Part shown: positions 1 through 64,000 of the stretch, one piece after another
Layout of the letters: each line of letters opens with the position of its first letter
Numbering within the stretch: position 1 is the stretch's first letter
Source: Chthoniobacterales bacterium
GTDB taxonomy: Bacteria; Verrucomicrobiota; Verrucomicrobiia; Chthoniobacterales; JACTMZ01
DNA length: 64,000 nucleotides
Direction: 5' to 3'
Assembly: GCA_018402585.1 (NCBI GenBank)
Contig: JAGYIO010000004.1
Span: 62,001 to 126,000, forward strand
Notes under the pieces: model-generated
Told to the model about the DNA's origin: nothing
What the model saw: only the letters and a program-made list of their open reading frames with translations
Database searches by the model: none
Program-made: the position numbers and the translations under genes

Positions 1-78
1 GGGTGGGAAAGGTGGACTCTTCCACGCGGCAAACCTTGCGCCGCGCGGCCGGAACGTCCAGCGTTTCCACCGGAACCG

Positions 79-987
79 ATGGACGACACCCTTTATCGCA
101 CGGCTGAACAGCGCGCCGAACGCCTCGACCGCTGGCTGGCCGTGCAGTGGCCTGACTTCAGCCGGGCCCGCTGGCAAAAGGCGCTGACCTCCGGCCTGGT
201 CCAGGTCAACGGCACCGTGGCCCGCGCCTCCGATCCGGTCCGGGCCGGCGACAAAATCGAGGCCCACCTGCCGCCCCCCGCCCCCCTTCCGGCCAGCGTC
301 ACACCCGAAAATATCCCCCTCGACATCCTTTATGAGGACGAACACCTCCTCTGCCTGAACAAACCTCCCGGCCTGGTGGTCCACCCCGCGGTCGGCCACT
401 GGCAAGGCACCTTGGTCAATGCCGTGCTCCATCACTGCGGTCCGGTCACCGCGGGTGGTCACCCGCTTCGCCCGGGCATTATCCACCGGCTCGACAAGGA
501 CACCAGTGGCTGTATTCTCGTAGCCAAGACGGATCAGGCCCTGACCGCCTTGGCGCGCCAATTTGCCGAGCGCAGCGCAGAGAAAACCTATCTCGCCGTG
601 GTCCGTGGAGTTCCCCGCACCTCGGCCGGTTCGATCAACGGTGCGATTGAGCGCCACCCCGTGCACCGCCAACGTATGACGATCAGTCGGCGGCCGGGTG
701 CCCGCGCCGCGGAAACCGCCTGGCGCGTCCTCCACTCCGACGGCAAACTTTCCCTCCTTGAGTGCCGGCCGAAAACCGGCCGCACCCACCAGATCCGCGT
801 GCACCTCAAACACCTCGGTCATCCCGTCGCCGGCGATCGCACCTACGGAGGCGGTGCGGATTATCCGCGCCAACTACTCCACGCCTGGAAAATTGCCGTG
901 ACCCATCCCGCAACGGGCGAACTGTTGGAGTTCGCCGCCCCGTTGCCCGCCGACTTTCCCTTGCGGCCGGCCCCCGCGGGCTCCTGA
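79..987 (+). CDS. rluD: RluD-family 23S rRNA pseudouridine synthase
   Basis: Pseudouridine synthase of the RluA/RluD family, which isomerises specific uridines in large-subunit rRNA. The 302-residue product has an N-terminal S4 RNA-binding domain (about residues 13-65) and the family signature HRLDKDTSG at 136-144, with Asp139 the expected catalytic residue. The length is normal for RluD. The frame is open upstream to the window edge; ATG at 79 was chosen because it puts the S4 domain at its usual distance from the start. The exact target uridines cannot be read from sequence, so RluC or RluA specificity is possible. Bases 1-78 hold no gene I recognise; another frame that stops at 105-107 may be the tail of an upstream gene. 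Confidence 0.93.
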   Translation: MDDTLYRTAEQRAERLDRWLAVQWPDFSRARWQKALTSGLVQVNGTVARASDPVRAGDKIEAHLPPPAPLPASVTPENIPLDILYEDEHLLCLNKPPGLVVHPAVGHWQGTLVNAVLHHCGPVTAGGHPLRPGIIHRLDKDTSGCILVAKTDQALTALARQFAERSAEKTYLAVVRGVPRTSAGSINGAIERHPVHRQRMTISRRPGARAAETAWRVLHSDGKLSLLECRPKTGRTHQIRVHLKHLGHPVAGDRTYGGGADYPRQLLHAWKIAVTHPATGELLEFAAPLPADFPLRPAPAGS

Positions 988-1045
988 GATCCGCCTGCTC
1001 CCCGCAATCCAGTCGGTTTGAGCGGAACGACTCTTCCCGCGCCCC

Positions 1046-1804
1046 TCACCAACGGCGCCGCTGCTCCCGCCCGAGCAATTCCAACTGCCGCCGCTCCTCG
1101 CGGCTGAGACTCTCGATCCCTTGCTCAACGACCCGCGAAAGCAATTCGTCGGTCTGCGCGGCACGCCCCGCCTCATCCCCGGGCCGGGTGGCGCGCGGCG
1201 CGCTGGGAAGCCACCACCAAGTGAGCAATGCTCCGGCCAGCGCGCCGCCCAAATGGGCGAGATGACCGATCTGGGGAAAAATGCGAAGCGCGGCACAGAG
1301 CAGGGAGACAATGATGATGCCCCGCCCCAGCGTCTTTGCCTTCATGCTCACCGGCAAAACAAAGAAAAGCAGGGCTCGCAGGGGCATTTCGGGATAAGCC
1401 GTGGTGAACGACAAGACCAGGCCGCAAACCGCACCGGAGGCGCCGATCAATTCGGCCGAGGGGGCCGCAAATGCCGTCTGGAGCAAACCGCCCGCCAGAC
1501 CGGAAAGAAGATAGAGCAACAAGTATTTCACCCGCCCCAGCATGCTCTCCACTTCCGGCCCGATAAACCAGAGGCCCAAAACATTGACCGACAAATGCAG
1601 GAGGTTGGCGTGCAGGAAAAGATGGGTCAGCAATGTCCACCAGCGCCCCTCGGCCAACGCTTGCCTGCTCAGCGCCCAGCCCGAAAGATCCAACCCACGG
1701 TCTCCCCCGAGCAAGAGGATCTCCAGTGCGTAGCCCACCAGGCAGGCCGCAGCCAGCGACACCGTAACCGGCGCCGTGCGAAACTTGTCCCGCAAATCGT
1801 GCAC
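1046..1804 (-). CDS. Rhomboid family intramembrane serine protease
   Basis: Intramembrane serine protease of the rhomboid family, 252 residues. At least six hydrophobic segments are visible. The catalytic pair is present: GASG at 121-124 gives Ser123, and HLAHLGG at 181-187 gives His184; the upstream HxxxN motif (His70, Asn74) in the second membrane region is also intact. The C-terminal 40 residues are charged and probably cytosolic. It is convergent with rluD (58 bp apart) and divergent from the AsmA-like gene. Substrates are unknown. Nothing suggests loss of activity. Confidence 0.93.
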   Translation of the reverse strand: MHDLRDKFRTAPVTVSLAAACLVGYALEILLLGGDRGLDLSGWALSRQALAEGRWWTLLTHLFLHANLLHLSVNVLGLWFIGPEVESMLGRVKYLLLYLLSGLAGGLLQTAFAAPSAELIGASGAVCGLVLSFTTAYPEMPLRALLFFVLPVSMKAKTLGRGIIIVSLLCAALRIFPQIGHLAHLGGALAGALLTWWWLPSAPRATRPGDEAGRAAQTDELLSRVVEQGIESLSREERRQLELLGREQRRRW

Positions 1805-1891
1805 GGAGTCAAACTAACAGCCGTGGCGCGTGGGGGCAACGCGCGCTTCCCGCTTTGCATCAAGCTTCGTTGGGATAATCATTGCCCTGCC

Positions 1892-3304
1892 ATGCCGCGC
1901 TGTCTCCGCCCCTGCCTCCTCGCCTCTGCCGCACTCGCCGCCCTGGCCGTTGCCGCGGTGCTCGCTTTCAACCTGCATCTGCAGTCGAACTCCATGCAGG
2001 AGCAGTTGCGCAAAGCGGCCCTCGAGACCATCGGCCTGCCGCTCAAAGTACGCAGCGCGGTGTACACGCCTTGGGACGGAATTTGCCTGCGCGGACTGGT
2101 CATGCCCGACATGGAAAATGCCGGGGTCAACTTCCTCGAGGCCTCCGAATTCCGCATCATGTTCCGCCTCTGGCCCCTCTGGCGGCGCGAGTTCGCGGTG
2201 AGCAGCCTGCAACTCAACGAGGCCGTCCTCACCTGGCGCCAGAACGCGGAGGGCAGATGGCGGGTGCCGCGCCAACCGGCCGACGCCGTCCCCGCGCCCG
2301 GCGGCACGCCGGCCACGGCACGCCCCGCCACATCACCCGGGCCGACCCCGGCCCGGCCGGCGGTGGAAATGGTCGGTGCCGTGGTACCCGAGCCGGTCAT
2401 GGCCGTGCGGGTCGACGGCATGGAAGTGCGGCGCTCGCGCATTCTTTTTGAAAACCGCGACGGCTGGCCTTTGCTCGATGCGGACGGCATCACAGCGCGG
2501 GCCAGCCTCTCCGGCGACGGCAACGCAAGCGGCGAAGCACGCGTGCCCGAAGCCGTCCTTGCCGGCCTCATCGTGGCCCGGGACCTCGCGGCCGATTTCA
2601 CTTTGAAGGCCGGTCTTCTCCAACTCAGCGGCCTTCGCGGAGAAATCGCGGGCGGAAGCCTCGCCGGCCAAGGCAGCGTAGCCACCGTGGCCGAAGGCTC
2701 GCCCTACGAGTGGGATCTCCGGCTCGAGGGATTCCAAATGTCCGAACTGCGCTTGCCCTCCTCGTTCGGGGGCACCCGCCTGGAGGGCACCCTCGCCGCC
2801 CACTTCACCGTGCAGGGACGCAATGCTCCGCAACGACGACTGCAAGGGCAGACCAGGATCGATCTGGCCAACGGCCGCATGATTCCCTCCGACTACCTCA
2901 AAGGGCTCGGCCAAGTGCTCGGCATCCGCGAAATGCAGGGGCTCGACTTCCGCGAGGCCTACGCCGAGCTGCGTCTCGATGACGATTTCATCCACCTCGC
3001 CCCGCTTTGGCTGCGTTCCGACGAGTTCGCCGTGGAAATGAGCGGCCCGATCACCCGTGGCGGCGGCCTCGACTTGCGAGCCCGTCTCCTCCTCGGACCC
3101 TCCTCCGCCGCACGCCTCGCCGCCCTGACCGGGCGCGCCTTGCCCGCGGCCGCAGTCGAGGGGATGCCCGGCTTCCGGGCGGTCAACTTCCGGGTGACCG
3201 GGACCCTCGAGAAACCGCAGAGCGACCTCGCTTCGCGCCTGCTTGGCGGCGGGGTCGGCGGACGGATCGGCGAATTTTTCCTCAACTTCATGGGATCACC
3301 TTGA
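1892..3304 (+). CDS. AsmA-like membrane-anchored protein
   Basis: A 470-residue protein with an N-terminal membrane anchor (about residues 7-27) followed by a large presumably periplasmic region. The C-terminal half resembles AsmA/TamB-type repeats, for example the stretch around DLRLEGFQMSELRLP and a final segment that compares basis-like strands (ALPAAAVEGMPGFRAVNFRV). A Pro/Ala-rich linker lies near residues 130-155. AsmA-like proteins are linked to phospholipid or LPS traffic to the outer membrane, which fits the LPS genes that follow. ATG at 1892 was chosen since the frame upstream is antisense to the rhomboid gene. The stop lies 3 bp before rsmD. Family assignment is moderate because repeats are degenerate. 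Confidence 0.7.
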   Translation: MPRCLRPCLLASAALAALAVAAVLAFNLHLQSNSMQEQLRKAALETIGLPLKVRSAVYTPWDGICLRGLVMPDMENAGVNFLEASEFRIMFRLWPLWRREFAVSSLQLNEAVLTWRQNAEGRWRVPRQPADAVPAPGGTPATARPATSPGPTPARPAVEMVGAVVPEPVMAVRVDGMEVRRSRILFENRDGWPLLDADGITARASLSGDGNASGEARVPEAVLAGLIVARDLAADFTLKAGLLQLSGLRGEIAGGSLAGQGSVATVAEGSPYEWDLRLEGFQMSELRLPSSFGGTRLEGTLAAHFTVQGRNAPQRRLQGQTRIDLANGRMIPSDYLKGLGQVLGIREMQGLDFREAYAELRLDDDFIHLAPLWLRSDEFAVEMSGPITRGGGLDLRARLLLGPSSAARLAALTGRALPAAAVEGMPGFRAVNFRVTGTLEKPQSDLASRLLGGGVGGRIGEFFLNFMGSP

Positions 3305-3307
3305 CCG

Positions 3308-3862
3308 ATGCGCGTGATTGCCGGAACCGCGCGCGGCCTGCGCCTCGACTGCCCGGCCGGCATTACCCGGCCCATGATGGACCGGGTACGCGGGGCGGTT
3401 TTCTCCAGCCTCGGCGACGCTGTGCCCGGGGCGCGCGCCCTCGATCTTTTTGCCGGAAGCGGGGCCATCGGGATCGAGGCGCTGAGCCGCGGCGCCGCTT
3501 CCTGCCACTTCGTCGACCGCCATCGCCGGGCCTCCGAAGTCATCCGGAGTAACCTCGCCCGGGCCAAATTATGCGGCGCGGTCCGCCAGCAGGAGGTGGC
3601 CGCCTACCTCGGACGCACCGCGCCCGCTTCCTTCGATCTTGTCTTTGCCGACCCGCCGTTTGCTCTGGCCACCGGGGATCCCGCCCACCCCACGTCTCTT
3701 CTCGCCGGGAGCGAACTGGCCCGCTGCGTGGCCCCAGGCGGGTTTTTCGTAGTCGAGTTGCCGCAGGAACCACCCGAGGCTACCCCGTCTTGGGAATTGC
3801 TCCGCAACCGCCGTTACGGGCAGGCTTGGGTCGCGATGTACCGCCGGACGCTCGACGCATGA
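3308..3862 (+). CDS. rsmD: 16S rRNA (guanine(966)-N(2))-methyltransferase RsmD
   Basis: RsmD methylates N2 of G966 in 16S rRNA using S-adenosylmethionine. The 184-residue protein starts with the family hallmark RVIAGTARG, has the SAM-binding motif DLFAGSGAIGIEALSRGA (about 46-63) and the catalytic DPPF at 115-118. Length is typical. Its stop overlaps the waaA start (ATGA at 3859-3862), so the two are probably translationally coupled. Confidence 0.95.
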   Translation: MRVIAGTARGLRLDCPAGITRPMMDRVRGAVFSSLGDAVPGARALDLFAGSGAIGIEALSRGAASCHFVDRHRRASEVIRSNLARAKLCGAVRQQEVAAYLGRTAPASFDLVFADPPFALATGDPAHPTSLLAGSELARCVAPGGFFVVELPQEPPEATPSWELLRNRRYGQAWVAMYRRTLDA

Positions 3863-5169
3863 CGCGCTTTCTTTACCAACTCCTCTTTCCCCTCGCCTTT
3901 CTCGTCATCCTGCCGTGCTACCTGGCCCGCATGTTCCGCCGCGGCGGCTATCGGCGCGATTTCGGCCAGCGCTTCGCCCACTACAGCCCGGAATTACGGG
4001 CGCGCTTCGAGCACGGCGAATGGATCTGGGTCCACGCGGTCAGCGTTGGCGAATTGCTCATCGCGCTGAAACTCCTCGACGAACTCCACCGCCGCCACCC
4101 GGCCTGGCGCTTCGCCCTTTCCAGCACCACTTCCACCGCCCACGCTCTCGCCCTCGCCGAGCAGACCGACTGGTGGGTCCCCATCTACACTCCGGTGGAC
4201 CTATCTCCCTTCGTCCGCCGCGCGCTCGACGCCATCCGGCCGCGAGCCATCGTGCTGACCGAAAGTGAAATGTGGCCGAACTTCATCTGGACGGCCCAAC
4301 GGCGCCGCATTCCGGTTGTTTTGATCAACGCCCGCGTCTCCCCGCGCTCCGCGCGCCGTTACCTGCGCTTTGCCTCCGTGCTTCGTCAGGTGACCCGACA
4401 CCTGCAGGCCGTCGGACTGCAAGAAAAGTCGCACGCCGGCCTCTGGGCGCGCCTCGGCCTGTCAGCGCAGCGCCTGCACCTGACCGGCAGCGTGAAGTAT
4501 GACCCGGCGGGCGACCTGCCCCCCGGCCGCGACTTCCGTCCCGTGCTCGCCGCCTTCGGCTTCATGCCTTCCGACCCCATCCTGCTCGGCGGCAGCACCC
4601 ACGAGGGCGAAGAGGAAATTCTCGCCCAGTGCCTGCGCATCTTGCGCACCCGCTTCCCCGCCGCGCGCCTCCTCATCGCCCCGCGTCACGTCGAGCGCAC
4701 CGCGAAGATCGCCGCCAGCCTCGCCCCGAGCGGTTACCGCATCGCGCGACGCACCGACCCTCAGGCCGGGCCGGCTCCAGATATTCTTCTCCTCGATACC
4801 ACCGGGGAATTGCGCGATTGGTATGCCTGCGCGGATGCCGTTTTTATGGGCAAGAGCCTCGCCGGATCCGGCGGACAAAACCCGGTCGAGGCAATCCTCG
4901 CCGGTCGTCCAGTCCTCTTCGGTCCGCGCATGGGAAATTTTGCCGCGCTCCGCACTGCGCTCCTGGCCGTGGGCGGAGCGGTCGAAATTCACGACGCCGA
5001 GCAACTCGCGGCGGAGACCATCCGGCTTTGGACCGACCCGGCCTACCGCGCCAAGCTGGTCGAGAATGCGGGATGCGCGCTGCGACCGCACCTTGGTGCC
5101 ACGCTGCGGACCGCCGAGTTGGTCGAAAACGTGGTCATGGGGAGTGACTCGCCCCAGACCCGCGTGTAA
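3859..5169 (+). CDS. waaA: 3-deoxy-D-manno-octulosonic acid transferase
   Basis: WaaA (KdtA) transfers Kdo from CMP-Kdo to lipid IV-A at the cytoplasmic face of the inner membrane, building the LPS inner core. The 436-residue protein has an N-terminal hydrophobic anchor (about 5-22), the acceptor-side motif HAVSVGE with the conserved catalytic-type Glu, and the GT-B Kdo-transferase middle and end (TESEMWPNF, LINARVS, GSVKYD, GGQNPVEA). The start at 3859 overlaps the rsmD stop and gives the normal length of about 430. kdsA, which makes the Kdo donor precursor, follows 13 bp later. Confidence 0.95.
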   Translation: MTRFLYQLLFPLAFLVILPCYLARMFRRGGYRRDFGQRFAHYSPELRARFEHGEWIWVHAVSVGELLIALKLLDELHRRHPAWRFALSSTTSTAHALALAEQTDWWVPIYTPVDLSPFVRRALDAIRPRAIVLTESEMWPNFIWTAQRRRIPVVLINARVSPRSARRYLRFASVLRQVTRHLQAVGLQEKSHAGLWARLGLSAQRLHLTGSVKYDPAGDLPPGRDFRPVLAAFGFMPSDPILLGGSTHEGEEEILAQCLRILRTRFPAARLLIAPRHVERTAKIAASLAPSGYRIARRTDPQAGPAPDILLLDTTGELRDWYACADAVFMGKSLAGSGGQNPVEAILAGRPVLFGPRMGNFAALRTALLAVGGAVEIHDAEQLAAETIRLWTDPAYRAKLVENAGCALRPHLGATLRTAELVENVVMGSDSPQTRV

Positions 5170-5182
5170 ACTCGGAGGAGCA

Positions 5183-5998
5183 ATGCGGGCCAAACCCTTT
5201 AAAATCGGCAATGTCACGGTGGGCGGGAAAACACTCCTGCTCATCCTCGGCCCCTGCGTCCTGGAAAGCGAAAAGTCGGCCCGCCGCGCCGCCGCACGGA
5301 TCCTGGCCATGACCCGCCGCCTCGGCGTCCCGTTTATCTTCAAAGCCTCCTACGACAAAGCCAACCGCACCTCCGGAGCCTCCTTCCGCGGCCCGGGCCT
5401 CGAAGCAGGTTGCCGCATTCTCGCCTCCATCAGCCGCGACCTCGGCCTGCCCGTCACGACCGACGTCCACTCGCCGGAAGAAGTCGCCGTGGCCGCACGC
5501 CATGTCGACCTTTTGCAAATCCCCGCCTTTCTTTGCCGCCAGACCGACCTGATCGCCGCGGCGGGAGCCAGCGGCTGTGCGGTCAACGTGAAGAAGGGCC
5601 AATTCCTCTCGCCATGGGAAGTCGAACCCATCGCGCGCAAACTTCGTGCCGCGGGCTGCCGACGCTTCTTCTTCACCGAGCGCGGGACAACTTTTGGCTA
5701 CAATAATCTGGTGGCCGACCTGCGTGCCATCCCCTGGATCCGCGCCCAGGGCTTCCCCTTGGTCTTCGACGCCACCCATGCCGTGCAACGACCGGGCGGG
5801 GGCGGCGATCACACCACCGGGGACGGCGCACTCGCACCCGTGCTCGCGGCCGCCGCGGTTGCGGCCGGGGCCGACGGTGTTTTCCTCGAGACCCACGAGA
5901 ACCCGGCCAAAGCTCCTTCCGACGGCCCCAACCAGATTCCCCTCGCCCGCCTACCCGCCGTCTTGCGCCAACTGCTCGCCATCCGCCATGCGCTTTAG
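5183..5998 (+). CDS. kdsA: 3-deoxy-8-phosphooctulonate synthase, probable metal-dependent type
   Basis: KdsA condenses arabinose 5-phosphate with phosphoenolpyruvate to give Kdo 8-phosphate. The 271-residue protein shows GPCVLESE, KASYDKANRTS, TDVHSPEE, QIPAFLCRQTDL and FDATHAVQRPGG. Cys25 in GPCV is the position that distinguishes metal-dependent enzymes (Aquifex type) from metal-independent ones, which carry Asn there; a metal-dependent enzyme is therefore predicted. A strong ribosome site (ggaggag at 5174-5180) precedes ATG 5183. The 3' end overlaps lptC by 11 bp. Confidence 0.95.
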   Translation: MRAKPFKIGNVTVGGKTLLLILGPCVLESEKSARRAAARILAMTRRLGVPFIFKASYDKANRTSGASFRGPGLEAGCRILASISRDLGLPVTTDVHSPEEVAVAARHVDLLQIPAFLCRQTDLIAAAGASGCAVNVKKGQFLSPWEVEPIARKLRAAGCRRFFFTERGTTFGYNNLVADLRAIPWIRAQGFPLVFDATHAVQRPGGGGDHTTGDGALAPVLAAAAVAAGADGVFLETHENPAKAPSDGPNQIPLARLPAVLRQLLAIRHAL

Positions 5999-6446
5999 CC
6001 TGTCCGTCCTCCTCGGCCTTCTCCTCCTGCCCCTCGCCGCCCTCGCGGAGGAAAGCGCGGGCTTAAGCCCACTCGAAATTCCGGTCGCCATTGGCCAGAG
6101 CGTCAAAGAAATCCGCGTCCCCCACCACAACGCTCAAGGTAAACTCAGTCTTCGTTTGAACGCGGAGCGGGCCGAACGCTCCAGCAGCAGCGCATTCACC
6201 TTCGCCGATTTGCGGATCGAAATTTTCGACGACGAGCCGGATCAAGCCTCCCTCGAGGTGCTTCTCCCCGAAGCGGTCTTCGACCAAAATACCCGCCGCT
6301 TGGTCAGCGACCGCCGCTCGGTCATCAAAGGCGAAACACTCGAAATCACCGGAAGCCAACTCGAATTCGACATCGACACCCGGACCAGCCGCTTGCGCGG
6401 ACCCGTCACCATGGTGGTCACCGCCTCCGACGCACTCCAGCCATGA
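5988..6446 (+). CDS. lptC: LptC-like LPS export periplasmic protein
   Basis: A 152-residue protein with an N-terminal signal or anchor (LSVLLGLLLLPLAALAEE) and a beta-rich body typical of the LptC/OstA jellyroll (RLVSDRRSVIKGETLEITGSQLEFD read in two parts). LptC bridges the LptB2FG transporter and LptA in the periplasm. Assignment rests on position directly before lptA and lptB more than on strong motifs. It starts inside the end of kdsA and ends in an ATGA overlap with lptA, so the block is almost certainly one transcript. The cleavable-looking leader (ALAEE) is a slight departure from classical LptC, which keeps its anchor. Confidence 0.68.
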   Translation: MRFSLSVLLGLLLLPLAALAEESAGLSPLEIPVAIGQSVKEIRVPHHNAQGKLSLRLNAERAERSSSSAFTFADLRIEIFDDEPDQASLEVLLPEAVFDQNTRRLVSDRRSVIKGETLEITGSQLEFDIDTRTSRLRGPVTMVVTASDALQP

Positions 6447-6979
6447 AGACCGCCCTTTTCCTCCTCGCCCTTGCCGCCTCCACGGCGGCCCAAACCGGCG
6501 CGGATCCCCTCGGGCTCGGACCCTTGGCCGATACGCGACCGCTCGGCTCCAAGACCGAAATCACCGCGCAAGAAGAGGCCACCTTCGACGAGCAGCAAAA
6601 CACCGCGATCTTCGTCGGCAGCGTGCGCGTCACCGACCCCAGCTTCCTCCTCTCGGCCGACCGGCTCACCGTTTTCCTCAGCGCCGACCGTTCGGGCATC
6701 GAACGCGCCGTGGCCGAGGGTAATGTGGTCATCGTGCAGCACGCCGCCGACCAGGCCGAGGAGAATAAAGGGGCGGTCGGCCGGGCCGAGCGGGCCGAAT
6801 ACCGGCCGGCCGACGGCCGCGCCACCCTCAGCGGCAGTCCGCAAATCCAACAGGGTATCAACCGCCACATCGCCACTTCTCCCGGAACACGCATGATTCT
6901 CCACCGCGACGGGCGGGCCAGCACCATCGGGCCGAGCCGCACGGTGATCACCGACGCCTCCGCACCCGAATTGCCATGA
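6443..6979 (+). CDS. lptA: LptA/OstA-like LPS transport protein
   Basis: A 178-residue secreted protein with a signal peptide (about 1-16, cleavage near AAQT) and an OstA/LptA body with the usual alternation of strands: EITAQEEATFDEQQNTAIF, GSVRVTDPSFLLSADRLTVF, AEGNVVI and RAERAEYRPADGRATLSG. LptA forms the periplasmic bridge that carries LPS to the outer membrane. It overlaps both neighbours (ATGA with lptC, 4 bp with lptB). Confidence 0.85.
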   Translation: MKTALFLLALAASTAAQTGADPLGLGPLADTRPLGSKTEITAQEEATFDEQQNTAIFVGSVRVTDPSFLLSADRLTVFLSADRSGIERAVAEGNVVIVQHAADQAEENKGAVGRAERAEYRPADGRATLSGSPQIQQGINRHIATSPGTRMILHRDGRASTIGPSRTVITDASAPELP

Positions 6980-7743
6980 CCGCCGAACTTCCCGCCGCCA
7001 AGCCGCAGCAAACTGCGACCCGCCCGATTCTCCAGACGGAAAAACTGGTCAAAATTTACGGTGGACGTGCCGTGGTCAACGGTGTCGACATCCACGTGCG
7101 CCAGGGCGAAGTCGTCGGCTTGCTCGGGCCGAATGGGGCCGGCAAAACGACCAGCTTCTACATGATCGTCGGCCTCGTCCGTCCGAATTCGGGCCGCGTC
7201 CTCTTCGACGACCAGGACGTCACCCGCATGCCCATGTTCCGCCGCGCCCGCGCCGGCATGGGCTACCTGCCGCAGGAGGAATCCGTCTTCCGCAAGCTCA
7301 CCGTGGAGCAGAATCTCCTGGCCATCCTCGAGACGACCAAGCTCTCCCGCCCGCAACGCAAAGCCCGCTGCGAAGAACTCCTCCATCAATTCGGCATCGA
7401 GCACATTGCGAAAAATGCCGCCCTCACCCTGAGCGGCGGCGAGAAGCGCCGCCTGACCATCGCCCGTTCCCTCGTGACCAGTCCCTCGCTCCTCATGCTC
7501 GACGAACCTTTCAGCGGCGTCGATCCCATCGCGGTCTTCGACGTCCAGCAGATCATCTCGAAACTGCGCGACGCCGGCCTCGCCATCCTCATCACCGACC
7601 ACAATGTGCGCGAAACCCTCGCCATCGTGGACCGCGCCTACCTCCTCTTCGAAGGACGCGTCGAAAGCGAGGGACCGAAAGATTTCCTGCTCAATGACCC
7701 CGTGAGCCGCCGCCTCTACCTCGGCGAAAGCTTCCACATGTAA
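6976..7743 (+). CDS. lptB: LPS export ABC transporter ATP-binding protein
   Basis: LptB powers extraction of LPS from the inner membrane with LptFG. All ATPase motifs are intact in the 255-residue protein: Walker A GPNGAGKTT (51-59), Q-loop LPQEE (98-102), signature LSGGE (152-156), Walker B LLMLDEP (172-178), D-loop SGVDP and switch His209 (ITDHN). LptB-specific features such as VFRKLTVEQNL and RLYLGESF at the end are present. The hprK gene begins 5 bp downstream. Confidence 0.96.
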   Translation: MTAELPAAKPQQTATRPILQTEKLVKIYGGRAVVNGVDIHVRQGEVVGLLGPNGAGKTTSFYMIVGLVRPNSGRVLFDDQDVTRMPMFRRARAGMGYLPQEESVFRKLTVEQNLLAILETTKLSRPQRKARCEELLHQFGIEHIAKNAALTLSGGEKRRLTIARSLVTSPSLLMLDEPFSGVDPIAVFDVQQIISKLRDAGLAILITDHNVRETLAIVDRAYLLFEGRVESEGPKDFLLNDPVSRRLYLGESFHM

Positions 7744-7748
7744 CCCCC

Positions 7749-8696
7749 ATGGCCTCCCTCGCCATCGATCCCCCCAGCGTGGGGCAATTTTTCGAAACCC
7801 ACGCCGACACCCTCGGACTCGAACTGGTGGCCGGCAAAACCGGCCTCGACCGCATCATCCGCGAGCCCACCGTCAACCGTCCCGGTCTCGCTCTCTCGGG
7901 TTTCTACACTTACTTCGCCCCGAAACGGGTCCAAGTTTTCGGCAGCGCCGAACTGAGCTACCTCCAGAGCCTCCCCGGCAGCGAACGCAAGGATCGCCTG
8001 CGCCGCTTTTTCGGCTGCACCATCCCCTGCCTGGTCATCGCCCGCCGGGCGAAGCTACCGCCGGGTGTCACCGAATTTGCCGACCGCGCCGGCATTCCCG
8101 TCTTCCGCACGCCGATGATCACCATGAAATTCATCAACGCCGCCACCATCGCGCTCGAACTCGACTTCGCCCCGCGGCGCAGCGAACACGGGAGCATGGT
8201 CGATATCCTCGGCGTGGGCACCCTGATCCGCGGGGCCAGCGGCATCGGCAAAAGCGAGTGCGTCCTCAGCCTGCTCGAGCGCGGTTACAGTCTGGTCAGC
8301 GACGACATCACCCGCTTCCGCGCGATCGAAGGTCGGGACCTGATCGGCGCCTCCGCCGAGCTGACCCGCTTCCACATGGAGGTCCGCGGGATCGGCATCA
8401 TCAACGTCGCCGCCATTTTCGGCGTCCGCAGCATCCGGACGGAAAAGTCCCTCGACCTCGTTGTGACCCTCAAAGATTGGACCGAAATGGAGGACGTCGA
8501 CCGCCACGGCCTCTCACGCCAGTTTTACAAGATCCTTGGCATCTCCGTGCCCCACGTTATTATCCCGGTACGAACCGGTCGTGATCTTGGTCGTTTGGTC
8601 GAAGTCGCCGCGTTGGACCAGAAATTGAAGTCCCACGGGACGGACAGCGCCAACGAGTTCAACGAACGGCTGATCAAGCAAATGAAGGGAAAGTGA
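7749..8696 (+). CDS. hprK: HPr kinase/phosphorylase
   Basis: HprK phosphorylates and dephosphorylates a serine of HPr. The 315-residue protein has the variable N-terminal domain (1-135), His147 in EHGSMVDILG, the P-loop GASGIGKSE at 162-170, SLVSDD at 181-186 and the signature MEVRGIGIINVAAIFG at 210-225. Length is typical. It lies between lptB and ptsH. In many Proteobacteria the lptB cluster continues with rpoN, hpf, ptsN and then hprK; here those genes are absent and hprK is followed directly by HPr and enzyme I. Confidence 0.96.
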   Translation: MASLAIDPPSVGQFFETHADTLGLELVAGKTGLDRIIREPTVNRPGLALSGFYTYFAPKRVQVFGSAELSYLQSLPGSERKDRLRRFFGCTIPCLVIARRAKLPPGVTEFADRAGIPVFRTPMITMKFINAATIALELDFAPRRSEHGSMVDILGVGTLIRGASGIGKSECVLSLLERGYSLVSDDITRFRAIEGRDLIGASAELTRFHMEVRGIGIINVAAIFGVRSIRTEKSLDLVVTLKDWTEMEDVDRHGLSRQFYKILGISVPHVIIPVRTGRDLGRLVEVAALDQKLKSHGTDSANEFNERLIKQMKGK

Positions 8697-8703
8697 CAAT
8701 ATC

Positions 8704-9009
8704 ATGGGGATCCTCGCCAAAAAAACCGGTGCGGCGGAAAAGCGCCTGACCCGCGAATTGGTCATTCTCAACCGCTACGGGCTCCACGCCCGCCCCGCGG
8801 CCCTCTTCGTCAAGACCTCGAACCGCTTCAAAGCCGAGGTTTGGGTCGAAAAGGACGGCGAGGAGGTCAATGGCAAGTCCATCATGGGCCTTATGATGCT
8901 CGCCGCCGGGCACGGTTCCAAACTCAAGGTCTCCGCCGCCGGCTCCGATGCCGAAAAATTCCTCAAGGAAATCGGGGAACTCGTAGCCAGCCGCTTCCAC
9001 GAGGACTGA
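8704..9009 (+). CDS. ptsH: Phosphocarrier protein HPr
   Basis: HPr of the phosphotransferase system, 101 residues with an N-terminal extension of about 12 residues. The enzyme I phosphorylation site is His28 in YGLHARPAA, and the HprK site is Ser59 in GKSIMGLMML, so both regulatory inputs are present. It sits 7 bp after hprK and 57 bp before ptsI. No sugar-specific EII protein is encoded in the window, so a regulatory role is more likely than sugar uptake, though EII genes could lie elsewhere. Confidence 0.96.
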   Translation: MGILAKKTGAAEKRLTRELVILNRYGLHARPAALFVKTSNRFKAEVWVEKDGEEVNGKSIMGLMMLAAGHGSKLKVSAAGSDAEKFLKEIGELVASRFHED

Positions 9010-9066
9010 CCGGCCCAAGCATTCCCCCTTCCCCCCCCCTGCGCTTTCCGATAAAAAGCGCGCGGT

Positions 9067-10833
9067 ATGGCGGCACGGCAAGAAAGAGAAATCATTTGGC
9101 AAGGCCTTGGCGTCTCCCCGGGCATCGTCGAGGGCGAGGCAGTCGTCCATTGGCAGAACGAGGAAGAAATACCCGTTCACAACATCACCCCGGAGCAAAT
9201 TCCCGCCGAAATCGCCCGGTTTGAGGTCGCCCTCATCGCCACACGGCAGGAACTGCTCGAGATTCAGCAGAAAATTTCTGCCGCCATCGGGGCGGATGAC
9301 GCCAGCATCTTTGACGCCCACCTCCTCGTCGTCGAGGACCGCACCCTCATCGATGAAGCCCTGCGCGGACTCGAGCGCGACTTGAACAATATCGAGTTCG
9401 TCTTCCATCAGGTCGCCGAGAAATATTGCCGTACCCTCGCCGCGATCGATGACCCCTATCTGCAGGAGCGAGTGGTCGACGTCGAAGACGTCACCCGCCG
9501 CATCATCCGCCACCTCCTGGGCAAATCCCGCGAAGAACTGCACAAACTCGACCGGCCGCACCTCATTGTGGCGCGGAATCTCACCCCCTCAGACACCGCG
9601 CTGATCAACCGCGAATTGGTCCGCGGCTTCGTCACCGAACAAGGCAGCCGCACGTCGCACAGCGCCATCATGGCGCGCTCCCTCGGCATCCCGGCCATCG
9701 TCGCCCTCCCCGGTATCTGCACCAAAATCGCGACGGGCGATTATCTTCTGCTTGACGGCTACAGCGGCAAACTCGTCGCCTACCCCTCGGAGGAGACGGT
9801 TTTCGCCTACCGCCAAAAAGAAGAGCAACAAGTCGCGGTTGCCCACCAGCTCGAGGCCATCCGCGAAACCCCGGCCAAGACGCGCGACGGACGTCACATC
9901 GTCCTCTCGGCCAACATCGAATTGCCTTCCGAGCTCGACGCCGTCGCCGCCTCGGGTGCCGAGGGTATCGGTCTCTTCCGAACCGAATTTCTTTTTCTCA
10001 ACAAGACCGTTCCACCCTCCGAAGACGAACAATACGAGGCCTACAGACAGGTGGCTGAACGCTGCCGCCCTCACGGCGTCATTTTCCGCACCCTCGACCT
10101 CGGGGGCGACAAACTCATGCATCTGACCGAGCAAACCAGCGAGGACAACCCCTTCCTCGGCTGCCGCGCCATCCGCCTTTGCCTCGACCAGCCCGAACTT
10201 TTTAAGACCCAGTTGCGGGCCATCCTTCGCGCCGGCGCCCACGGCCACGTGCGCCTCATGTATCCCCTGATCGGGCAGACGGACGAAATCCGCCGGGCCA
10301 ACGTCCACCTCGAGGCATGCAAAAAAGAACTGGCCGACCGCGGCGTCCCCTACCTCCACGACATGGAAGTCGGCAGCATGATCGAGTTGCCCGCCGCCGC
10401 ACTCATTGCGGATCAACTGGCCAAGGAAGTGAAATTTTTCAGCGTGGGGAGCAACGACCTCGTGCAATACACCATGGCAGTCGACCGCGGTAACGAGCGC
10501 ATCGCCCACCTTTACCAACCGACCCACCCCGCCGTCCTGCGCCTCCTCGCCATGGCTGCCACTGCGGCCCACGAAAATGGCCTCTGGATCGGCCTCTGCG
10601 GCGAAATGGCCTCCGAGATCCATCTCACCCCGCTGCTCCTCGGACTCGGCATGGATGAATTCAGCGTGGGCAGCCCCGCGGTGCCGCGGGTCAAAAAAGC
10701 CCTGCAAAGCCTCGACTCCCGGGACTGTAAGGAGTTGGCCGGCCGAGCCGCGCGGCTGACCGATCCGCAGGAGATCGAAAACCTCTGCCGCGACTACGCC
10801 AAACAACACTACCCCGAGCTCTTCGATTTTTGA
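9067..10833 (+). CDS. ptsI: PTS enzyme I (phosphoenolpyruvate-protein phosphotransferase)
   Basis: Enzyme I autophosphorylates from phosphoenolpyruvate and passes the phosphate to HPr. The 588-residue protein has the HPr-binding N-terminal domain, the swivelling His domain with active His198 in GSRTSHSAIMARSLGIPA, and the C-terminal PEP-binding barrel (GIGLFRTEFLF, LDLGGDK, NPFLGCRAIR, FSVGSNDLVQY, IGLCGEMAS). All key blocks are intact. It closes the run that starts at rsmD. Confidence 0.96.
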   Translation: MAARQEREIIWQGLGVSPGIVEGEAVVHWQNEEEIPVHNITPEQIPAEIARFEVALIATRQELLEIQQKISAAIGADDASIFDAHLLVVEDRTLIDEALRGLERDLNNIEFVFHQVAEKYCRTLAAIDDPYLQERVVDVEDVTRRIIRHLLGKSREELHKLDRPHLIVARNLTPSDTALINRELVRGFVTEQGSRTSHSAIMARSLGIPAIVALPGICTKIATGDYLLLDGYSGKLVAYPSEETVFAYRQKEEQQVAVAHQLEAIRETPAKTRDGRHIVLSANIELPSELDAVAASGAEGIGLFRTEFLFLNKTVPPSEDEQYEAYRQVAERCRPHGVIFRTLDLGGDKLMHLTEQTSEDNPFLGCRAIRLCLDQPELFKTQLRAILRAGAHGHVRLMYPLIGQTDEIRRANVHLEACKKELADRGVPYLHDMEVGSMIELPAAALIADQLAKEVKFFSVGSNDLVQYTMAVDRGNERIAHLYQPTHPAVLRLLAMAATAAHENGLWIGLCGEMASEIHLTPLLLGLGMDEFSVGSPAVPRVKKALQSLDSRDCKELAGRAARLTDPQEIENLCRDYAKQHYPELFDF

Positions 10834-11144
10834 GTTTCTCCCCGCCCCCTCGCCGTACCCCTTCGGCCGCGACAATTCGGGCCGGAAATTGAGCCGAGTC
10901 TTCGAGACAGTCCTTAGCCGTAACCATGCAGAACCTTTAACCACGGATTTCACGGATGACACTGATGCCAAGCACCTTGATGAGGGGCAGGAAACCGTCA
11001 AGAAAGTTCACCATTTGGTGAGTAATCCGCCGGCAGGGATTGTCTTGAAATTTCTCTGAACCCATCCGTGAAATTCGTCTCATCCGTGGTTCAATTGAAT
11101 GGACACGGCTTAGCCAACCCCGAAAACCGTCAACTTTCCTCCTC
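10834..11144. other. Gap with a TIR-bounded repeat element, no gene
   Basis: This 311-base stretch between ptsI and rsmA has no plausible gene. It holds the repeat element described at 10913-11113. Open frames on the minus strand here lack any recognisable family and are interrupted by the repeat arms. No clear terminator hairpin follows ptsI. Confidence 0.7.
10913..11113. repeat. MITE-like element, copy A, with internal inverted arms
   Basis: The ends are terminal inverted repeats: CTTAGCCGTAACCATGCA at 10913-10930 and, reversed, CTAAGCCGTGTCCATTCA at 11096-11113. The same termini bound the copies near 36.5 and 42.9 kb. Inside, a second inverted pair around 10935-10962 and 11060-11092 reads ACCACGGATTTCACGGATG on one strand and CATCCGTGAAATTCG...ATCCGTGGTT on the other. 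The interior differs from the other copies. No coding potential is seen. Confidence 0.6.
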
Positions 11145-12473
11145 TTGCGCCTCACCGACCTTCGCCTCGCCTTGGACGAACTCCAACTTCGCCCCACGAA
11201 AAGCCTCGGGCAAAATTTTCTCCACGACCAGAACCTGGCCCGCGCCATCGCCGCAGTGGCCCTGCCCGAACATGTCCCTTTCGCGGTCGAAATCGGCCCC
11301 GGCCTCGGCTCCCTCACCGCCCCCCTCCTCGAGCGCTGCGACCAGCTCCTCGTCATTGAAAAAGACGCCCGCCTCGCCGCTTGGCTGCGCGCCAAATTCC
11401 CCGCCGACCGGGTGGCAGTGGTCTCGGGCGACGCGATCGGCTTCGACTGGCGTCCCCTCCTCCTCCACGGCCCCTTTCCTCTCGCCGGCAACCTGCCCTA
11501 CTGCGCCACTTCGCCGATCCTGCGCACCTGGCTCGGCCCATGCACGCCGGTCATCCGCGCCACCTTCGCGGTGCAGGACGAGTTCGCCCAGCGCCTCGCC
11601 GCGCTCCCCGACCAGCCTGACTACAGCGCCCTCACCGTGCGGACCCAGCGACTCTGGTCCGTGCGCCGCGAACGTCTGCTTCCCCCCACCGTTTTCTTGC
11701 CCGAACCCGGGGTTGATTCCGCCCTCGTCACCCTCGAGCGGAGGCAACCTCACGAGTTCCCCCCGGTTCGCGCCCTTTTTTTTGACCAACTTGTCCAGCG
11801 CGGTTTCAGTCAGCGCCGCAAACAGCTTCGCTCCCTGCTCAAGGCCGATCCCGCCGTTTGGTCCGCTTGGTGCACCAGGCACAATCTTCCCCCCACCTGC
11901 CGCGCCGAGAACCTTTCCCTCCCGCAATGGGTCGCCTTGGCCCGCATCCTCGATCCCGCCGCGGCGACTCCCGCCCAGCATGACGGGGAACAATTCGAGA
12001 TCGTCAACGAGCAGGACGAAGTCATCGGCACGCGCCCCCGCCAAGAAGTCCACGACCGCGCCCTCCTCCACCGCGCGGTGCACATTCTGGTCTTCAACCG
12101 CCAGGGCGAACTCCTCCTGCAAAAGCGCTCCGCCGAAAAAGACCGCGAGCCCGGCAAATGGGACTCGAGCGCCGCGGGACACCTCGAACCCGGCGAGACC
12201 TATGCCGCCGCCGCCGCACGAGAAACGGACGAAGAACTCGGCATCCGCCCCGAACTCACCCCGGTCGGCAAAATCCGCGCCTGCTCGAAGACCGGTCAGG
12301 AATTCGTCGAGGTCTTCCGCGCAGAACATGACGGACCCTACGTGCTTCCGCCCTCCGAAATCGAAGACACCCTCTTTTTCCCCCTCACCTTCATCCGCGA
12401 CTGGTTGGCGGCCCGCCCCTCAGATTTCGCCCCCGGCTTTCGCGAAGTCAGCCAATTCCTCCCCGCCAGGTAG
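11145..12473 (+). CDS. rsmA: RsmA 16S rRNA dimethyltransferase fused to a NUDIX hydrolase
   Basis: A 442-residue fusion. Residues 1 to about 268 are RsmA/KsgA, which dimethylates two adenines in helix 45 of 16S rRNA: RPTKSLGQNFLHD (17-29), SAM motif VEIGPGLGSLT (48-58), NLPY (116-119) and the C-terminal FSQRRKQLRSLL. Residues from about 282 form a NUDIX domain of the isopentenyl-diphosphate-isomerase/YfcD type with an intact box at 345-367 (G345, E351, R359, E360, E363, E364, G366). TTG at 11145 was chosen because it gives MRLTDLRLAL, matching normal RsmA N-termini. RsmA alone is usually near 270 residues. The NUDIX substrate is unknown. Confidence 0.93.
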   Translation: MRLTDLRLALDELQLRPTKSLGQNFLHDQNLARAIAAVALPEHVPFAVEIGPGLGSLTAPLLERCDQLLVIEKDARLAAWLRAKFPADRVAVVSGDAIGFDWRPLLLHGPFPLAGNLPYCATSPILRTWLGPCTPVIRATFAVQDEFAQRLAALPDQPDYSALTVRTQRLWSVRRERLLPPTVFLPEPGVDSALVTLERRQPHEFPPVRALFFDQLVQRGFSQRRKQLRSLLKADPAVWSAWCTRHNLPPTCRAENLSLPQWVALARILDPAAATPAQHDGEQFEIVNEQDEVIGTRPRQEVHDRALLHRAVHILVFNRQGELLLQKRSAEKDREPGKWDSSAAGHLEPGETYAAAAARETDEELGIRPELTPVGKIRACSKTGQEFVEVFRAEHDGPYVLPPSEIEDTLFFPLTFIRDWLAARPSDFAPGFREVSQFLPAR

Positions 12474-12505
12474 CTCCCAGGCGCACCCCCGGACAAACCC
12501 CGCCC

Positions 12506-12916
12506 TCAACGCGTCTCGATCGCCACGCCATGCAAGGTTGTCATGTGCGCAAAATTTCCCTCCGCCGCCGCCATGCGGAAAGCACGGTGACCATGACCAA
12601 AGGCGCTGACCGCCGCCGGATGCAAGTTGCGGATCATGATCCCATTGGCCCCGATGTCCGCGGCAGCCTCGGCCAGCGCCTCGAGGCCCATCGTTATCTT
12701 GGCCTCGTCCGAGAGGAAAATGGGGAAATAGACGTGCGCTTCGATCAGGGCGATTTCGCGAAACCCGGACGGCAGGCTGCCGTAGACCGCGACCTGCGCG
12801 GGATCGGTCGGGGGATTGGGCGGCCCCATCATTTTTACCTTGGTGCTGACACACCCCGACGCGGCGAGGAGACAAAGGACCGCGGCCCAAGCGGAAGCAG
12901 TTCGGAACGGACGCAT
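12506..12916 (-). CDS. Small lipoprotein, paralogue of the divergent neighbour
   Basis: A 136-residue predicted lipoprotein: signal peptide ending in lipobox LAASGC, so Cys22 is the expected lipidated residue. The mature part shares a pattern with the divergent gene at 12968 (PPxDPxxV, a short strand, EIALIEA, then LEALAEAAADIGANGI). The family is not recognised; the GANGI segment recalls small lipoproteins with a heavy-metal-binding-like or DUF4156-like fold, but this is a guess. It probably faces the periplasm. Confidence 0.75.
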   Translation of the reverse strand: MRPFRTASAWAAVLCLLAASGCVSTKVKMMGPPNPPTDPAQVAVYGSLPSGFREIALIEAHVYFPIFLSDEAKITMGLEALAEAAADIGANGIMIRNLHPAAVSAFGHGHRAFRMAAAEGNFAHMTTLHGVAIETR

Positions 12917-12967
12917 GGACCACTGCTAACAGATGACGGCGCCGGGTCAATCTGCCACTCTGGCCGG

Positions 12968-13399
12968 ATGAGACTGCGCCCCGTCCTGGCCGCGATACTT
13001 TGCGCCGGATGCGCGAACTACCACTCTTCCCATGTCTTGGTCGGACCAATCCAACCACCGGTCGATCCCTCCAGCGTGCGCATTTTCCTCCACCCGCCCG
13101 CCAACTACGAAGAAATCGCCTTAGTCAAGGCAGACAGCCGCGGTTCCTTCCGCTGGAGTTCGCAGGGCACAACGGATCTGGCCCTGGAACGGCTGAAAAA
13201 CCAGGCCGCGCAACTCGGCGCCAACGGACTCCTCAACCTCTCTCTCGGCGAGTTAGGAGCCGCCTCCCCCACCCTCGGCACCGGCGTGGCCTACGGCTGG
13301 GGCGGACCTCCCGCCGGCTACGGCCTCGGCACCTCCGTCGGCGTCCCCGCCCCCTTCAAGTCCGCCACGGCCCTCGCCATCCGGATGCGTGGGAATTGA
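12968..13399 (+). CDS. Small lipoprotein, paralogue of the divergent neighbour
   Basis: A 143-residue predicted lipoprotein with signal peptide and lipobox AILCAGC. The mature region repeats the neighbour's layout: QPPVDPSSVRIF, NYEEIALVKADS, LERLKNQAAQLGANGLLNL, then a Gly-rich tail (about 95-130) absent from the other copy. ATG at 12968 gives a proper signal peptide; the longer open frame upstream runs antisense to the paralogue. The two genes are divergent and 51 bp apart, so they share a promoter region and may be co-regulated. Function unknown. Confidence 0.75.
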   Translation: MRLRPVLAAILCAGCANYHSSHVLVGPIQPPVDPSSVRIFLHPPANYEEIALVKADSRGSFRWSSQGTTDLALERLKNQAAQLGANGLLNLSLGELGAASPTLGTGVAYGWGGPPAGYGLGTSVGVPAPFKSATALAIRMRGN

Positions 13400-13837
13400 G
13401 ATCACGGCACGTCTGCAAGGGCGTCAGCCGACTCCCCGGGGGTCGGGCCCGACCCTTGCCTTGCCACCCAGACATCGCGGTGTCCAACACTCCCCCACAA
13501 CGCAAAACGGGCAGGCAAGCGTGCCGAGGCATACCCGATGATGAGGGCGCAGTTAGCGGAAGAAGGGGGCTCCCTCGCTGCGATCGGAGCGGACGATTGC
13601 TCCAGCTCCTCGAGGGAATGGACACCGGCAGGCTGGTGAGTGCGGCGCGCTGAAGAACACTAGTCTGGTGGTCGCAGCCTGCCGTCTGAAAAGAAAGAGA
13701 CAACACCACTTGTCAAATGTCCGGACTCTTCGTGCATTTCCATTCCGCTCTGTCCGGCCCCTTTCAGAGAGACCCCGCAGTCTGGGGATCCGCTTAAACA
13801 CTAACTTCGTGAGGTTTTACAGGGTCAGAAAAGCGAG
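13400..13837. other. 438-base gap with palindromes, no gene
   Basis: No open frame here resembles a protein. Two overlapping palindromes lie at its start: CCGACTCCCCGGGGGTCGG at about 13428-13446 and the perfect 16-bp GGGTCGGGCCCGACCC at 13440-13455, which could act as a terminator-like or REP-type structure after the lipoprotein gene. I looked for tmRNA, RNase P and SRP RNA signatures on both strands and saw none. Confidence 0.55.
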
Positions 13838-13909
13838 TGGGTCGGGTGGGACTCGAACCCACAACCAACGCCTTAAAAGGGCGCTGCTCTACCATTGAGC
13901 TACCAACCC
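13838..13909 (-). tRNA. tRNA-Lys(TTT)
   Basis: On the minus strand the acceptor stem GGGTTGG (13903-13909) pairs with CCGACCC (13839-13845), one G-U pair included. D arm, anticodon stem GCGCC/GGCGT, anticodon loop CTTTTAA giving anticodon UUU, and T arm GTGGG-TTCGAGT-CCCAC are all present. The discriminator base is A and CCA is not encoded. It lies 42 bp downstream of the peroxiredoxin gene on the same strand. Confidence 0.95.
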
Positions 13910-13951
13910 CTTGCTTGCTGAAGATACATTTTAGCGCGTGCGGATGCCGGC

Positions 13952-14482
13952 TCAAGATTTTTCCGCGCTACCAAGCGACTGCCAGGCCTGCCGCACTTCG
14001 GCCGCATGGTCTCCGGTTTGCGCGCTTTGTACGATCCAAGCAATCTTGCCGTCCTTGACCAAAAAAGACTGCCGCTTCGGCATGCCAAGCAAGGGAATGG
14101 TCGGCACCCCGAAGGCCTTGGCTACCGAGAGGTCCGTGTCGGCCAACAAAATGAAGGGGATCTTCTCGGCCTCGGCGAATTTTTTCTGCGCCTCCACCGT
14201 ATCCGCACTCACCCCGATAATTTGAATGCCGTCCGCCGAGAAATCGGGAAAAGCATCGCGCAACGAGCAGGCCTGCGCGGTGCAACCGGGCGTTCCCGCT
14301 TTGGGATAAAAATAAACGAGCGTCGGACCTCGGCTATAGACGTCCGCCAACTGAACTTCCACCCCATTCTGGTCACGCGAAGCGACGCGCGGCGCCTCGT
14401 CGCCGACAGACAGGGCGCCCACCTCACTGGTCAGGCCGAGAAATGAAAGCATAAGAACAAAAGTGAATGAAAAACCGTGCAT
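13952..14482 (-). CDS. Secreted thioredoxin-dependent peroxiredoxin (BCP/AhpC-TSA type)
   Basis: A 176-residue peroxiredoxin that reduces hydroperoxides. After a signal peptide (about 1-24) the thioredoxin-like fold carries VYFYPKAGTPGCTAQAC, with peroxidatic Cys67 and a likely resolving Cys72, as in atypical BCP enzymes. The leader predicts export to the periplasm, less usual for BCP. ATG at 14482 was chosen over the much longer open frame upstream, which is antisense to the membrane-protein gene. Electron donor unknown. Confidence 0.9.
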   Translation of the reverse strand: MHGFSFTFVLMLSFLGLTSEVGALSVGDEAPRVASRDQNGVEVQLADVYSRGPTLVYFYPKAGTPGCTAQACSLRDAFPDFSADGIQIIGVSADTVEAQKKFAEAEKIPFILLADTDLSVAKAFGVPTIPLLGMPKRQSFLVKDGKIAWIVQSAQTGDHAAEVRQAWQSLGSAEKS

Positions 14483-14591
14483 GGACGAGAACTTATCGCG
14501 CCCGTGGCCTGATGCAAGGCACCGAAGGCCGATCAACCCCCACCCGCTTCTCCTTGCCAAGGTCGCGCCTCGTCCGAATGATCCAGACCCG

Positions 14592-16547
14592 ATGGCCGAG
14601 CAGGAGAACCGCAGCAACTGGCGCCGCCTTGTTGCGCTCGCCGTTTGCGCCTTGTTTGTCCTCGGCGCGCTCATCGCCCTGCGTGGCCCCGATGCGATCA
14701 GCGCCGCCGCGGCCGAAGAGTCCGGCCTCTGGCTGCTCTCCGGTCCCTCGTTCTGGAATCCACTCACCCTCTGGGCCGCGCCCAGCACGACCGCCTTTGC
14801 CTTGGCCGGTCCGCGCGCCTGGCAGAACCTCCACGTCTTCGTCGCCTGGTTGGCGGTACTGACTTGGTTTTGGCCGCTGCCTCTCCGGACGTGGCGGGGT
14901 CTCGGCCCGCTGGTGCCCGCTCTGCTTGCCGTGGTCCTCTCGGGACCGGCCAGCGGTTGGAGCGGTTTTGGCCTCGCGGTGCTCCTCATGTCTGCCTGGC
15001 GCACCGTGACCTTCCACTGGTCGCCGCGCCTTGCCGCCCTCACCCTCCCCCTCGCCGTTTGGCTTTCGGTCTGGCTCTCACCCGGCGGACTGCTCTTGGC
15101 CGCGGCCTTTACCCTCGATGCCTGGTCACGACTGCCTCGTCGCTGGGCCCTGGGCGCCATCGCCCTTGCCATCACCTCAACACAATTCACCCCGCGAGGC
15201 TTTGGCGTCTGGCCGGAAGCGAACATTTTTCTCTTCTCGTCCCCGCAAAGCGGACTCTCCGCCGCCGCCGTACTCGCCCTGCTCGCCGCTCTCGCCATCC
15301 TCGCCTTCGCCGCAGCCGACGCGTCGCGCCACAACGCCAAGGGCGCGGTTCTTGCCCCCGTGTTCTTGCTGCTCGCGGCGGCCTTCGGCCAAACCGCCCT
15401 CCTCTGGCCCTTCGCCCTCTGGCTCATTCCCGCTTGGCCGGCCGCCCTCGACCAATGGCGGCAGACCGGTTTTGCCTTCCCTTGGTGGATGCAGGCCGCG
15501 GCCATTCTTGCCGCGGCCGCACTCGTCGTGCCCCCTGCGCTCGAGGCGGCGCCGCGCTGGTATGCTTTGGCCATGACCCCGGCCGCGGTCCAGCCAACGC
15601 TCACCCGCCCTTCCCTCCCGGCTGACCAACTCGTCTATATCAACCCGGGCGGCTTGCCCTTGGCCCGCTTGGCCGGCCCGCTCCCCGCTTCGGTCGCGAC
15701 CGCCGACGGGAAGCCGCTCGGACGCGAACCTTCCCTCTGGCGCGCCCGCGACCGCCAAACCCGCTTTGACGCGGTCTGGCTCCTCGGCGAAAAGTCCGAC
15801 TATGCAGCCCTCGCCCGCCACCTCGGTGAATCACCCGACTGGCGGTTGGCCGCCGTTGATGCGACCGGCGTGCTTTTTCTCCGCGCAGCGCAAACCAAGG
15901 AGTTCGCGACCGAACCCGCGCAACAAATGGCGCGCGAAATGTGGGGCGGGGCCAACCGCTCGGCCTTCCTCGCCGAGGCCGCCCTCTCCGCGTTGGCGGC
16001 CAATGCGCTTCCCGAGTCGGGGGAGTTGTCTGCCGCGGCCGTGCGGAACTCGGATCTCTCGGCGCTGGCGGCGGCGGTGCGGGCCCGCACCTTGGTCTCG
16101 CTCGGTGGGGTGCGCGCCGCGTTGGAGGAAAGCTCGCGCGCCGTGGACCTCGACCCATCGCTCCCGCTCGCCTGGGAAGTCCGCACCGAGGCGTTTCTGC
16201 ACGCCGGACTGACCGATAATGCCTACGCCGCCGCGCAAAAAGCCGCCGCCCTCGCGCCCGGAGATACCGGCACGCTTTGGCTCGCCGCCCGCGCCGCCCA
16301 TGCGGCCCGTGCTTTCCAGACCGAAGCGGAATTGCTCGAGCGCCTTGTCGCCCTCACGGCCGCCCGCGGGGGAGACGCCGGCTTTTACCGCCTGTATCTC
16401 GGCCAATCCTACGCCAAACAGGGACTGGCCCGTCCCGCCCTGCGCGAAATGGGGCTCGCCGTGGAGTCGCCAAGCCTGACCGCGAAACAACGGAGCGAAC
16501 TCGAAGCGGAAATTGCCCTGATCCGCTCCTCGCCCGGCGCGCGCTGA
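14592..16547 (+). CDS. Polytopic membrane protein with C-terminal TPR region
   Basis: A 651-residue protein. The first about 330 residues contain roughly ten hydrophobic segments separated by short loops; the rest is soluble, with an Ala-rich helical region from about 480 that contains TPR-like pairs (RARTLVSLGGVRAALEESSR, AVDLDPSLPLAWEVR, LAPGDTGTLWLAARAAH). I do not recognise a named family; the layout resembles TPR-containing O-antigen ligase-like or glycosyltransferase-39-like membrane proteins, but no catalytic motif is visible. ATG at 14592 starts just before the first membrane segment; the frame is open for 43 more codons upstream. Confidence 0.75.
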   Translation: MAEQENRSNWRRLVALAVCALFVLGALIALRGPDAISAAAAEESGLWLLSGPSFWNPLTLWAAPSTTAFALAGPRAWQNLHVFVAWLAVLTWFWPLPLRTWRGLGPLVPALLAVVLSGPASGWSGFGLAVLLMSAWRTVTFHWSPRLAALTLPLAVWLSVWLSPGGLLLAAAFTLDAWSRLPRRWALGAIALAITSTQFTPRGFGVWPEANIFLFSSPQSGLSAAAVLALLAALAILAFAAADASRHNAKGAVLAPVFLLLAAAFGQTALLWPFALWLIPAWPAALDQWRQTGFAFPWWMQAAAILAAAALVVPPALEAAPRWYALAMTPAAVQPTLTRPSLPADQLVYINPGGLPLARLAGPLPASVATADGKPLGREPSLWRARDRQTRFDAVWLLGEKSDYAALARHLGESPDWRLAAVDATGVLFLRAAQTKEFATEPAQQMAREMWGGANRSAFLAEAALSALAANALPESGELSAAAVRNSDLSALAAAVRARTLVSLGGVRAALEESSRAVDLDPSLPLAWEVRTEAFLHAGLTDNAYAAAQKAAALAPGDTGTLWLAARAAHAARAFQTEAELLERLVALTAARGGDAGFYRLYLGQSYAKQGLARPALREMGLAVESPSLTAKQRSELEAEIALIRSSPGAR

Positions 16548-16593
16548 TCCGGTTTTTGCTTAACGCGGACCGCGGCGCGGTGTAGGTATATGT

Positions 16594-18303
16594 GTGAGCA
16601 AAAAAGCCGCCCGCGCCAAAAAAGCACCCCTTCGCCGTTATTCCTCGCAGGTCCTGGACGGACCCGAGCGTGCTCCGAGCCGCGCCATGCTCTACGCGGT
16701 CGGTTTCGGGCAAAAAGATTTTGCCAAGCCGCAGGTCGCGATCGCCTCGACCTGGAGCATGGTCACCCCCTGCAACATGCACCTCGACGTGCTGGCCCGC
16801 GAGGCGGCCGGCGGAGCCAACGCCGCGGGCGGCAAAGCGACCATCTTCAACACCATCACCATTTCCGACGGCATTTCGATGGGCACCGAAGGGATGAAGT
16901 ATTCGCTCGTCTCCCGCGAGGTGATTGCCGACTCGATCGAAACGGTCATCGGCTGCGAAGGCTTCGACGGTTTTGTCGCCATCGGCGGATGCGATAAAAA
17001 CATGCCCGGCTGCATGCTGGCCATCTCCCGCCTGAACCGCCCCGCGGTCTTCGTCTACGGCGGCACCATTCTTCCCGGCTGCCTCAACGGCAAAAACCTC
17101 GACATCGTTTCGGTCTTTGAAGCGGTCGGCCAGCGCGCGGCCGGCAGGATCGACGACAAGCAACTGCAGAAAATCGAAGCCTGCGCCATTCCCGGCGCCG
17201 GATCGTGCGGCGGCATGTACACGGCCAACACCATGGCCTCGGCGATCGAAGCCATGGGCATGAGCTTGCCGAACAGCTCGGCGCAAGCCGCCATTTCCGC
17301 GCATAAAAAGACCGATGCACGCGAGGCCGGTGCCGCAGTGGTCAACCTGCTCAAGCGCGGTATTGTTCCCTCAGACATTGTGACCCGCGAATCCTTCGAA
17401 AATGCCATCACCCTGATCATCGCGCTGGGCGGTTCGACCAATGCCGTGCTCCACCTCCTGGCCATGGCCCACGCGGCCAACGTCAAATTGCACCTCGACG
17501 ACTTCACCAAGATCGGCCGCCGCGTCCCCGTGCTGGCCGACCTCAAACCGAGCGGCCAATACCTGATGTCCGAACTCGTGGCCATCGGCGGCATCGTGCC
17601 ACTCATGAAGCAACTCCTCGCGGCCGGCCTGCTCCACGGCGACTGCCTCACCGTGACCGGCAAAACCCTCAAGCAGAATATCGCGCCCTGCAAACCCTAC
17701 CCCAAAGGCCAGCAAGTCATCCGGCCGCTCAAAGATCCGGTGAAGAAGGGCAGCCACCTCGTCATCCTCTACGGCAACCTCGCACCGGGCGGGGCCGTGG
17801 CCAAGATTTCCGGCAAAGAAGGCGAGAAGTTCCGGGGCAGGGCCCGGGTCTTCGACTCGGAGGAAGCCGCCCTCGCGGACATCCTGAAGGGCGCGGTAAA
17901 AAAGGGTGAGGTCATTGTCATCCGCTACGAAGGACCCAAAGGCGGGCCCGGCATGCGTGAAATGCTCGGCCCCACTTCCGCCGTGATGGGCAAAGGCCTG
18001 GGCAAAGATGTGGCCCTGGTCACCGACGGACGTTTCTCCGGCGGCACCCACGGATTCGTGGTCGGCCACATCACTCCGGAAGCCTTCGATGGCGGGCCGC
18101 TTGCCTTGGTCAAAAACGGCGACCCCATCGAGATCGACGCGATCAAACACCGCCTCACGCTCGACATTCCGGCCGCCGAGATGAAGCGGCGCAAGGCCAA
18201 GTGGAAGAAACCCGCCCCGCGCTACCGCCGCGGCGTGCTCGCCAAATTCGCGGCCAGTGCGACCAGCGCCTCAACCGGCGCCGTGACCGACGCCGGGCTC
18301 TGA
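16594..18303 (+). CDS. ilvD: Dihydroxy-acid dehydratase
   Basis: IlvD dehydrates 2,3-dihydroxy acids in valine, isoleucine and pantothenate synthesis using an Fe-S cluster. The 569-residue protein has the cluster and active-site blocks [17 protein letters not shown] and [14 protein letters not shown], plus [14 protein letters not shown] and [13 protein letters not shown] near the end. The start is GTG at 16594. Its stop shares bases with the ATG of the downstream HAD gene (TGATG at 18301-18305). Confidence 0.96.
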
Positions 18304-18957
18304 TGCTCCGCGCGGTCATTTTCGACTGGGACCGGGGTCGTCGTTGACTCCTCGGCCCACCACGAGCGCAGTTGGGAAATTATCGCCACCCGCCGCGGAC
18401 TCCCGCTTCGGCCCGACCACTTCAAACGCGGCTTCGGCCAGAAGAACGACGTGATCATCCCCGACCTCGGTTGGGCCCAGGCTCCCGGCGAAGTGGCCGA
18501 ACTCGCAGAGGAAAAGGAAGAAGTCTACCGCGCGCTGGTGCGCGAGAAGGGCATCCGACCGCTGCCCGGGGTGCGCGAACTCCTCGCGGCCCTGCGGGCC
18601 CGCGATATCCCCTGCGCCATCGGTTCGTCGACCGAACGCGCCAACCTGGATCTGCCCCTCGAGCTCATGGCCCTGGCTGACTTTTTCCGCGTGATCGTTT
18701 CCGGCGAAGAAGTCGTGCCGGGCAAGCCGGACCCCTCTGTCTTTCTCCTCGCCGCGGAAAGACTCGGCTTCGCCCCAGCCGAATGCGTGGTCATCGAGGA
18801 TGCGCTGGTCGGTCTCGAGGCCGCCCGTCAGGCCGGTATGCCGGTCGTGGCCGTGGCCACGACCAACCCGCTCGGCGCCCTCGGCGCCGCCAATCTGGCC
18901 GTGCCCAGCCTGGCGGGGATCACCCCCGAACTCCTCGCCTCGCTGGCCCCAGGCTAA
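18303..18957 (+). pseudogene. HAD-family phosphatase/phosphoglucomutase-like, frameshifted in motif I
   Basis: Coupled to ilvD by a TGATG overlap, the frame opens [10 protein letters not shown] and then stops at 18348-18350. From about 18337 a frame shifted by one base continues VVVDSSAHHERSW to 18957 with the rest of a HAD hydrolase: IGSST (motif II), GKPDPSVF (motif III Lys) and VIEDALVG (motif IV). Removing one base near 18332-18337 (a CCGGGG run) restores FDWDGVVVDSS, the expected nucleophile motif. The lesion therefore falls exactly at the catalytic aspartates. It may be a true mutation or a sequencing error. An internal ATG at 18451 would give a protein lacking motif I. Confidence 0.85.
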
Positions 18958-19011
18958 AAAAGTTGGTCCTCCAGCTTGCGCGCTTGCGCATTTGGTGGAA
19001 GGTTGCCCGGT

Positions 19012-19266
19012 ATGCCTAAGACGTCGAAAGTCTCGCACCGTCTCGACCTGCACCTCCCCTACCATGGCCCCGCCTTGCGGACCATTGCCTGCTTGATCGA
19101 GGAAAACCTCTCTTGTCATCCCTCACCCAATGCCAAACTCGAAGGCCTTGAGGGTGAATGGGGGCAGGATATCGCCCAATCTTGGACTGCCTTGCACGAC
19201 CTTATGGAGCAGTTGGAGGCCGCAGCCGATCACGTCGATGCTGCGCTGGAAAGTGCCGACTGTTAA
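19012..19266 (+). CDS. Small protein of unknown function
   Basis: An 84-residue acidic protein (start MPKTSKVSH) with a ggaagg ribosome-site-like sequence about 8 bp before ATG 19012. It has no signal peptide, membrane segment or motif I recognise. The C-terminal part (HDLMEQLEAAADHVDAALE) is helical. It sits between the HAD relic and the symporter gene, same strand. Codon use looks normal, which favours a real gene. Confidence 0.5.
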   Translation: MPKTSKVSHRLDLHLPYHGPALRTIACLIEENLSCHPSPNAKLEGLEGEWGQDIAQSWTALHDLMEQLEAAADHVDAALESADC

Positions 19267-19357
19267 GTTGCGCTAGTGTCGGTTCGGCCTTGGCTCCCTT
19301 CACGCCCAAGCCCGCTTGAGGATCGACGGTCCGTAGCCCCTGCGGCAACCACTCCGC

Positions 19358-20236
19358 ATGCCACCCGAAGTCCTCAAGCAATTGGCTCTGCCCCTGGCCC
19401 TCTTCGCCGTGCTCTTCGGCCTGGGGCTCAGTCTGGTCCCGGCGGATTTCCGCCGCGTCGTTCTTTCGCCCCAAGCAAAAATCGTCGGCCTGACCTGCCA
19501 GCTTGTTTTCCTGCCGCTCATCGCCTTTGCGCTCGCCCTCATCTTCCGTCTGCCCGGCGAACTCGCCGTCGGGCTGATGATTCTCGCCGCCTGCCCGGGC
19601 GGACCCACCTCGAATGTGATTACCCACCTCGCCAAGGGCGACACCGCCCTCTCTGTCACCCTGACCGCCATCTCCAGCATGGTCTGCGTTTTCACCATTC
19701 CCTGGATTGTCGCCTTCTCCATGGACTGGTTTCTCGGCCGCGGCGCCGCGGTGCAATTGCCCTTCTGGAAAACACTCGGACAACTCACCCTTGTCACCAT
19801 CCTGCCCATTGTCTGCGGCATGGCTGTCCGCTCGGCCCGCCCTGCCTTCGCGCAGCGGTTGGAACGTCCGGCCGCCGTCTTTTCGCTCGTCTTCCTCGCC
19901 CTCATCATTGCCGCTGCCGTGCTGCGGGAAAAGGACCTCGCCGACCAATTTGCCACCGCCGGTCCCGCGGCGATGACCCTCAACCTTGCCGCCCTGACCC
20001 TCGGCTTCGCCGCCGGTTGGGTGGCCGGCCTGCCCCGCGCCCAGAGAGTGACCATCGCGGTGGAAACCGGCATCCAGAATGGCACCCTCGCCCTCGCCAT
20101 CACCCTCGGCCTGCTCGACAGCGCCAGCCTCGCCATGCCCGCGGTGGTCTACAGCCTCTTTATGTTTCTCAGCGGCGGCCTGATCGTTTGGTGGTTTGGC
20201 CGCCCCAATGGGACAAGGGCAAAAACGCTCCAGTAG
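19358..20236 (+). CDS. Bile acid:sodium symporter family (BASS) protein
   Basis: A 292-residue inner-membrane transporter with about nine hydrophobic segments. The two crossover regions typical of BASS proteins are present: ACPGGPTSNVITHLAKGD (about 78-95) and ETGIQNGTLALA (about 233-244). Such proteins co-transport organic anions with sodium; the substrate in bacteria is often not bile acid and cannot be predicted here. It is convergent with the STAS gene at 20328. Confidence 0.9.
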   Translation: MPPEVLKQLALPLALFAVLFGLGLSLVPADFRRVVLSPQAKIVGLTCQLVFLPLIAFALALIFRLPGELAVGLMILAACPGGPTSNVITHLAKGDTALSVTLTAISSMVCVFTIPWIVAFSMDWFLGRGAAVQLPFWKTLGQLTLVTILPIVCGMAVRSARPAFAQRLERPAAVFSLVFLALIIAAAVLREKDLADQFATAGPAAMTLNLAALTLGFAAGWVAGLPRAQRVTIAVETGIQNGTLALAITLGLLDSASLAMPAVVYSLFMFLSGGLIVWWFGRPNGTRAKTLQ

Positions 20237-20327
20237 CCGGTCCGGGCGGTCAGCTTCCACCCCTGACCCCTCATGGGGGTAACCAACTGGTTTCCGTCAA
20301 ACGAAGCGCGCGGCCGCCGCGTTTGCT

Positions 20328-21620
20328 TCAACCTTTCCTCACGTCTTCCCGCACTTCCTGGACGTAATTCACGGCAATCAGGGCCGAGGTTACCGTGGTC
20401 TGATCGAGCAGGTGCCGCATGTCGACAAATTCACCTGCCTCGACCACGCGTCGCATCTCAAGATCCATGTCCTGCGTCCCGCCGGGAGGAGGGGCATGGC
20501 GGAAAAAGACCGCGTGATTGTGCAGCACTTCATTCTGGGCGGCTTTGTTCGCCGGATTGAGGTAGAACATCCGGCGGAGCCGGTCCTGGTCGATGTGCGA
20601 CAAGTCGGCGGTCAAATCCTCCCCCGCCCCGCAAATCAGGGCGCTTGTGCCTTGGTGGCGCGGGGTTTTGTCCGACTCGAACCACGTGTCATAGTTTGAC
20701 ACATCGGTGATCATCCTGCCATTGGCTGGTCGGTTGGTCAGGAGCGGCGACTTGGTAAGGCCGGCCCCGAAGGCCCCGTGGATCTCGGCCCGCATGGCCA
20801 GACCGAGCACGCCGCGGTAATCCGCACGCCGCTCCTTGGCTTGGTCGAAGAGGGCGCGGTAAAGGTCGCGGATGGTGGCCGGGCGCCCGGGCGCGGCGGT
20901 GAATGCGACGAATTCATTGAAACCCCCGCGGATACTCGCGTTGAATCCCGTATGGAGCACGACATTGGTCGAGGCCTTGCGCGGGATCATGTAGTCAGGG
21001 GTGTCGTTTCCGTCGGTCGGCAGCCAGACCATGGTTCCGGCCAGCATGACGGCTTCGCCCATGAGCGGAAGGTAGTCCCCGGGATTCCCTCCCAAGGCGC
21101 CCAGGCCCAGCGAGTACTCCGTTTCGAAAAAGGGCTTGTCCGCGACCAATTCCGGGGTGATCGCGCAGTCGATGACGTTGGCAATATCACCAAGAATGTC
21201 GAGCGTGCCCGCACCGCTCCCCAAGGTCTGAAAAACGAAGGTGCCCGCCTCCGTTTCGTTCGATTGGCCGCTCCGGGCGGAGGGTCCGGTCGGCCGGAGA
21301 GCGCGCACCGCCTCGTCCACCATGGCGTAGGCCGGAATCAGGCCGGAGAGTCCCGACATCTCGATCACGGAAGCGCAGAAAGGCTGAAGACCGGACAAAG
21401 CGAAGGCGGATCCGGATGCCGCGGCAGACTTTTGCACCATGACAAGGAGGCGCACGCCGGCGCTGCTCAAGTAAGAAAGCCCGGCGCAATCGAAAACGGT
21501 CGGCACGCCAGGTTCAAGTGGAGACAACACGCGCTCCGCTTCCTTCGCGCCAAAACCGTCGAGCCGGCCGGTGAACTTTGCCACCCGGACCCCGCAGGTA
21601 TTTTCCAGGCTGATCTTCAC
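20328..21620 (-). CDS. STAS-domain protein with a large unrecognised C-terminal region
   Basis: A 430-residue protein. Residues 1 to about 108 form a STAS anti-anti-sigma domain (CAGLSYLSSAGVRLLV, with Ser53 at the usual phosphorylation position). A short linker (about 110-125) leads to about 300 residues that I do not recognise; conserved-looking stretches include LGALGGNPGDYLP, MVWLPTDGNDTPDYMIPRK and GFNASIRGGFNEFVAFTA. The start is GTG at 21620, overlapping the stop of the RsbW-like gene (GTGA), so translation is coupled. It is the last gene of the minus-strand signalling operon. The STAS part should be the substrate of the upstream kinase and phosphatase; the C-terminal region is the likely output. 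Confidence 0.8.
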   Translation of the reverse strand: MKISLENTCGVRVAKFTGRLDGFGAKEAERVLSPLEPGVPTVFDCAGLSYLSSAGVRLLVMVQKSAAASGSAFALSGLQPFCASVIEMSGLSGLIPAYAMVDEAVRALRPTGPSARSGQSNETEAGTFVFQTLGSGAGTLDILGDIANVIDCAITPELVADKPFFETEYSLGLGALGGNPGDYLPLMGEAVMLAGTMVWLPTDGNDTPDYMIPRKASTNVVLHTGFNASIRGGFNEFVAFTAAPGRPATIRDLYRALFDQAKERRADYRGVLGLAMRAEIHGAFGAGLTKSPLLTNRPANGRMITDVSNYDTWFESDKTPRHQGTSALICGAGEDLTADLSHIDQDRLRRMFYLNPANKAAQNEVLHNHAVFFRHAPPPGGTQDMDLEMRRVVEAGEFVDMRHLLDQTTVTSALIAVNYVQEVREDVRKG

Positions 21621-22030
21621 AGGTGCAAAGTCCGCTTCAAGGTCAGCACATTGAAGCCGGCTTCGCGCCGGTAGTCCTGACTGTCGGTCAGCTTTTTGCA
21701 GAAGTGGACCCCGAGTCCCCCGATGGGACGATCCGCGGCCGGCAGAGTGACATCCGGATCCGCGCGGAGGAGCGGGTTGTATTCCGTTCCCCGGTCGGTC
21801 AGGACGATGGTCAGCAAGCCGTCCTCCACCGACAAATCCAGGCTCGCCGCATGCTCCCGGTCCGGCACACCACCATAGTCGATCACATTGGTCACCAGTT
21901 CCTCGGCCACGATTTGCAGCGCGAAAAGGTCCTTCTCTCCCAGTCCCGCCGCGGCGGCGAATTCCGCCGTGAAAGGCTCGAGCTTCTGCAGCTCGGTGCG
22001 GTCGGCAAGAAATCGGGCGGAGGCTTTCAC
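21617..22030 (-). CDS. RsbW/SpoIIAB-like ATPase (anti-sigma-type serine kinase)
   Basis: A 137-residue GHKL ATPase. The N box is IVAEELVTNVIDYGG, the G1-type turn is LTDRGTEYNP and the G2 box is PIGGLGVHFCKKLTD. Stand-alone GHKL proteins of this size act in partner switching: they phosphorylate STAS antagonists and bind an alternative target. Both ends overlap the neighbours (4 bp with the phosphatase gene, 4 bp with the STAS gene). No sigma factor gene is nearby. Confidence 0.9.
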   Translation of the reverse strand: MKASARFLADRTELQKLEPFTAEFAAAAGLGEKDLFALQIVAEELVTNVIDYGGVPDREHAASLDLSVEDGLLTIVLTDRGTEYNPLLRADPDVTLPAADRPIGGLGVHFCKKLTDSQDYRREAGFNVLTLKRTLHL

Positions 22031-23499
22031 GGGAAAGACAGTTCGACCAGCGAGACGTCGTCGTCAAACACCGGTTGGCTGTTCAGCGCGCGCAATTGCT
22101 CCATGGTCCAGGCCGCCGCGTTCTCCTCAGGCGCGCGGGCCAGCAGTTGCCGCAGATCGTCGTGCGACATCATCGAGCCGTCGTGCCGCACGATCTCGTA
22201 AGCCCCGTCGCTGAACACGAAAAGCCGCGCGGCCGGTGGAATGACCGCTTCGGCCGAGGCAAACTTCATTCCCGGCATGGCGCCGATGACCGGTCCCTTG
22301 GCGGCAAGGATTTCCGTGCTGCCGTCCGCCCGCACCAAAATGGACGGCGGATGGCCCCCGCCCGCAAAGCGCATGCGACGGGTGGAGGGGTCGTAAATAC
22401 CGCACCACGCGGTGAAGAACATCTCGCCGTGTTTCTCCATGGGGAACGCGTTGTTCAGCCCGGTGAGCACCTCGCCCGGATCGGAAAAATTCACTCCGGG
22501 GAGGGATTCGGCCCGGATGACGTTGAGCACACTGATCGAGAGCAAGGCCGCGCCGACCCCGTGTCCGCAAACGTCGAGCAGACAGATGCCGAACTTGCCG
22601 TCCTTTTCGGGCCCGTAGCCGAAGGCATCGCCTCCGAGCGAGGAAGACGGCAGGAATTGCCAGGAGGCGCTGACCGGGCCGTCCTTGATCGGCGCAGGCA
22701 GCACGCTTTGCACGTAAGCCGCCGCCTCGGAAAGTTCCGTGGCCAGCTTGGCCTGGCTTTCCTGCAGCGCGGCGAAGGCGGCCTGTTCGGCATCGCGCAG
22801 GCGTTTGCGGTCGAGTGAGGATCCGATGCGGGCCCGCAGGAGCACGGGATTGAACGGTTTGGCCAGATAATCTTCCGCCCCCTGCTCGATGCAGGCGACC
22901 ACGCTCTCGATCTGGTCGAGCGCGGAAATCATGATGACCGGCACGTGGCGGAGCTTTTCGTCCGTCTTGATCCGGCGCAGGACTTCGCGGCCGTCGATCC
23001 CCGGCATCATGATGTCGAGCAGGACGAGATCGAAATCCTCCGCGGCCAGCCGCTCCAAGGCCGTGGCTCCGTCATAAACCGCCGCGCAGGTGTGGCCTTC
23101 CTTTTCCAAGCGGCGCTGCAGCACCACACAATTCTCCTCCTGATCGTCGACAATGAGGATTTTCGCCGTGATGGCCGCCGGAGCGATCGCCTCCTCTTGA
23201 GGTGGGGACGAGCGGCCCGCTCGTCCGCCCTCTTCCGTTCCGGACGCGCGAGGCCGCGCGTCCCTACCTTCCTCCACCAAAACAATCCGCCCCGGCTGGA
23301 TCTCCCGGGTGATCAGATCGGCCAACCCGCGGGCCGCCCGCCCGATCTTGTCCAGATCCTCCCGGGTCCGCGCATTCTCCTCGCCCTCCAGATCCTCCGC
23401 GACCAATTCGGAATAGCCGATGATCTGGTTGAGCGGCGTGCGCAGGTCGTGGCGCAAAGCCGCCACCGCTTCCTCTCCGGATACCGCTGGATCAGACAT
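22027..23499 (-). CDS. HisKA-receiver-PP2C (SpoIIE/RsbU-type) phosphatase
   Basis: A 490-residue three-domain regulator. Residues 1-65 resemble a HisKA dimerisation domain with an H box HDLRTP (His17) but no ATPase domain follows. Residues 112-232 are a receiver (Asp118, Asp119, phosphoacceptor Asp162, Lys214). Residues about 265-490 are a SpoIIE-type PP2C phosphatase (Asp291 in GGD, Asp309 in DVCGHG, SDG at 430-432, DDDVSL near the end). The linker at about 77-100 is encoded by a REP-like repeat. It should dephosphorylate STAS-Ser when the receiver is modified. It overlaps the CheY-like gene by 8 bp. Confidence 0.92.
   Translation of the reverse strand: MSDPAVSGEEAVAALRHDLRTPLNQIIGYSELVAEDLEGEENARTREDLDKIGRAARGLADLITREIQPGRIVLVEEGRDARPRASGTEEGGRAGRSSPPQEEAIAPAAITAKILIVDDQEENCVVLQRRLEKEGHTCAAVYDGATALERLAAEDFDLVLLDIMMPGIDGREVLRRIKTDEKLRHVPVIMISALDQIESVVACIEQGAEDYLAKPFNPVLLRARIGSSLDRKRLRDAEQAAFAALQESQAKLATELSEAAAYVQSVLPAPIKDGPVSASWQFLPSSSLGGDAFGYGPEKDGKFGICLLDVCGHGVGAALLSISVLNVIRAESLPGVNFSDPGEVLTGLNNAFPMEKHGEMFFTAWCGIYDPSTRRMRFAGGGHPPSILVRADGSTEILAAKGPVIGAMPGMKFASAEAVIPPAARLFVFSDGAYEIVRHDGSMMSHDDLRQLLARAPEENAAAWTMEQLRALNSQPVFDDDVSLVELSFP
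23200..23270. repeat. REP/BIME-like double hairpin inside a coding region
   Basis: Two adjacent palindromes, GGGACGAGCGG-cc-CGCTCGTCC and GGACGCGCGAGGCCGCGCGTCC, bounded by AGGTGGGG and CCCTACCTT. The same unit occurs at 39172-39242, 41829-41884 and, decayed, 42729-42779, all intergenic. Here it lies in frame in the phosphatase gene and encodes the Arg/Gly-rich linker between the HisKA-like and receiver domains. Confidence 0.8.
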
Positions 23500-23860
23500 T
23501 GGGCAGAAACTTGCCGATTTTCTCGAGCAAGCGCGGCAATTCGATCGGCTTGGTATCGTAGTCGTCGCAACCCGCAGCCATCGCCTTTTCCCGGTCGCCC
23601 GCCATGGCGTGCGCGGTCAGGGCAATGACCGGGATCTTTGACAACGCGGGGTCCGCCTTGATCGCCTGCGTCGCCGCCCAGCCATCCATGACCGGCAAAC
23701 TCATGTCCATAAGAATGAGGTCGGGCCTTTCGCTCCGCGTCATCTCGACGCCTTGCTGGCCGTCCATGGCCATGACAATGGCGAAGCCTCGCCGCTCAAG
23801 ACGGCGCGAGAGCATATCGCGGTTCATTTCGTTGTCTTCGACGATGAGAATTTTCGGCAT
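23492..23860 (-). CDS. CheY-like single-domain response regulator
   Basis: A 122-residue receiver domain with no output domain. Acidic pocket VEDN (residues 7-10), phosphoacceptor Asp52 in LMDMSLP, Thr in ALTAHAMAG and Lys in DTKPIELP are all present; the ALTAHAMAGD pattern is typical of DivK/Hpt-coupled shuttle receivers. It lies 5 bp after the hybrid kinase and overlaps the phosphatase gene, so it probably carries phosphate between them or competes for it. Confidence 0.93.
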   Translation of the reverse strand: MPKILIVEDNEMNRDMLSRRLERRGFAIVMAMDGQQGVEMTRSERPDLILMDMSLPVMDGWAATQAIKADPALSKIPVIALTAHAMAGDREKAMAAGCDDYDTKPIELPRLLEKIGKFLPNV

Positions 23861-23865
23861 GGGGA

Positions 23866-26661
23866 TCAGTTTGGGTTGAGATTTCGGCGGATAGTTTCGA
23901 GCAGAGTCTCGCGCTGTCCCGCGCCCTTGCGCAAGGTCTCTTGCACCCGGCCGGAAAGCAGACCGCGCTCGTCTGCCGTGAGATCCTTGGCGGTCAGGAC
24001 CACCACCGGGATGGCGGCGAACTCCGGACCCTCCATGCGCAGGGCATCGAGAAAAGCAAAGCCGTCCATTTCCGGCATCATCAGATCAAGCACAATGAGC
24101 GACGGACGCGCTTCATGGACCAGTCGCAGGGCTTCGCGTCCGTTCCGCGCGTGGCGCGACGGCCGGCCGGCCGCCTCGAGGGTGCGGCGCACGATGTCAG
24201 CCGCCATGGGGTCGTCCTCGACGACAAGAACATCGTCCCCATGGGGAGCGATCCGCCGCGACACGACCTGCAACACCCGGGACTTGTCGATCGGCTTGGT
24301 TAGGTAATCGGAGGCACCCAGCGCGAAGCCCATCGGCTTGTCGTCGACCATGGTCATCATGACCACCGGGATTTCAGCCGTGGCGGGGTCGGCCTTGAGG
24401 GCGGAAAGCACGGCCCAGCCATCCATGCTCGGCATCATGACATCGAGGGTGATCAGTTCGGGTTGGTGCTCCTTGGCCAGCGCGAGGCCTTCCGCGCCAC
24501 CGGACGCGGTGAGCACGGCATAGCCGTCCTTCTCGAGCATACGCTTGAGCAAATCCCGTGAATCCGGATCATCGTCGATCACGAGTAAAGTGCCGCGGGT
24601 TGCCGCGGACCGGGTTTCGGGCGCAGCTTTCGGCGCAGCCGCTTCTTCGGCTGCCGGTTCCGGGGCCGGTTCCTTGCCTTCGGCCGGCAAGAGCGCGGTG
24701 AAGGCACTGCCTTGTCCGGGCACGCTTTGGACCGTGATATCGCCGCCGAGCAACCGGCAGAACTTGCGGCTAATGGCCAACCCGAGGCCGGTGCCGCCAT
24801 ATTTGCGCGTGGTCGAGGCGTCGGCCTGCACGAACTCTCCGAAAAGTTTGTCCGTTTGCTCCGGCGTCATTCCGATGCCGGTATCGCTCACCGCGAAGGA
24901 AACCATCTGGTCGGCCCGGCGCGTGATCTCCAACGTGATCGTGCCCTGCTCGGTGAACTTGGATGCGTTGCTCAAGAGATTGAAGAGGGTCTGACGCAGC
25001 TTGGTCAGGTCGGTGCGCATCGTGCCGATGTCCTCCGGGCACTTGAGTTCAAAGACATTCCCATTCTTGGCCACCAGCGGTTCCACCGTGGAGGACACGT
25101 CGCGCGCGGCCTGCGCGATGTCGACCGGTTCGAGGAAGACCGTCATGCGGCCCGCTTCGATCTTGGAAAGATCGAGGATGTCATTGATCAATTGCAGCAG
25201 GTGCTTGGCCGAGGAAAGGATCTTCTTCAGGTCGGACTCCATCCACTTTTCCCCCGTGTCTTCCGCTTCCTCGAGCAACATCTCGCCGTAGCCAATGATG
25301 GCATTCATCGGGGTGCGCAATTCATGGCTCATGTTGGCCAGGAAAGCGCTCTTCGTCTTGCTTGCCTCCTGCGCCTGGGCCCGCGCCTCTTCCGCATCTT
25401 CGACCGCGTGCTTGAGGTCGGAGGTGCGATCGGCCACCGTTTTTTCCAAGTTGGCATTCCAAGCGGCAAGGCTGGCCTCGCGCTGGCGGATCTCGTCGGC
25501 CATGCGGGTGAAGGCCCGCCCGAGGTCACCCACCTCATCGCCGCGCTGCAACAGGGGCGTAAGCTTCCCGCCGGTCATTTGCCCTGCCTCCAGTTCCGCC
25601 GCCGCGACGGTGAGATGCCGCAACGGGCCCGCCACGCGGTGGGCAATGAGGCCGACCGCCCCAAGGAGAACGAGTAGGCCGATCCCGCCCACCGTGCCGA
25701 GCCGCCAAGCCAGCGCACGCACTGGAGTAAGAAGGGTGGCATAGGGCACATCGAGCACCACCTTCCAGCCGGACAGCGGTGCGGTAACCCAGTAGACGAG
25801 GCGCTCGGCCCCGTCCGGTCCGCGGTAGTTGGTTTGGCCGGAAGGTGTCGCTTCAATCGAGGCCCCGGCCGGAAGTTGCGAAATGTTCGCTCCCGGATTT
25901 CCCTCGCCGATCATGAGGCTGCTATCGGGGTGCGCGATGATCTTTCCCGCCGGGCTGACCAGATAGGCGAAGTCCGACTCGTGCCCGGCTGTTTCTCCGG
26001 CCATGGCAATGTCGACCTCTTTAATCAACTCCTGCATGTCGTCCAGCGAAATATCGACACCCGAAATGCCGTAGAATTCCCCCTCCGGACCGAAGACCGG
26101 GGCATTGACGCTGAGCATGGTCACGTCCGAACCGCCGCCGTCGAAATACGGCTCACTAATGGTCAGCTGGCCGGATGTTTTCGCGCCCCAATACCAAATG
26201 GTCGACGGCTGGTCGATGTGGTAGTCGTTCTTGTTGATCGTCGCTTCAGGATAGGAATTCCGGTCGATCCACGGCATGGACATCGGGTCGCGGAAATCCG
26301 CATTCTCGAATGTGTAATAGGCCCCGAACACTTCGTTGGCCGGAAAGCTGTCCATGATCCGGCGCAGTTCGAGCATCACATCCGGGTGCGGGTCCGGGCC
26401 ACGCAACCCCTGCACGGCCGCCATGGTGGTGACGAGTGACTCGACCCGCCCGACCATCGCGTCGATTTCGACCGCATGGAACTCGACCTCGGCCAAGGCG
26501 CTTTGCGTGGTGCTTTCGATCAACTCGGCCCGCGCTGCGCGGTAGGCAAAAAGGATGAGCACAGACATAATGGCACCCGCGGCCAGAGCCGTCCACAGGG
26601 TGAGCTTGCCCGCCAAAGTGTTGAGTCCGAAGAAACGCCGCATAAATACCGTCCCATCCAT
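23866..26661 (-). CDS. dCache hybrid sensor histidine kinase with two receiver domains
   Basis: A membrane hybrid kinase of about 931 residues. In order: membrane segment (about 22-41), periplasmic dCache sensor (about 45-310, with [20 protein letters not shown]), second membrane segment (about 323-342), HAMP, coiled coil, HisKA with SHELRTP (His446), HATPase (N box [24 protein letters not shown]), an Ala/Pro/Glu linker, and two receivers with Asp740 (LDVMMP) and Asp859 (LDLMMP). ATG at 26661 was chosen; starts at 26694 or 26643 are possible. It heads the minus-strand operon and is divergent from two STAS genes, so the extracytoplasmic signal enters the circuit here. Confidence 0.92.
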
Positions 26662-26750
26662 AACCCGTCCGCCGCCCGATCGGCAACGCCGCAACGGCCC
26701 CAGCGGAAATTTCTTGCCGGGCTTCGGTGCGGGGGGGCATCTTTCAACTC

Positions 26751-27095
26751 ATGCAATGTTCCTTCCTCACCGACAACAACGTCCTGGTCGCGTGCCCCTC
26801 CGGCCGCATCGACACCATTACCTACAACGATTTCAAAACCGCCCTCAACGCCGAACTGGACCGGACCCAAGCCAAACACCTCGTCATCGATCTGACCGAC
26901 CTCGAATACGTGAGCAGTGCGGGTTTTCGTGAATTCTTCCTCGCCGGACGCCGCATGGGACGCGAAAGCGGCACGCTCTCGGTCTGCAGCTTCCAGCCCC
27001 AAGTGAAGGAGCTTTTTGAAATCGCGCAATTCATGACCGCTTATGCGGTGCATGACACCAGGGAAGCAGCCGTCACCGCAGCCAAGGCCTCCTGA
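26751..27095 (+). CDS. STAS-domain anti-anti-sigma-type protein
   Basis: A 114-residue stand-alone STAS domain (SpoIIAA/RsbV type). The helix after strand three carries LEYVSSAGFREFF, with Ser56 at the phosphoacceptor position. ATG at 26751 gives a standard STAS start; a GTG eight codons upstream is possible. It is divergent from the hybrid kinase and its stop shares bases with the next STAS gene (TGATG). Confidence 0.9.
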   Translation: MQCSFLTDNNVLVACPSGRIDTITYNDFKTALNAELDRTQAKHLVIDLTDLEYVSSAGFREFFLAGRRMGRESGTLSVCSFQPQVKELFEIAQFMTAYAVHDTREAAVTAAKAS

Positions 27096-27433
27096 TGGAC
27101 ATCGTCCGCCGCAGCGAAAACGGCATCCCCGTCCTGGTCCTGACCGGCCGTCTCAACCAAGCCAGCGCCGATGCCCTGCACGCCGCGGCGATGGAAGTTG
27201 CCGGGGACGAAACGAATAAAGCTCTGGTCGTCGACATGGGCGGCGTCGATTTTATCGCCAGCGTCGGCATCCGTTCCCTCATCCGCCCCTCCCAAGCCCT
27301 CGCCCTGCGCGGCAGCACACTCGCGGTGGCTAACCTCAGCCCGCAAATCAGCGAGTTTTTCAAACTGACCGGCCTCGACCAAATGTTCCGCGTCTACGAA
27401 ACCGTCCAAGACGCCGCCGCCGGCGTCGCCTAA
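27095..27433 (+). CDS. STAS-domain anti-anti-sigma-type protein
   Basis: A 112-residue STAS domain, paralogous to the preceding gene. The key site reads VDFIASVGIRSL, with Ser56 at the phosphoacceptor position. Two coupled STAS proteins facing one RsbW-like kinase and one PP2C suggest either two competing antagonists or a second, distant partner. Confidence 0.9.
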   Translation: MDIVRRSENGIPVLVLTGRLNQASADALHAAAMEVAGDETNKALVVDMGGVDFIASVGIRSLIRPSQALALRGSTLAVANLSPQISEFFKLTGLDQMFRVYETVQDAAAGVA

Positions 27434-27441
27434 TCCCCCGC

Positions 27442-27472
27442 TTGTAGCGGCGGTAATAGACCACCGCTACAA
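27442..27472. repeat. Hairpin after the STAS operon
   Basis: TTGTAGCGGCGGT (27442-27454) pairs with ACCACCGCTACAA (27460-27472) with one mismatch and a five-base loop. It starts 8 bp after the STAS stop. There is no T tract, so it is as likely a REP-type repeat as a terminator. Confidence 0.5.
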
Positions 27473-27499
27473 CCTCACTCAGGTTTGGCCGCCGCAGCG

Positions 27500-27620
27500 G
27501 CCTGCCTCGGTTTTTCCAGGGGGCATGGCCGTCCCGGCCGTGTTGTCTGATCGTGACGGGCGGGACCCGCGCGCCTCTGTGGCAGCGCCGGAAAAGGAGG
27601 AATGTGTTGCATAGTTACCG
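27500..27620. repeat. Diverged partial copy D of the TIR element
   Basis: The stretch carries the inner hairpins found in copies B and C (CCAGGGGGCATGGCCGTCCC, GTGACGGGCGGGAC, CTCTGTGGCAGCGCCGGAA) and ends in a decayed terminal repeat (TGCATAGTTACCGCTGAG at 27606-27623). The left terminus is not recognisable. Its right end runs into the GxxExxY reading frame. Confidence 0.5.
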
Positions 27621-27983
27621 CTGAGCGAAGCGATCATTGGCTCGGCCTTCGAGGTGCATCACGTCCTCGGATACGGATTTCTGGAAGCCGTTTACCGCAA
27701 CGCCATGGCGGCGGAACTACAAAGCCATGGCTTCAAAGCCGAAATGGAAAAGCGCCTGGAGGTCCTTTACAAATCAACACCCGCTGGTCTCTACGTCGCC
27801 GATCTACTGGTCAACGTTCTGGTGCTGGTTGAACTCAAAGTGGCGGATGAATACCGCGCAGCAGACGAAGCCCAACTGCTCAACGAACTTGCCGCGACCC
27901 GGTTGCCGGTCGGCCTGCTGATCAACTTCGGCCGACGCAAAGTAGACTTCAAAAGAATGGCGTGGAACCTGGGGGAGTCCTGA
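27621..27983 (+). CDS. GxxExxY protein, 5' end disturbed
   Basis: The frame reads LSEAIIGSAFEVHHVLGYGFLEAVYRNA, containing the family motif GFLEAVY, followed by LVNVLVLVELKVADEYRAADEAQLLNEL and INFGRRKVDFKRM at the end. GxxExxY proteins have a PD-(D/E)XK-like fold and unknown function. The frame opens at 27615 without ATG, GTG or TTG before the conserved part; the first usable start is GTG at 27654, inside the domain. A ribosome site (AAGGAGGA at 27594-27601) followed by TTG 27606 lies in another frame. The gene has probably lost its start by a small shift or by insertion of the repeat. Confidence 0.75.
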   Translation: MSEAIIGSAFEVHHVLGYGFLEAVYRNAMAAELQSHGFKAEMEKRLEVLYKSTPAGLYVADLLVNVLVLVELKVADEYRAADEAQLLNELAATRLPVGLLINFGRRKVDFKRMAWNLGES

Positions 27984-28006
27984 TCCAAGGCCGATGATGA
28001 ATTGTT

Positions 28007-28030
28007 GCCGGCCGGGGTCACCCGGCCGGC
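28007..28030. terminator. Strong hairpin between convergent genes
   Basis: A perfect 10-bp stem, GCCGGCCGGG and CCCGGCCGGC, with loop GTCA. It lies between the GxxExxY gene and the convergent PIG-L gene and could end transcription from both sides; no T tract follows. Confidence 0.55.
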
Positions 28031-28053
28031 GACTTATCCTCCGAAATCCTCTT

Positions 28054-28896
28054 TCATCCGTGGCTGGTTCGAACAGCTCGTCGGAACCTCTCAATCATCC
28101 CATCGACATAAGCCCCCGGATCCAGCGCGGCATCCTTGATCAACGGCGTGAGATCCATCCCGAAAATCACCTGTGCCGCGCGGTCTGGGGAGTGCGGATC
28201 AGAAAACGTGGCGTGCGCCGCCCGCCGACCGGCCACCGCAAGGTCGTAGCGTTTACCTCCACCGATCTGGGAGAGAAAACAGGCGGATAACTTCGCCGCC
28301 AGCGCCTCGTGGCCGGTGACGTCCATCACCACCTTCTCGTTGTCCGGCAGCCAATCCAAATCCCGCCATCCTTCACAACCGATCACACGTTGCGGACGGA
28401 TTTCAGGAGGCAGCGAACGCAAAGCCTCGATGGCGGCCCAAGCCACGGCGACATGCGTCGGATGCTTGTCGGCCAGATTGTGGGTGTACACCACCTCGGG
28501 TTTCATCGCTTCGAGAATCCCGCGCAAGTCCTCCCGCAAGCGCGCATCCGACCGGTCCCGCACCTCCGAGCTCGCGTAGCCGAGCTGGATCATCGCGCCA
28601 TAACCACCCTCCACTGCCGCCGCCCGCTGCTCCGCCCGCCGCAAATCCGCCATTTCCGCATCGGATAATCCCGCATACGCGCCGCTCCGCGCGCTCCCCG
28701 CCCCATCCGTGCACGTCACCCCGCCAAACCAGCGGTCACTTGGGCCGAAACATTCCGCAATCCCTTGGAACGCCATGAACTCAAGATCGTCTTGGTGCGC
28801 CCCGATCCCCAGATGCGTGGTCCGCGCCAGCGCCGTATCTACCGGACAACCGTCCGGCACGAACACCTCCGCTGCGCTGCGCGAAAATCTTACCAT
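28054..28896 (-). CDS. PIG-L family deacetylase
   Basis: A 280-residue zinc-dependent N-acetyl-sugar deacetylase of the LmbE/PIG-L family. The metal motif is AHQDDLE (His34, Asp36, Asp37), and HPTHVAVAW supplies the later His. The LNLAD-type middle and a C-terminal PIG-L fold are present. Substrates include N-acetylglucosaminyl lipids and bacillithiol or mycothiol precursors; the substrate here is unknown. ATG at 28896 was chosen; it lies 8 bp downstream of the tRNA-Leu 3' end, so the gene is probably expressed from the tRNA promoter. Confidence 0.9.
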   Translation of the reverse strand: MVRFSRSAAEVFVPDGCPVDTALARTTHLGIGAHQDDLEFMAFQGIAECFGPSDRWFGGVTCTDGAGSARSGAYAGLSDAEMADLRRAEQRAAAVEGGYGAMIQLGYASSEVRDRSDARLREDLRGILEAMKPEVVYTHNLADKHPTHVAVAWAAIEALRSLPPEIRPQRVIGCEGWRDLDWLPDNEKVVMDVTGHEALAAKLSACFLSQIGGGKRYDLAVAGRRAAHATFSDPHSPDRAAQVIFGMDLTPLIKDAALDPGAYVDGMIERFRRAVRTSHG

Positions 28897-28904
28897 GAAA
28901 AATC

Positions 28905-28988
28905 TGCCGGCGGAGGGGATCGAACCCACACTCCCTTGCGGGAACCAGATTTTGAGTCTGGCGCGTCTGCCAGTTCCGCCACACCGGC
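28905..28988 (-). tRNA. tRNA-Leu(CAA)
   Basis: An 84-base class II tRNA. The acceptor stem GCCGGTG (28982-28988) pairs with CGCCGGC (28906-28912) with one G-U pair. The anticodon stem CCAGA/TCTGG encloses loop CTCAAAA, giving anticodon CAA. The long variable arm (TTCCCGCAAGGGAGT) and T loop GTTCGAT are clear. The discriminator is A; CCA is not encoded. Confidence 0.95.
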
Positions 28989-29109
28989 TTGGGGACAAAA
29001 CGCTAAATCCAAATGCACGCCAGGTAAAGCGCCGCGATGCTGTCCGCCGGACAGATTCACAGCGCGGTAACGCTGCCGTTGAGGGCCAAAAGTAGAAGCA
29101 ACTGTGTTG

Positions 29110-30278
<1,169 letters not shown>

Positions 30279-30339
30279 AAGCGGCGTCCCCGCCGCTTAG
30301 CCGCGGACGACAAGCGGCGGGGACGCCGCTTCTACTTTT
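30279..30339. repeat. REP palindrome interrupted by the IS110 element
   Basis: Arms AAGCGGCGTCCCCGCCGCTT (30279-30298) and AAGCGGCGGGGACGCCGCTT (30312-30331) flank a CCGCGG core; the right arm ends in CTACTTTT, whose complement AAAAGTAG stands at 29088-29095 on the far side of the insertion sequence. Confidence 0.8.
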
Positions 30340-30347
30340 CCGAGCCT

Positions 30348-30677
30348 TCAAAAATGCGCCACCGTCGCCCCCTCGCACCGGTAAAAAGGCACTCCTACCC
30401 GGGCAATGTGCGCGGCCACCTGGACATCGGTCCGTGTGTCGTGGTGAAGCAAGCTGAAGGTGTAAGACAGGAGCAGGTCATCCAATTCGTCCTCAATCCG
30501 ACCGAGCACACGCCAATCGAGACCTTCGCCGTAGAGCGCCAGGTCGATGTCGGAGCCTTCCTTGGCCGTGCCCTTGGCCCGCGACCCGAAAAGCGTGGCT
30601 TTCCCGACCTCGGGAAAATGGGCCAACACGTCTTGAATCCGCTGCACGGTCTGTGGGCTCAATCCGTGCGCGTTCAT
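30348..30677 (-). CDS. mntA: MNT-type nucleotidyltransferase (antitoxin of HEPN-MNT pair)
   Basis: A 109-residue minimal nucleotidyltransferase with the signature GSRAKGTAKEGSDIDLA (about 31-47). In HEPN-MNT toxin-antitoxin systems such proteins neutralise the HEPN partner, in known cases by adenylylating it. ATG at 30677 overlaps the stop of the HEPN gene (ATGA), the usual arrangement. The symbol is used by analogy. Confidence 0.88.
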   Translation of the reverse strand: MNAHGLSPQTVQRIQDVLAHFPEVGKATLFGSRAKGTAKEGSDIDLALYGEGLDWRVLGRIEDELDDLLLSYTFSLLHHDTRTDVQVAAHIARVGVPFYRCEGATVAHF

Positions 30678-31099
30678 GACCCCGCCTCCTGAAGCCGGGC
30701 AAACCGCGTCTGCAACTGCGAAAATTGCGCACAATACCGCGTGAGGATGGCCTCGGTGATCTCGTTCGCCGTCTTTTCGTTGTAGGTGTGGGTCGTCTGA
30801 TTGCGGCTCTTGATCATGTCCATCCAGACTTCGCCCTCGGAAATAAGGTTGTTCTTGAAGGCCTCGCGCGTGGCCCCCTTGGAACCGACCACCCCTTGGA
30901 TGCCTTGGCTTTCGAGGTAATCTTTGAGCACGTTCCAAGCCAGTTCGTGAGTGCACTCAAACGCCTGAATCAACCCCTGCTTTTCCAACGGAGAAAGCTC
31001 CCGCTCCCCGGCCAGCCGGGCGCCGTCCGAAAGGCGGTCAAACGCCTGGCCAAAACTCTGCAAACGCTGGTGCCAGCGGACGTCAGGGTCATTAAGCAT
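30674..31099 (-). CDS. hepT: HI0074-family HEPN protein (toxin of HEPN-MNT pair)
   Basis: A 141-residue helical HEPN protein of the nucleotidyltransferase substrate-binding (HI0074) family. The RNase motif Rx4H is intact: Arg99-NQTT-His104 followed by TYNE. FECTHELAWNVLKDYLESQG is the family core. The 5' part and its upstream DNA are duplicated at 32237-32530. With the MNT gene it forms a complete toxin-antitoxin module. Confidence 0.88.
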   Translation of the reverse strand: MLNDPDVRWHQRLQSFGQAFDRLSDGARLAGERELSPLEKQGLIQAFECTHELAWNVLKDYLESQGIQGVVGSKGATREAFKNNLISEGEVWMDMIKSRNQTTHTYNEKTANEITEAILTRYCAQFSQLQTRFARLQEAGS

Positions 31100-31186
31100 T
31101 CAACTATCGTGGCGGGAGACGCAACCGATGGCAGCCTCAAATTCGGCCGTCACGTCCTACCCCAGCCCAGCCGCCCGGATATGCTG

Positions 31187-31228
31187 GGCCGCTTGGCCCC
31201 GCGCGAGATTTTCACTTCCACCCGATAG
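31187..31228 (-). repeat. Fragment of the dnaJ-like gene's 3' end
   Basis: About 38 bases here (GATTTTCACTTCCACCCGAT and the preceding CGCGCG) repeat the sequence at 33277-33318, which encodes the VEVKIPRG region near the end of the J-domain gene. It marks one edge of a tandem duplication. Confidence 0.75.
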
Positions 31229-31234
31229 CCCAAG

Positions 31235-32233
31235 TCAAAGGGGTCAGGCCTATAATTTAAATATTGCAGCCGCGGTTAGGCGGTGATAAGGCATCGTCAT
31301 GGCACGCCAACCGCGATTGGAGTTCGAAGGCGCGATTTACCATGTGATCAACCGGGGGAATTACCGCAAAAACTTGTTTGGCGAAAAGGGGGCGGCGGAA
31401 GCTTTCGAAAGGGCCCTCTCCGAGGCCTGCGAAAAATGCGGGTGGGTCGTCCATGCCTATGTCCTGATGAGCAACCATTACCACCTCGCCTTGGAAACGC
31501 CGGAAGCGAATCTTGTGCAGGGCATGGCGTGGCTGCAGGGAACCTTTGCCAACCGCTTTAACCGCTTCCACGGCGAGCGGGGACACGTGTTCCAAAGCCG
31601 TTACCAAAGCATCCTTATCGAGGAGGGACGCCCGTTGCTGGGTCTGGTCGACTACATCCATCTCAATCCGGTGAGAGCCGGCCTTCTCGCGCTGCCCAAC
31701 CTCGGGCATCACACATTCTCCAGTTATCCGAAATTCTTCCGAAAACACCCCCCCGACGGACTGTGCCGGGCCCGCTTCCTGGAAAGCCTGGAATTTCCGG
31801 ACTCCGTCCGCGGTATGAGAAAATACGCCCAGCATCTTGAAACGGTCGAGGAGCGCGATCCGGCCAGACATGACGAATTGATCCGCCGCTACTGCACCGG
31901 TTGGGCTGTCGCCTCCGCCGAGTATCGCCGGGGGATCAAAAAAATGTATGCCGGAGTTTCCGAGAAAGCGGGCTGGCAGGGCGGCGCGGTCAGGATGTTG
32001 CGGGAAGCGAAATGGGAGAGTGAGTTGGCCGCCTTGTTGCGCAAAGCGCGCAAATCGCGCAAGGAGATCGCCGCTTCGGCCAAATCGGCGGAATGGAAGG
32101 TCCGGATCGCGCGGGAAATGAAGCGCAGGACCACGGCAACCAACCCTTGGTTGGCCGAAGTGCTCAACATGGGCCACCCAAGCAGGGTCTGCAATCTCAT
32201 CAACGGCATTTAAATTATAGGCCTGACCCCTTT
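31235..32233. mobile_element. RAYT-type transposase unit with 26-bp inverted ends
   Basis: A 999-bp unit containing one Y1 transposase gene. The ends, 31235-31260 and 32208-32233, are perfect inverted repeats of 26 bp (outer part AAAGGGGTCAGGCCTATAAT). The right repeat contains the transposase stop codon. It interrupts a second copy of the HEPN gene. Confidence 0.88.
31299..32213 (+). CDS. REP-associated tyrosine transposase (Y1/HUH)
   Basis: A 304-residue HUH endonuclease-like transposase. The metal-binding His pair is His60 and His62 in SNHYHLAL; the family core YIHLNPVRAGL (119-129) carries the likely catalytic Tyr119. The N-terminal RQPRLEFEGAIYHVINRG is typical of RAYT proteins. The C-terminal about 100 residues include a helix-turn-helix-like region of the kind seen in longer RAYTs. 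The gene is intact. Confidence 0.92.
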   Translation: MARQPRLEFEGAIYHVINRGNYRKNLFGEKGAAEAFERALSEACEKCGWVVHAYVLMSNHYHLALETPEANLVQGMAWLQGTFANRFNRFHGERGHVFQSRYQSILIEEGRPLLGLVDYIHLNPVRAGLLALPNLGHHTFSSYPKFFRKHPPDGLCRARFLESLEFPDSVRGMRKYAQHLETVEERDPARHDELIRRYCTGWAVASAEYRRGIKKMYAGVSEKAGWQGGAVRMLREAKWESELAALLRKARKSRKEIAASAKSAEWKVRIAREMKRRTTATNPWLAEVLNMGHPSRVCNLINGI

Positions 32234-32236
32234 TTC

Positions 32237-32479
32237 GGCTCCTTCGCGCGTGGCCCCTTTGGACCCGACTACCCCTTGGATGCCTTGATCTTCGAGGTAA
32301 TCTTTGAGCACGTTCCAAGCCAGTTCGTGAGTGCACTCAAACGCCTGGATCAATCCCTGCTTTTCCAACGGAGAAAGCTCCCGCTCCCCGGCCAGCCGGG
32401 CGCCGTCCGAAAGACGCTCAAACTCCTGACCAAAACTCTGCAAACGCTGGTGCCAGCGGACGTCAGGGACGTGGGGCAT
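32237..32479 (-). pseudogene. Truncated HEPN gene copy
   Basis: Starts MPHVPDVRWHQRLQSFGQEF and is nearly identical to the intact HEPN protein for about 78 residues, then runs into the RAYT inverted end after GATREG. The Rx4H RNase motif and the rest of the protein are lost, and no MNT partner accompanies it. Confidence 0.9.
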
Positions 32480-32630
32480 GCAACCAACGTAGCGGGTAAA
32501 GCAACCGATGGCAGCCCCAAATTCCGAGATCGCGTCCCGCCCGCGCCTACCGCCCCATGATATTTCTGCACGCCGAGCGCGGCATGAGGCGCAGCCGACA
32601 GCGCCGCCGAAGTCTCGGCTTGGCTGCCCG

Positions 32631-33068
32631 TTAAAAATCGAGCGTGAGCAGGCGGATGCCAAAAGGCGAATGGTAATCCCTGCGGGTCAGCCGGCTGACG
32701 CCAAAAGGCGAAAGGAATTCCCGGCGGGTCAGCCGGTTGTCCCTGTTCAGATCCATGCGTCGCCGGGTGAAATCCAAAAACCGCGCGTTCGAACCAAAAC
32801 GAATCAATTCACTGCGCTGGATCACGCCGTTCCGGTTTTGATCCACCCGCGCGAAACTCCGCTGGGTGCCTCCGGCTCTGGTCCACTCAGCGACAGTGAT
32901 GGCGTCGTTGTCGTCGGTATCCGCTGCGTCCATGGCGTAGTCTGCGTAGAGGGGGGCGATTGACTCCAACGTCAGCGGCACGGCAACGTCAGTCGATTCT
33001 TGGTTGCTTTGACAACCGCCGACCAACAAGAGCGTGGCAAGAAGGAGGAGAGGTCGGGAGGTGCGCAT
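32631..33068 (-). CDS. EF-hand lipoprotein
   Basis: A 145-residue lipoprotein: signal peptide with lipobox LLVGGC (Cys19). Three EF-hand loops are visible: Asp50-Glu61, Asp76-Glu87 and Asp106-Glu117, so calcium binding is likely. The tail contains a tandem 14-residue repeat (RLTRREFLSPFGVS at 112-125, RLTRRDYHSPFGIR at 126-139), which overlaps the third loop. Cell-surface or periplasmic. Role unknown. Confidence 0.85.
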   Translation of the reverse strand: MRTSRPLLLLATLLLVGGCQSNQESTDVAVPLTLESIAPLYADYAMDAADTDDNDAITVAEWTRAGGTQRSFARVDQNRNGVIQRSELIRFGSNARFLDFTRRRMDLNRDNRLTRREFLSPFGVSRLTRRDYHSPFGIRLLTLDF

Positions 33069-33242
33069 CGGAGGAAGAACCTATGGGAAAACCTCTTTGG
33101 CCATCAATAGCAATCCATCGGACTCGCTCCGCCCAGCAACACCCGCGAACAGCAGGGCGGCCGACAAAACTTCGTCGGCTTCGTTATCTTCTGTTTAAAC
33201 TCTTCCGGCGAAGCCATCGTCATTCTTCGCTTCCAGCCACGA

Positions 33243-34007
33243 CTACCTTCCCAACACGCGTCGGGGGGAGGAGCTTGGCCGCTTCGACCCGCGCGGGATT
33301 TTCACTTCCACCCGATAGGTCACGCGCACGAGCAGATCACCGCGGCCACCGCGTGGCTTGGGCAGACCTTCGCCCGGCACCCGGAGCACCGCACCGCGCG
33401 TGACTCCGGCCGGAATGGTCACCCGGACCATGCGACCATTCGCCCCGGGGATCGTCTCGCTGCCACCGCTGGCCGCCCGCGTGGCGCTGACCCGCAGGTC
33501 GGTGCGCAGGTCGGATCCGCGCGCCCGGAGGCGGCCTCCGGGCAGGACGCGCAAACGCACCACGACGCAGCTGCCGGAAAATTCCTCCGCGCGGGGCAGA
33601 CGGAATTTGGTGCCCGGGGCTGTGTCGGGCGGGACCTCGAGTTCATAGCTTTCGGCGCCGTGCGGGTTGGCCGGATCGTTGACCCGGATGGTCAGCGTGG
33701 TCCCGCGGAAAAACTCTTCGCTCCGCAGCATCGCATCCTGGGCAATGTCACGATGCCTCCCGCCCCGCACCGTTGTGCCGGCGGGGTTGTCCCCGTCCAG
33801 CTCGCGATCGTAGTCCGCGCGCCGGAGAGGATCGCTCAGGGTGGCGTGCGCGGTATTGAGCGCTTGGGCCCGCCGCGTGGCTTCGGGCGCGGTGTGGTTG
33901 ACGTCCGGATGATGTTGTTTGACCAACCGGCGATAAGCCGCGCGGATTTGCGCGGTGGTGCAACGCCGGTCGAGGCCGAGCGTGTCATAATGATTCGGGG
34001 CGCTCAC
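33243..34007 (-). CDS. J-domain co-chaperone, CbpA/DnaJ-like
   Basis: A 254-residue protein with an N-terminal J domain (YDTLGLDRRCTTAQIRAAYRR, HPD at about 33-35) and a DnaJ C-terminal substrate domain (PPDTAPGTKFRLPRAE, IPAGVTRGAVLRVPGEGLP, GDLLVRVTYRVEVKIP). No zinc-finger domain and only a short linker, so it resembles CbpA rather than DnaJ. J proteins stimulate the ATPase of DnaK. It overlaps the upstream gene by 4 bp (ATGA). Its 3' end is partly repeated at 31187-31228. Confidence 0.9.
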   Translation of the reverse strand: MSAPNHYDTLGLDRRCTTAQIRAAYRRLVKQHHPDVNHTAPEATRRAQALNTAHATLSDPLRRADYDRELDGDNPAGTTVRGGRHRDIAQDAMLRSEEFFRGTTLTIRVNDPANPHGAESYELEVPPDTAPGTKFRLPRAEEFSGSCVVVRLRVLPGGRLRARGSDLRTDLRVSATRAASGGSETIPGANGRMVRVTIPAGVTRGAVLRVPGEGLPKPRGGRGDLLVRVTYRVEVKIPRGSKRPSSSPRRVLGR

Positions 34008-35194
34008 ACCACGAGAGCCCGCAGGCTCGACTGCGCCAGCGCCTCACGCCGGGCGGCATCGTTTACCCCGGCCTCGCTCTTGAGGCAACGGGCCAAGGTG
34101 CCGAGAAAGCGATCGAAGGGAGCCTCCCTGCCGTCGTCCGCTTCCTCATCCGGATACTTCGCATCGAGGATCCAAGTGCCTGCTTCGGAGGACTCGCTCA
34201 ATTCCTCCGCCCAGCCCAGCACCGTGCTGACCGGATCCCCGGGAAAACGTGCCGCGACCAAAGGCAGAAGATCCGAGGTCCGCGGGACATTGAGCAGGAG
34301 GGCGAGAAAAAAACGATGGTCGGGGTCCTCGACGGAACTACGCAAGCTGACCAGCCGGTCGCGCCAGACGATTTCTTCCAAGGTGGGTGCGGCATAGGCG
34401 GCGAGCGCTCCGTGTTTTTTGGCAAAAACATCCCACGTCTCCTCCCATTCCCCCCGCTCCTGCAGGGCGACCAGGCAGTTTTGCAAAGTGAAGAATCCCC
34501 GCTCGTAATCGAGCGAGGCCACCATGGCGCGGACCACTTCGGCAAAGTCCTCTGCCCCCGTCCGGTCGAGCACGTCGAGCAATTGCAAGCGCCGGGTGGT
34601 CAGGGCGTCGGAAAAAAACGGGTCCACCGCGACATGCGGCGGCAGGTAGGTGAATTGCGGTCCGGTCCCCGGATCCGAGTGAGTGCGCACCACCACCGTG
34701 ACGGACGGAGTTTCGAGGTGAAAGAGCGAGTGAATACTGCTCCCCCCGGAAGTGATCGGCACGGTGCGCCCTGTCTCCAGCAATTCGGTGCCGGTCAGCT
34801 GCAAATCCCCCAGCCGAAAATGTGCGGTCACCGGCCGCACGTGAGCAAAGGCAAACTCGGAATGCAGACTCGACCCCTCCAGAACATGAAAGGCCCCGGA
34901 GAACTCGTGCTGGTGAATCTGCGTGGTCCCGTCCAGCCAGAAGAGCAACTGGATGTAAAACCGCGGGTCGTCGAAGACCACCAACTCCGGCTGACCAAAG
35001 CCGGAGGCCGTTTGAAAAGCTTGCTCGTCGTCGCGCAAAAAGGCGCGGGTCAGGGCCTTGACGTCCACCTCTGCCGCCGGGGGATTTTCCTCGAGAGTGG
35101 CCTGGGCGAGGCTGGGGAAAGCGGCGAGGGAAAAATCCGCCGCCTGCCACCGCTCGCGCACCCGCCGCCCGAGACCGACAAAAAACGCATCCAT
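34004..35194 (-). CDS. Cupin-like protein of unknown function
   Basis: A 396-residue soluble protein I cannot name. Residues about 80-190 look like a cupin or cysteine-dioxygenase-like fold with metal-ligand-like histidines (QIHQHEFSGAFHVLEG, HSEFAFAHVRP, GGSSIHSLFHLE). The remainder is helical. It is translationally coupled to the downstream J-domain gene, so it may be a client or partner of that chaperone. Confidence 0.65.
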   Translation of the reverse strand: MDAFFVGLGRRVRERWQAADFSLAAFPSLAQATLEENPPAAEVDVKALTRAFLRDDEQAFQTASGFGQPELVVFDDPRFYIQLLFWLDGTTQIHQHEFSGAFHVLEGSSLHSEFAFAHVRPVTAHFRLGDLQLTGTELLETGRTVPITSGGSSIHSLFHLETPSVTVVVRTHSDPGTGPQFTYLPPHVAVDPFFSDALTTRRLQLLDVLDRTGAEDFAEVVRAMVASLDYERGFFTLQNCLVALQERGEWEETWDVFAKKHGALAAYAAPTLEEIVWRDRLVSLRSSVEDPDHRFFLALLLNVPRTSDLLPLVAARFPGDPVSTVLGWAEELSESSEAGTWILDAKYPDEEADDGREAPFDRFLGTLARCLKSEAGVNDAARREALAQSSLRALVV

Positions 35195-35417
35195 CGCCAG
35201 GTACCATCTGCTGCTCCACCCCGACCAACAAGAGCATTTCCGCTCGGCGCATCCGGAACACGCTTCTTTGCCGCGATAGGCTTGCCGCGCAAACCCGGCC
35301 CGTTCTCGAGTCGGTTCAGGTCTTCATTTTCGACACGGCCCGCTCCAGGGTCGGGTGAAACTCAGCCCATTTCCGGCTCCCCGTCCTCCCCGCGGCCAAA
35401 TACTTCCCCGCTTCGCT

Positions 35418-36392
35418 TCAGTGCGGAATCTTCCGTCGCACGGTGCGTCCAAACCACGCTTTTCTAGCCACCCACCACAAGACACCGGTCGCCAAAAGAA
35501 GCGCATAGGTCGAGGGTTCCGGGATACTGGCGACACGGAAGCCGACCCAGGCGCGGTCCCCGTCCGGAAAGCCATTGCTACTGCGGAACGAGGAACTCAG
35601 CTGGCTCTCGGGACTGGTCCAACCGCCACCGCGGATGGTGCGCACATTGGTCGCGGAGTTGTTGTCGCCGCTCAGCGCGGTCTCCGTCCACTCCCACACA
35701 TTGCCACCCTGACCCATCGTGCCGTAGGGACTCAAGCCGCCGGCAGCAATCACCCCCGCGGGCGAAGACTGGTTCGTCGGCTGGAGATAAACCGCGGAGT
35801 CTGGTTGGGTCCCGCTGGTTACATGAAGCGGCGCCGTGCTGCTCCCTGTCGGGTAAGGAAAATAAGCCGAGCCGGCCGGATTATAAAACGCCGCCTTATA
35901 CCACTCGTTCTCGCTGGGCAGAAAATAGTAGGCAGCCTTGTTGCGGTAGAGATTGGTTCCTCCCGCCGTCCAGGCCTGGTCGCTGCTCCAAAGCGCCATA
36001 CTCCAAGCGGTGCCACTCCACGTCAAATCGTAAGCCGCCGTCTTCCCCGAACTAGTGTTGAGGAAATTGACGAAGGCCGCCGCCTCGTACCAATTGAGGC
36101 TGGCCGCCGGTTGGTCGCCGGTCCACGGCCCTGCCGTCACACCAGTCATCCCGCTGGCCGTGGCTTTGTCGATCGCGTCCTGCGAAATTTCGTGCGCACC
36201 CAGACGGTAGGAGTAAGCCACCGCGCCATAGGTGGTCGTATCAGCCGCATTGCCCGCATTGCCGATATCGACAAAGTCGATGGTGAACTCATTGCCGCTC
36301 GTGCCAAAATTGTCAGCTTGCGCGGCAGGATGGACGGCAAAAATACAGGGGACCAAGGAAAGTAAGCAAATCAAAGGAAGACGACGGCTCAT
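35418..36392 (-). CDS. PEP-CTERM protein with SUMF1/FGE-like domain
   Basis: A 324-residue exported protein: signal peptide (about 1-28), a formylglycine-generating-enzyme-like domain (YRLGAHEISQ, LNWYEAAAFVNFLN, LPSENEWYKAAFYNP, GQGGNVWEWTET, RGGGWTS) and a C-terminal PEP-CTERM sorting tail (PEPSTYALLLATGVLWW then basic residues). PEP-CTERM proteins are processed by exosortase, not encoded in this window. SUMF1-fold proteins with these tails are often binding rather than catalytic. ATG at 36392 gives the better signal peptide than 36428. Confidence 0.88.
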   Translation of the reverse strand: MSRRLPLICLLSLVPCIFAVHPAAQADNFGTSGNEFTIDFVDIGNAGNAADTTTYGAVAYSYRLGAHEISQDAIDKATASGMTGVTAGPWTGDQPAASLNWYEAAAFVNFLNTSSGKTAAYDLTWSGTAWSMALWSSDQAWTAGGTNLYRNKAAYYFLPSENEWYKAAFYNPAGSAYFPYPTGSSTAPLHVTSGTQPDSAVYLQPTNQSSPAGVIAAGGLSPYGTMGQGGNVWEWTETALSGDNNSATNVRTIRGGGWTSPESQLSSSFRSSNGFPDGDRAWVGFRVASIPEPSTYALLLATGVLWWVARKAWFGRTVRRKIPH

Positions 36393-37007
36393 CTGGAGCT
36401 GTGTACGCGGCGGCTCACCCGGAAGCAAACTCGAAACCCTCGTTCTTCGGGGAGGCCACTCGCCTCCTTACCGGCCGACTTAGCCGTATCCATGCAAAAC
36501 ATTCTGCCATTTCCGGCGCTGCCACAGAGGGGCGCGGGGGCTAGAGTTGACTAACTATTTGGTGAGCGAGTTGGCACGTGGCCAAGGGGCACGGGCAGCC
36601 TGCCCGCCGTGCGCGGGTCCCGCCCGTCACGATCAAACAACATCAAACAACACGGCCGAGACGGCCATGCCCCCTGGAAAAACCGAGCCAAGCCGCGCTT
36701 TTATTGCCTCTTCAACTGCATGGTTACGGCTTAGGGGGTACGGCCAAACGCTGGCCCTCAGGCAGCGCGGTAATTTTCTCCAGTTTTGCCTGCAACTCCC
36801 GCACCGTGAAAGGATGATGATGCCAAAGCCATCCCATGCATCAATCCTGGAAAGAAGCCCTCCACGGGATGGCCACTTTGGTTCATCCTTGCTTGGGGCC
36901 GTGGCGCTTTTCGCGGTCAGCCACCACCCGAGCAATGGACCGAAAAATGCAGGTCCTTGTTTTCTCTTCGTAACCTTCGCTGCCTTTTGTTTTCAACTGC
37001 CGACCCG
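36393..37007. other. Gap with repeat element B, no clear gene
   Basis: Apart from the element at 36479-36734 I see no supported gene. On the minus strand near 36740-36815 one frame reads HPFTVRELQAKLEKI, which looks like the end of a receiver-type protein, but nothing upstream continues it; it may be a gene relic. Confidence 0.55.
36479..36734. repeat. MITE-like element, copy B
   Basis: A 256-bp element. Termini CTTAGCCGTATCCATGCA (36479-36496) and, reversed, CTAAGCCGTAACCATGCA (36717-36734) match at 16 of 18 positions. The interior carries two REP-like palindromes (GGGCACGGG... and CACGGCCGAGACGGCC). It is the inverted counterpart of copy C at 42778-43004 over nearly its full length. Confidence 0.8.
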
Positions 37008-37775
37008 ATGACCACAAAGAAACATCAACCGCTGCAAGTGGTCGCCATGCACGGGTGGGGACGGGACGCGCGAACTTGGGGACCATGGCAGAAGGCAACG
37101 GATTCTCGGGGATGGCTCTGGCACGCGGGCGAACGGGGCTACGGGGCCCTGCCGCCCCGCATTTCCGCGTGGCCCGGACCGGGGAGAGCAGGGCGTCGAC
37201 TGGTCATCGGCCGCTCGCTCGGCCCGCATATGGTGCCTGCGGACGTTTTCCGAGAAGCCGATACCGTGGTCTTGCTGGCGAGCTTCGCGACTTTTGCGCC
37301 CCCGGGGCGAGTGGGTCGCCGCACCCGCGCGGCTCTGGATGGAATGGCGGCGTGCTTGCAGGACGAAACCCGCGCGCGGGCCATGCTCGAAGTTTTCACG
37401 GCGAGGGTTGCGGAACCTCAATCGCCCGACCTTCTTCCGCCCGGGCCTTTGGATGGGTCCCTCAGCGAAGACAACCGGTCGCGCCTGCGGGAGGATCTTG
37501 ATTTGCTGGCACGTTGCGATGGATTGCCGTCCGGGTTCCCACGCGGCGCACGGGTGCTCCTTGTCGAGGCGGAGGAGGACCGCATCGTGGAACCGCAGGC
37601 GCGGGCCATGCTGCGCGCGGCCTTACCGCAGGCGGACGTGATTACGTTGCCGGGTGTCGGTCATGCCTTGCTCAGCGACGGCGTGATGGCGAACGTGATC
37701 GACTGGGTCGAGTCGTGGCGGGACACGGAGATCATCGACCCGGAGGGACGCAGGCTGTCTGAAATTCTGCCCTGA
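37008..37775 (+). CDS. Alpha/beta hydrolase, BioH-like esterase
   Basis: A 255-residue alpha/beta hydrolase. The opening VVAMHGWGRDARTW is the oxyanion region, the nucleophile elbow is GRSLG, and the acid and base are in EAEEDRIV and PGVGHALL. Size and layout resemble BioH, which frees pimeloyl-ACP from its methyl ester in biotin synthesis; a bioF gene lies 23 kb away, so this role is possible but unproven. ATG at 37008 starts just before the first strand. A fragment of a second copy lies at 38896-39138. Confidence 0.75.
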   Translation: MTTKKHQPLQVVAMHGWGRDARTWGPWQKATDSRGWLWHAGERGYGALPPRISAWPGPGRAGRRLVIGRSLGPHMVPADVFREADTVVLLASFATFAPPGRVGRRTRAALDGMAACLQDETRARAMLEVFTARVAEPQSPDLLPPGPLDGSLSEDNRSRLREDLDLLARCDGLPSGFPRGARVLLVEAEEDRIVEPQARAMLRAALPQADVITLPGVGHALLSDGVMANVIDWVESWRDTEIIDPEGRRLSEILP

Positions 37776-37805
37776 CGAGCCACAGGGACCCCGCTGAGCT
37801 AGGCG

Positions 37806-38789
37806 TCAGCCCTCCGTCCGGTTCCGCCGCCAAACGCGAAACCAGATAATTGACGCGATCGCGAGCAAGACGAGCGGGACGACCCGCGGCTCAGGCACCT
37901 GCATGATAGTGGCTCCCCCGATGAGGGCGGTGATTTGCCCATAGTTGGTGCCGTCGTAAGGCAGCTCTCCCTTGTATTGCTGGTAGTCGAGGGCAAGGAC
38001 ATTGCTCAAGGTGTCGACCACGCCATTATTGGTGTTGGTCAAGAAGATGGAGGGCAGGATGGAAACCGTCCCGGGGGTCACCTTGAGGGATACCGGGGCA
38101 CCATTGGTGTCGTAGTGCGCGGGGTCGAGGGGATCGATGAATTCCATCCTCCCGGTTGCCCCAGCACCGCTGCCGGTCCAGTCGACCCGGGTAAGGAGAA
38201 CATTGTGGCCGACGGATTGACCTTCGTAGAGGATCTGGAGGGTCACCGGGCTGCCGCCGCGCAGAGCGGTGGCGAAGTAATCAAACGTGGGGAGACCCTC
38301 GACGTAGTCGGACGGCAGGGGGCCGATCAACTCATTCACAAGGCCGTTGGTGGTTCCCTGCGGGAGCATTCCGCTGACCCGGGTGGAGGCAAAGCCGCGG
38401 TCCGAGAGAAAAGACCGCAAACCGAGCGTCAAGTTGACGACGGGCACCGTCCCCACGTGGGGGTCTGTCTTCATATAGTTGGGTCCTGCGAGAAGAACCG
38501 CCGTTTGGGCCCAATAATTGGTCTGGTTAGTTCCGGCCAGATTGGTGCCGTAGATTTCCGGGTATTGGTTCTGCAGATAAACCATGGCATTGACCACAGT
38601 GGTCGGCGCGCAGGCTTCGCTAGCCAAATCCGGCCCCGGAGCGGGCTGGTTATTGAGCTGCCATTGGTCGAGCCATCCGGCCAGCGACGCGTCGACCGAT
38701 GCGGTGTTGGTGTTGGCCCTCGCCCAGTCCGTCCCGGCGGTGGCGAAACAGACTAACACCCAGCAAAGAATGGCTTCACGATGTCGCAT
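37806..38789 (-). CDS. PEP-CTERM protein with C39-like cysteine peptidase domain
   Basis: A 327-residue exported protein with a signal peptide (about 1-25) and a C-terminal PEP-CTERM tail (VPEPRVVPLVLLAIASIIWF then RVWRRNR). The middle looks like a papain/C39-type fold: Cys60 in SEACAPTTVVNAM and His in SVGHNVLLTRVDW, followed by EFIDPLDP. Catalytic activity is plausible but not certain. The gene lies between an intact esterase gene and a fragment of its duplicate, on the opposite strand. Confidence 0.8.
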   Translation of the reverse strand: MRHREAILCWVLVCFATAGTDWARANTNTASVDASLAGWLDQWQLNNQPAPGPDLASEACAPTTVVNAMVYLQNQYPEIYGTNLAGTNQTNYWAQTAVLLAGPNYMKTDPHVGTVPVVNLTLGLRSFLSDRGFASTRVSGMLPQGTTNGLVNELIGPLPSDYVEGLPTFDYFATALRGGSPVTLQILYEGQSVGHNVLLTRVDWTGSGAGATGRMEFIDPLDPAHYDTNGAPVSLKVTPGTVSILPSIFLTNTNNGVVDTLSNVLALDYQQYKGELPYDGTNYGQITALIGGATIMQVPEPRVVPLVLLAIASIIWFRVWRRNRTEG

Positions 38790-38895
38790 AAAAGGTCTCT
38801 ATACCCCCTGCCCCCGGCAGCGTCAACGACAAAAGCCGGTCTTGCGCGGTTTTCTTCGCATTTCCCTTCGCTGGGTTCTCTTTTACATTCCACAG

Positions 38896-39138
38896 GATCT
38901 TGATTTGCTCGGAAGGTGCGATGGCATGCTGGCAGGATTTCCGAGCAGTGCCCGGGTCCTCATTGTCGAAGCTGAGGAAGACCGCATTGTGGAACCCGAA
39001 GCACGGAGAATGCTGCGCGAGGCTTTGCCGGACGCGGATGTGATCACACTGCCGGGGGTCGGGCATGCCTTGCTCGCGGGCGAGGTGATCGACCGCGTCG
39101 TGGCGTGGGTCGAGGCGCTGCGGGACACGGAAGAGTAG
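38896..39138 (+). pseudogene. C-terminal fragment of the BioH-like esterase
   Basis: About 80 residues (DLDLLGRCDG to ALRDTEE) closely match the last part of the esterase at 37008, including EAEEDRIV and PGVGHALL with the catalytic acid and His. The nucleophile half is missing. The frame is open upstream but shows no homology there. This is the remnant of a duplication. Confidence 0.85.
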
Positions 39139-39171
39139 AAGCGGCCGCTGCGGACGAGCGGACCGTATTCG

Positions 39172-39242
39172 AAAGGTAGGGACACGCGGCTCGCGTGTCC
39201 GTTGGCCACCGAGCGGACGAGCGAGCCGCTCGTCCCTACCTT
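39172..39242. repeat. REP/BIME-like double hairpin
   Basis: Two palindromes, GGGACACGCGGCTCGCGTGTCC in part and GGACGAGCGAGCCGCTCGTCC in part, bounded by AAGGTAGGG and CCCTACCTT. Same family as 23200-23270 and 41829-41884. It lies between the esterase fragment and the convergent lipoprotein gene. Confidence 0.8.
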
Positions 39243-39262
39243 AAAACGCCAAAACCGCGGCC

Positions 39263-39727
39263 TTACTCACTCGCGCGGTAGGTCTCCGGGAGATAGATCG
39301 CGCCGTAGAGCTCGAGGAGGTTTTTGCCGTCGGGCGTGTCGGGAGCAAAGATGGCGTCGACGGGCCCGGCCACGCTGAGCACTTTCCCGTCTTGCCGCAG
39401 AACTTCGAAGCCGAAGAGCGGCGGGGAATCCGGATTTTGGAGAAGATCGAACTGGTCCGCGGGAAACCAGTAGGCGGTCATGAAAATGACTTTTTCGCCC
39501 TGCTCGAGCGGGCTGTAGTAGAGTGTGGCGGAGGCCAGGGCCCCGGCTTTCTGCACTTCCCCGGCGAACGGACCTTCGATCGGGCCGGTGCTCAGGCGAG
39601 GGAGGATTGCTTCGGCCGTTTTCAGCGTGAAGGGGACCGGATCGAGGGGCAGCACGGCCTCGGGTTGACCCGAGCAGGCGGCCAGGGAGACGAGGGCAAG
39701 GAACAAGAGGGTGCGTTCGGTTTTCAT
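39263..39727 (-). CDS. Lipoprotein of unknown function
   Basis: A 154-residue lipoprotein: signal peptide MKTERTLLFLALVSLAAC with the lipobox ending at Cys18. The mature part is a compact alpha-beta region (ILPRLSTGPIEGPF, ASATLYYSPLEQGEK, FFVLRQDGK-like strands) that I do not recognise. Its ATG shares a base with the stop of the upstream lipoprotein gene (TAATG), so they are co-translated. Last gene of a four-gene run of exported proteins. Confidence 0.78.
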   Translation of the reverse strand: MKTERTLLFLALVSLAACSGQPEAVLPLDPVPFTLKTAEAILPRLSTGPIEGPFAGEVQKAGALASATLYYSPLEQGEKVIFMTAYWFPADQFDLLQNPDSPPLFGFEVLRQDGKVLSVAGPVDAIFAPDTPDGKNLLELYGAIYLPETYRASE

Positions 39728-40284
39728 TAAGGAGGTGGGGTGGCCGATACTTCGGCGGTAAGAGAACTCTCGAAATCCCGCAGGACGTCGCGCAAGCCGA
39801 GCAAGCCGGCTTTTTTCCCGGAGTAACGCACGTCGTCGATCTTCCAACCGTCCTCATCGACCAGCACGACCTCATCGGTCCAGGTGACATTGTAGGGCTC
39901 GTTGCGAAAGCGGACCTCAACCACGGTCTGGCCATCCTTCACGCCTTCCGGCCCGATTTCAAAACTGGTGAAACCTTCGTAGAGACCGGTAAAAATTTCG
40001 CCTTCGAGCAGGAGCGGTTTGTCGGTCGGGAACTCACTGGCTTTGATCCGCGCGGCCGATTCTTTCTCCCCTTCCGCCGCCGATTGCAGCGCGGCCACGA
40101 GCGCCCGGGAGAGAAAGACCTGATCGGCCTGGCGGTAGTCGCCGCGGTAGCCTTGGAAAAACTGCTTTGCCGCGTTAGACGCGGTGGGCGGGGCGGACGG
40201 AGGCGGTGGTTCGGGCGGACGACCGCAAGCGGCAAAAGTCACAACCAGCGCGAGGCCAAGCAGCGAGCGGAGGACTGGTTCCAT
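39727..40284 (-). CDS. Lipoprotein of unknown function
   Basis: A 185-residue lipoprotein with signal peptide and lipobox VTFAACG (Cys21), a Pro-rich segment (RPPEPPPPSAPP) and an alpha-beta mature domain resembling NTF2-like DUF4878 lipoproteins (YNVTWTDEVVLVDEDGWKIDDVRYSG). That resemblance is tentative. It is coupled to the next lipoprotein gene. Confidence 0.75.
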   Translation of the reverse strand: MEPVLRSLLGLALVVTFAACGRPPEPPPPSAPPTASNAAKQFFQGYRGDYRQADQVFLSRALVAALQSAAEGEKESAARIKASEFPTDKPLLLEGEIFTGLYEGFTSFEIGPEGVKDGQTVVEVRFRNEPYNVTWTDEVVLVDEDGWKIDDVRYSGKKAGLLGLRDVLRDFESSLTAEVSATPPP

Positions 40285-40297
40285 CCGAAAAAAAAGC

Positions 40298-40375
40298 TCA
40301 GAACGTGCAGCCCGCACACCCGCTGAGGGCCAGAGTGGAACAAAGCAGGATGAGGAGCAGGAAGGTGGAGCGCAT
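40298..40375 (-). CDS. 25-residue entericidin-sized lipoprotein
   Basis: The frame reads MRSTFLLLILLCSTLALSGC followed by AGCTF and a stop: a complete signal peptide with lipobox ALSGC and only six mature residues counting the lipidated Cys20. It lies 13 bp from both neighbours in a run of exported proteins on the same strand, which supports translation. Size resembles entericidin-like peptides, but the sequence after the Cys differs. Confidence 0.55.
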   Translation of the reverse strand: MRSTFLLLILLCSTLALSGCAGCTF

Positions 40376-40388
40376 AAGTCGGTTCGGA

Positions 40389-40652
40389 TCAGGGGTTGAC
40401 CGGACGGAGAGGTCCGCCGGGGATACGCTCGAGCAGATTGCCGTAGGGTCCGCGGCTCCGGGCCCGCCAGTATTTGAAGGCGTCCCCGCTGGGGCGCCGC
40501 GAAGGGTGGACGAGCCGATACTGCTCCATGGTCAGGCCCCATTTTTCCATCGCGGTGATTTTGGGCGGAGTTTCCGTGGTCACCACGCTCCCCTCTTCTT
40601 GGGCCCAGCCCGCGGTGACGGCAAAAAGGAGCAAGCACAAGGCGGTTCTCAC
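40389..40652 (-). CDS. Small secreted protein
   Basis: An 87-residue protein from GTG 40652 with a clear signal peptide (VRTALCLLLFAVTAGWAQ). The mature part (EKWGLTMEQYRLVHPSRRPS, DAFKYWRARSRGPYGNLLER) is basic and not recognised. First gene of the four-gene exported-protein run and divergent from the DMT transporter. Confidence 0.62.
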   Translation of the reverse strand: MRTALCLLLFAVTAGWAQEEGSVVTTETPPKITAMEKWGLTMEQYRLVHPSRRPSGDAFKYWRARSRGPYGNLLERIPGGPLRPVNP

Positions 40653-40749
40653 GGCGGAAGGTTGGGCTGAAGGGCGAGGCGGTGGCAAGGACGAAGTCCC
40701 GGGTTGCCGTTGCCGGGCCGGAGCTATCCTGTCATCTTGTCCGCACCTG

Positions 40750-41736
40750 ATGACCCCGAGTTCCGGACCGGCGCTGGAAGGCGGCAAGTTGCCCCCCTTC
40801 CGGCTGATCGCGGCGGCTTTTGTCGTGGTCTATCTTGGCTACGGCTTGAATTTCCTCGCGGTGAAAGTCGCGGTGGAAACCATGCCGGCCTTTCTCTTTG
40901 CCGGATCGCACATCTTGCTCGCGGGCTTGATTATGATGGGGTGGCGCCTGGCCCGCGGAGGTTCGCTGGCCATACCCCAAGGGGGCGTGACGCGGGCGGC
41001 GCAGGCGGCATTTTTTCTCTTCGTCGGGGGCGTCGGACTGGTCACGTTGGGCGAGAAACTCGGGTTGGCTTCCGGCGCGGCGGCCATGATCAAGGCTTCG
41101 GTGCCGCTTTGGGTCGCGGTGATCGAAGCGTTGCGGCCGCGCGGGGAAAAACCGACCTGGCTGATTGCCGGCGGACTCCTGCTCGGCGCGCTCGGGGTGT
41201 CGTTGCTCGTTCTCCCGAACCTCATGGCGGGCGGTTCCAGCGGCGCGGCGCTCGGCACGTGGGTGCTCCTGGCCTCCGCCCTGCTCTTCGCCCTCGGCAC
41301 GCTGGAAGTGCGTCATCGTCCCCCATCCCCCGACACGGTGGCCAATGTGGCCTGGATGATGGTGCTCGGGGGCATTTATCTCTGGGCGATCGGACTGGCC
41401 ACCGGCGAGGCCGGGACGTTGTCGCCCTCAGATTTTACCTGGCCCGTGCTGGCTTCATTTCTTTTTCTCCTCGTCGTGCACTCGCTGGCCGCTTTCTCCG
41501 CGCTGAATTGGTTGCTCCGTCACCTGCCCGCCGCGGTGGTCACGACGAAGTTCTATGTCTCTCCCGCCATTGCCGCGCTGGCCGGATGGCTCGTCCTCGG
41601 GGAGATGATCGGAACCGGTGCGCTGGCCGGTCTGGCTTTGATCCTCGGCGGGGTGGCCGTGGTCATGCTCGGTGAGCGGCGGCGGAGGGCGGAGCCCGCC
41701 TTAAAGGCCGACGACGCGGACGAGCTTGAGGGGTGA
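40750..41736 (+). CDS. EamA/DMT-superfamily transporter
   Basis: A 328-residue inner-membrane protein with ten hydrophobic segments in two repeated EamA halves (about 18-145 and 165-305). The end of the second half (TTKFYVSPAIAALAGWLVLGE) is typical. Such carriers export amino acids, nucleobases or other metabolites; the substrate is not predictable. ATG at 40750 gives the normal length; the upstream frame is antisense to the small secreted protein. Confidence 0.9.
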   Translation: MTPSSGPALEGGKLPPFRLIAAAFVVVYLGYGLNFLAVKVAVETMPAFLFAGSHILLAGLIMMGWRLARGGSLAIPQGGVTRAAQAAFFLFVGGVGLVTLGEKLGLASGAAAMIKASVPLWVAVIEALRPRGEKPTWLIAGGLLLGALGVSLLVLPNLMAGGSSGAALGTWVLLASALLFALGTLEVRHRPPSPDTVANVAWMMVLGGIYLWAIGLATGEAGTLSPSDFTWPVLASFLFLLVVHSLAAFSALNWLLRHLPAAVVTTKFYVSPAIAALAGWLVLGEMIGTGALAGLALILGGVAVVMLGERRRRAEPALKADDADELEG

Positions 41737-41828
41737 GGACCTGCGCTCAGGCGGAACGATGCAGTTGAGATCTTTCCATCGTCGTCGCGGCGATTGAAGG
41801 GCTGCAGCAGAAGGAAATGTTCGTTCAG

Positions 41829-41884
41829 AAGGTAGGGACGAGCGGCCCCGCTCGTCCGCTCCCCAACCAACGGACGCGCGAGGG
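41829..41884. repeat. REP/BIME-like unit, right arm incomplete
   Basis: GGTAGGGACGAGCGGCCCCG and CTCGTCC form the first hairpin, followed by CTCCCCAACCAACGGACGCGCGAG, given here in part, which begins the second. The closing CGCGTCCCTACC seen in the other copies is missing at this point but appears at 42767-42778. Confidence 0.7.
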
Positions 41885-41894
41885 TGTGCCTTTT

Positions 41895-42731
41895 ACTTGT
41901 TGTGCGAATTTGCCATGTCGGGCACGGTGTGCCTTTGGGAGCAGGTGCTGGTAGCAGCAGCGGGTCGGCGCCGCAGGCGGCCGGCTTGCGTGCTGCTCGC
42001 GCCGCGGATCGAGTGTTTGCCGCCGGTGCCGCTATCGCAGTTGAGTGCGACGCCGGCCAAGCCGCCCAGCTCGGGAAGACGGAAGGTAAATCGGAGGAAA
42101 GAGCGCAAATTCATCTGTGGCCAGCACCTGACTTTTGTCCGCAAGACCGGCTCAGTACTCTCCATGTCGCTGGGCGATGTTTGTGTCAAACCCGAGATCA
42201 CGTGGTGGGATCCTCCAGATATGAGGCGGTTGCGCGCCGCTGGCAAGCCTGCCCGAGCCACCAACTCCGCAGATCTCTGGGCGCGGCTCAGCCCGTGAAG
42301 GCCGTTGCCAAGACCGTGCATCGATGCACGGTCTTGGCTGAAGGTCTTCACGGAAAGGCTCGCACCCAGCGGGTTCGCTGGCGAGGGCTGGCTTGCGCAG
42401 GAGCCAACAGCGCGTCCAACCTCCGGTCGATCGCACCACGTGATCTCGGGGTTTGACACAAACATCGACCAGCGACATGGTGGATTGAGCCGGTCGCGTT
42501 GCGGACAAACGTCAGGTGCTGGCTCGACCCGATGAATCTGACGCTTCTTTCCTTCATGAACTCTTCCGCGGCCGGCGGCTTGGCCGTCGTGCCTCAACCG
42601 CGATAGCGGCACCGGCGGCAAACCTCGATCCGCGGCGGACGACGACCGCCGGCGCCACCCGCTCTGGTCGCAGCGTGGCAGGTCCTTCTGACTTCATCGG
42701 CACCCTGCCCAAGGCAAAGCACAAAGTCGAC
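41895..42731. repeat. Large imperfect inverted repeat with perfect central palindrome
   Basis: The left arm (about 41895-42322) aligns with the reverse complement of the right arm (about 42323-42731) over almost its full length. Matching blocks include GCCGCGGATCGAG, TTTGCCGCCGGTGCCGCTAT, CCAGCACCTGAC, GACCGGCTCA, GATGTTTGTGTCAAACC and CGAGATCACGTGGTG. The centre, 42308-42337, is a perfect 30-bp palindrome (half site CCAAGACCGTGCATC). No protein or known element type is recognised. Confidence 0.85.
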
Positions 42732-42779
42732 GAGCGCCCGTCGTCCACTCCCAACCACCGCCATCCCGCGTCCCTACCT
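42729..42779. repeat. Decayed REP unit
   Basis: GACGAGCGCCCGTCGTCC, then CTCCCAACCACC, then CGCGTCCCTACC: the same order of blocks as the unit at 41829, in direct orientation, with losses. It abuts the terminal repeat of element C. Confidence 0.6.
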
Positions 42780-43004
42780 AAGCCGCATCCATGCAGTGGA
42801 AGACGCAATAAAAGCGCGGCTTGGCTCGGTCTGTCCAGGGGGGCACGGCCGTCCCGGCCGTGTTGTCGGGTCGTGACGGGCGGGACGCCCGTGCCCCTTG
42901 GCCACGGGCCAACTCGCTCACCAAATAGTTAGTCAACTCTCGCCCAGACGCGACTCTGTGGCAGTGCCAGAAATGGCAGAATGTTTTGCCTGGTTGCGGC
43001 TAAG
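42778..43004. repeat. MITE-like element, copy C
   Basis: A 227-bp element bounded by CTAAGCCGCATCCATGCA (42778-42795) and, reversed, CTTAGCCGCAACCAGGCA (42987-43004). Its sequence is the reverse complement of copy B with small changes. It ends 2 bp before the gltD stop codon and may supply its terminator structure. Confidence 0.8.
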
Positions 43005-43006
43005 GC

Positions 43007-44491
<1,485 letters not shown>

Positions 44492-44494
44492 AAA

Positions 44495-47400
44495 TCAGTT
44501 GCCCCCCACCCGCGCCAGGTCGCGCGCGTTTTCTTCGAAGGCGGCCATGACTGCTTCGTCGCCGCTCAGGCCGGCGGCAATGACGCGATCCATCGCTTGG
44601 AGGACGCGCTTGTAGTCTTTCGGCAAAACTTTGATGAACTTCGGCAGGGTCTCATCCCAGGCGGCAAGAACCTCCGCGGCGCGGCTGCTGCCGGTCAGTT
44701 CGCCATGGCGCTCGATGAGGGACTTCAATTCGGCGCTCTCTTCCGCGCTTTCCACCCGATCGAGGTCGACCATGTCCAAATTGCAATTGGTGTGGAAGGT
44801 GCCGTCGGCATCGAGGATGTAGGCGATACCGCCCGACATGCCCGCGGCGAAGTTGCGTCCGGTCGGACCAAGCACAACCACGCGTCCGCCGGTCATGTAT
44901 TCACAACCATGGTCGCCTACCGCTTCAACCACCGTGGAGGCTCCGCTGTTGCGCACGCAGAAGCGCTCGCCGGCCATGCCGCGGATGTAAACCTCGCCGC
45001 CCGTGGCGCCGTAAAGCGCCACATTGCCGATGATCATGTTGGTCTCCGCCGCGAAATCCGACTCGGGCGAGGGCTGGATGATGATCTTGCCGCCGCTCAA
45101 ACCTTTGCCCACGTAGTCGTTGGCATCGCCTTCCAGGCGGAGGGTCAAGCCGCGCGGGGCGAAGGCGCCGAAGCTTTGCCCGGCCGAGCCGACAAAATCG
45201 AGCGTGATGGTGTCCTCGGGCAGCCCTTCGAGCCCGTGCCGCTTCGAGATCTCGTAGCCGACGATGGTGCCGACCACGCGGTTCACGTTCCTGATCGGCA
45301 GGCGCGAGTGGACTTTTTTGCCCTTCTTGATCGCCGGCTCACAAATTTTGAGCAGGGTGGTCATGTCGAGCGACTTCTCGATCCCGTGGTCCTGCTTCAT
45401 GGTGCAATAACGGCCGACTTCGTCGCCGACTTCCGGCGCGTAAAGAATGCGCGAATAGTCGAGCCCTTGCGCTTTCCAATGATCGACGGCCTTGCGCATG
45501 ACAAGTTTGTCCACCCGGCCGACCATTTCATCGAGGTTGCGGAAGCCGAGTTGGGCCATGAGTTCGCGCACTTCGGTCGCGATGAAACGCATGAAGTTGA
45601 CCACGTGGTCGGCCTGGCCGGTGAATTTTTTGCGCAGCTCGGGGTCTTGCGAGGCCACGCCGACCGGACAGGTGTTGAGGTGGCAGGCGCGCATCATGAT
45701 GCAGCCCATGACGACGAGCGGCGCGGTGGCGAAGCCGAATTCCTCCGCCCCGAGGAGCGCGCCGATGACCACGTCGCGGCCGGTTTTGAGTTGCCCGTCC
45801 ACTTCCACGACAATGCGGCTGCGCAGGTTGTTCAGGAGCAGCGTCTGGTGCGTTTCGGCCAGCCCGAGTTCCCAGGGCATCCCGGCGTGTTGCACGCTGG
45901 AAAGCGGGGACGCGCCGGTGCCGCCGTCGTAACCGCTGACCAACACAACATCGGCATGGGCCTTGGCCACCCCGGCCGCGACGGTGCCGACCCCGACCTC
46001 GCTGACCAGCTTGACCGAGACGCGGGCGTGGCGGTTGGCATTCTTCAGGTCGTGAATCAGCTCGGCCAGGTCCTCGATCGAATAGATGTCGTGATGCGGC
46101 GGCGGCGAGATGAGCCCGACACCCGGGGTGGAGTGGCGCACTTTGGCGATCCAGGGATAAACTTTGGTGCCCGGGAGCTGGCCGCCTTCGCCCGGCTTGG
46201 CGCCCTGCACGATTTTGATCTGCAATTCCTTGGCCTGCGAGAGGTAGTAGCTGGTCACCCCGAAACGGCCGGAGGCGATCTGTTTGATCGCGCTGTTTTT
46301 CGAGTCGCCATTGGGCAGGGTCTTGAAGCGCTCGGGGTCTTCGCCGCCCTCGCCCGTGTTGCTCTTGCCGCCGATGCGGTTCATGGCGATGGCCAGCGTC
46401 TCGTGGGCTTCCGAACTGATCGAGCCGTAAGACATGGCGCCGGTCTTGAAGCGCTTCATGATCGCTTCGACCGATTCGACTTCTTCGACCGGAATCCCGC
46501 CATTTTCGGGAAATTCGAAATCAATGAGACCGCGCAGGGTGGAAAGCTTCTGCGACTGGTCGTTGATCGAATCGCTGTATTTGCGGAAGGCACCGAGGTC
46601 CCCCGTGCGGCAGGCGTGCTGCAGGAGGTGGATGGTCGTCGGGTTGAAAGCATGGTGCTCGCCGTCATGGCGCCACTTGTAAACCCCGCCCGCGTCGAGC
46701 ACTTCGTCGCGGTAGTCACCGCTCGGGTAGGCCCGGAGATGGCGCTCCTCCACCTCGCGGGCAATCCCGGCCAGGTCGATGCCCTCGATGCGGGAGGCGG
46801 TTGATTTGAAATAAGTGTCGACCACCTCGCTGTTCAGGCCGACGGCTTCAAAAATTTGCGCGCCGCGGTAACTCTGGATGGTGGAAATGCCCATCTTGGA
46901 CATTGTCTTGACGATGCCTTTGACCGCGGCCTTGACGTATTGCTTGATCGCCTTGGACACCTCGATCCCGGTGAGGTTCTGCCGGCGAATGATGTCCTCG
47001 ATCGATTCGAAGACAAGATACGGGTTGACCGCGCCCGCGCCGTAACCGGTAAGCAGGGCGAAGTGGTGCACTTCCCGGGGCTCGCCGGACTCGAGGACGA
47101 GGCCGACTTGCGTGCGCGTGCCGTCGGCCACCAGGTGATGGTGCAGACCGGACATGGCGAGGAGCGCGGGGATGGCCGCTTTCTCCTCGGTCACCCCGCG
47201 GTCGGAGAGAATGAGGATGTTGACCCCTTCGGCAATCGCTCGGTCGGCGGCTTTGAAGAGTGCGGAGAGAGCTTTTTCCAAGGCAGGCCCGCCGCCGGCC
47301 ACCGCATAGTGGATGGGCAGGGTGGCGGACTTGAACCCGGGGCGGTCGAGGACGCGGAGTTTTTCCAGTTCCTCATTCGTGATGACCGGCGAAGCCAGCT

Positions 47401-49087
47401 GAATCTGGCGGCAGCTCAGCGGCGTGGGCTCAAGGAGGTTGCCTTCCGAACCGAGGGTGGTCAGCGTCGAAGTGACGATTTCCTCGCGGATCGAATCGAT
47501 CGGCGGGTTGGTGACCTGCGCGAAGAGCTGCTTGAAGTAGTTGTAGAGGAGCTTGGGTTTGTCCGAGAGCGCGGCGAGCGGCGAGTCGTTGCCCATCGAG
47601 CCGATCGGCTCGACCGCCGTGCGGGCCATCGGGGCGATGATCAGGTTGAGATCTTCTTGGGTGTAGCCGAAAGCAAATTGCCGCGTGGTCACGGTCTCGT
47701 GATCGGGATGCGGTGGCTCGGCCCCGGCGGGCAAGTCTTCCAGTCTGATCAGATTGTCCTTCAGCCATTCGCCATAGGGATGCTCTTTGGCCAGGGAGGC
47801 TTTGATTTCTTCGTCCGAAATGATGCGCCCTTCCTTCGTGTCGACGAGGAAGATGCGGCCGGGCTGGAGGCGTCCTTTCTGCGCGATGCGCTCGGGTTCA
47901 ATTTCGAGGACACCGACCTCGGAGGCCATGACGACGAGATCGTCTTTGGTCACGTAATAACGGCAGGGACGGAGACCATTGCGGTCCAAGACGGCGCCAA
48001 TCTGCGTGCCGTCGGTGAAGGCCACCGCGGCGGGACCATCCCACGGCTCCATGAGACAGGAATGGTATTCGTAAAAATCTTTGTGGTCCTGCGGCATGGT
48101 GCCGTGTTTGGCCCACGGCTCGGGGATCATCATGACCGCGGCGTGGGCCAGCGGGCGGCCGGAAAGGACGAGAAATTCAAAGCAATTGTCGAACATGGCC
48201 GAGTCGCTGCCATCTTGGTGGACGATCGGCTTGAGCTGCTCCATGTCCTCGCCGAAGAGCGGCGAGGCGAACTGCGACTCGCGGGCGTGCATCCAATTGA
48301 CGTTGCCGCGGAGGGTGTTGATCTCGCCATTGTGGGCCACGTAGCGGTAGGGGTGCGCGCGGTCCCAACTCGGAAAGGTGTTCGTGCTGAAACGCGAATG
48401 AACCAGCGCCAGCGCGCTTTCCATGCGGGGGTCGGTCAAGTCGGGATAAAATTCCGCGACCTGCGCCGTGGTCAACATGCCTTTGAAGACGATGGTGCGG
48501 GAGGAGAAACTCGGGATGTAGAAGAAGCTGCCGCCGGGGGTGCCAGCGTAGCGCACTTCGTTGAAGAGGCGGTGACGGATGACGTAGAGTTTCCGCTCGA
48601 AAGCAAGGTCGTCCTTGATCGACGGACTGCGCCCGACAAAGGCCATGCGCACTTCGGGCTCCTCGGACTTGGCCGTCTCACCCAAGGTCGAGTTGTCGGT
48701 CGGGACGCTGCGCCAGCCGAGAAATTTTTGCCCCTCGGCCCGGACCACCTGCTCGAAGCGCTCCTCGATTTTTTGGCGGAGCTGCTTTTCGGGCGGGAGG
48801 AAGACCATGGCCACGCCGTAGTGACCGGCGGGCGGGAGATGGATGTGCTCCTCCCTGGCCACGGCTTGGAGAAATTTATCCGGCAGCTGAATGAGGATGC
48901 CGGCGCCATCCCCCGTGTTTTCCTCAAACCCGCAGGCGCCGCGATGTTCCAAGTTGACCAGAATTTGCAGGCCCTGCTCGACAATCTGGTGCGACTTCAG
49001 GCCCTTCATGTTGGCCACGAAGCCAACCCCGCAGGATTCGTGCTCGAATTGCGGGTCGTAAAGTCCTTGGCGGGCGGGTCTTTTCAT
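44495..49087 (-). CDS. gltB: Glutamate synthase large subunit
   Basis: A 1530-residue GltB. The N-terminal class II amidotransferase domain has its nucleophile at Cys19 ([10 protein letters not shown]), so a short propeptide is expected to be removed. Then come the central domain, the FMN-binding synthase barrel ([39 protein letters not shown]), the 3Fe-4S cysteines ([17 protein letters not shown]) and the C-terminal beta-helix (GGKIIIQP). All expected parts are intact. Confidence 0.97.
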
Positions 49088-49256
49088 CGGCTTTACCGGC
49101 CGGAGCCGGAGGGATCGTTTAAGTTATGGTTTTCGCCCTCTGGGGCAAAGAAAAACTGACCCCCCGACGGCAAGAAAAGCAACGTCCCTGCCAAGTCCGG
49201 CGGACGCCGGGGAAACCCATTCTGGACAGAATGGACAGATTTGCTAGCTTTCCCGC

Positions 49257-49505
49257 ATGGGCACATGGCAACTGCAAGAGGCCAAGCAGCAATTCTCGAA
49301 GGTTGCCGCACGAGCCGCCACCCGTCATCCGCAACTGGTCACCAAGCACGGCAAGCCGTTCGTCGTCATCGTCGATGCCGCCACCTGGCAACGCGAAAGC
49401 GAACCCCGACGCAGCCTGCTCGAAGTCCTGCAGGATTGCCCCTCGGATCTGACTGACTTGCCGCTGGCCCGAAGTCACGACCTTCCCCGGCCCGCGAAGC
49501 TGTGA
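49257..49505 (+). CDS. Phd/YefM-type antitoxin
   Basis: An 82-residue antitoxin: the DNA-binding Phd/YefM core reads WQLQEAKQQFSKVAARAATR and GKPFVVIVDAATW, and the tail is the toxin-wrapping part. Phd antitoxins usually repress their own operon. The stop overlaps the toxin start (GTGA at 49502-49505). Confidence 0.9.
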   Translation: MGTWQLQEAKQQFSKVAARAATRHPQLVTKHGKPFVVIVDAATWQRESEPRRSLLEVLQDCPSDLTDLPLARSHDLPRPAKL

Positions 49506-49927
49506 GCTGGTTGCTCGACACCAATGTGATCTGCGAGCCGACGCGGCGCGCGCCCTCGCCACACGTGGTGGAGTGGCTGCGGTCCGTTTCTTCCTCCGGG
49601 TTTTATGCCAGCATCATCACCCTGGGGCAAATCCGCCGCGGCATCCTGCGGTTGCCATCCGGCAAGAGGCGCCGCAAACTCGAAAAATGGATGCGGGAGG
49701 ATTTCCTGCCCGCCTTCGACGGACGCATCCTGCCTCTTGGCGAAGAGGAAATCACGGCTTGGGCCGAGATGCTGGCCGCCTTGGAAAAACGCGGCCGCTC
49801 CATGCCGGCCATCGACAGCCTCATTGCCGCGACGGCCCTGGCCCGCGACCTGACCATCGCGACCCGCAATACGGAAGATTTCGCCCACAGCGGCGCGCCA
49901 GTCTTCGATCCTTGGCGGCCGGGCTAA
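49502..49927 (+). CDS. vapC: VapC-like PIN-domain toxin
   Basis: A 141-residue PIN-domain ribonuclease. Asp6 (LLDTNVI), Asp105 (AIDSLIAATAL) and Asp126 (NTEDF) are present. The second acidic position of the active site, normally Glu in an EIRRGI-type motif, is Gln43 here (GQIRRGI), so activity may be reduced. Translation starts at GTG 49502, coupled to the antitoxin. Confidence 0.9.
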   Translation: MSWLLDTNVICEPTRRAPSPHVVEWLRSVSSSGFYASIITLGQIRRGILRLPSGKRRRKLEKWMREDFLPAFDGRILPLGEEEITAWAEMLAALEKRGRSMPAIDSLIAATALARDLTIATRNTEDFAHSGAPVFDPWRPG

Positions 49928-50006
49928 AGTGCGGGCGTTACGGGTGCTTGCTCCTGACGACCTCGATATCCAAGATGAAAGGGAAGTGCTTCAAAGATAA
50001 CTTCCA

Positions 50007-50594
50007 ATGTACGCGCTCATCTTCCGCGTATTTTTGTGGACCACGGCCTGTCTGGTTTTCGCCACGGGGCGCGCAGTGGGGGCCGACGAGAGAAGTTCCC
50101 AGCTTCCCAAAATCGCAACCTACCGGCTCGTCGAGATCATCAACCGCGTCCAACCTGAAGGCGTCGCGGTATTTTTTCGGCCGGCGGAAAAGCGCGATGA
50201 ATACAAAAAGCTCCAGGACCGGCAGCGGGCCCTGGCCGCGGCGATTTCCGATAACTCGCGCCCGCCCGGGGACTTCAACCCGCAGTTGCAGCAAGACATG
50301 GCTGAGTTCAATTTGATCCAGGCCAAGCTTGATCTGTTCAGGCAGACGTTCGGCTGGCACGGAAGCTCCGAGGAGGAGTCCAAGATCCTCGGCTACCTTC
50401 GCACGAATTATCTCGCCAAGTATCCGCTCATTATCGAGGAACAGACTTGGATCGCGATCAAAGACAAGTTCAGCAAGAGCATGGTCGGAGACATCGAAGT
50501 GGTGGACCTCACCCCCGAGGTGATCAAAACAATGCTGGAGGCAACGGGACGCGCTGACCCCGGATCACCGCGTGGAGACATCCGCGGGAACTGA
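50007..50594 (+). CDS. Secreted coiled-coil protein, paralogue of the convergent neighbour
   Basis: A 195-residue exported protein with a signal peptide (about 1-26). A charged helical region (about 60-120) is followed by a C-terminal segment YPLIIEEQTWIAIKDKF...VEVVDLTPEVIKTML (abridged). The same blocks, starting IATYR, occur in the convergent gene that ends at 50615. The size and layout recall Skp/OmpH-like periplasmic proteins, but I cannot assign a family. Confidence 0.68.
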   Translation: MYALIFRVFLWTTACLVFATGRAVGADERSSQLPKIATYRLVEIINRVQPEGVAVFFRPAEKRDEYKKLQDRQRALAAAISDNSRPPGDFNPQLQQDMAEFNLIQAKLDLFRQTFGWHGSSEEESKILGYLRTNYLAKYPLIIEEQTWIAIKDKFSKSMVGDIEVVDLTPEVIKTMLEATGRADPGSPRGDIRGN

Positions 50595-50614
50595 GCATCC
50601 GTGCCGAGGGCGAT

Positions 50615-51247
50615 TCAGCCGCCTTTTGGCAGGGTCTTCCCGTCGATTTCGTCCTGCAGCGCCCCGATGACCGGGCCGGTCAAGTCGGTCACCTCGACCC
50701 CCGTGCCGAAGGCGCCGGTAAAATTCGATTTGAGCTGGTTGTAGGCTTCGGATTCCAAGATGACCGGAAACTCCGCGCCGAATTTCCCGGCAATGAAGTC
50801 GAGAAGAATACTCCCTTGGTTGATGCTCGCCCGCTGCTGGAGAATGAAATTTTGGGCGAGCTGCCGCCTCTCCTGCATGAGAAAATATTCTTTCTTGGCA
50901 GCCTCCAGCTCGTCCATCGTTTGCAATCCCAACGCGCGGTCACGCATCGCGGTTTCGGCGACCTCAAGCTCTTTGAGCTGACGGCGCATTTCGACGGGAA
51001 GAAGAAGGAGTTCGGTTCTTCCCATGACCTCATTGCTGATTTGCTGCTCGCGGTAAGTGGCCAGCTTGACTTTCGGGGCAAGCAGAGCCCCGGTAACTGG
51101 CGGGTCCTCGGCCTGCGATTGGCCATGGGCGGACGTCTCGACGAACGCGGACGACCCGCGTACCAGCCCGAGTTTCGCTTCCACGAGAACGCCCAACACC
51201 ATGCCTGCTAAGCAGCCGCCAAGGCCGAGAAGCATCGAAAATCGCAC
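50615..51247 (-). CDS. Membrane-anchored coiled-coil protein, paralogue of the convergent neighbour
   Basis: A 210-residue protein with an N-terminal hydrophobic segment (about 3-25), a coiled-coil stretch (about 85-135) and a C-terminal block FPVILESEAYNQLKSNF then VEVTDLTGPVIGALQDE that matches the neighbour at 50007. The pair converges with 20 bp between stops. Function unknown. Confidence 0.68.
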   Translation of the reverse strand: MRFSMLLGLGGCLAGMVLGVLVEAKLGLVRGSSAFVETSAHGQSQAEDPPVTGALLAPKVKLATYREQQISNEVMGRTELLLLPVEMRRQLKELEVAETAMRDRALGLQTMDELEAAKKEYFLMQERRQLAQNFILQQRASINQGSILLDFIAGKFGAEFPVILESEAYNQLKSNFTGAFGTGVEVTDLTGPVIGALQDEIDGKTLPKGG

Positions 51248-51345
51248 CCTGCCAACGCTAAACTCCGCGGCCGCGGCTTCAAGGCCAAAGCCGCCTCATG
51301 CCCTCGATGACTTGGAGCCATCGGCAGGATGCCAGAGCACACGGC

Positions 51346-52758
51346 TCAACGCCGCTTGCCCGGCGCACGTTTGGCCGGACGTTTTCCGCCGCGGGTGCGC
51401 AGGCGTTTTTCCGATTCCGGGCGGGCGCGCAAATCGAGGATCAGGGGTAGTCCGGGATATTCGCGCACCCGGCGCAATTGGGCGCTGAGATACGTTTCGT
51501 AGGTCGGCGTGAGCAGGCCGGGAGCATTGACGAAGAAGAGGAAGCGGACCGGGGCAAAGGGGCGCGGCTGCGTCTCCTCGAGTTGCGTGGCGTAAAAGAC
51601 CTTCAACCGGCGCGTGCCTTTCAGCGGCGGCGGGTGGAGACTCATGGCATCGCGGACCACACGGTTCAACTCGCCCGTGCCGAGCCGGCGGGTGGCGTGC
51701 TGGCGCACTTTTTCCAGGGTGGTCCCAAGACGCTGCAGATTGTCGCCCGTCTTGGCCGAGAGCAGGACCATTGGGGCGTAGGGCAGAAAAAAAAGTTGCG
51801 CGTGCCAGATGGCAAGCTGTTCCTTGAGGCCGTCGCGCTTTTGGTCCTCCTCCGGAATCAGATCGGCCTTGTTCACCGCGATGACCACCGCCTTGCGCGC
51901 TTTTTGCACCAGACCGGCAATGCGCTTGTCTTGCTCGGTCACACCGACTTGGGCGTCGACGACCAGCACGCAGACGTCGGCCATGCGGATCGCTTCCTCC
52001 GAGCGCATGACGCTGAAGACTTCGACCGACGTGTTGTGTTTGGAACGGTGACGGATCCCCGCGGTGTCGAGCAGGAGGTAATTGTGCCCGCCCAACTCGC
52101 AGGGCACCTCGAGCGCGTCGCGGGTCGTGCCGGCGATTTCGCTGACAATGGCCCGCGCACTGCCGAGGAGCGCGTTGGTCAAAGAGGATTTGCCCACGTT
52201 TGGGCGGCCGATGATGACGATGCGGGGCGGGATCTTGACCTCGGGGGCCTCGATTTTTTCTTCGGCCGCCCCGAAGGCCTCGTCGATGGCCGAGATCAGA
52301 TCGCTCGTGCCGCGACCATGCACCGCACTGACCCCGACGAGGCGCGGAAAGCCGAGACGCTCGAACTCCGCCTCGCGGTCATCGTGCTTCGGATCATCGA
52401 TCTTGTTGACGACCAGCACGACCGGGCAAGAGGCGCGGCGCAGCTTTGCGGCCAACTCGTTGTCGAGCGGGAGGAGTCCGTCCTGCCCATCGACGACAAA
52501 GAGCACGACATCGGCACCGACCAGGGCATCGTCGGCCGCACGGTGCGTGGCCTCGGCGAAATCGGGATCCGGCGAGGCGCCAATGCCGCCGGTGTCGACA
52601 ATCCCGAAGAGATCGGGGCCGAGTTTGCAGACCGCCTCGATGCGATCGCGTGTCACCCCGGGTTGGTCGTGCACGATGGAAATGCGCCGCCCGGCCAAGC
52701 GGTTGAAGAGGGCAGACTTTCCGACGTTCGGACGGCCCACGAGGACGGCTTTTTTCAT
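51346..52758 (-). CDS. der: Ribosome-assembly GTPase Der
   Basis: Der (EngA) has two tandem GTPase domains and helps assemble the 50S subunit. Both are intact in the 470-residue protein: first [19 protein letters not shown] and NKID; second [21 protein letters not shown] and NKADL. The C-terminal KH-like domain and a basic tail ([12 protein letters not shown]) follow. ATG 52758 overlaps the pgsA stop (ATGA). Confidence 0.96.
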
Positions 52759-53324
52759 TGCGCTTGCGCCGCCCCTTCCATGGCGTGCATACCGCGCCAC
52801 ATGTAGCCGAGGCCGCTGAGCAAAGTGCAGAGCCCGGCCGCCCAGACCACCCACTGCTGTTCAGGAATCTGCAGGAGGACCCAAGCCACGGTAGCCATTT
52901 GCAGGGTGGTGGCAATTTTCCCGAGCATGCTGGGACGCACTTCGACGTCGCCGGTGAAAAATTTGAGCAGTCCGCAGCCAACGAGAATCACCACGTCGCG
53001 CGCGATGACCAGCACGGGGAACCAGAGCGGCAGGCTCACCGGCCACGGATAGAAGCTCAAGGTGATGATGGCGCTGAGGAGGAGGCCCTTGTCGGCGATC
53101 GGATCGAGCACCACGCCCAACGCGCTGCGTTGGTTGAAGCGGCGCGCAATCCACCCGTCGAGGCCGTCGCTCGCCGCAGCAACGACAAACACCGCGACGG
53201 CAGCCCAGCGCAACCACTCTTCGGCCGCCCCGGCGCGCACGCTCACCGAGTAGTAAACGGCGAAGACGACAAAGACCGGAATGAGCACAATGCGCACCAG
53301 CGTGATTTGATTGGCCACCGTCAT
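52755..53324 (-). CDS. pgsA: CDP-diacylglycerol-glycerol-3-phosphate phosphatidyltransferase
   Basis: A 189-residue membrane enzyme of the CDP-alcohol phosphatidyltransferase family, the first step of phosphatidylglycerol synthesis. The full motif [18 protein letters not shown]...LDPIADKG is present, in the pattern D-x2-DG-x2-AR-x8-G-x3-D-x3-D. The N-terminal ANQITLVRI is typical of PgsA. ATG at 53324 was chosen; the longer frame upstream has no homology. Confidence 0.93.
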
Positions 53325-53413
53325 GAACCATGAGGGTGCCGCCCCAGTGCCCGCACGGCAACAGATTCTTCCTGTATTTCGCCTCCAGCCAATGCATGGT
53401 GCATCCTCTCGCA

Positions 53414-54082
53414 ATGAATGCCCCCCTGCTCCATTGCCGCGAACTGCAGTGCGTCCGGCCACTCTGGCGGGAAGGTGATTCGCACGTGCGGGGCGTGAGC
53501 GCCGTCTTCGCATCGGGACAATTCCATGCCATCAGCGGCCCGGAGGGCTGCGGGAAGAATCTGTTCCTGCATGTGCTCGGACTGCTCGAGCAACCCGAGG
53601 CCGGCGAGGTCTGGCTCGGCGAGGTCAATACCACGAAATTACCGGCGGCCGAACGCGACGCGCTGCGCCTGCGCCAGATGGGCTTTCTTTTTCCAGCCTG
53701 CGCCCTGCTGCCTTCCTTGAGTGTGCTGGAAAATATCGCCTTCCCCGTCCTCAAGGCCGGCGGCACGAACGAAGCCGAGCAAGCCGAATGCACTCTGGCC
53801 GCCCTGCGGTTTTGCCATTTGGAAGAGGTGGCGGAACAGCGGGTCGGCGATCTTGCCGCAGACCGTCAGGCCGTGGCCGCCTTTGCCCGCGCCATCATCC
53901 ACCGGCCGCAACTGCTGCTCGCCGAGTCGCCCGCCGCCGAGGAGCTTCTTGTTCCCCTCGCCCGGCGTGCGGTCGACGAACTCGGCCTCACCGTGGTCTG
54001 GGGGGCCCGGCCGGACGGACCGGCCTGCCGCGCCGCCGACCGCCGGATCCGCATGGCCGACGGACGCCTCGAAGGGGCATGA
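53414..54082 (+). CDS. ABC ATPase-like protein with degenerate motifs
   Basis: A 222-residue protein with the fold order of a LolD-type ABC ATPase (LPSLSVLENIAFPVL is typical) but every catalytic motif is altered. Walker A is GPEGCGKN (42-49), keeping Lys48 but not the Ser/Thr; the Q-loop Gln is Pro94; the signature is VGDLAADRQ instead of LSGGQ; Walker B is LLLAES instead of LLLADE; no switch His is seen (VVWGARP). It is probably not an active ATPase. It overlaps the downstream synthase gene (ATGA), so it may have a regulatory or structural role there. No permease gene is adjacent. Confidence 0.82.
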   Translation: MNAPLLHCRELQCVRPLWREGDSHVRGVSAVFASGQFHAISGPEGCGKNLFLHVLGLLEQPEAGEVWLGEVNTTKLPAAERDALRLRQMGFLFPACALLPSLSVLENIAFPVLKAGGTNEAEQAECTLAALRFCHLEEVAEQRVGDLAADRQAVAAFARAIIHRPQLLLAESPAAEELLVPLARRAVDELGLTVVWGARPDGPACRAADRRIRMADGRLEGA

Positions 54083-54909
54083 ACCCGCTTCTTCCGCCCG
54101 GGCAGCTCAATGCGGCGGCCATTCTCCGGGCCAGCAAGTCGAACTTCCTCCCGGCATTCCGCTTGCTGCCCGCGGAGCGCCGTCACGACCTCGAAATATT
54201 TTACGCCTTCTGCCGCCTGATCGACGACCTGGCCGATCGCGGCTCGGCTCCGCCCGGCCTGCGCCGCCAAGCACTCGCGGCGTGGCGCACTGCTTTCCTC
54301 GCGGCCGACTTCGCCGGCTTACCCGGCAACCTCGCCTCCTTGATCCGGCGACGGAACCTCGACCGGCAACTCTTCCTTGAGTTGCTCGACGGCACAGCGA
54401 CCGATCTCGCGCCGCGAGTGCGCATGGGAACGCGGTCCGACCTCGACCTCTACTGCCACCGGGTGGCCGGAACGGTGGGACAAATCTGCCTGCCGATTTT
54501 CGGAGCCGATCCCCGGCGCGCGAAGGAGTATGCCGAAACCCTCGGACGCGCCCTGCAATACACCAACATCCTGCGCGACACCGCCTCGGACCTGCAACGC
54601 CAGCGCTTTTATTACCCGCTCGATGAGGTGACCGCCGCCGGCCTGGAACCGGAGTTGTTCCCCTCCGGCGCGGAGCGGTATCTCGCGACATTCGCCGCCG
54701 AAGCAGGGCAACTTTTCGAACAGGCCGCGCGCCTTGAGCCTCCCGCCGATGCACGCGCCCTGCGTCCGGCCCGCATCATGGCGGCGATTTACCGGGCCCT
54801 CCTGCAAAAAATGCAGCGCGACCATTTGCGAGTGACCGAAAAACGCTACCGCCTTTCGGGACTGGAAAAACTTTTCGCGGTGGGGCGCGCCCTGCTCGCG
54901 CCTCAGTAG
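54079..54909 (+). CDS. Squalene/phytoene synthase family protein
   Basis: A 276-residue prenyl-condensing enzyme. Both aspartate motifs are intact: DDLAD at 49-53 and NILRDTASD at 163-171. The length and the end (KYRLSGLEKL-like) resemble HpnD or HpnC of hopanoid synthesis, or a bacterial phytoene synthase; these cannot be separated without alignment. No other carotenoid or hopanoid gene is in the window. Coupled to the upstream ABC-like gene. Confidence 0.88.
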   Translation: MNPLLPPGQLNAAAILRASKSNFLPAFRLLPAERRHDLEIFYAFCRLIDDLADRGSAPPGLRRQALAAWRTAFLAADFAGLPGNLASLIRRRNLDRQLFLELLDGTATDLAPRVRMGTRSDLDLYCHRVAGTVGQICLPIFGADPRRAKEYAETLGRALQYTNILRDTASDLQRQRFYYPLDEVTAAGLEPELFPSGAERYLATFAAEAGQLFEQAARLEPPADARALRPARIMAAIYRALLQKMQRDHLRVTEKRYRLSGLEKLFAVGRALLAPQ

Positions 54910-56048
54910 CCGGCTTTTTTCAGCATGGTCGACACGCCCTTGGTGTTGTTGACCAAGTTCGCCATGCGGAAGAAGACATGGCCGGAAGGACCGGAACCGA
55001 CCGTGCGCGAAAGACCGACTTGCCGGACAATTTCCTGCGCGGGCCAACCCTGCTCGCTCATGCGGTAAGCGGCGATGCCGGGATAAACCGGAACACCCCG
55101 CGGGTTGACCGACGGACTGCGCCACCACTTGAGCAATTCGGTGAAGCACTGGTCGGATTGGTCCTTCCAGTAAAGCTGCGGCGCAATGTAATCGACCCAA
55201 CCGCTGCGCATCCACTTCAGCGGGTCGGCATAGATTTCGTTGAACTGGTCGAGCCCGGCTTTCACCGTGGACGGCTGGCCTTTGGTGTAGATTCCAAATG
55301 GACTCACCCCGAAGAGGATACCCGGCCGCGCCTGCTTCGCCGCCTTGGACGAGCGCGCGATGAGGCGGTTCACGTTGTCCCGGCGCCAGTCTCCGAGCGA
55401 CAAAGCCCCGCCGCCCGCGCGGTACCGCTCGTAAGTTTTGCCGTCGGGCAGCCTTCCGACCGAGGGATAGGGATAAAAATAGTCGTCGAAATGGATTCCG
55501 GCCACTTCGTAACGACGGGCGATGTCCGCCACCACCTTGACCACATGGTCCTGCACCTCGCGGGCCCCGGGGTCCATGCAGACGACCGAGCCGACTTTAT
55601 AGGCATAAGAACGGTAACGCCGCGCCATGTGGTTCGAGGCGAGGGGTGCACCGGCTTTGACCGAGGCACGGTACGGGTTGAGCCAGGCATGCACGCGGAT
55701 CCCGCGTTGACCCGCTTCGCCAAGGCAGAAAGCGAGCGGATCGTAACCGGGATCCTTGCCTTGGGTTCCACTGAGAAAGCGACTCCAAGGCTCAAGCGAC
55801 GAGCGATAGAGCGCATCGCCCTCCGGACGCACCTGGAAGAACACGTCGGTCAGACCGAGCGACTTGGCCGAGTCAAGCATGCGGACGAGTTCCGCTTTTT
55901 GTTGCGCCACGGGCAGGCCTTTCTTCGAGGGCCAGTCGAGATTGTGCACCGAGGTAATCCAAGCACCACGGAACTCCGCCTGCGCCGAGAAGGCGCATGC
56001 GACGAGGAAAAACAAATTAAGCCACAATTTCGGTGCCGACGCCTTCAT
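54903..56048 (-). CDS. Secreted GHL10-type glycoside hydrolase-like protein
   Basis: A 381-residue exported protein with a signal peptide (about 1-25) and a GHL10 (DUF187/YddW-like) barrel: EFRGAWITSVHNLDWPS, VFFQVRPEGDALY, VHAWLNPYRAS, GIHFDDYFYPYP and WVDYIAPQLYW. The FDDYF and PQLYW blocks hold the likely acidic residues. Substrates are thought to be cell-wall or surface glycans. ATG 56048 overlaps the argB 3' end by 32 bp. Confidence 0.9.
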   Translation of the reverse strand: MKASAPKLWLNLFFLVACAFSAQAEFRGAWITSVHNLDWPSKKGLPVAQQKAELVRMLDSAKSLGLTDVFFQVRPEGDALYRSSLEPWSRFLSGTQGKDPGYDPLAFCLGEAGQRGIRVHAWLNPYRASVKAGAPLASNHMARRYRSYAYKVGSVVCMDPGAREVQDHVVKVVADIARRYEVAGIHFDDYFYPYPSVGRLPDGKTYERYRAGGGALSLGDWRRDNVNRLIARSSKAAKQARPGILFGVSPFGIYTKGQPSTVKAGLDQFNEIYADPLKWMRSGWVDYIAPQLYWKDQSDQCFTELLKWWRSPSVNPRGVPVYPGIAAYRMSEQGWPAQEIVRQVGLSRTVGSGPSGHVFFRMANLVNNTKGVSTMLKKAGY

Positions 56049-56895
56049 TCGTAAATATCTCCAACAGCAAACCATGCGAGAGCCGTCCGTCAATCATATG
56101 CGTCTTGCCCACCCCAGCCCGCAACGCCGCCACCGCCCCCTGCACCTTGGGAATCATGCCGCCTTCGAGGACACCTTGGCGGATGAGCGCATCGACTTGG
56201 CCGGCCCGCACGCTGGGGATGAGCGACCCGGGATCCTCGCGGTCGCGCATGATCCCGGGCACGTCGCTGAGAAAGACCAACTTTGCGGCGCGCAGGGCTC
56301 CGGCGATGGCCGCCGCCGCCTCGTCGGCATTGATGTTGTAGGTCAGTCCATCGCCCCCGCGCGCCACGGGGGAGACCACCGGCACACGCTCCTCCCGCAG
56401 AACTTTTGCGATCTCCGTCGTCTCCACCCCCGTAACCCGGCCGACAAAACCGATATCCTCCACGCCGCCTTGGCCGTCGTCGAGCAAAGGTAATTTCTCC
56501 GCGCGCAACACCTCGCGGCCGGAGAATCCGATGGCGTGACCGCCGAAAGCGTTGATCGTTCCGACCAACCGGGGATTCACCTCGCGGTCGAGCACCTCTT
56601 CCACGATACGGACCGCCGCTGCGTCCGTGACCCGTAGTCCGTGGACGAACCGCGCGGTCAATCCCGCTTCGCGCATGCGCGCACTAATTGCCTTGCCGCC
56701 GCCGTGCACCAGCACCGGATTGATCCCCACCGCCTCGAGAAAAACCACGTCGCGCAACAACCGCTCGACCACCTCGTCGCTTTCCATCGCACTTCCCCCG
56801 TATTTGATCACGAAGGTTTCTCCGCGGAACTTTTGCAAATAGGGCAAAGCCTCGATCAGGGTCGCGGCCCGCAGACTGGCGTCGGAAAGGCTCAT
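56017..56895 (-). CDS. argB: Acetylglutamate kinase
   Basis: ArgB phosphorylates N-acetylglutamate, the second step of arginine synthesis. The 292-residue protein has FVIKYGGSAME near the start, VLVHGGGKAI, the NINADEAAA block and FLSDVPGIMRD. It is 1 bp from the argJ stop and continues the argC-argJ-argB order on the minus strand. Confidence 0.96.
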   Translation of the reverse strand: MSLSDASLRAATLIEALPYLQKFRGETFVIKYGGSAMESDEVVERLLRDVVFLEAVGINPVLVHGGGKAISARMREAGLTARFVHGLRVTDAAAVRIVEEVLDREVNPRLVGTINAFGGHAIGFSGREVLRAEKLPLLDDGQGGVEDIGFVGRVTGVETTEIAKVLREERVPVVSPVARGGDGLTYNINADEAAAAIAGALRAAKLVFLSDVPGIMRDREDPGSLIPSVRAGQVDALIRQGVLEGGMIPKVQGAVAALRAGVGKTHMIDGRLSHGLLLEIFTNEGVGTEIVA

Positions 56896-56896
56896 C

Positions 56897-58108
56897 TTAT
56901 TCGCTCAAGTTGAGTGCGACGTATTTCTCCGTCAGGTCGGTCGTGTAAACCGTGTAGAAGGCTTTGCCCTGGTGCAGGTCGATCGTCACGGTGAATTTGT
57001 CGCCGGAGACGGCTTTGACCAATTTGTCCTTCGGCGTGGGCGCCGCCATGCCTCCGCGCACCGCCACCACGCCGTCATAGTAGATGTCGACCAATTCCTC
57101 CCGGATGCGCACGCCGCAATAGCCGGCGGCATCTAGGATGCGTCCCCAGTTCGGGTCGTTCCCCGCCCAGGCACATTTGACCAAGGTGGAATTGGCCACC
57201 GCCTCAGCCACCTTGCGCGCTGCCTGCAGGCTCGAGGCCCCGCGCACCTGCACGGTGACGAATTTCGAAACACCCTCGCCGTCGCGCACGATCATGAAGG
57301 CCAGCCGGGTGCAGACTTCATTGAGCGCCTCGGTGAAGAGGGTGTGCTCGGGCAAACCGCTCTTGATCGGCCCGCCGCCCGCCGCCCCGTTGGCCAGCAC
57401 CAGGACGGTGTCGTTCGTGCTCATGTCGCCATCCACCGTAATGCGGTTGAAACTCCGCTCCACCGCGGCATGCAGGGCATTTTGCAGCGTGCCCTTGGAA
57501 ATTTTCGCGTCAGTGGTCACCAGGCAAAGCATGGTCGCCATATTCGGGTCGATCATCCCCGCCCCCTTGGCCATGCCGCCGACCCGGAACGTGCCACCCG
57601 GGGCCCGCACCTCGACGGCATATTCCTTGGCAAAGGTATCGCTCGTCATGATGGCCTGGGCCGCGTCCGCGCCCCCCGCCGCGGAGAGACGCGCGGCCAA
57701 CTCCGGAAGTTTCGCCACCATTTTTTCCACCGGCAAAGGCACGCCGATGCGTCCGGTCGAGCAAACCAACACGCGTCGCACGCCGCAATCGAGCGCGTCG
57801 GCCAGACTCGCGGCGAGCGACTTGGCCGCGGCGATGCCGGAAGGTCCGGTGCAAGCGTTGGCGTTTCCGCTATTAAGCAGCACGGCGCAAGCCTGCGGCG
57901 AGCGCAAGTGGGCGCGCGAAACCCGCACGGGCGCCGCTTTGACCCGATTGGTGGTGAAGACCCCGGCCGCCACGGCCGGCACTTCGGAGGCCACCAGCGC
58001 CAGATCGGCGCGACCTTTGTTCGAGAGCTTGATCCCCGCAAAAACCGAGGCAGCACGGAAGCCTTTCGCGGCCGTGACACCGCCTTTGATCGTTTTCAAC
58101 TTGTTCAT
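56897..58108 (-). CDS. argJ: Glutamate N-acetyltransferase / amino-acid acetyltransferase ArgJ
   Basis: ArgJ recycles the acetyl group from N-acetylornithine to glutamate. The 403-residue precursor self-cleaves before a Thr; the site is in the KGAGMIDPNMATML block (Ala-Thr). SGNANACTG and the C-terminal TDLTEKYVALNLSE are typical. Whether it also uses acetyl-CoA (bifunctional type) cannot be told from sequence by eye. It overlaps argC by 4 bp. Confidence 0.96.
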   Translation of the reverse strand: MNKLKTIKGGVTAAKGFRAASVFAGIKLSNKGRADLALVASEVPAVAAGVFTTNRVKAAPVRVSRAHLRSPQACAVLLNSGNANACTGPSGIAAAKSLAASLADALDCGVRRVLVCSTGRIGVPLPVEKMVAKLPELAARLSAAGGADAAQAIMTSDTFAKEYAVEVRAPGGTFRVGGMAKGAGMIDPNMATMLCLVTTDAKISKGTLQNALHAAVERSFNRITVDGDMSTNDTVLVLANGAAGGGPIKSGLPEHTLFTEALNEVCTRLAFMIVRDGEGVSKFVTVQVRGASSLQAARKVAEAVANSTLVKCAWAGNDPNWGRILDAAGYCGVRIREELVDIYYDGVVAVRGGMAAPTPKDKLVKAVSGDKFTVTIDLHQGKAFYTVYTTDLTEKYVALNLSE

Positions 58109-59139
58109 ATCAATCCCAATGTTTCGTCCCAGCCCTGGGAAAGATTGAAGGCCTGCACCGCCTGCGACGCAGCGCCTTTGCCCAAATTATCGAGCGCACT
58201 GAAGAGGAGCAAACGCCCCGTCCGCTGGTCCTCCCGCACCGCGATATCGATGAAATTTGTTTTGGTCACATGCTTCGAATCGGGCAGATGCGAAACAACC
58301 CTCACGAAGGACCGGCCCCGGTAAGCTTCACGCCAAACCGCTTCAACCAGTTCGGCATCCGCCCTGCCAACCGGAGTTGCCACAATGGTGGAAATCATCC
58401 CCCGCGTCACCGGGACGAGATGCGGCGTGAAGGTGACCGTCACCGCACACCCTGCCGCGGCCGACAACTCCTGTTCGATCTCCGAAAGATGCCGGTGCTT
58501 GGGCGCGCCGTAGGCCCGGAGACTTTCGTTGCACTCGGCAAAAAGGAGGGCTTCCTCCGCCTTGCGGCCCGCACCACTGACCCCGCTCTGGCTGTTGATC
58601 ACGAGGGACGCCGGATCGAGCAACTTCCCTCGCAGAAGCGGAATCAAAGGCACCAGAATGCTCGTCGGATAGCAACCGGGACAGGCGAGAAGCCCCGCAC
58701 CTTTCAGCGCATCATGGCCGAGAATTTCGGGCAGCGCATAGACCGACTCCGCGAGCAAATCCGGCGCCGGGTGTCTCTCGCCATAAAACTCGGCGAAGAC
58801 TTCCGCCGACTTGAGCCGGAAATCCGCGCTTAAATCGACCACCTGCCGTCCGGCTTGGCGCAGGGGCCCGGCAAACTCCGCGGCCAAACCGTGGGGCAGC
58901 GCGAGAAAGACCGTCTCGGCACCGGATTTTTCCAGCGCCGCGACCGATGGCTCGATAAATTTCAAGCCCGCGAGGGCCGAACCGGCCAGACGCGGAAAGA
59001 CCCGGGCCACCGTTTCTCCGGCTGATTGCCTCGAGGTCACCGCGACAATTTCGACCCGCGGATGCCGCGCAAGCAACGCAACCAGCTCCTCGCCGGAGTA
59101 ACCACTTGCGCCGACTACGGCTGCTTTGACCTTTTCCAT
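58105..59139 (-). CDS. argC: N-acetyl-gamma-glutamyl-phosphate reductase
   Basis: ArgC makes N-acetylglutamate semialdehyde. The 344-residue protein has the NADP motif VVGASGYSGEELVALL at the start, the active-site Cys in LACPGCYPTS and the late block SALDNLGKGAASQAVQ. It is the first gene of the argCJB operon. Confidence 0.97.
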   Translation of the reverse strand: MEKVKAAVVGASGYSGEELVALLARHPRVEIVAVTSRQSAGETVARVFPRLAGSALAGLKFIEPSVAALEKSGAETVFLALPHGLAAEFAGPLRQAGRQVVDLSADFRLKSAEVFAEFYGERHPAPDLLAESVYALPEILGHDALKGAGLLACPGCYPTSILVPLIPLLRGKLLDPASLVINSQSGVSGAGRKAEEALLFAECNESLRAYGAPKHRHLSEIEQELSAAAGCAVTVTFTPHLVPVTRGMISTIVATPVGRADAELVEAVWREAYRGRSFVRVVSHLPDSKHVTKTNFIDIAVREDQRTGRLLLFSALDNLGKGAASQAVQAFNLSQGWDETLGLI

Positions 59140-59311
59140 GACGCCGTTCTATCCGTTCCCGCGCCGCAAGGAAACGCGCAAAAAAGCCGAACGACTCGTC
59201 ATTCAGACTGGACCAACTTCCGTGGCGCAATCTCCGCATGCGGAACCCTTTTTTGAGGCCCGCACCACCGACCACGCCGCAACCGGACCCATTTACCGTC
59301 CCTTAACAAGG

Positions 59312-59812
59312 TCACTCGACCTTCAAACGGATCACCTCTTCCGTTCCCGGCGCGGGTTTCGGCGCATTCGGACCGAAGAAATGCGCGTGCGTCAGCACCA
59401 CTCCCGTGTGGTGCGAGGCCTGCATCGTCCAGAGGAGAAACAAACACGACGCCACCGCAACCAAGCGCGCCAGCAAGGACAAACCCGGGATCAGATTGGT
59501 GAAGAAAACCGTGCCGGCCGCGACCGCAGCAATCCATGAAGCCGCGAGCATCAAGTCCGAAGTGCCCTTGTGCTCCTGCACCGCCGCGGCCGTTGACTCC
59601 CCGACATAACGGACGGCCGCCGCTTCCTCCGTGCCCGTCTGGTGCGCCCACGTCGCTCCCAAGGCTCCGAGCACCATCATGAGAAAAGCCAAACGCACCA
59701 CATAACGGTTCGGCCACAAGAGCGACAAAACAAGAGCCACCATCCCGAGGAGCAAAAAGGCCACCGGGAAATGCACCGCAAACGGGTGCAGAGGATCGGG
59801 CAGGTGAAGCAT
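59312..59812 (-). CDS. DUF2231 membrane protein
   Basis: A 166-residue membrane protein with four hydrophobic segments and the DUF2231 opening HPFAVHFPVAFLLLGM. The second half (GVVLTHAHF) carries His residues found in this family. Members often lie near cytochrome or plastocyanin genes; none is nearby. Role unknown. Confidence 0.85.
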   Translation of the reverse strand: MLHLPDPLHPFAVHFPVAFLLLGMVALVLSLLWPNRYVVRLAFLMMVLGALGATWAHQTGTEEAAAVRYVGESTAAAVQEHKGTSDLMLAASWIAAVAAGTVFFTNLIPGLSLLARLVAVASCLFLLWTMQASHHTGVVLTHAHFFGPNAPKPAPGTEEVIRLKVE

Positions 59813-59973
59813 GGAGCCAAGTTGCCCGCCAGACCCCCGCCAATCAACCCTTCCTCTTCAGCACCCGGGGCAAAACGGGCCAACCCATCCGCGAAGACAG
59901 CGGGGCCAACCATCGATCAACCTTCTCTTCAATGGACTCCGCGCCCTTTGCGGTGAAGAATCCTTGCCGCCTG

Positions 59974-61251
59974 ATGTTCGAAGACCACCTGCAAAAGACC
60001 CTCGCCGACCTCGAGACGCAGCACCGCCGCCGGCGCCTCTTCGTCTCGGACCTCGCCACCGGTCCGCTCGTCCGCTTCGAGGGCAAGACGCGGCACAACT
60101 TCGCCTCGAACGACTACCTCGGCCTCGCCGCCCACCCCCAAGTGGTCGCCGCCGCGCTTGAAGCGACCCGCGAATTCGGCGCCGGCGCCGGGGCCTCCCG
60201 TCTCGTCATCGGCACCCAACGCCCCCACCGCGAACTCGAAGAAAAAATCGCCACCTTCAAAAACACCGCCGCCGCCCTCGTTTTTGGCAGCGGCTACGCT
60301 TCAAGCACCGGCGCCCTGCAAGCGCTCGCGACCAAGAATGACGTCATCCTCTTAGACAAGCTTTCCCACGCCTGCCTGGTCGACGGCGCCCGCTTGAGCG
60401 GGGCCACCATCCGTCCGTTCCACCACAACGACCCCGCCCACCTTGAGCACCACCTCCAATGGGCGCGGGAGAAACATCGGCAAGCCCGCGTCTTCATCGT
60501 GACCGAATCCGTCTTTAGCATGGACGGCGACCTCGCCCCGCTCCGCGACATCGTGGGACTCAAAGACCGCTACGGCGCCGTTCTCCTCCTCGACGAGGCC
60601 CACGCCGTCGGCGTTCTCGGCCGCGGCGGACGTGGACTCGCCGACCAGCTCGGCCTCGCCCACCGCATCGAAGTGCAAATGGGCACCCTCGGCAAAGCCC
60701 TCGGCAGTTCCGGCGGCTACCTCGCCGGATCACGCGCCCTCATCGACCTCCTCGTCAACCGCGCCCGCAGCTTCATCTTCTCCACTGCCCCGCCCGCCGC
60801 GACCGCCGCCGCCGCATCCGCCGCCCTCGACCTCTGCGCGGGTCCCGAGGGCGACCAACGCCGGGCCAAGCTCCGCGGACTCGCCGCCCTTCTCGACCCC
60901 GCCCCACCCGCCGCCATTCATCCGGTCATCATCGGCCGCGAAGAGGACACCCTCCAGGCCGCCGAGCAAATGGCCCGCCTCGGTTTCCACCTCCCCGCCA
61001 TCCGCCCGCCCACCGTCCCCGCCGGCACCTCGCGCCTCCGCGTCAGCCTCTCCGCGGCGCACGATCCCGAAGTCGTTCGCACCCTCGCCGCCGCTTTGCC
61101 TGCCATTGTCGCCCCGGCAACCCCGCAGAACGACAACCCGGACACCGTCTGCCCCGTCTGCGGCGCGGCCCTCATTTCCGAAAAATGCAAAGTGGTCTGC
61201 CGCAGCGCCACCTGCGGCTACCGCATCGTTTTCAATTGCTCCGAATTCTGA
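59974..61251 (+). CDS. bioF: 8-amino-7-oxononanoate synthase-like enzyme with C-terminal zinc ribbon
   Basis: A PLP enzyme of the BioF/KBL family, about 425 residues. SNDYLGLAAHPQV, VTESVFSMDGDLAPL, LLDEAHAVGVLG and the PLP lysine in GTLGKALGSSGG are present, and PPTVPAGTSRLRVSLSAAH is BioF-like. After the normal end (about residue 385) a 40-residue tail carries four cysteines in CPVC and CRSATC plus a further Cys, forming a likely zinc ribbon (CPVCGAALISEKCK). ATG 59974 matches normal BioF N-termini; ATG 59932 would add 14 residues. Related 2-amino-3-ketobutyrate ligase activity is less likely. Confidence 0.88.
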   Translation: MFEDHLQKTLADLETQHRRRRLFVSDLATGPLVRFEGKTRHNFASNDYLGLAAHPQVVAAALEATREFGAGAGASRLVIGTQRPHRELEEKIATFKNTAAALVFGSGYASSTGALQALATKNDVILLDKLSHACLVDGARLSGATIRPFHHNDPAHLEHHLQWAREKHRQARVFIVTESVFSMDGDLAPLRDIVGLKDRYGAVLLLDEAHAVGVLGRGGRGLADQLGLAHRIEVQMGTLGKALGSSGGYLAGSRALIDLLVNRARSFIFSTAPPAATAAAASAALDLCAGPEGDQRRAKLRGLAALLDPAPPAAIHPVIIGREEDTLQAAEQMARLGFHLPAIRPPTVPAGTSRLRVSLSAAHDPEVVRTLAAALPAIVAPATPQNDNPDTVCPVCGAALISEKCKVVCRSATCGYRIVFNCSEF

Positions 61252-61271
61252 CCCGCCCACAATCACCATCT

Positions 61272-63206
61272 ATGTCATGGACCGCACACCGCATTTCAGG
61301 GGGCTCAGGCCTCCCGCCTGTCACCTTCCATGATCCGCGGACACTTCGTCCGCGCTGCCAAATTTACCGGAGCCTCTCCGACACCTCGGCCTCCGCCATC
61401 TCCCGCGTCCCCACCCGCCAAGAAATCCCCGAGTCCGACCGCTGGGATCTCGCCCACATCTATCCCGATGACTCCGCCTGGGAGTCCGACTTCGCCACAC
61501 TCCAGCAACGCTACCCACAGATCACCCAATTCCGCGGACGACTCGCCGAATCCCCCGCCACCCTCCTCGCCGCGCTCGAATTTGAAAAGAGCATCGACCA
61601 ACCGCTCGAACGCCTCGGCACCTACGCCAGCCTGCGAGTCAGCGAGAATGCCTCCGACCCCGTCTTCCTCGAGCGCGAAGCGCGCCTGCAAAATCTCCAG
61701 ACCGACATCGTGGAGAAATGCTCGTTCCTCAGCCCGGAGTTGATGGCTGTCCCGGATACGGAATTCGCCGCCCTCACCGCCGCCCCCGCACTCGCCCCCT
61801 GGCACCGCGTGCTCGAACGTCTCCGCCGCTTCCAGCCGCACATCCTCGCCGAAAACGAGGAGCGCCTCCTCGCCATGAGTTCGCAAGCGCTGGCCGGACA
61901 CGAGGACACCTTCTCCCAACTGACCAATGTCGACCTCAAGTTCGGTCTCATCACCGACAGCGCCGGCCGCCAAGTCGAGTTGAGCCAAAGCAGCTTCAGT
62001 TCTTTCCTGGTCAAACCCGACCACGACCTCCGCCGCCGCGCCTTCCATCAATTCTACGAGGAATTCAGCGACCACAAATTCACCCTGGCCAGCACCCTGG
62101 CCAACTCGGTCCGCACCGACGTCTTCCACGCCAAAGCCCGCCGTTACCCGTCCGCCCTCGACGCCGCCCTCTTCCGCCACAACATCCCCGCCGACGTCTA
62201 CCGCAACCTCGTCTCAACCGTCCGCGCCAACCTCGCACCCCTCCACCGTTACTACGAACTCCGCCGCCGCGCCCTCGGTCTCGAGGAAATCCACCACTAC
62301 GACACCTACGTCCCTCTCGTGGCGCAAATCACCACGCACCTGACCTTCGACCAGGCCATCGACCGCACCATCGCCGCCACCGCCCCGCTGGGCGAAGAAT
62401 ACACGCGCGAACTCGCCGCCGGACTACGCGGACGCTGGTGCGACCGCTACGAGTCGAAAGGCAAACGCAGCGGCGCGTTTTCCAGCGGATGCTACGGCTG
62501 CCCGCCCTACATCCTCATGAATTACAAACCGGATGTCTTTGCCGACACGTTCACCCTCGCGCACGAGGCCGGACACTCCATGCACACCTGGTATGCCCAG
62601 CGCGACCAGACCTTCCAGGACCACCACTATCCGATCTTCCTCGCCGAGGTCGCCTCGACCTTCAACGAGGAACTCCTCACCCACCACCTCCTCGCCCAGA
62701 CCGACGATCCGCCCATGAAAGCGTATCTCCTCAACCGCCAGATCGACGACCTCCGCGGCACCATCTACCGGCAGACCATGTTCGCCGAGTTCGAGAAAAT
62801 TATCCATGAGCGCCAGGAAGCCGGCGAAGCCCTCACCCTCGACACCCTCACCACCATTTACCACGAACTGCTGGTCACCTATTTCGGACCCAACTTCACC
62901 CTCGACCCGCAACTCGACCTCGAATGCCTCCGCATCCCGCATTTCTACAGCGCGTTCTACGTCTACCAATACGCCACCGGCATGAGCGCCGCCATCGCCC
63001 TCTCCCGCCAAGTCCTCGAAACCGGCGACCCGTCCCGCTACCTCGCCTTCCTCCAGTCCGGCGGCAAAAAGTATCCCATCGACACCTTGAAACTCGCCGG
63101 TGTTGACATGACCTCCCCCGCCCCCGTCGAGGCAGCCCTGCAACTCTTCGCCCAGCGCGTCGACGAGCTCGCGCAACTCCTCAAGATCAACCTCGAAGCT
63201 GCATAA
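61272..63206 (+). CDS. pepF: Oligoendopeptidase F
   Basis: An M3 zinc metallopeptidase of about 600 residues plus an unusual N-terminus. The zinc motif HEAGHSMH and the downstream FLAEVASTFNEELL supply the metal ligands; the C-terminal FYVYQYATGMSAAIALS is typical of PepF. ATG 61272 gives 644 residues; the first about 50 are not conserved and are partly encoded by a palindrome-rich stretch (61289-61345), so the real start may be nearer the conserved RVPTRQEIPESDRWDL, although no ATG, GTG or TTG is seen there. Confidence 0.9.
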   Translation: MSWTAHRISGGSGLPPVTFHDPRTLRPRCQIYRSLSDTSASAISRVPTRQEIPESDRWDLAHIYPDDSAWESDFATLQQRYPQITQFRGRLAESPATLLAALEFEKSIDQPLERLGTYASLRVSENASDPVFLEREARLQNLQTDIVEKCSFLSPELMAVPDTEFAALTAAPALAPWHRVLERLRRFQPHILAENEERLLAMSSQALAGHEDTFSQLTNVDLKFGLITDSAGRQVELSQSSFSSFLVKPDHDLRRRAFHQFYEEFSDHKFTLASTLANSVRTDVFHAKARRYPSALDAALFRHNIPADVYRNLVSTVRANLAPLHRYYELRRRALGLEEIHHYDTYVPLVAQITTHLTFDQAIDRTIAATAPLGEEYTRELAAGLRGRWCDRYESKGKRSGAFSSGCYGCPPYILMNYKPDVFADTFTLAHEAGHSMHTWYAQRDQTFQDHHYPIFLAEVASTFNEELLTHHLLAQTDDPPMKAYLLNRQIDDLRGTIYRQTMFAEFEKIIHERQEAGEALTLDTLTTIYHELLVTYFGPNFTLDPQLDLECLRIPHFYSAFYVYQYATGMSAAIALSRQVLETGDPSRYLAFLQSGGKKYPIDTLKLAGVDMTSPAPVEAALQLFAQRVDELAQLLKINLEAA

Positions 63207-63215
63207 ACTGTAGCC

Positions 63216-63232
63216 GCGGCACTCTGTGCCGC
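63216..63232. repeat. Short hairpin between pepF and the kinase gene
   Basis: GCGGCAC and GTGCCGC with loop TCT, ten bases after the pepF stop. It may be a terminator-like or REP-type hairpin; no T tract follows. Confidence 0.45.
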
Positions 63233-63252
63233 GCCTAGACGGAGCGATATCC

Positions 63253-64000
63253 ATGAAACGCGCCTTCCTCGACAAACTCCTCGCCCGCCTCCGCCGCATC
63301 CAACCGGAAGACGTCGAAGCTTTCTTTGTCGAGTTGGCCCGCGACAAACGCTTCCTCGAGACCATTTTCAACGCCATCCGCGAAGGAGTCATCGTCACCG
63401 ACACCGCCGGCACGGTCATCTACCTGAACGATGCCGCCGGGCTCCTCTTCGGCCTCGACCCCGCCGCCGCGCTCGGACGCCCCCTTGCCGAAAACATCAG
63501 CGGCCTGCGTTGGAAAGAACTGGCCCAAGGCCGCGAAGTGGTCACCCGCGACATCGAAGTCTTCCACCCCGCCCACCGCGTCCTCAATTTTTATGTCGTT
63601 CCGCTTCTCGCCGAGGACGACGACAAACCCGGACACCGCCAGCATGCCGGTTACGCCCTCATCATGCGAGACTTCACCGAGCGTCACCGCGCCGCGCAGG
63701 AAACGCTGGAAAGCGAACGCATCGCCGCCCTCCAACTTCTCGCCGCCGGCGTGGCCCACGAAATCGGTAACCCCCTCAACTCCCTCACCATCCACCTCCA
63801 ACTCCTCGAACGCCGCCTGCGCAAACTCTCCGCAGGCCAGCAGGACACCCTTCTCCACCCGCTCGAAGTGGCGCAGGAAGAAATTAAACGCCTCGACACC
63901 ATCGTCACCCAATTCCTCCGCGCCATCCGCCCCGCCCCGCTCCAACGCACCCCGCACGACCTCAACTCCCTCCTCCGCGACGCCGCCGAATTCCTCGGAC
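63253..64000 (+). CDS. PAS-domain sensor histidine kinase, 3' end cut by the window
   Basis: The frame opens at ATG 63253 (MKRAFLDKLLARLRRIQPED) and stays open to the window edge, about 249 residues. A PAS domain occupies about 38-150 (NAIREGVIVTDTAGTVIYLN), followed by HisKA with the H box AHEIGNPLNSL. The NtrB-like H box and the absence of membrane segments suggest a cytosolic NtrB/AtoS-type kinase that would partner a sigma-54 activator beyond the window. The ATPase domain is not seen because the sequence ends. Confidence 0.9.
   Translation, partial: MKRAFLDKLLARLRRIQPEDVEAFFVELARDKRFLETIFNAIREGVIVTDTAGTVIYLNDAAGLLFGLDPAAALGRPLAENISGLRWKELAQGREVVTRDIEVFHPAHRVLNFYVVPLLAEDDDKPGHRQHAGYALIMRDFTERHRAAQETLESERIAALQLLAAGVAHEIGNPLNSLTIHLQLLERRLRKLSAGQQDTLLHPLEVAQEEIKRLDTIVTQFLRAIRPAPLQRTPHDLNSLLRDAAEFLG

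Follow-up and report, generated by a model that had tools for sequence, protein, structure and literature searches.

A conserved pseudo-ABC protein encoded upstream of an HpnD-like synthase across the order Chthoniobacterales

In degenerate-site ABC exporters such as TM287/288, TAP and ABCC proteins, non-canonical Walker and signature residues occur in a nucleotide-binding domain (NBD), and one canonical site shared by the two NBDs is kept (excerpts of PMC7756269). The pseudo-ABC protein treated here, pABC, has non-canonical residues at the same motifs. Compared with the exporters in those excerpts it differs in three ways: (i) it is a stand-alone NBD, (ii) elements of both half-sites are lost, and (iii) its partner gene encodes a synthase. 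A canonical composite ATP site of the kind kept by a degenerate-site heterodimer is not found in pABC, as the signature and Walker B are both lost.

The other close comparison is with LolD. The two proteins agree in fold, length, best structure and profile matches and in the segment that follows the Q-loop, which reads FTALENVAMPLL in E. coli LolD, and LolD-like exporter ATPases form the sister clade of pABC. They differ in that the catalytic motifs are all lost in pABC and that the best NCBIfam models, both LolD, are matched far below their cut-offs (91.8 bits against 360 for NF008639, 91.3 bits against 307.75 for TIGR02211).

The gene directly downstream belongs to the SQS_PSY family. HpnD, the enzyme that makes presqualene diphosphate from FPP in the hopanoid/squalene pathway, is the best of six models for its product, and both Asp-rich motifs are retained; unlike described HpnD it scores below the curated cut-off (218.3 vs 278.6 bits) and is coupled to pABC. 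No description of the pairing was found among the listed titles and abstract openings of the PMC papers searched.

The pABC gene and the coupled synthase

The window, i.e. the whole stretch of 64,000 nucleotides that was analysed, carries the two genes on one strand (Table 1). The original prediction had placed an ATPase and a prenyl synthase here with an ATGA overlap, and its coordinates and frame are right: pABC starts with the ATG at 53414 and stops at 54080-54082, and the HpnD-like gene starts with the ATG at 54079.

Table 1. Features of the pABC locus, in window coordinates.
Feature	Position	Strand	Basis or remark
pgsA-like CDP-alcohol phosphatidyltransferase, divergent, conserved neighbour of pABC	52755..53324	-	profile match
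Divergent intergenic region, 89 bp; site of the membrane-protein gene in relatives	53325..53413		
pABC, pseudo-ABC nucleotide-binding-domain protein, 222 aa	53414..54082	+	ORF, profiles, motifs, predicted fold, orthologues
Walker A remnant GPEGCGKN (vs GxxGxGK[ST]); Lys retained, Ser/Thr lost	53537..53560	+	
Q-loop position FLFP, Gln replaced by Pro	53684..53695	+	
Segment after Q-loop, LLPSLSVLENIAFPVL; best-conserved part of the pABC family	53705..53752	+	column identity
Signature lost, LAADR instead of LSGGQ/E	53852..53866	+	
Walker B remnant LLLAESPAA; neither the Asp nor the catalytic Glu position kept, D-loop deleted	53912..53938	+	
H-loop lost, VVWGARPD	53993..54016	+	
ATGA in which the pABC stop overlaps the HpnD-like start	54079..54082	+	same 4-nt overlap in 35/39 named loci
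HpnD-like gene of the squalene/phytoene synthase family, product of 276 aa with both Asp-rich motifs	54079..54909	+	SQS_PSY 186.3 bits

The window protein matches the Pfam ABC_tran profile with 51.3 bits (cut-off 25). Its AlphaFold2 model has a complete NBD fold (pLDDT 92.4, pTM 0.90), and the top PDB matches to the model are LolD chains (Foldseek E 6e-22), which bears out the expectation that the order of the fold is kept. The state of the motifs was read from an alignment with four intact ABC proteins. All five ATPase motifs are changed, as had been predicted from the DNA, with the qualification that Walker A is the least affected and only partly degenerate. In Walker B, LLADEPT has become LLAESPA, so that both acidic positions are altered. 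No catalytic motif is intact, and the P-loop Lys is the sole survivor in the window protein. By its sequence, a protein that matches the ABC profile appears to be no ATPase, and pABC would be devoid of ATPase activity.

In the coupled synthase the Asp-rich motifs DxxxD and NxxRDxxxD are both retained; they are present in 58 of 60 synthase loci, the window included, and the two loci that miss the pattern (G017 and G027) have another residue in place of the first Asn. The product is HpnD-like, putatively a presqualene/squalene synthase. A carotenoid role in the window's genome is ruled out by a separate phytoene-synthase-like gene in a crtE-crtI-crtB-crtY-blh-like cluster on contig C23. No squalene-hopene cyclase is matched in this genome. 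A family search for HpnE gave nothing above the cut-off and weak hits in all genomes, the window's included, and is uninformative. A published survey reports hopanoid genes in Chthoniobacter flavus and a pathway that ends at squalene in most neutrophilic Verrucomicrobia (PMC9543262, in excerpt); the latter statement, as far as the excerpt goes, fits a genome without a cyclase match.

In G000, positions 2888-8576 of L101 (G000:C23:355000-367000) hold in a row genes for a prenyl synthase, crtI-, crtB- and crtY-like proteins and a Brp/Blh beta-carotene dioxygenase, a predicted retinal pathway. The strongly reduced genomes G017 and G027 of the same order (0.9 Mb, single contig) keep an HpnD-like gene and have no adjacent pABC, no membrane protein of the kind described below and no squalene-hopene cyclase. 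Elsewhere in the window, an open reading frame at 49257-49505 (+) overlaps another at 49502-49927 (+) by 4 nt, and the two look by eye like a type II toxin-antitoxin pair, the first product being presumably a Phd/YefM-type antitoxin and the second a PIN-domain (VapC-like) protein. The convergent genes 50007-50594 (+) and 50615-51247 (-) have products that look related by eye, both ending like 'EV.DLT..VI', and may be a divergent duplicate.

Distribution, motif loss and selection

Orthologues were collected in two ways. Fifty-seven relative genomes were searched for pABC and synthase genes, and the fetched regions were scanned with profiles; separately, 84,980 named species genomes were scanned with one conserved peptide pattern, which gave 46 loci. 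Of these loci 39 score above 200 bits with the family profile and are taken as the pABC family. The other seven score below 140 bits, have no synthase in the vicinity and are ABC ATPases of the ordinary kind. The set of 32 pABC-bearing genomes and the set of 39 loci overlap, as identical lengths of several contigs show, and their counts are not additive.

Among the 57 relatives, pABC lies directly upstream of the synthase in 32, drawn from seven family codes (f1, f5, f6, f7, f8, f10 and f11). A 4-nt overlap is called in 27 of the 32 under the start rule; two of the remaining five have GTGA at the same place, and three have gaps of 3, 150 and 217 nt. The named loci give the same picture: the synthase directly follows pABC in 38 of 39, with the 4-nt overlap in 35. 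At L126, the one exception, the 12.7 kb examined contain no remnant of a synthase. Most named loci are labelled Chthoniobacterales, Spartobacteria, Chthoniobacter or Verrucomicrobia, and the cultured Chthoniobacter flavus Ellin428 is among them (L127). A few are labelled as other Verrucomicrobiota, for example Prosthecobacter (L140), whose sequence falls among the family rows in the tree. Outside the order, in a class sample of 141 genomes, the best matches reach at most 184 bits, and the best of these, a LolD-like set, have intact motifs. A search of plasmids returned only matches below 60% identity, general ABC proteins where annotated. pABC occurs across the order Chthoniobacterales (Verrucomicrobiota), which comprises soil and freshwater bacteria, and its coupling to the synthase is order-wide. 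Of the 56 relatives that have an HpnD-like gene, 24 have it without pABC.

The loss of motifs extends over the whole family. In the 39 named loci the Walker A Lys is retained in 33, the Ser/Thr in 3 and the Glu position in 7, and the Q-loop Gln, the SGG, the Walker B Asp and the H-loop His in none. The corresponding numbers for the 32 relative genomes are 27 (Lys), 3 (Ser/Thr), 5 (Glu position), 1 (Gln) and zero for SGGQ, Walker B Asp and His. The original prediction held that orthologues with intact motifs would make this a decaying copy; a Walker B Asp, a signature or an H-loop His is found in 0/32 genomes and 0/39 named loci, and the neofunctionalised reading is supported.

Two readings take the altered site as their starting point. 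The first is that pABC still binds nucleotide, either as a nucleotide-sensing regulator or as one half of a heterodimer whose other NBD is intact and comes from a different locus. The frequent retention of the P-loop Lys (33/39) and the presence of intact NBDs in the genome are in its favour. With Walker B, Q-loop, H-loop and signature lost, however, neither composite site would be complete, unlike those of degenerate exporters in the excerpts of PMC7756269. Moreover, several members (G033, G031 and G053) have lost even the P-loop, and the D-loop is deleted in many, all of which makes the reading improbable. The second is that pABC is a decaying pseudogene, for which the lost motifs would speak. 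It is scarcely credible: dN/dS is well under 1, frames are open in the aligned members and the gene is retained order-wide. A decaying copy is ruled out by the orthologue set together with dN/dS.

The selection estimates (Nei-Gojobori) come from the window's genus. pABC gives a dN/dS of 0.14-0.23 in the six pairs with dS below 0.7, and 0.08-0.36 over all 45 genus pairs, many of which are near saturation. For HpnD the ratio is 0.21-0.24 in five of the same six close pairs, the sixth being without synonymous change. The similar values in close pairs indicate that the constraint on pABC is about as tight as that on the enzyme it is paired with.

Where this constraint falls was examined by column identity after near-duplicates had been thinned, leaving 25 pABC sequences of 40 and 15 intact relatives of 22. 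The pABC family is the more divergent overall (mean column identity 0.50 vs 0.60 in intact relatives), and the difference is larger in the P-loop (0.59 vs 0.95), the Q-loop (0.67 vs 0.97) and the signature (0.42 vs 0.96). After the Q-loop the order is reversed, with 0.83 in pABC and 0.71 in the intact relatives. In ABC NBDs, this post-Q-loop segment forms the contact surface with the permease. Residues invariant over the order are L57, G64, G90, F93, L98, E106, N107, A109, P111, R159 and P165. The conservation pattern is that of a protein in which the ATP site has been lost and the docking face kept.

These data also bear on the idea that pABC is a translational-coupling cistron, whose translation, rather than its product, sets the amount of HpnD. 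The near-universal 4-nt overlap and the freedom of the catalytic motifs to drift are what such a cistron would show. The strong purifying selection on the amino acids of pABC and the residues invariant over the order, needless in a mere leader cistron, make it quite unlikely, and less likely than nucleotide binding. The comparisons of orthologues support the view that pABC is a conserved, neofunctionalised pseudo-ABC protein and not a product of decay, probably with a new role other than that of a transport motor.

Ancestry and relation to LolD

The 39 pABC family rows form one clade (support 100/100) in an 85-row tree. The sister of this clade is an intact LolD-like clade, with support of 95/96 that becomes 99/97 after removal of long rows. 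A placement of pABC inside the intact LolD-like clade of the order itself is rejected (AU p 0.0006, a value that carries the caveat of long branches). The sister clade adjoins an FtsX-type permease-like gene in G028 and is found above 360 bits in 11 of the 57 genomes, all f4 or f9, none of which has pABC beside the synthase.

This LolD-like clade is distinct from canonical LolD. In all four pABC genomes checked, canonical LolD and a LolC/E-type permease are both present, apart from each other, and the best match of the canonical LolD, at 52-58% identity, is the LolD beside LolC/E in other orders. The intact canonical LolD with its LolC/E-type permease in 4/4 genomes means that pABC is no replacement for LolD, and excludes pABC as the genome's LolD in partnership with an orphan LolC/E-type gene. 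No FtsX-type or LolC/E-type permease gene lies beside pABC in the window; by gene order, a LolC/E-type gene is located elsewhere in G000.

Separation of the canonical LolC/E-type and LolD genes was seen in G000 (C31/C23), G016, G034 and G049 (L235-L243), and adjacency in three genomes belonging to other orders (L174, L176 and L180). Contig C14 of G000 (4.7 kb) has ABC matches identical to those of C12:316676-320155 and is probably a redundant contig.

The upstream membrane protein and the possible role of pABC

Clustering of the open reading frames that flank pABC loci revealed a previously undescribed polytopic membrane protein, encoded directly upstream of pABC in many relatives. In 24 of the 39 named loci its gene (360-440 aa) precedes pABC in the same orientation, one of these loci holding a remnant. 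It overlaps pABC by 4 nt in five loci; the gap is below 180 nt in most others and 399, 903 and 1521 nt in three. The original prediction that no permease is adjacent is correct for the window, and needs amendment for the many relatives with an adjacent membrane protein, though this is no recognised ABC permease. Lack of a membrane partner is hence not a family trait: it is limited to the window's genus and some relatives.

The protein is matched in 29 of the 57 relatives; beyond the order, 120 genomes of the class gave no match. It is absent from all 11 searched genomes of the window's genus and from several f6/f7 genomes that retain the pABC-HpnD pair; a stop interrupts the gene in G015, and G020 retains only fragments of it. 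A divergent pgsA is found upstream in 16 of 40 pABC loci, with the membrane-protein gene between pgsA and pABC in six and missing there in ten, the window included. From this gene order, the most likely history is that the window's genus lost the membrane-protein gene. In f9, most of f4, G042 and G047, where pABC is absent, the gene immediately precedes HpnD.

The membrane protein has no sequence match in Pfam, NCBIfam or PDB chains. Its AlphaFold2 model (pLDDT 87.6, pTM 0.87) gives no Foldseek match in the PDB at E 0.001. VIA-align on the Foldseek candidates gives Z scores of 14.9 for CTL1, 14.7 for PNS1 and 9.5 for CysZ, the next being 4.7, although an arrangement common to helical bundles can be enough to give Z values of this size. 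The model is suggestive of a fold resembling CTL1, PNS1 and CysZ and not an ABC permease. From the CTL/SLC44 proteins (hCTL1 and yeast PNS1) and from CysZ, it differs in being a bacterial protein without sequence match that is linked to HpnD and squalene-hopene cyclase. The likeness of CTL and CysZ was independently pointed out in a 2026 paper, in which a non-transport role is proposed for CTL proteins (PMC13160678, in excerpt).

The link to the cyclase is one of co-occurrence. In 56 genomes, squalene-hopene cyclase is present in 24 of 27 with the membrane protein and 3 of 29 without it, a strong link by count that nevertheless comes down to some four independent contrasts, not enough for a sign test. 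In these counts G010 is left out (no synthase match), cyclase matches below 100 bits (G015, G025 and G032) are treated as absent, and the degraded copies of the membrane-protein gene in G015 and G020 are scored absent. pABC itself has no link to the cyclase (13/32 with pABC, 14/24 without, p 0.28).

For pABC and HpnD, covariation of rates was assessed from their distances with Der as control gene and 2000 permutations. The partial correlation given Der is 0.10 over 28 genomes (511 of 2000 permutations as high) and -0.18 after one fast genome is dropped. A subset with one f1 genome gives 0.42 (55/2000), which falls to 0.05 once the fast genome is removed. Pair-specific co-evolution could not be demonstrated. 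Of the predicted joint function with the synthase, the coupling stands, order-wide (32/32 and 38/39); the rate covariation against Der is negative. A joint function of pABC and HpnD is a plausible inference.

The preferred explanation, on which opinion is evenly balanced, is that pABC is a conserved pseudo-ABC protein of LolD-like ancestry that has lost hydrolysis and serves as an accessory subunit of the HpnD-like synthase, docking at the membrane. pABC shares ancestry with a LolD-like (FtsX-type exporter) NBD. ATP hydrolysis would have been lost before the sampled pABC-bearing families of Chthoniobacterales diverged, and nucleotide binding probably too in several lineages. The protein would have stayed as a stable accessory subunit of the co-translated presqualene/squalene synthase, with the post-Q-loop surface, which normally docks on transporter coupling helices, holding the synthase or linking it to a membrane protein. 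Such docking would place HpnD at the inner membrane, where its product goes. The membrane partner in many relatives, and in hopanoid makers, may be the upstream CTL/CysZ-like protein; in the window's genus this protein is missing and the pABC-HpnD pair is left by itself. Direct binding of HpnD by pABC, and tethering of HpnD to the membrane through it, are what this explanation would require.

The intact fold, the motif loss throughout the family, the adjacency to the synthase, the purifying selection, the single clade, the conserved post-Q-loop segment, the separate LolD and the persistence of the pABC-HpnD pair without the membrane protein count for an accessory subunit. Counting against it are the 24 HpnD-like genes without pABC, the one named pABC locus without a synthase (L126) and the negative co-evolution result. 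As the post-Q-loop segment is a permease contact, its conservation fits a membrane partner other than HpnD just as well.

The main rival builds on this last point. It holds that pABC is a docking or regulatory NBD whose seat is the CTL/CysZ-like protein, or an unlinked membrane protein in the case of the window's genus, and that the connection with HpnD is merely shared expression in a lipid operon. The position of the membrane-protein gene, upstream on the same strand in so many loci and overlapping in some, is consistent with this, as are the retained permease-contact surface and the sister relationship to an exporter ATPase clade. On the other hand, the window's genus (11/11 genomes) and several f6/f7 genomes with the pair lack the membrane protein, it stands directly before HpnD without pABC in the lineages named above, and its predicted fold is unlike an ABC permease. 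This rival is doubtful, if clearly less so than nucleotide binding or a leader cistron.

Returning to the accessory-subunit explanation, its extension is that Chthoniobacterales may have a membrane-associated complex for squalene synthesis, in which HpnD is held by an ATP-free NBD and, in hopanoid makers, by a CTL/CysZ-fold protein. This proposal is tentative and on balance doubtful. No such complex appears in the PMC literature searched.

ABC NBDs are among the commonest protein modules and are annotated as ATPases, and the pABC family would be annotated as a transporter ATPase. It is instead an order-wide NBD of single origin that has lost nearly every catalytic element and remains under selection beside a terpene synthase, and it offers a direct way of testing which functions remain open to an NBD once ATP is out of play. 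The membrane protein linked to hopanoid synthesis, undescribed and with a fold predicted to be CTL-like, is present in the cultured Chthoniobacter flavus Ellin428, and the function of CTL proteins themselves is disputed. If the proposed complex is real, Chthoniobacterales would have a metabolic module made of transporter parts that no longer transport.
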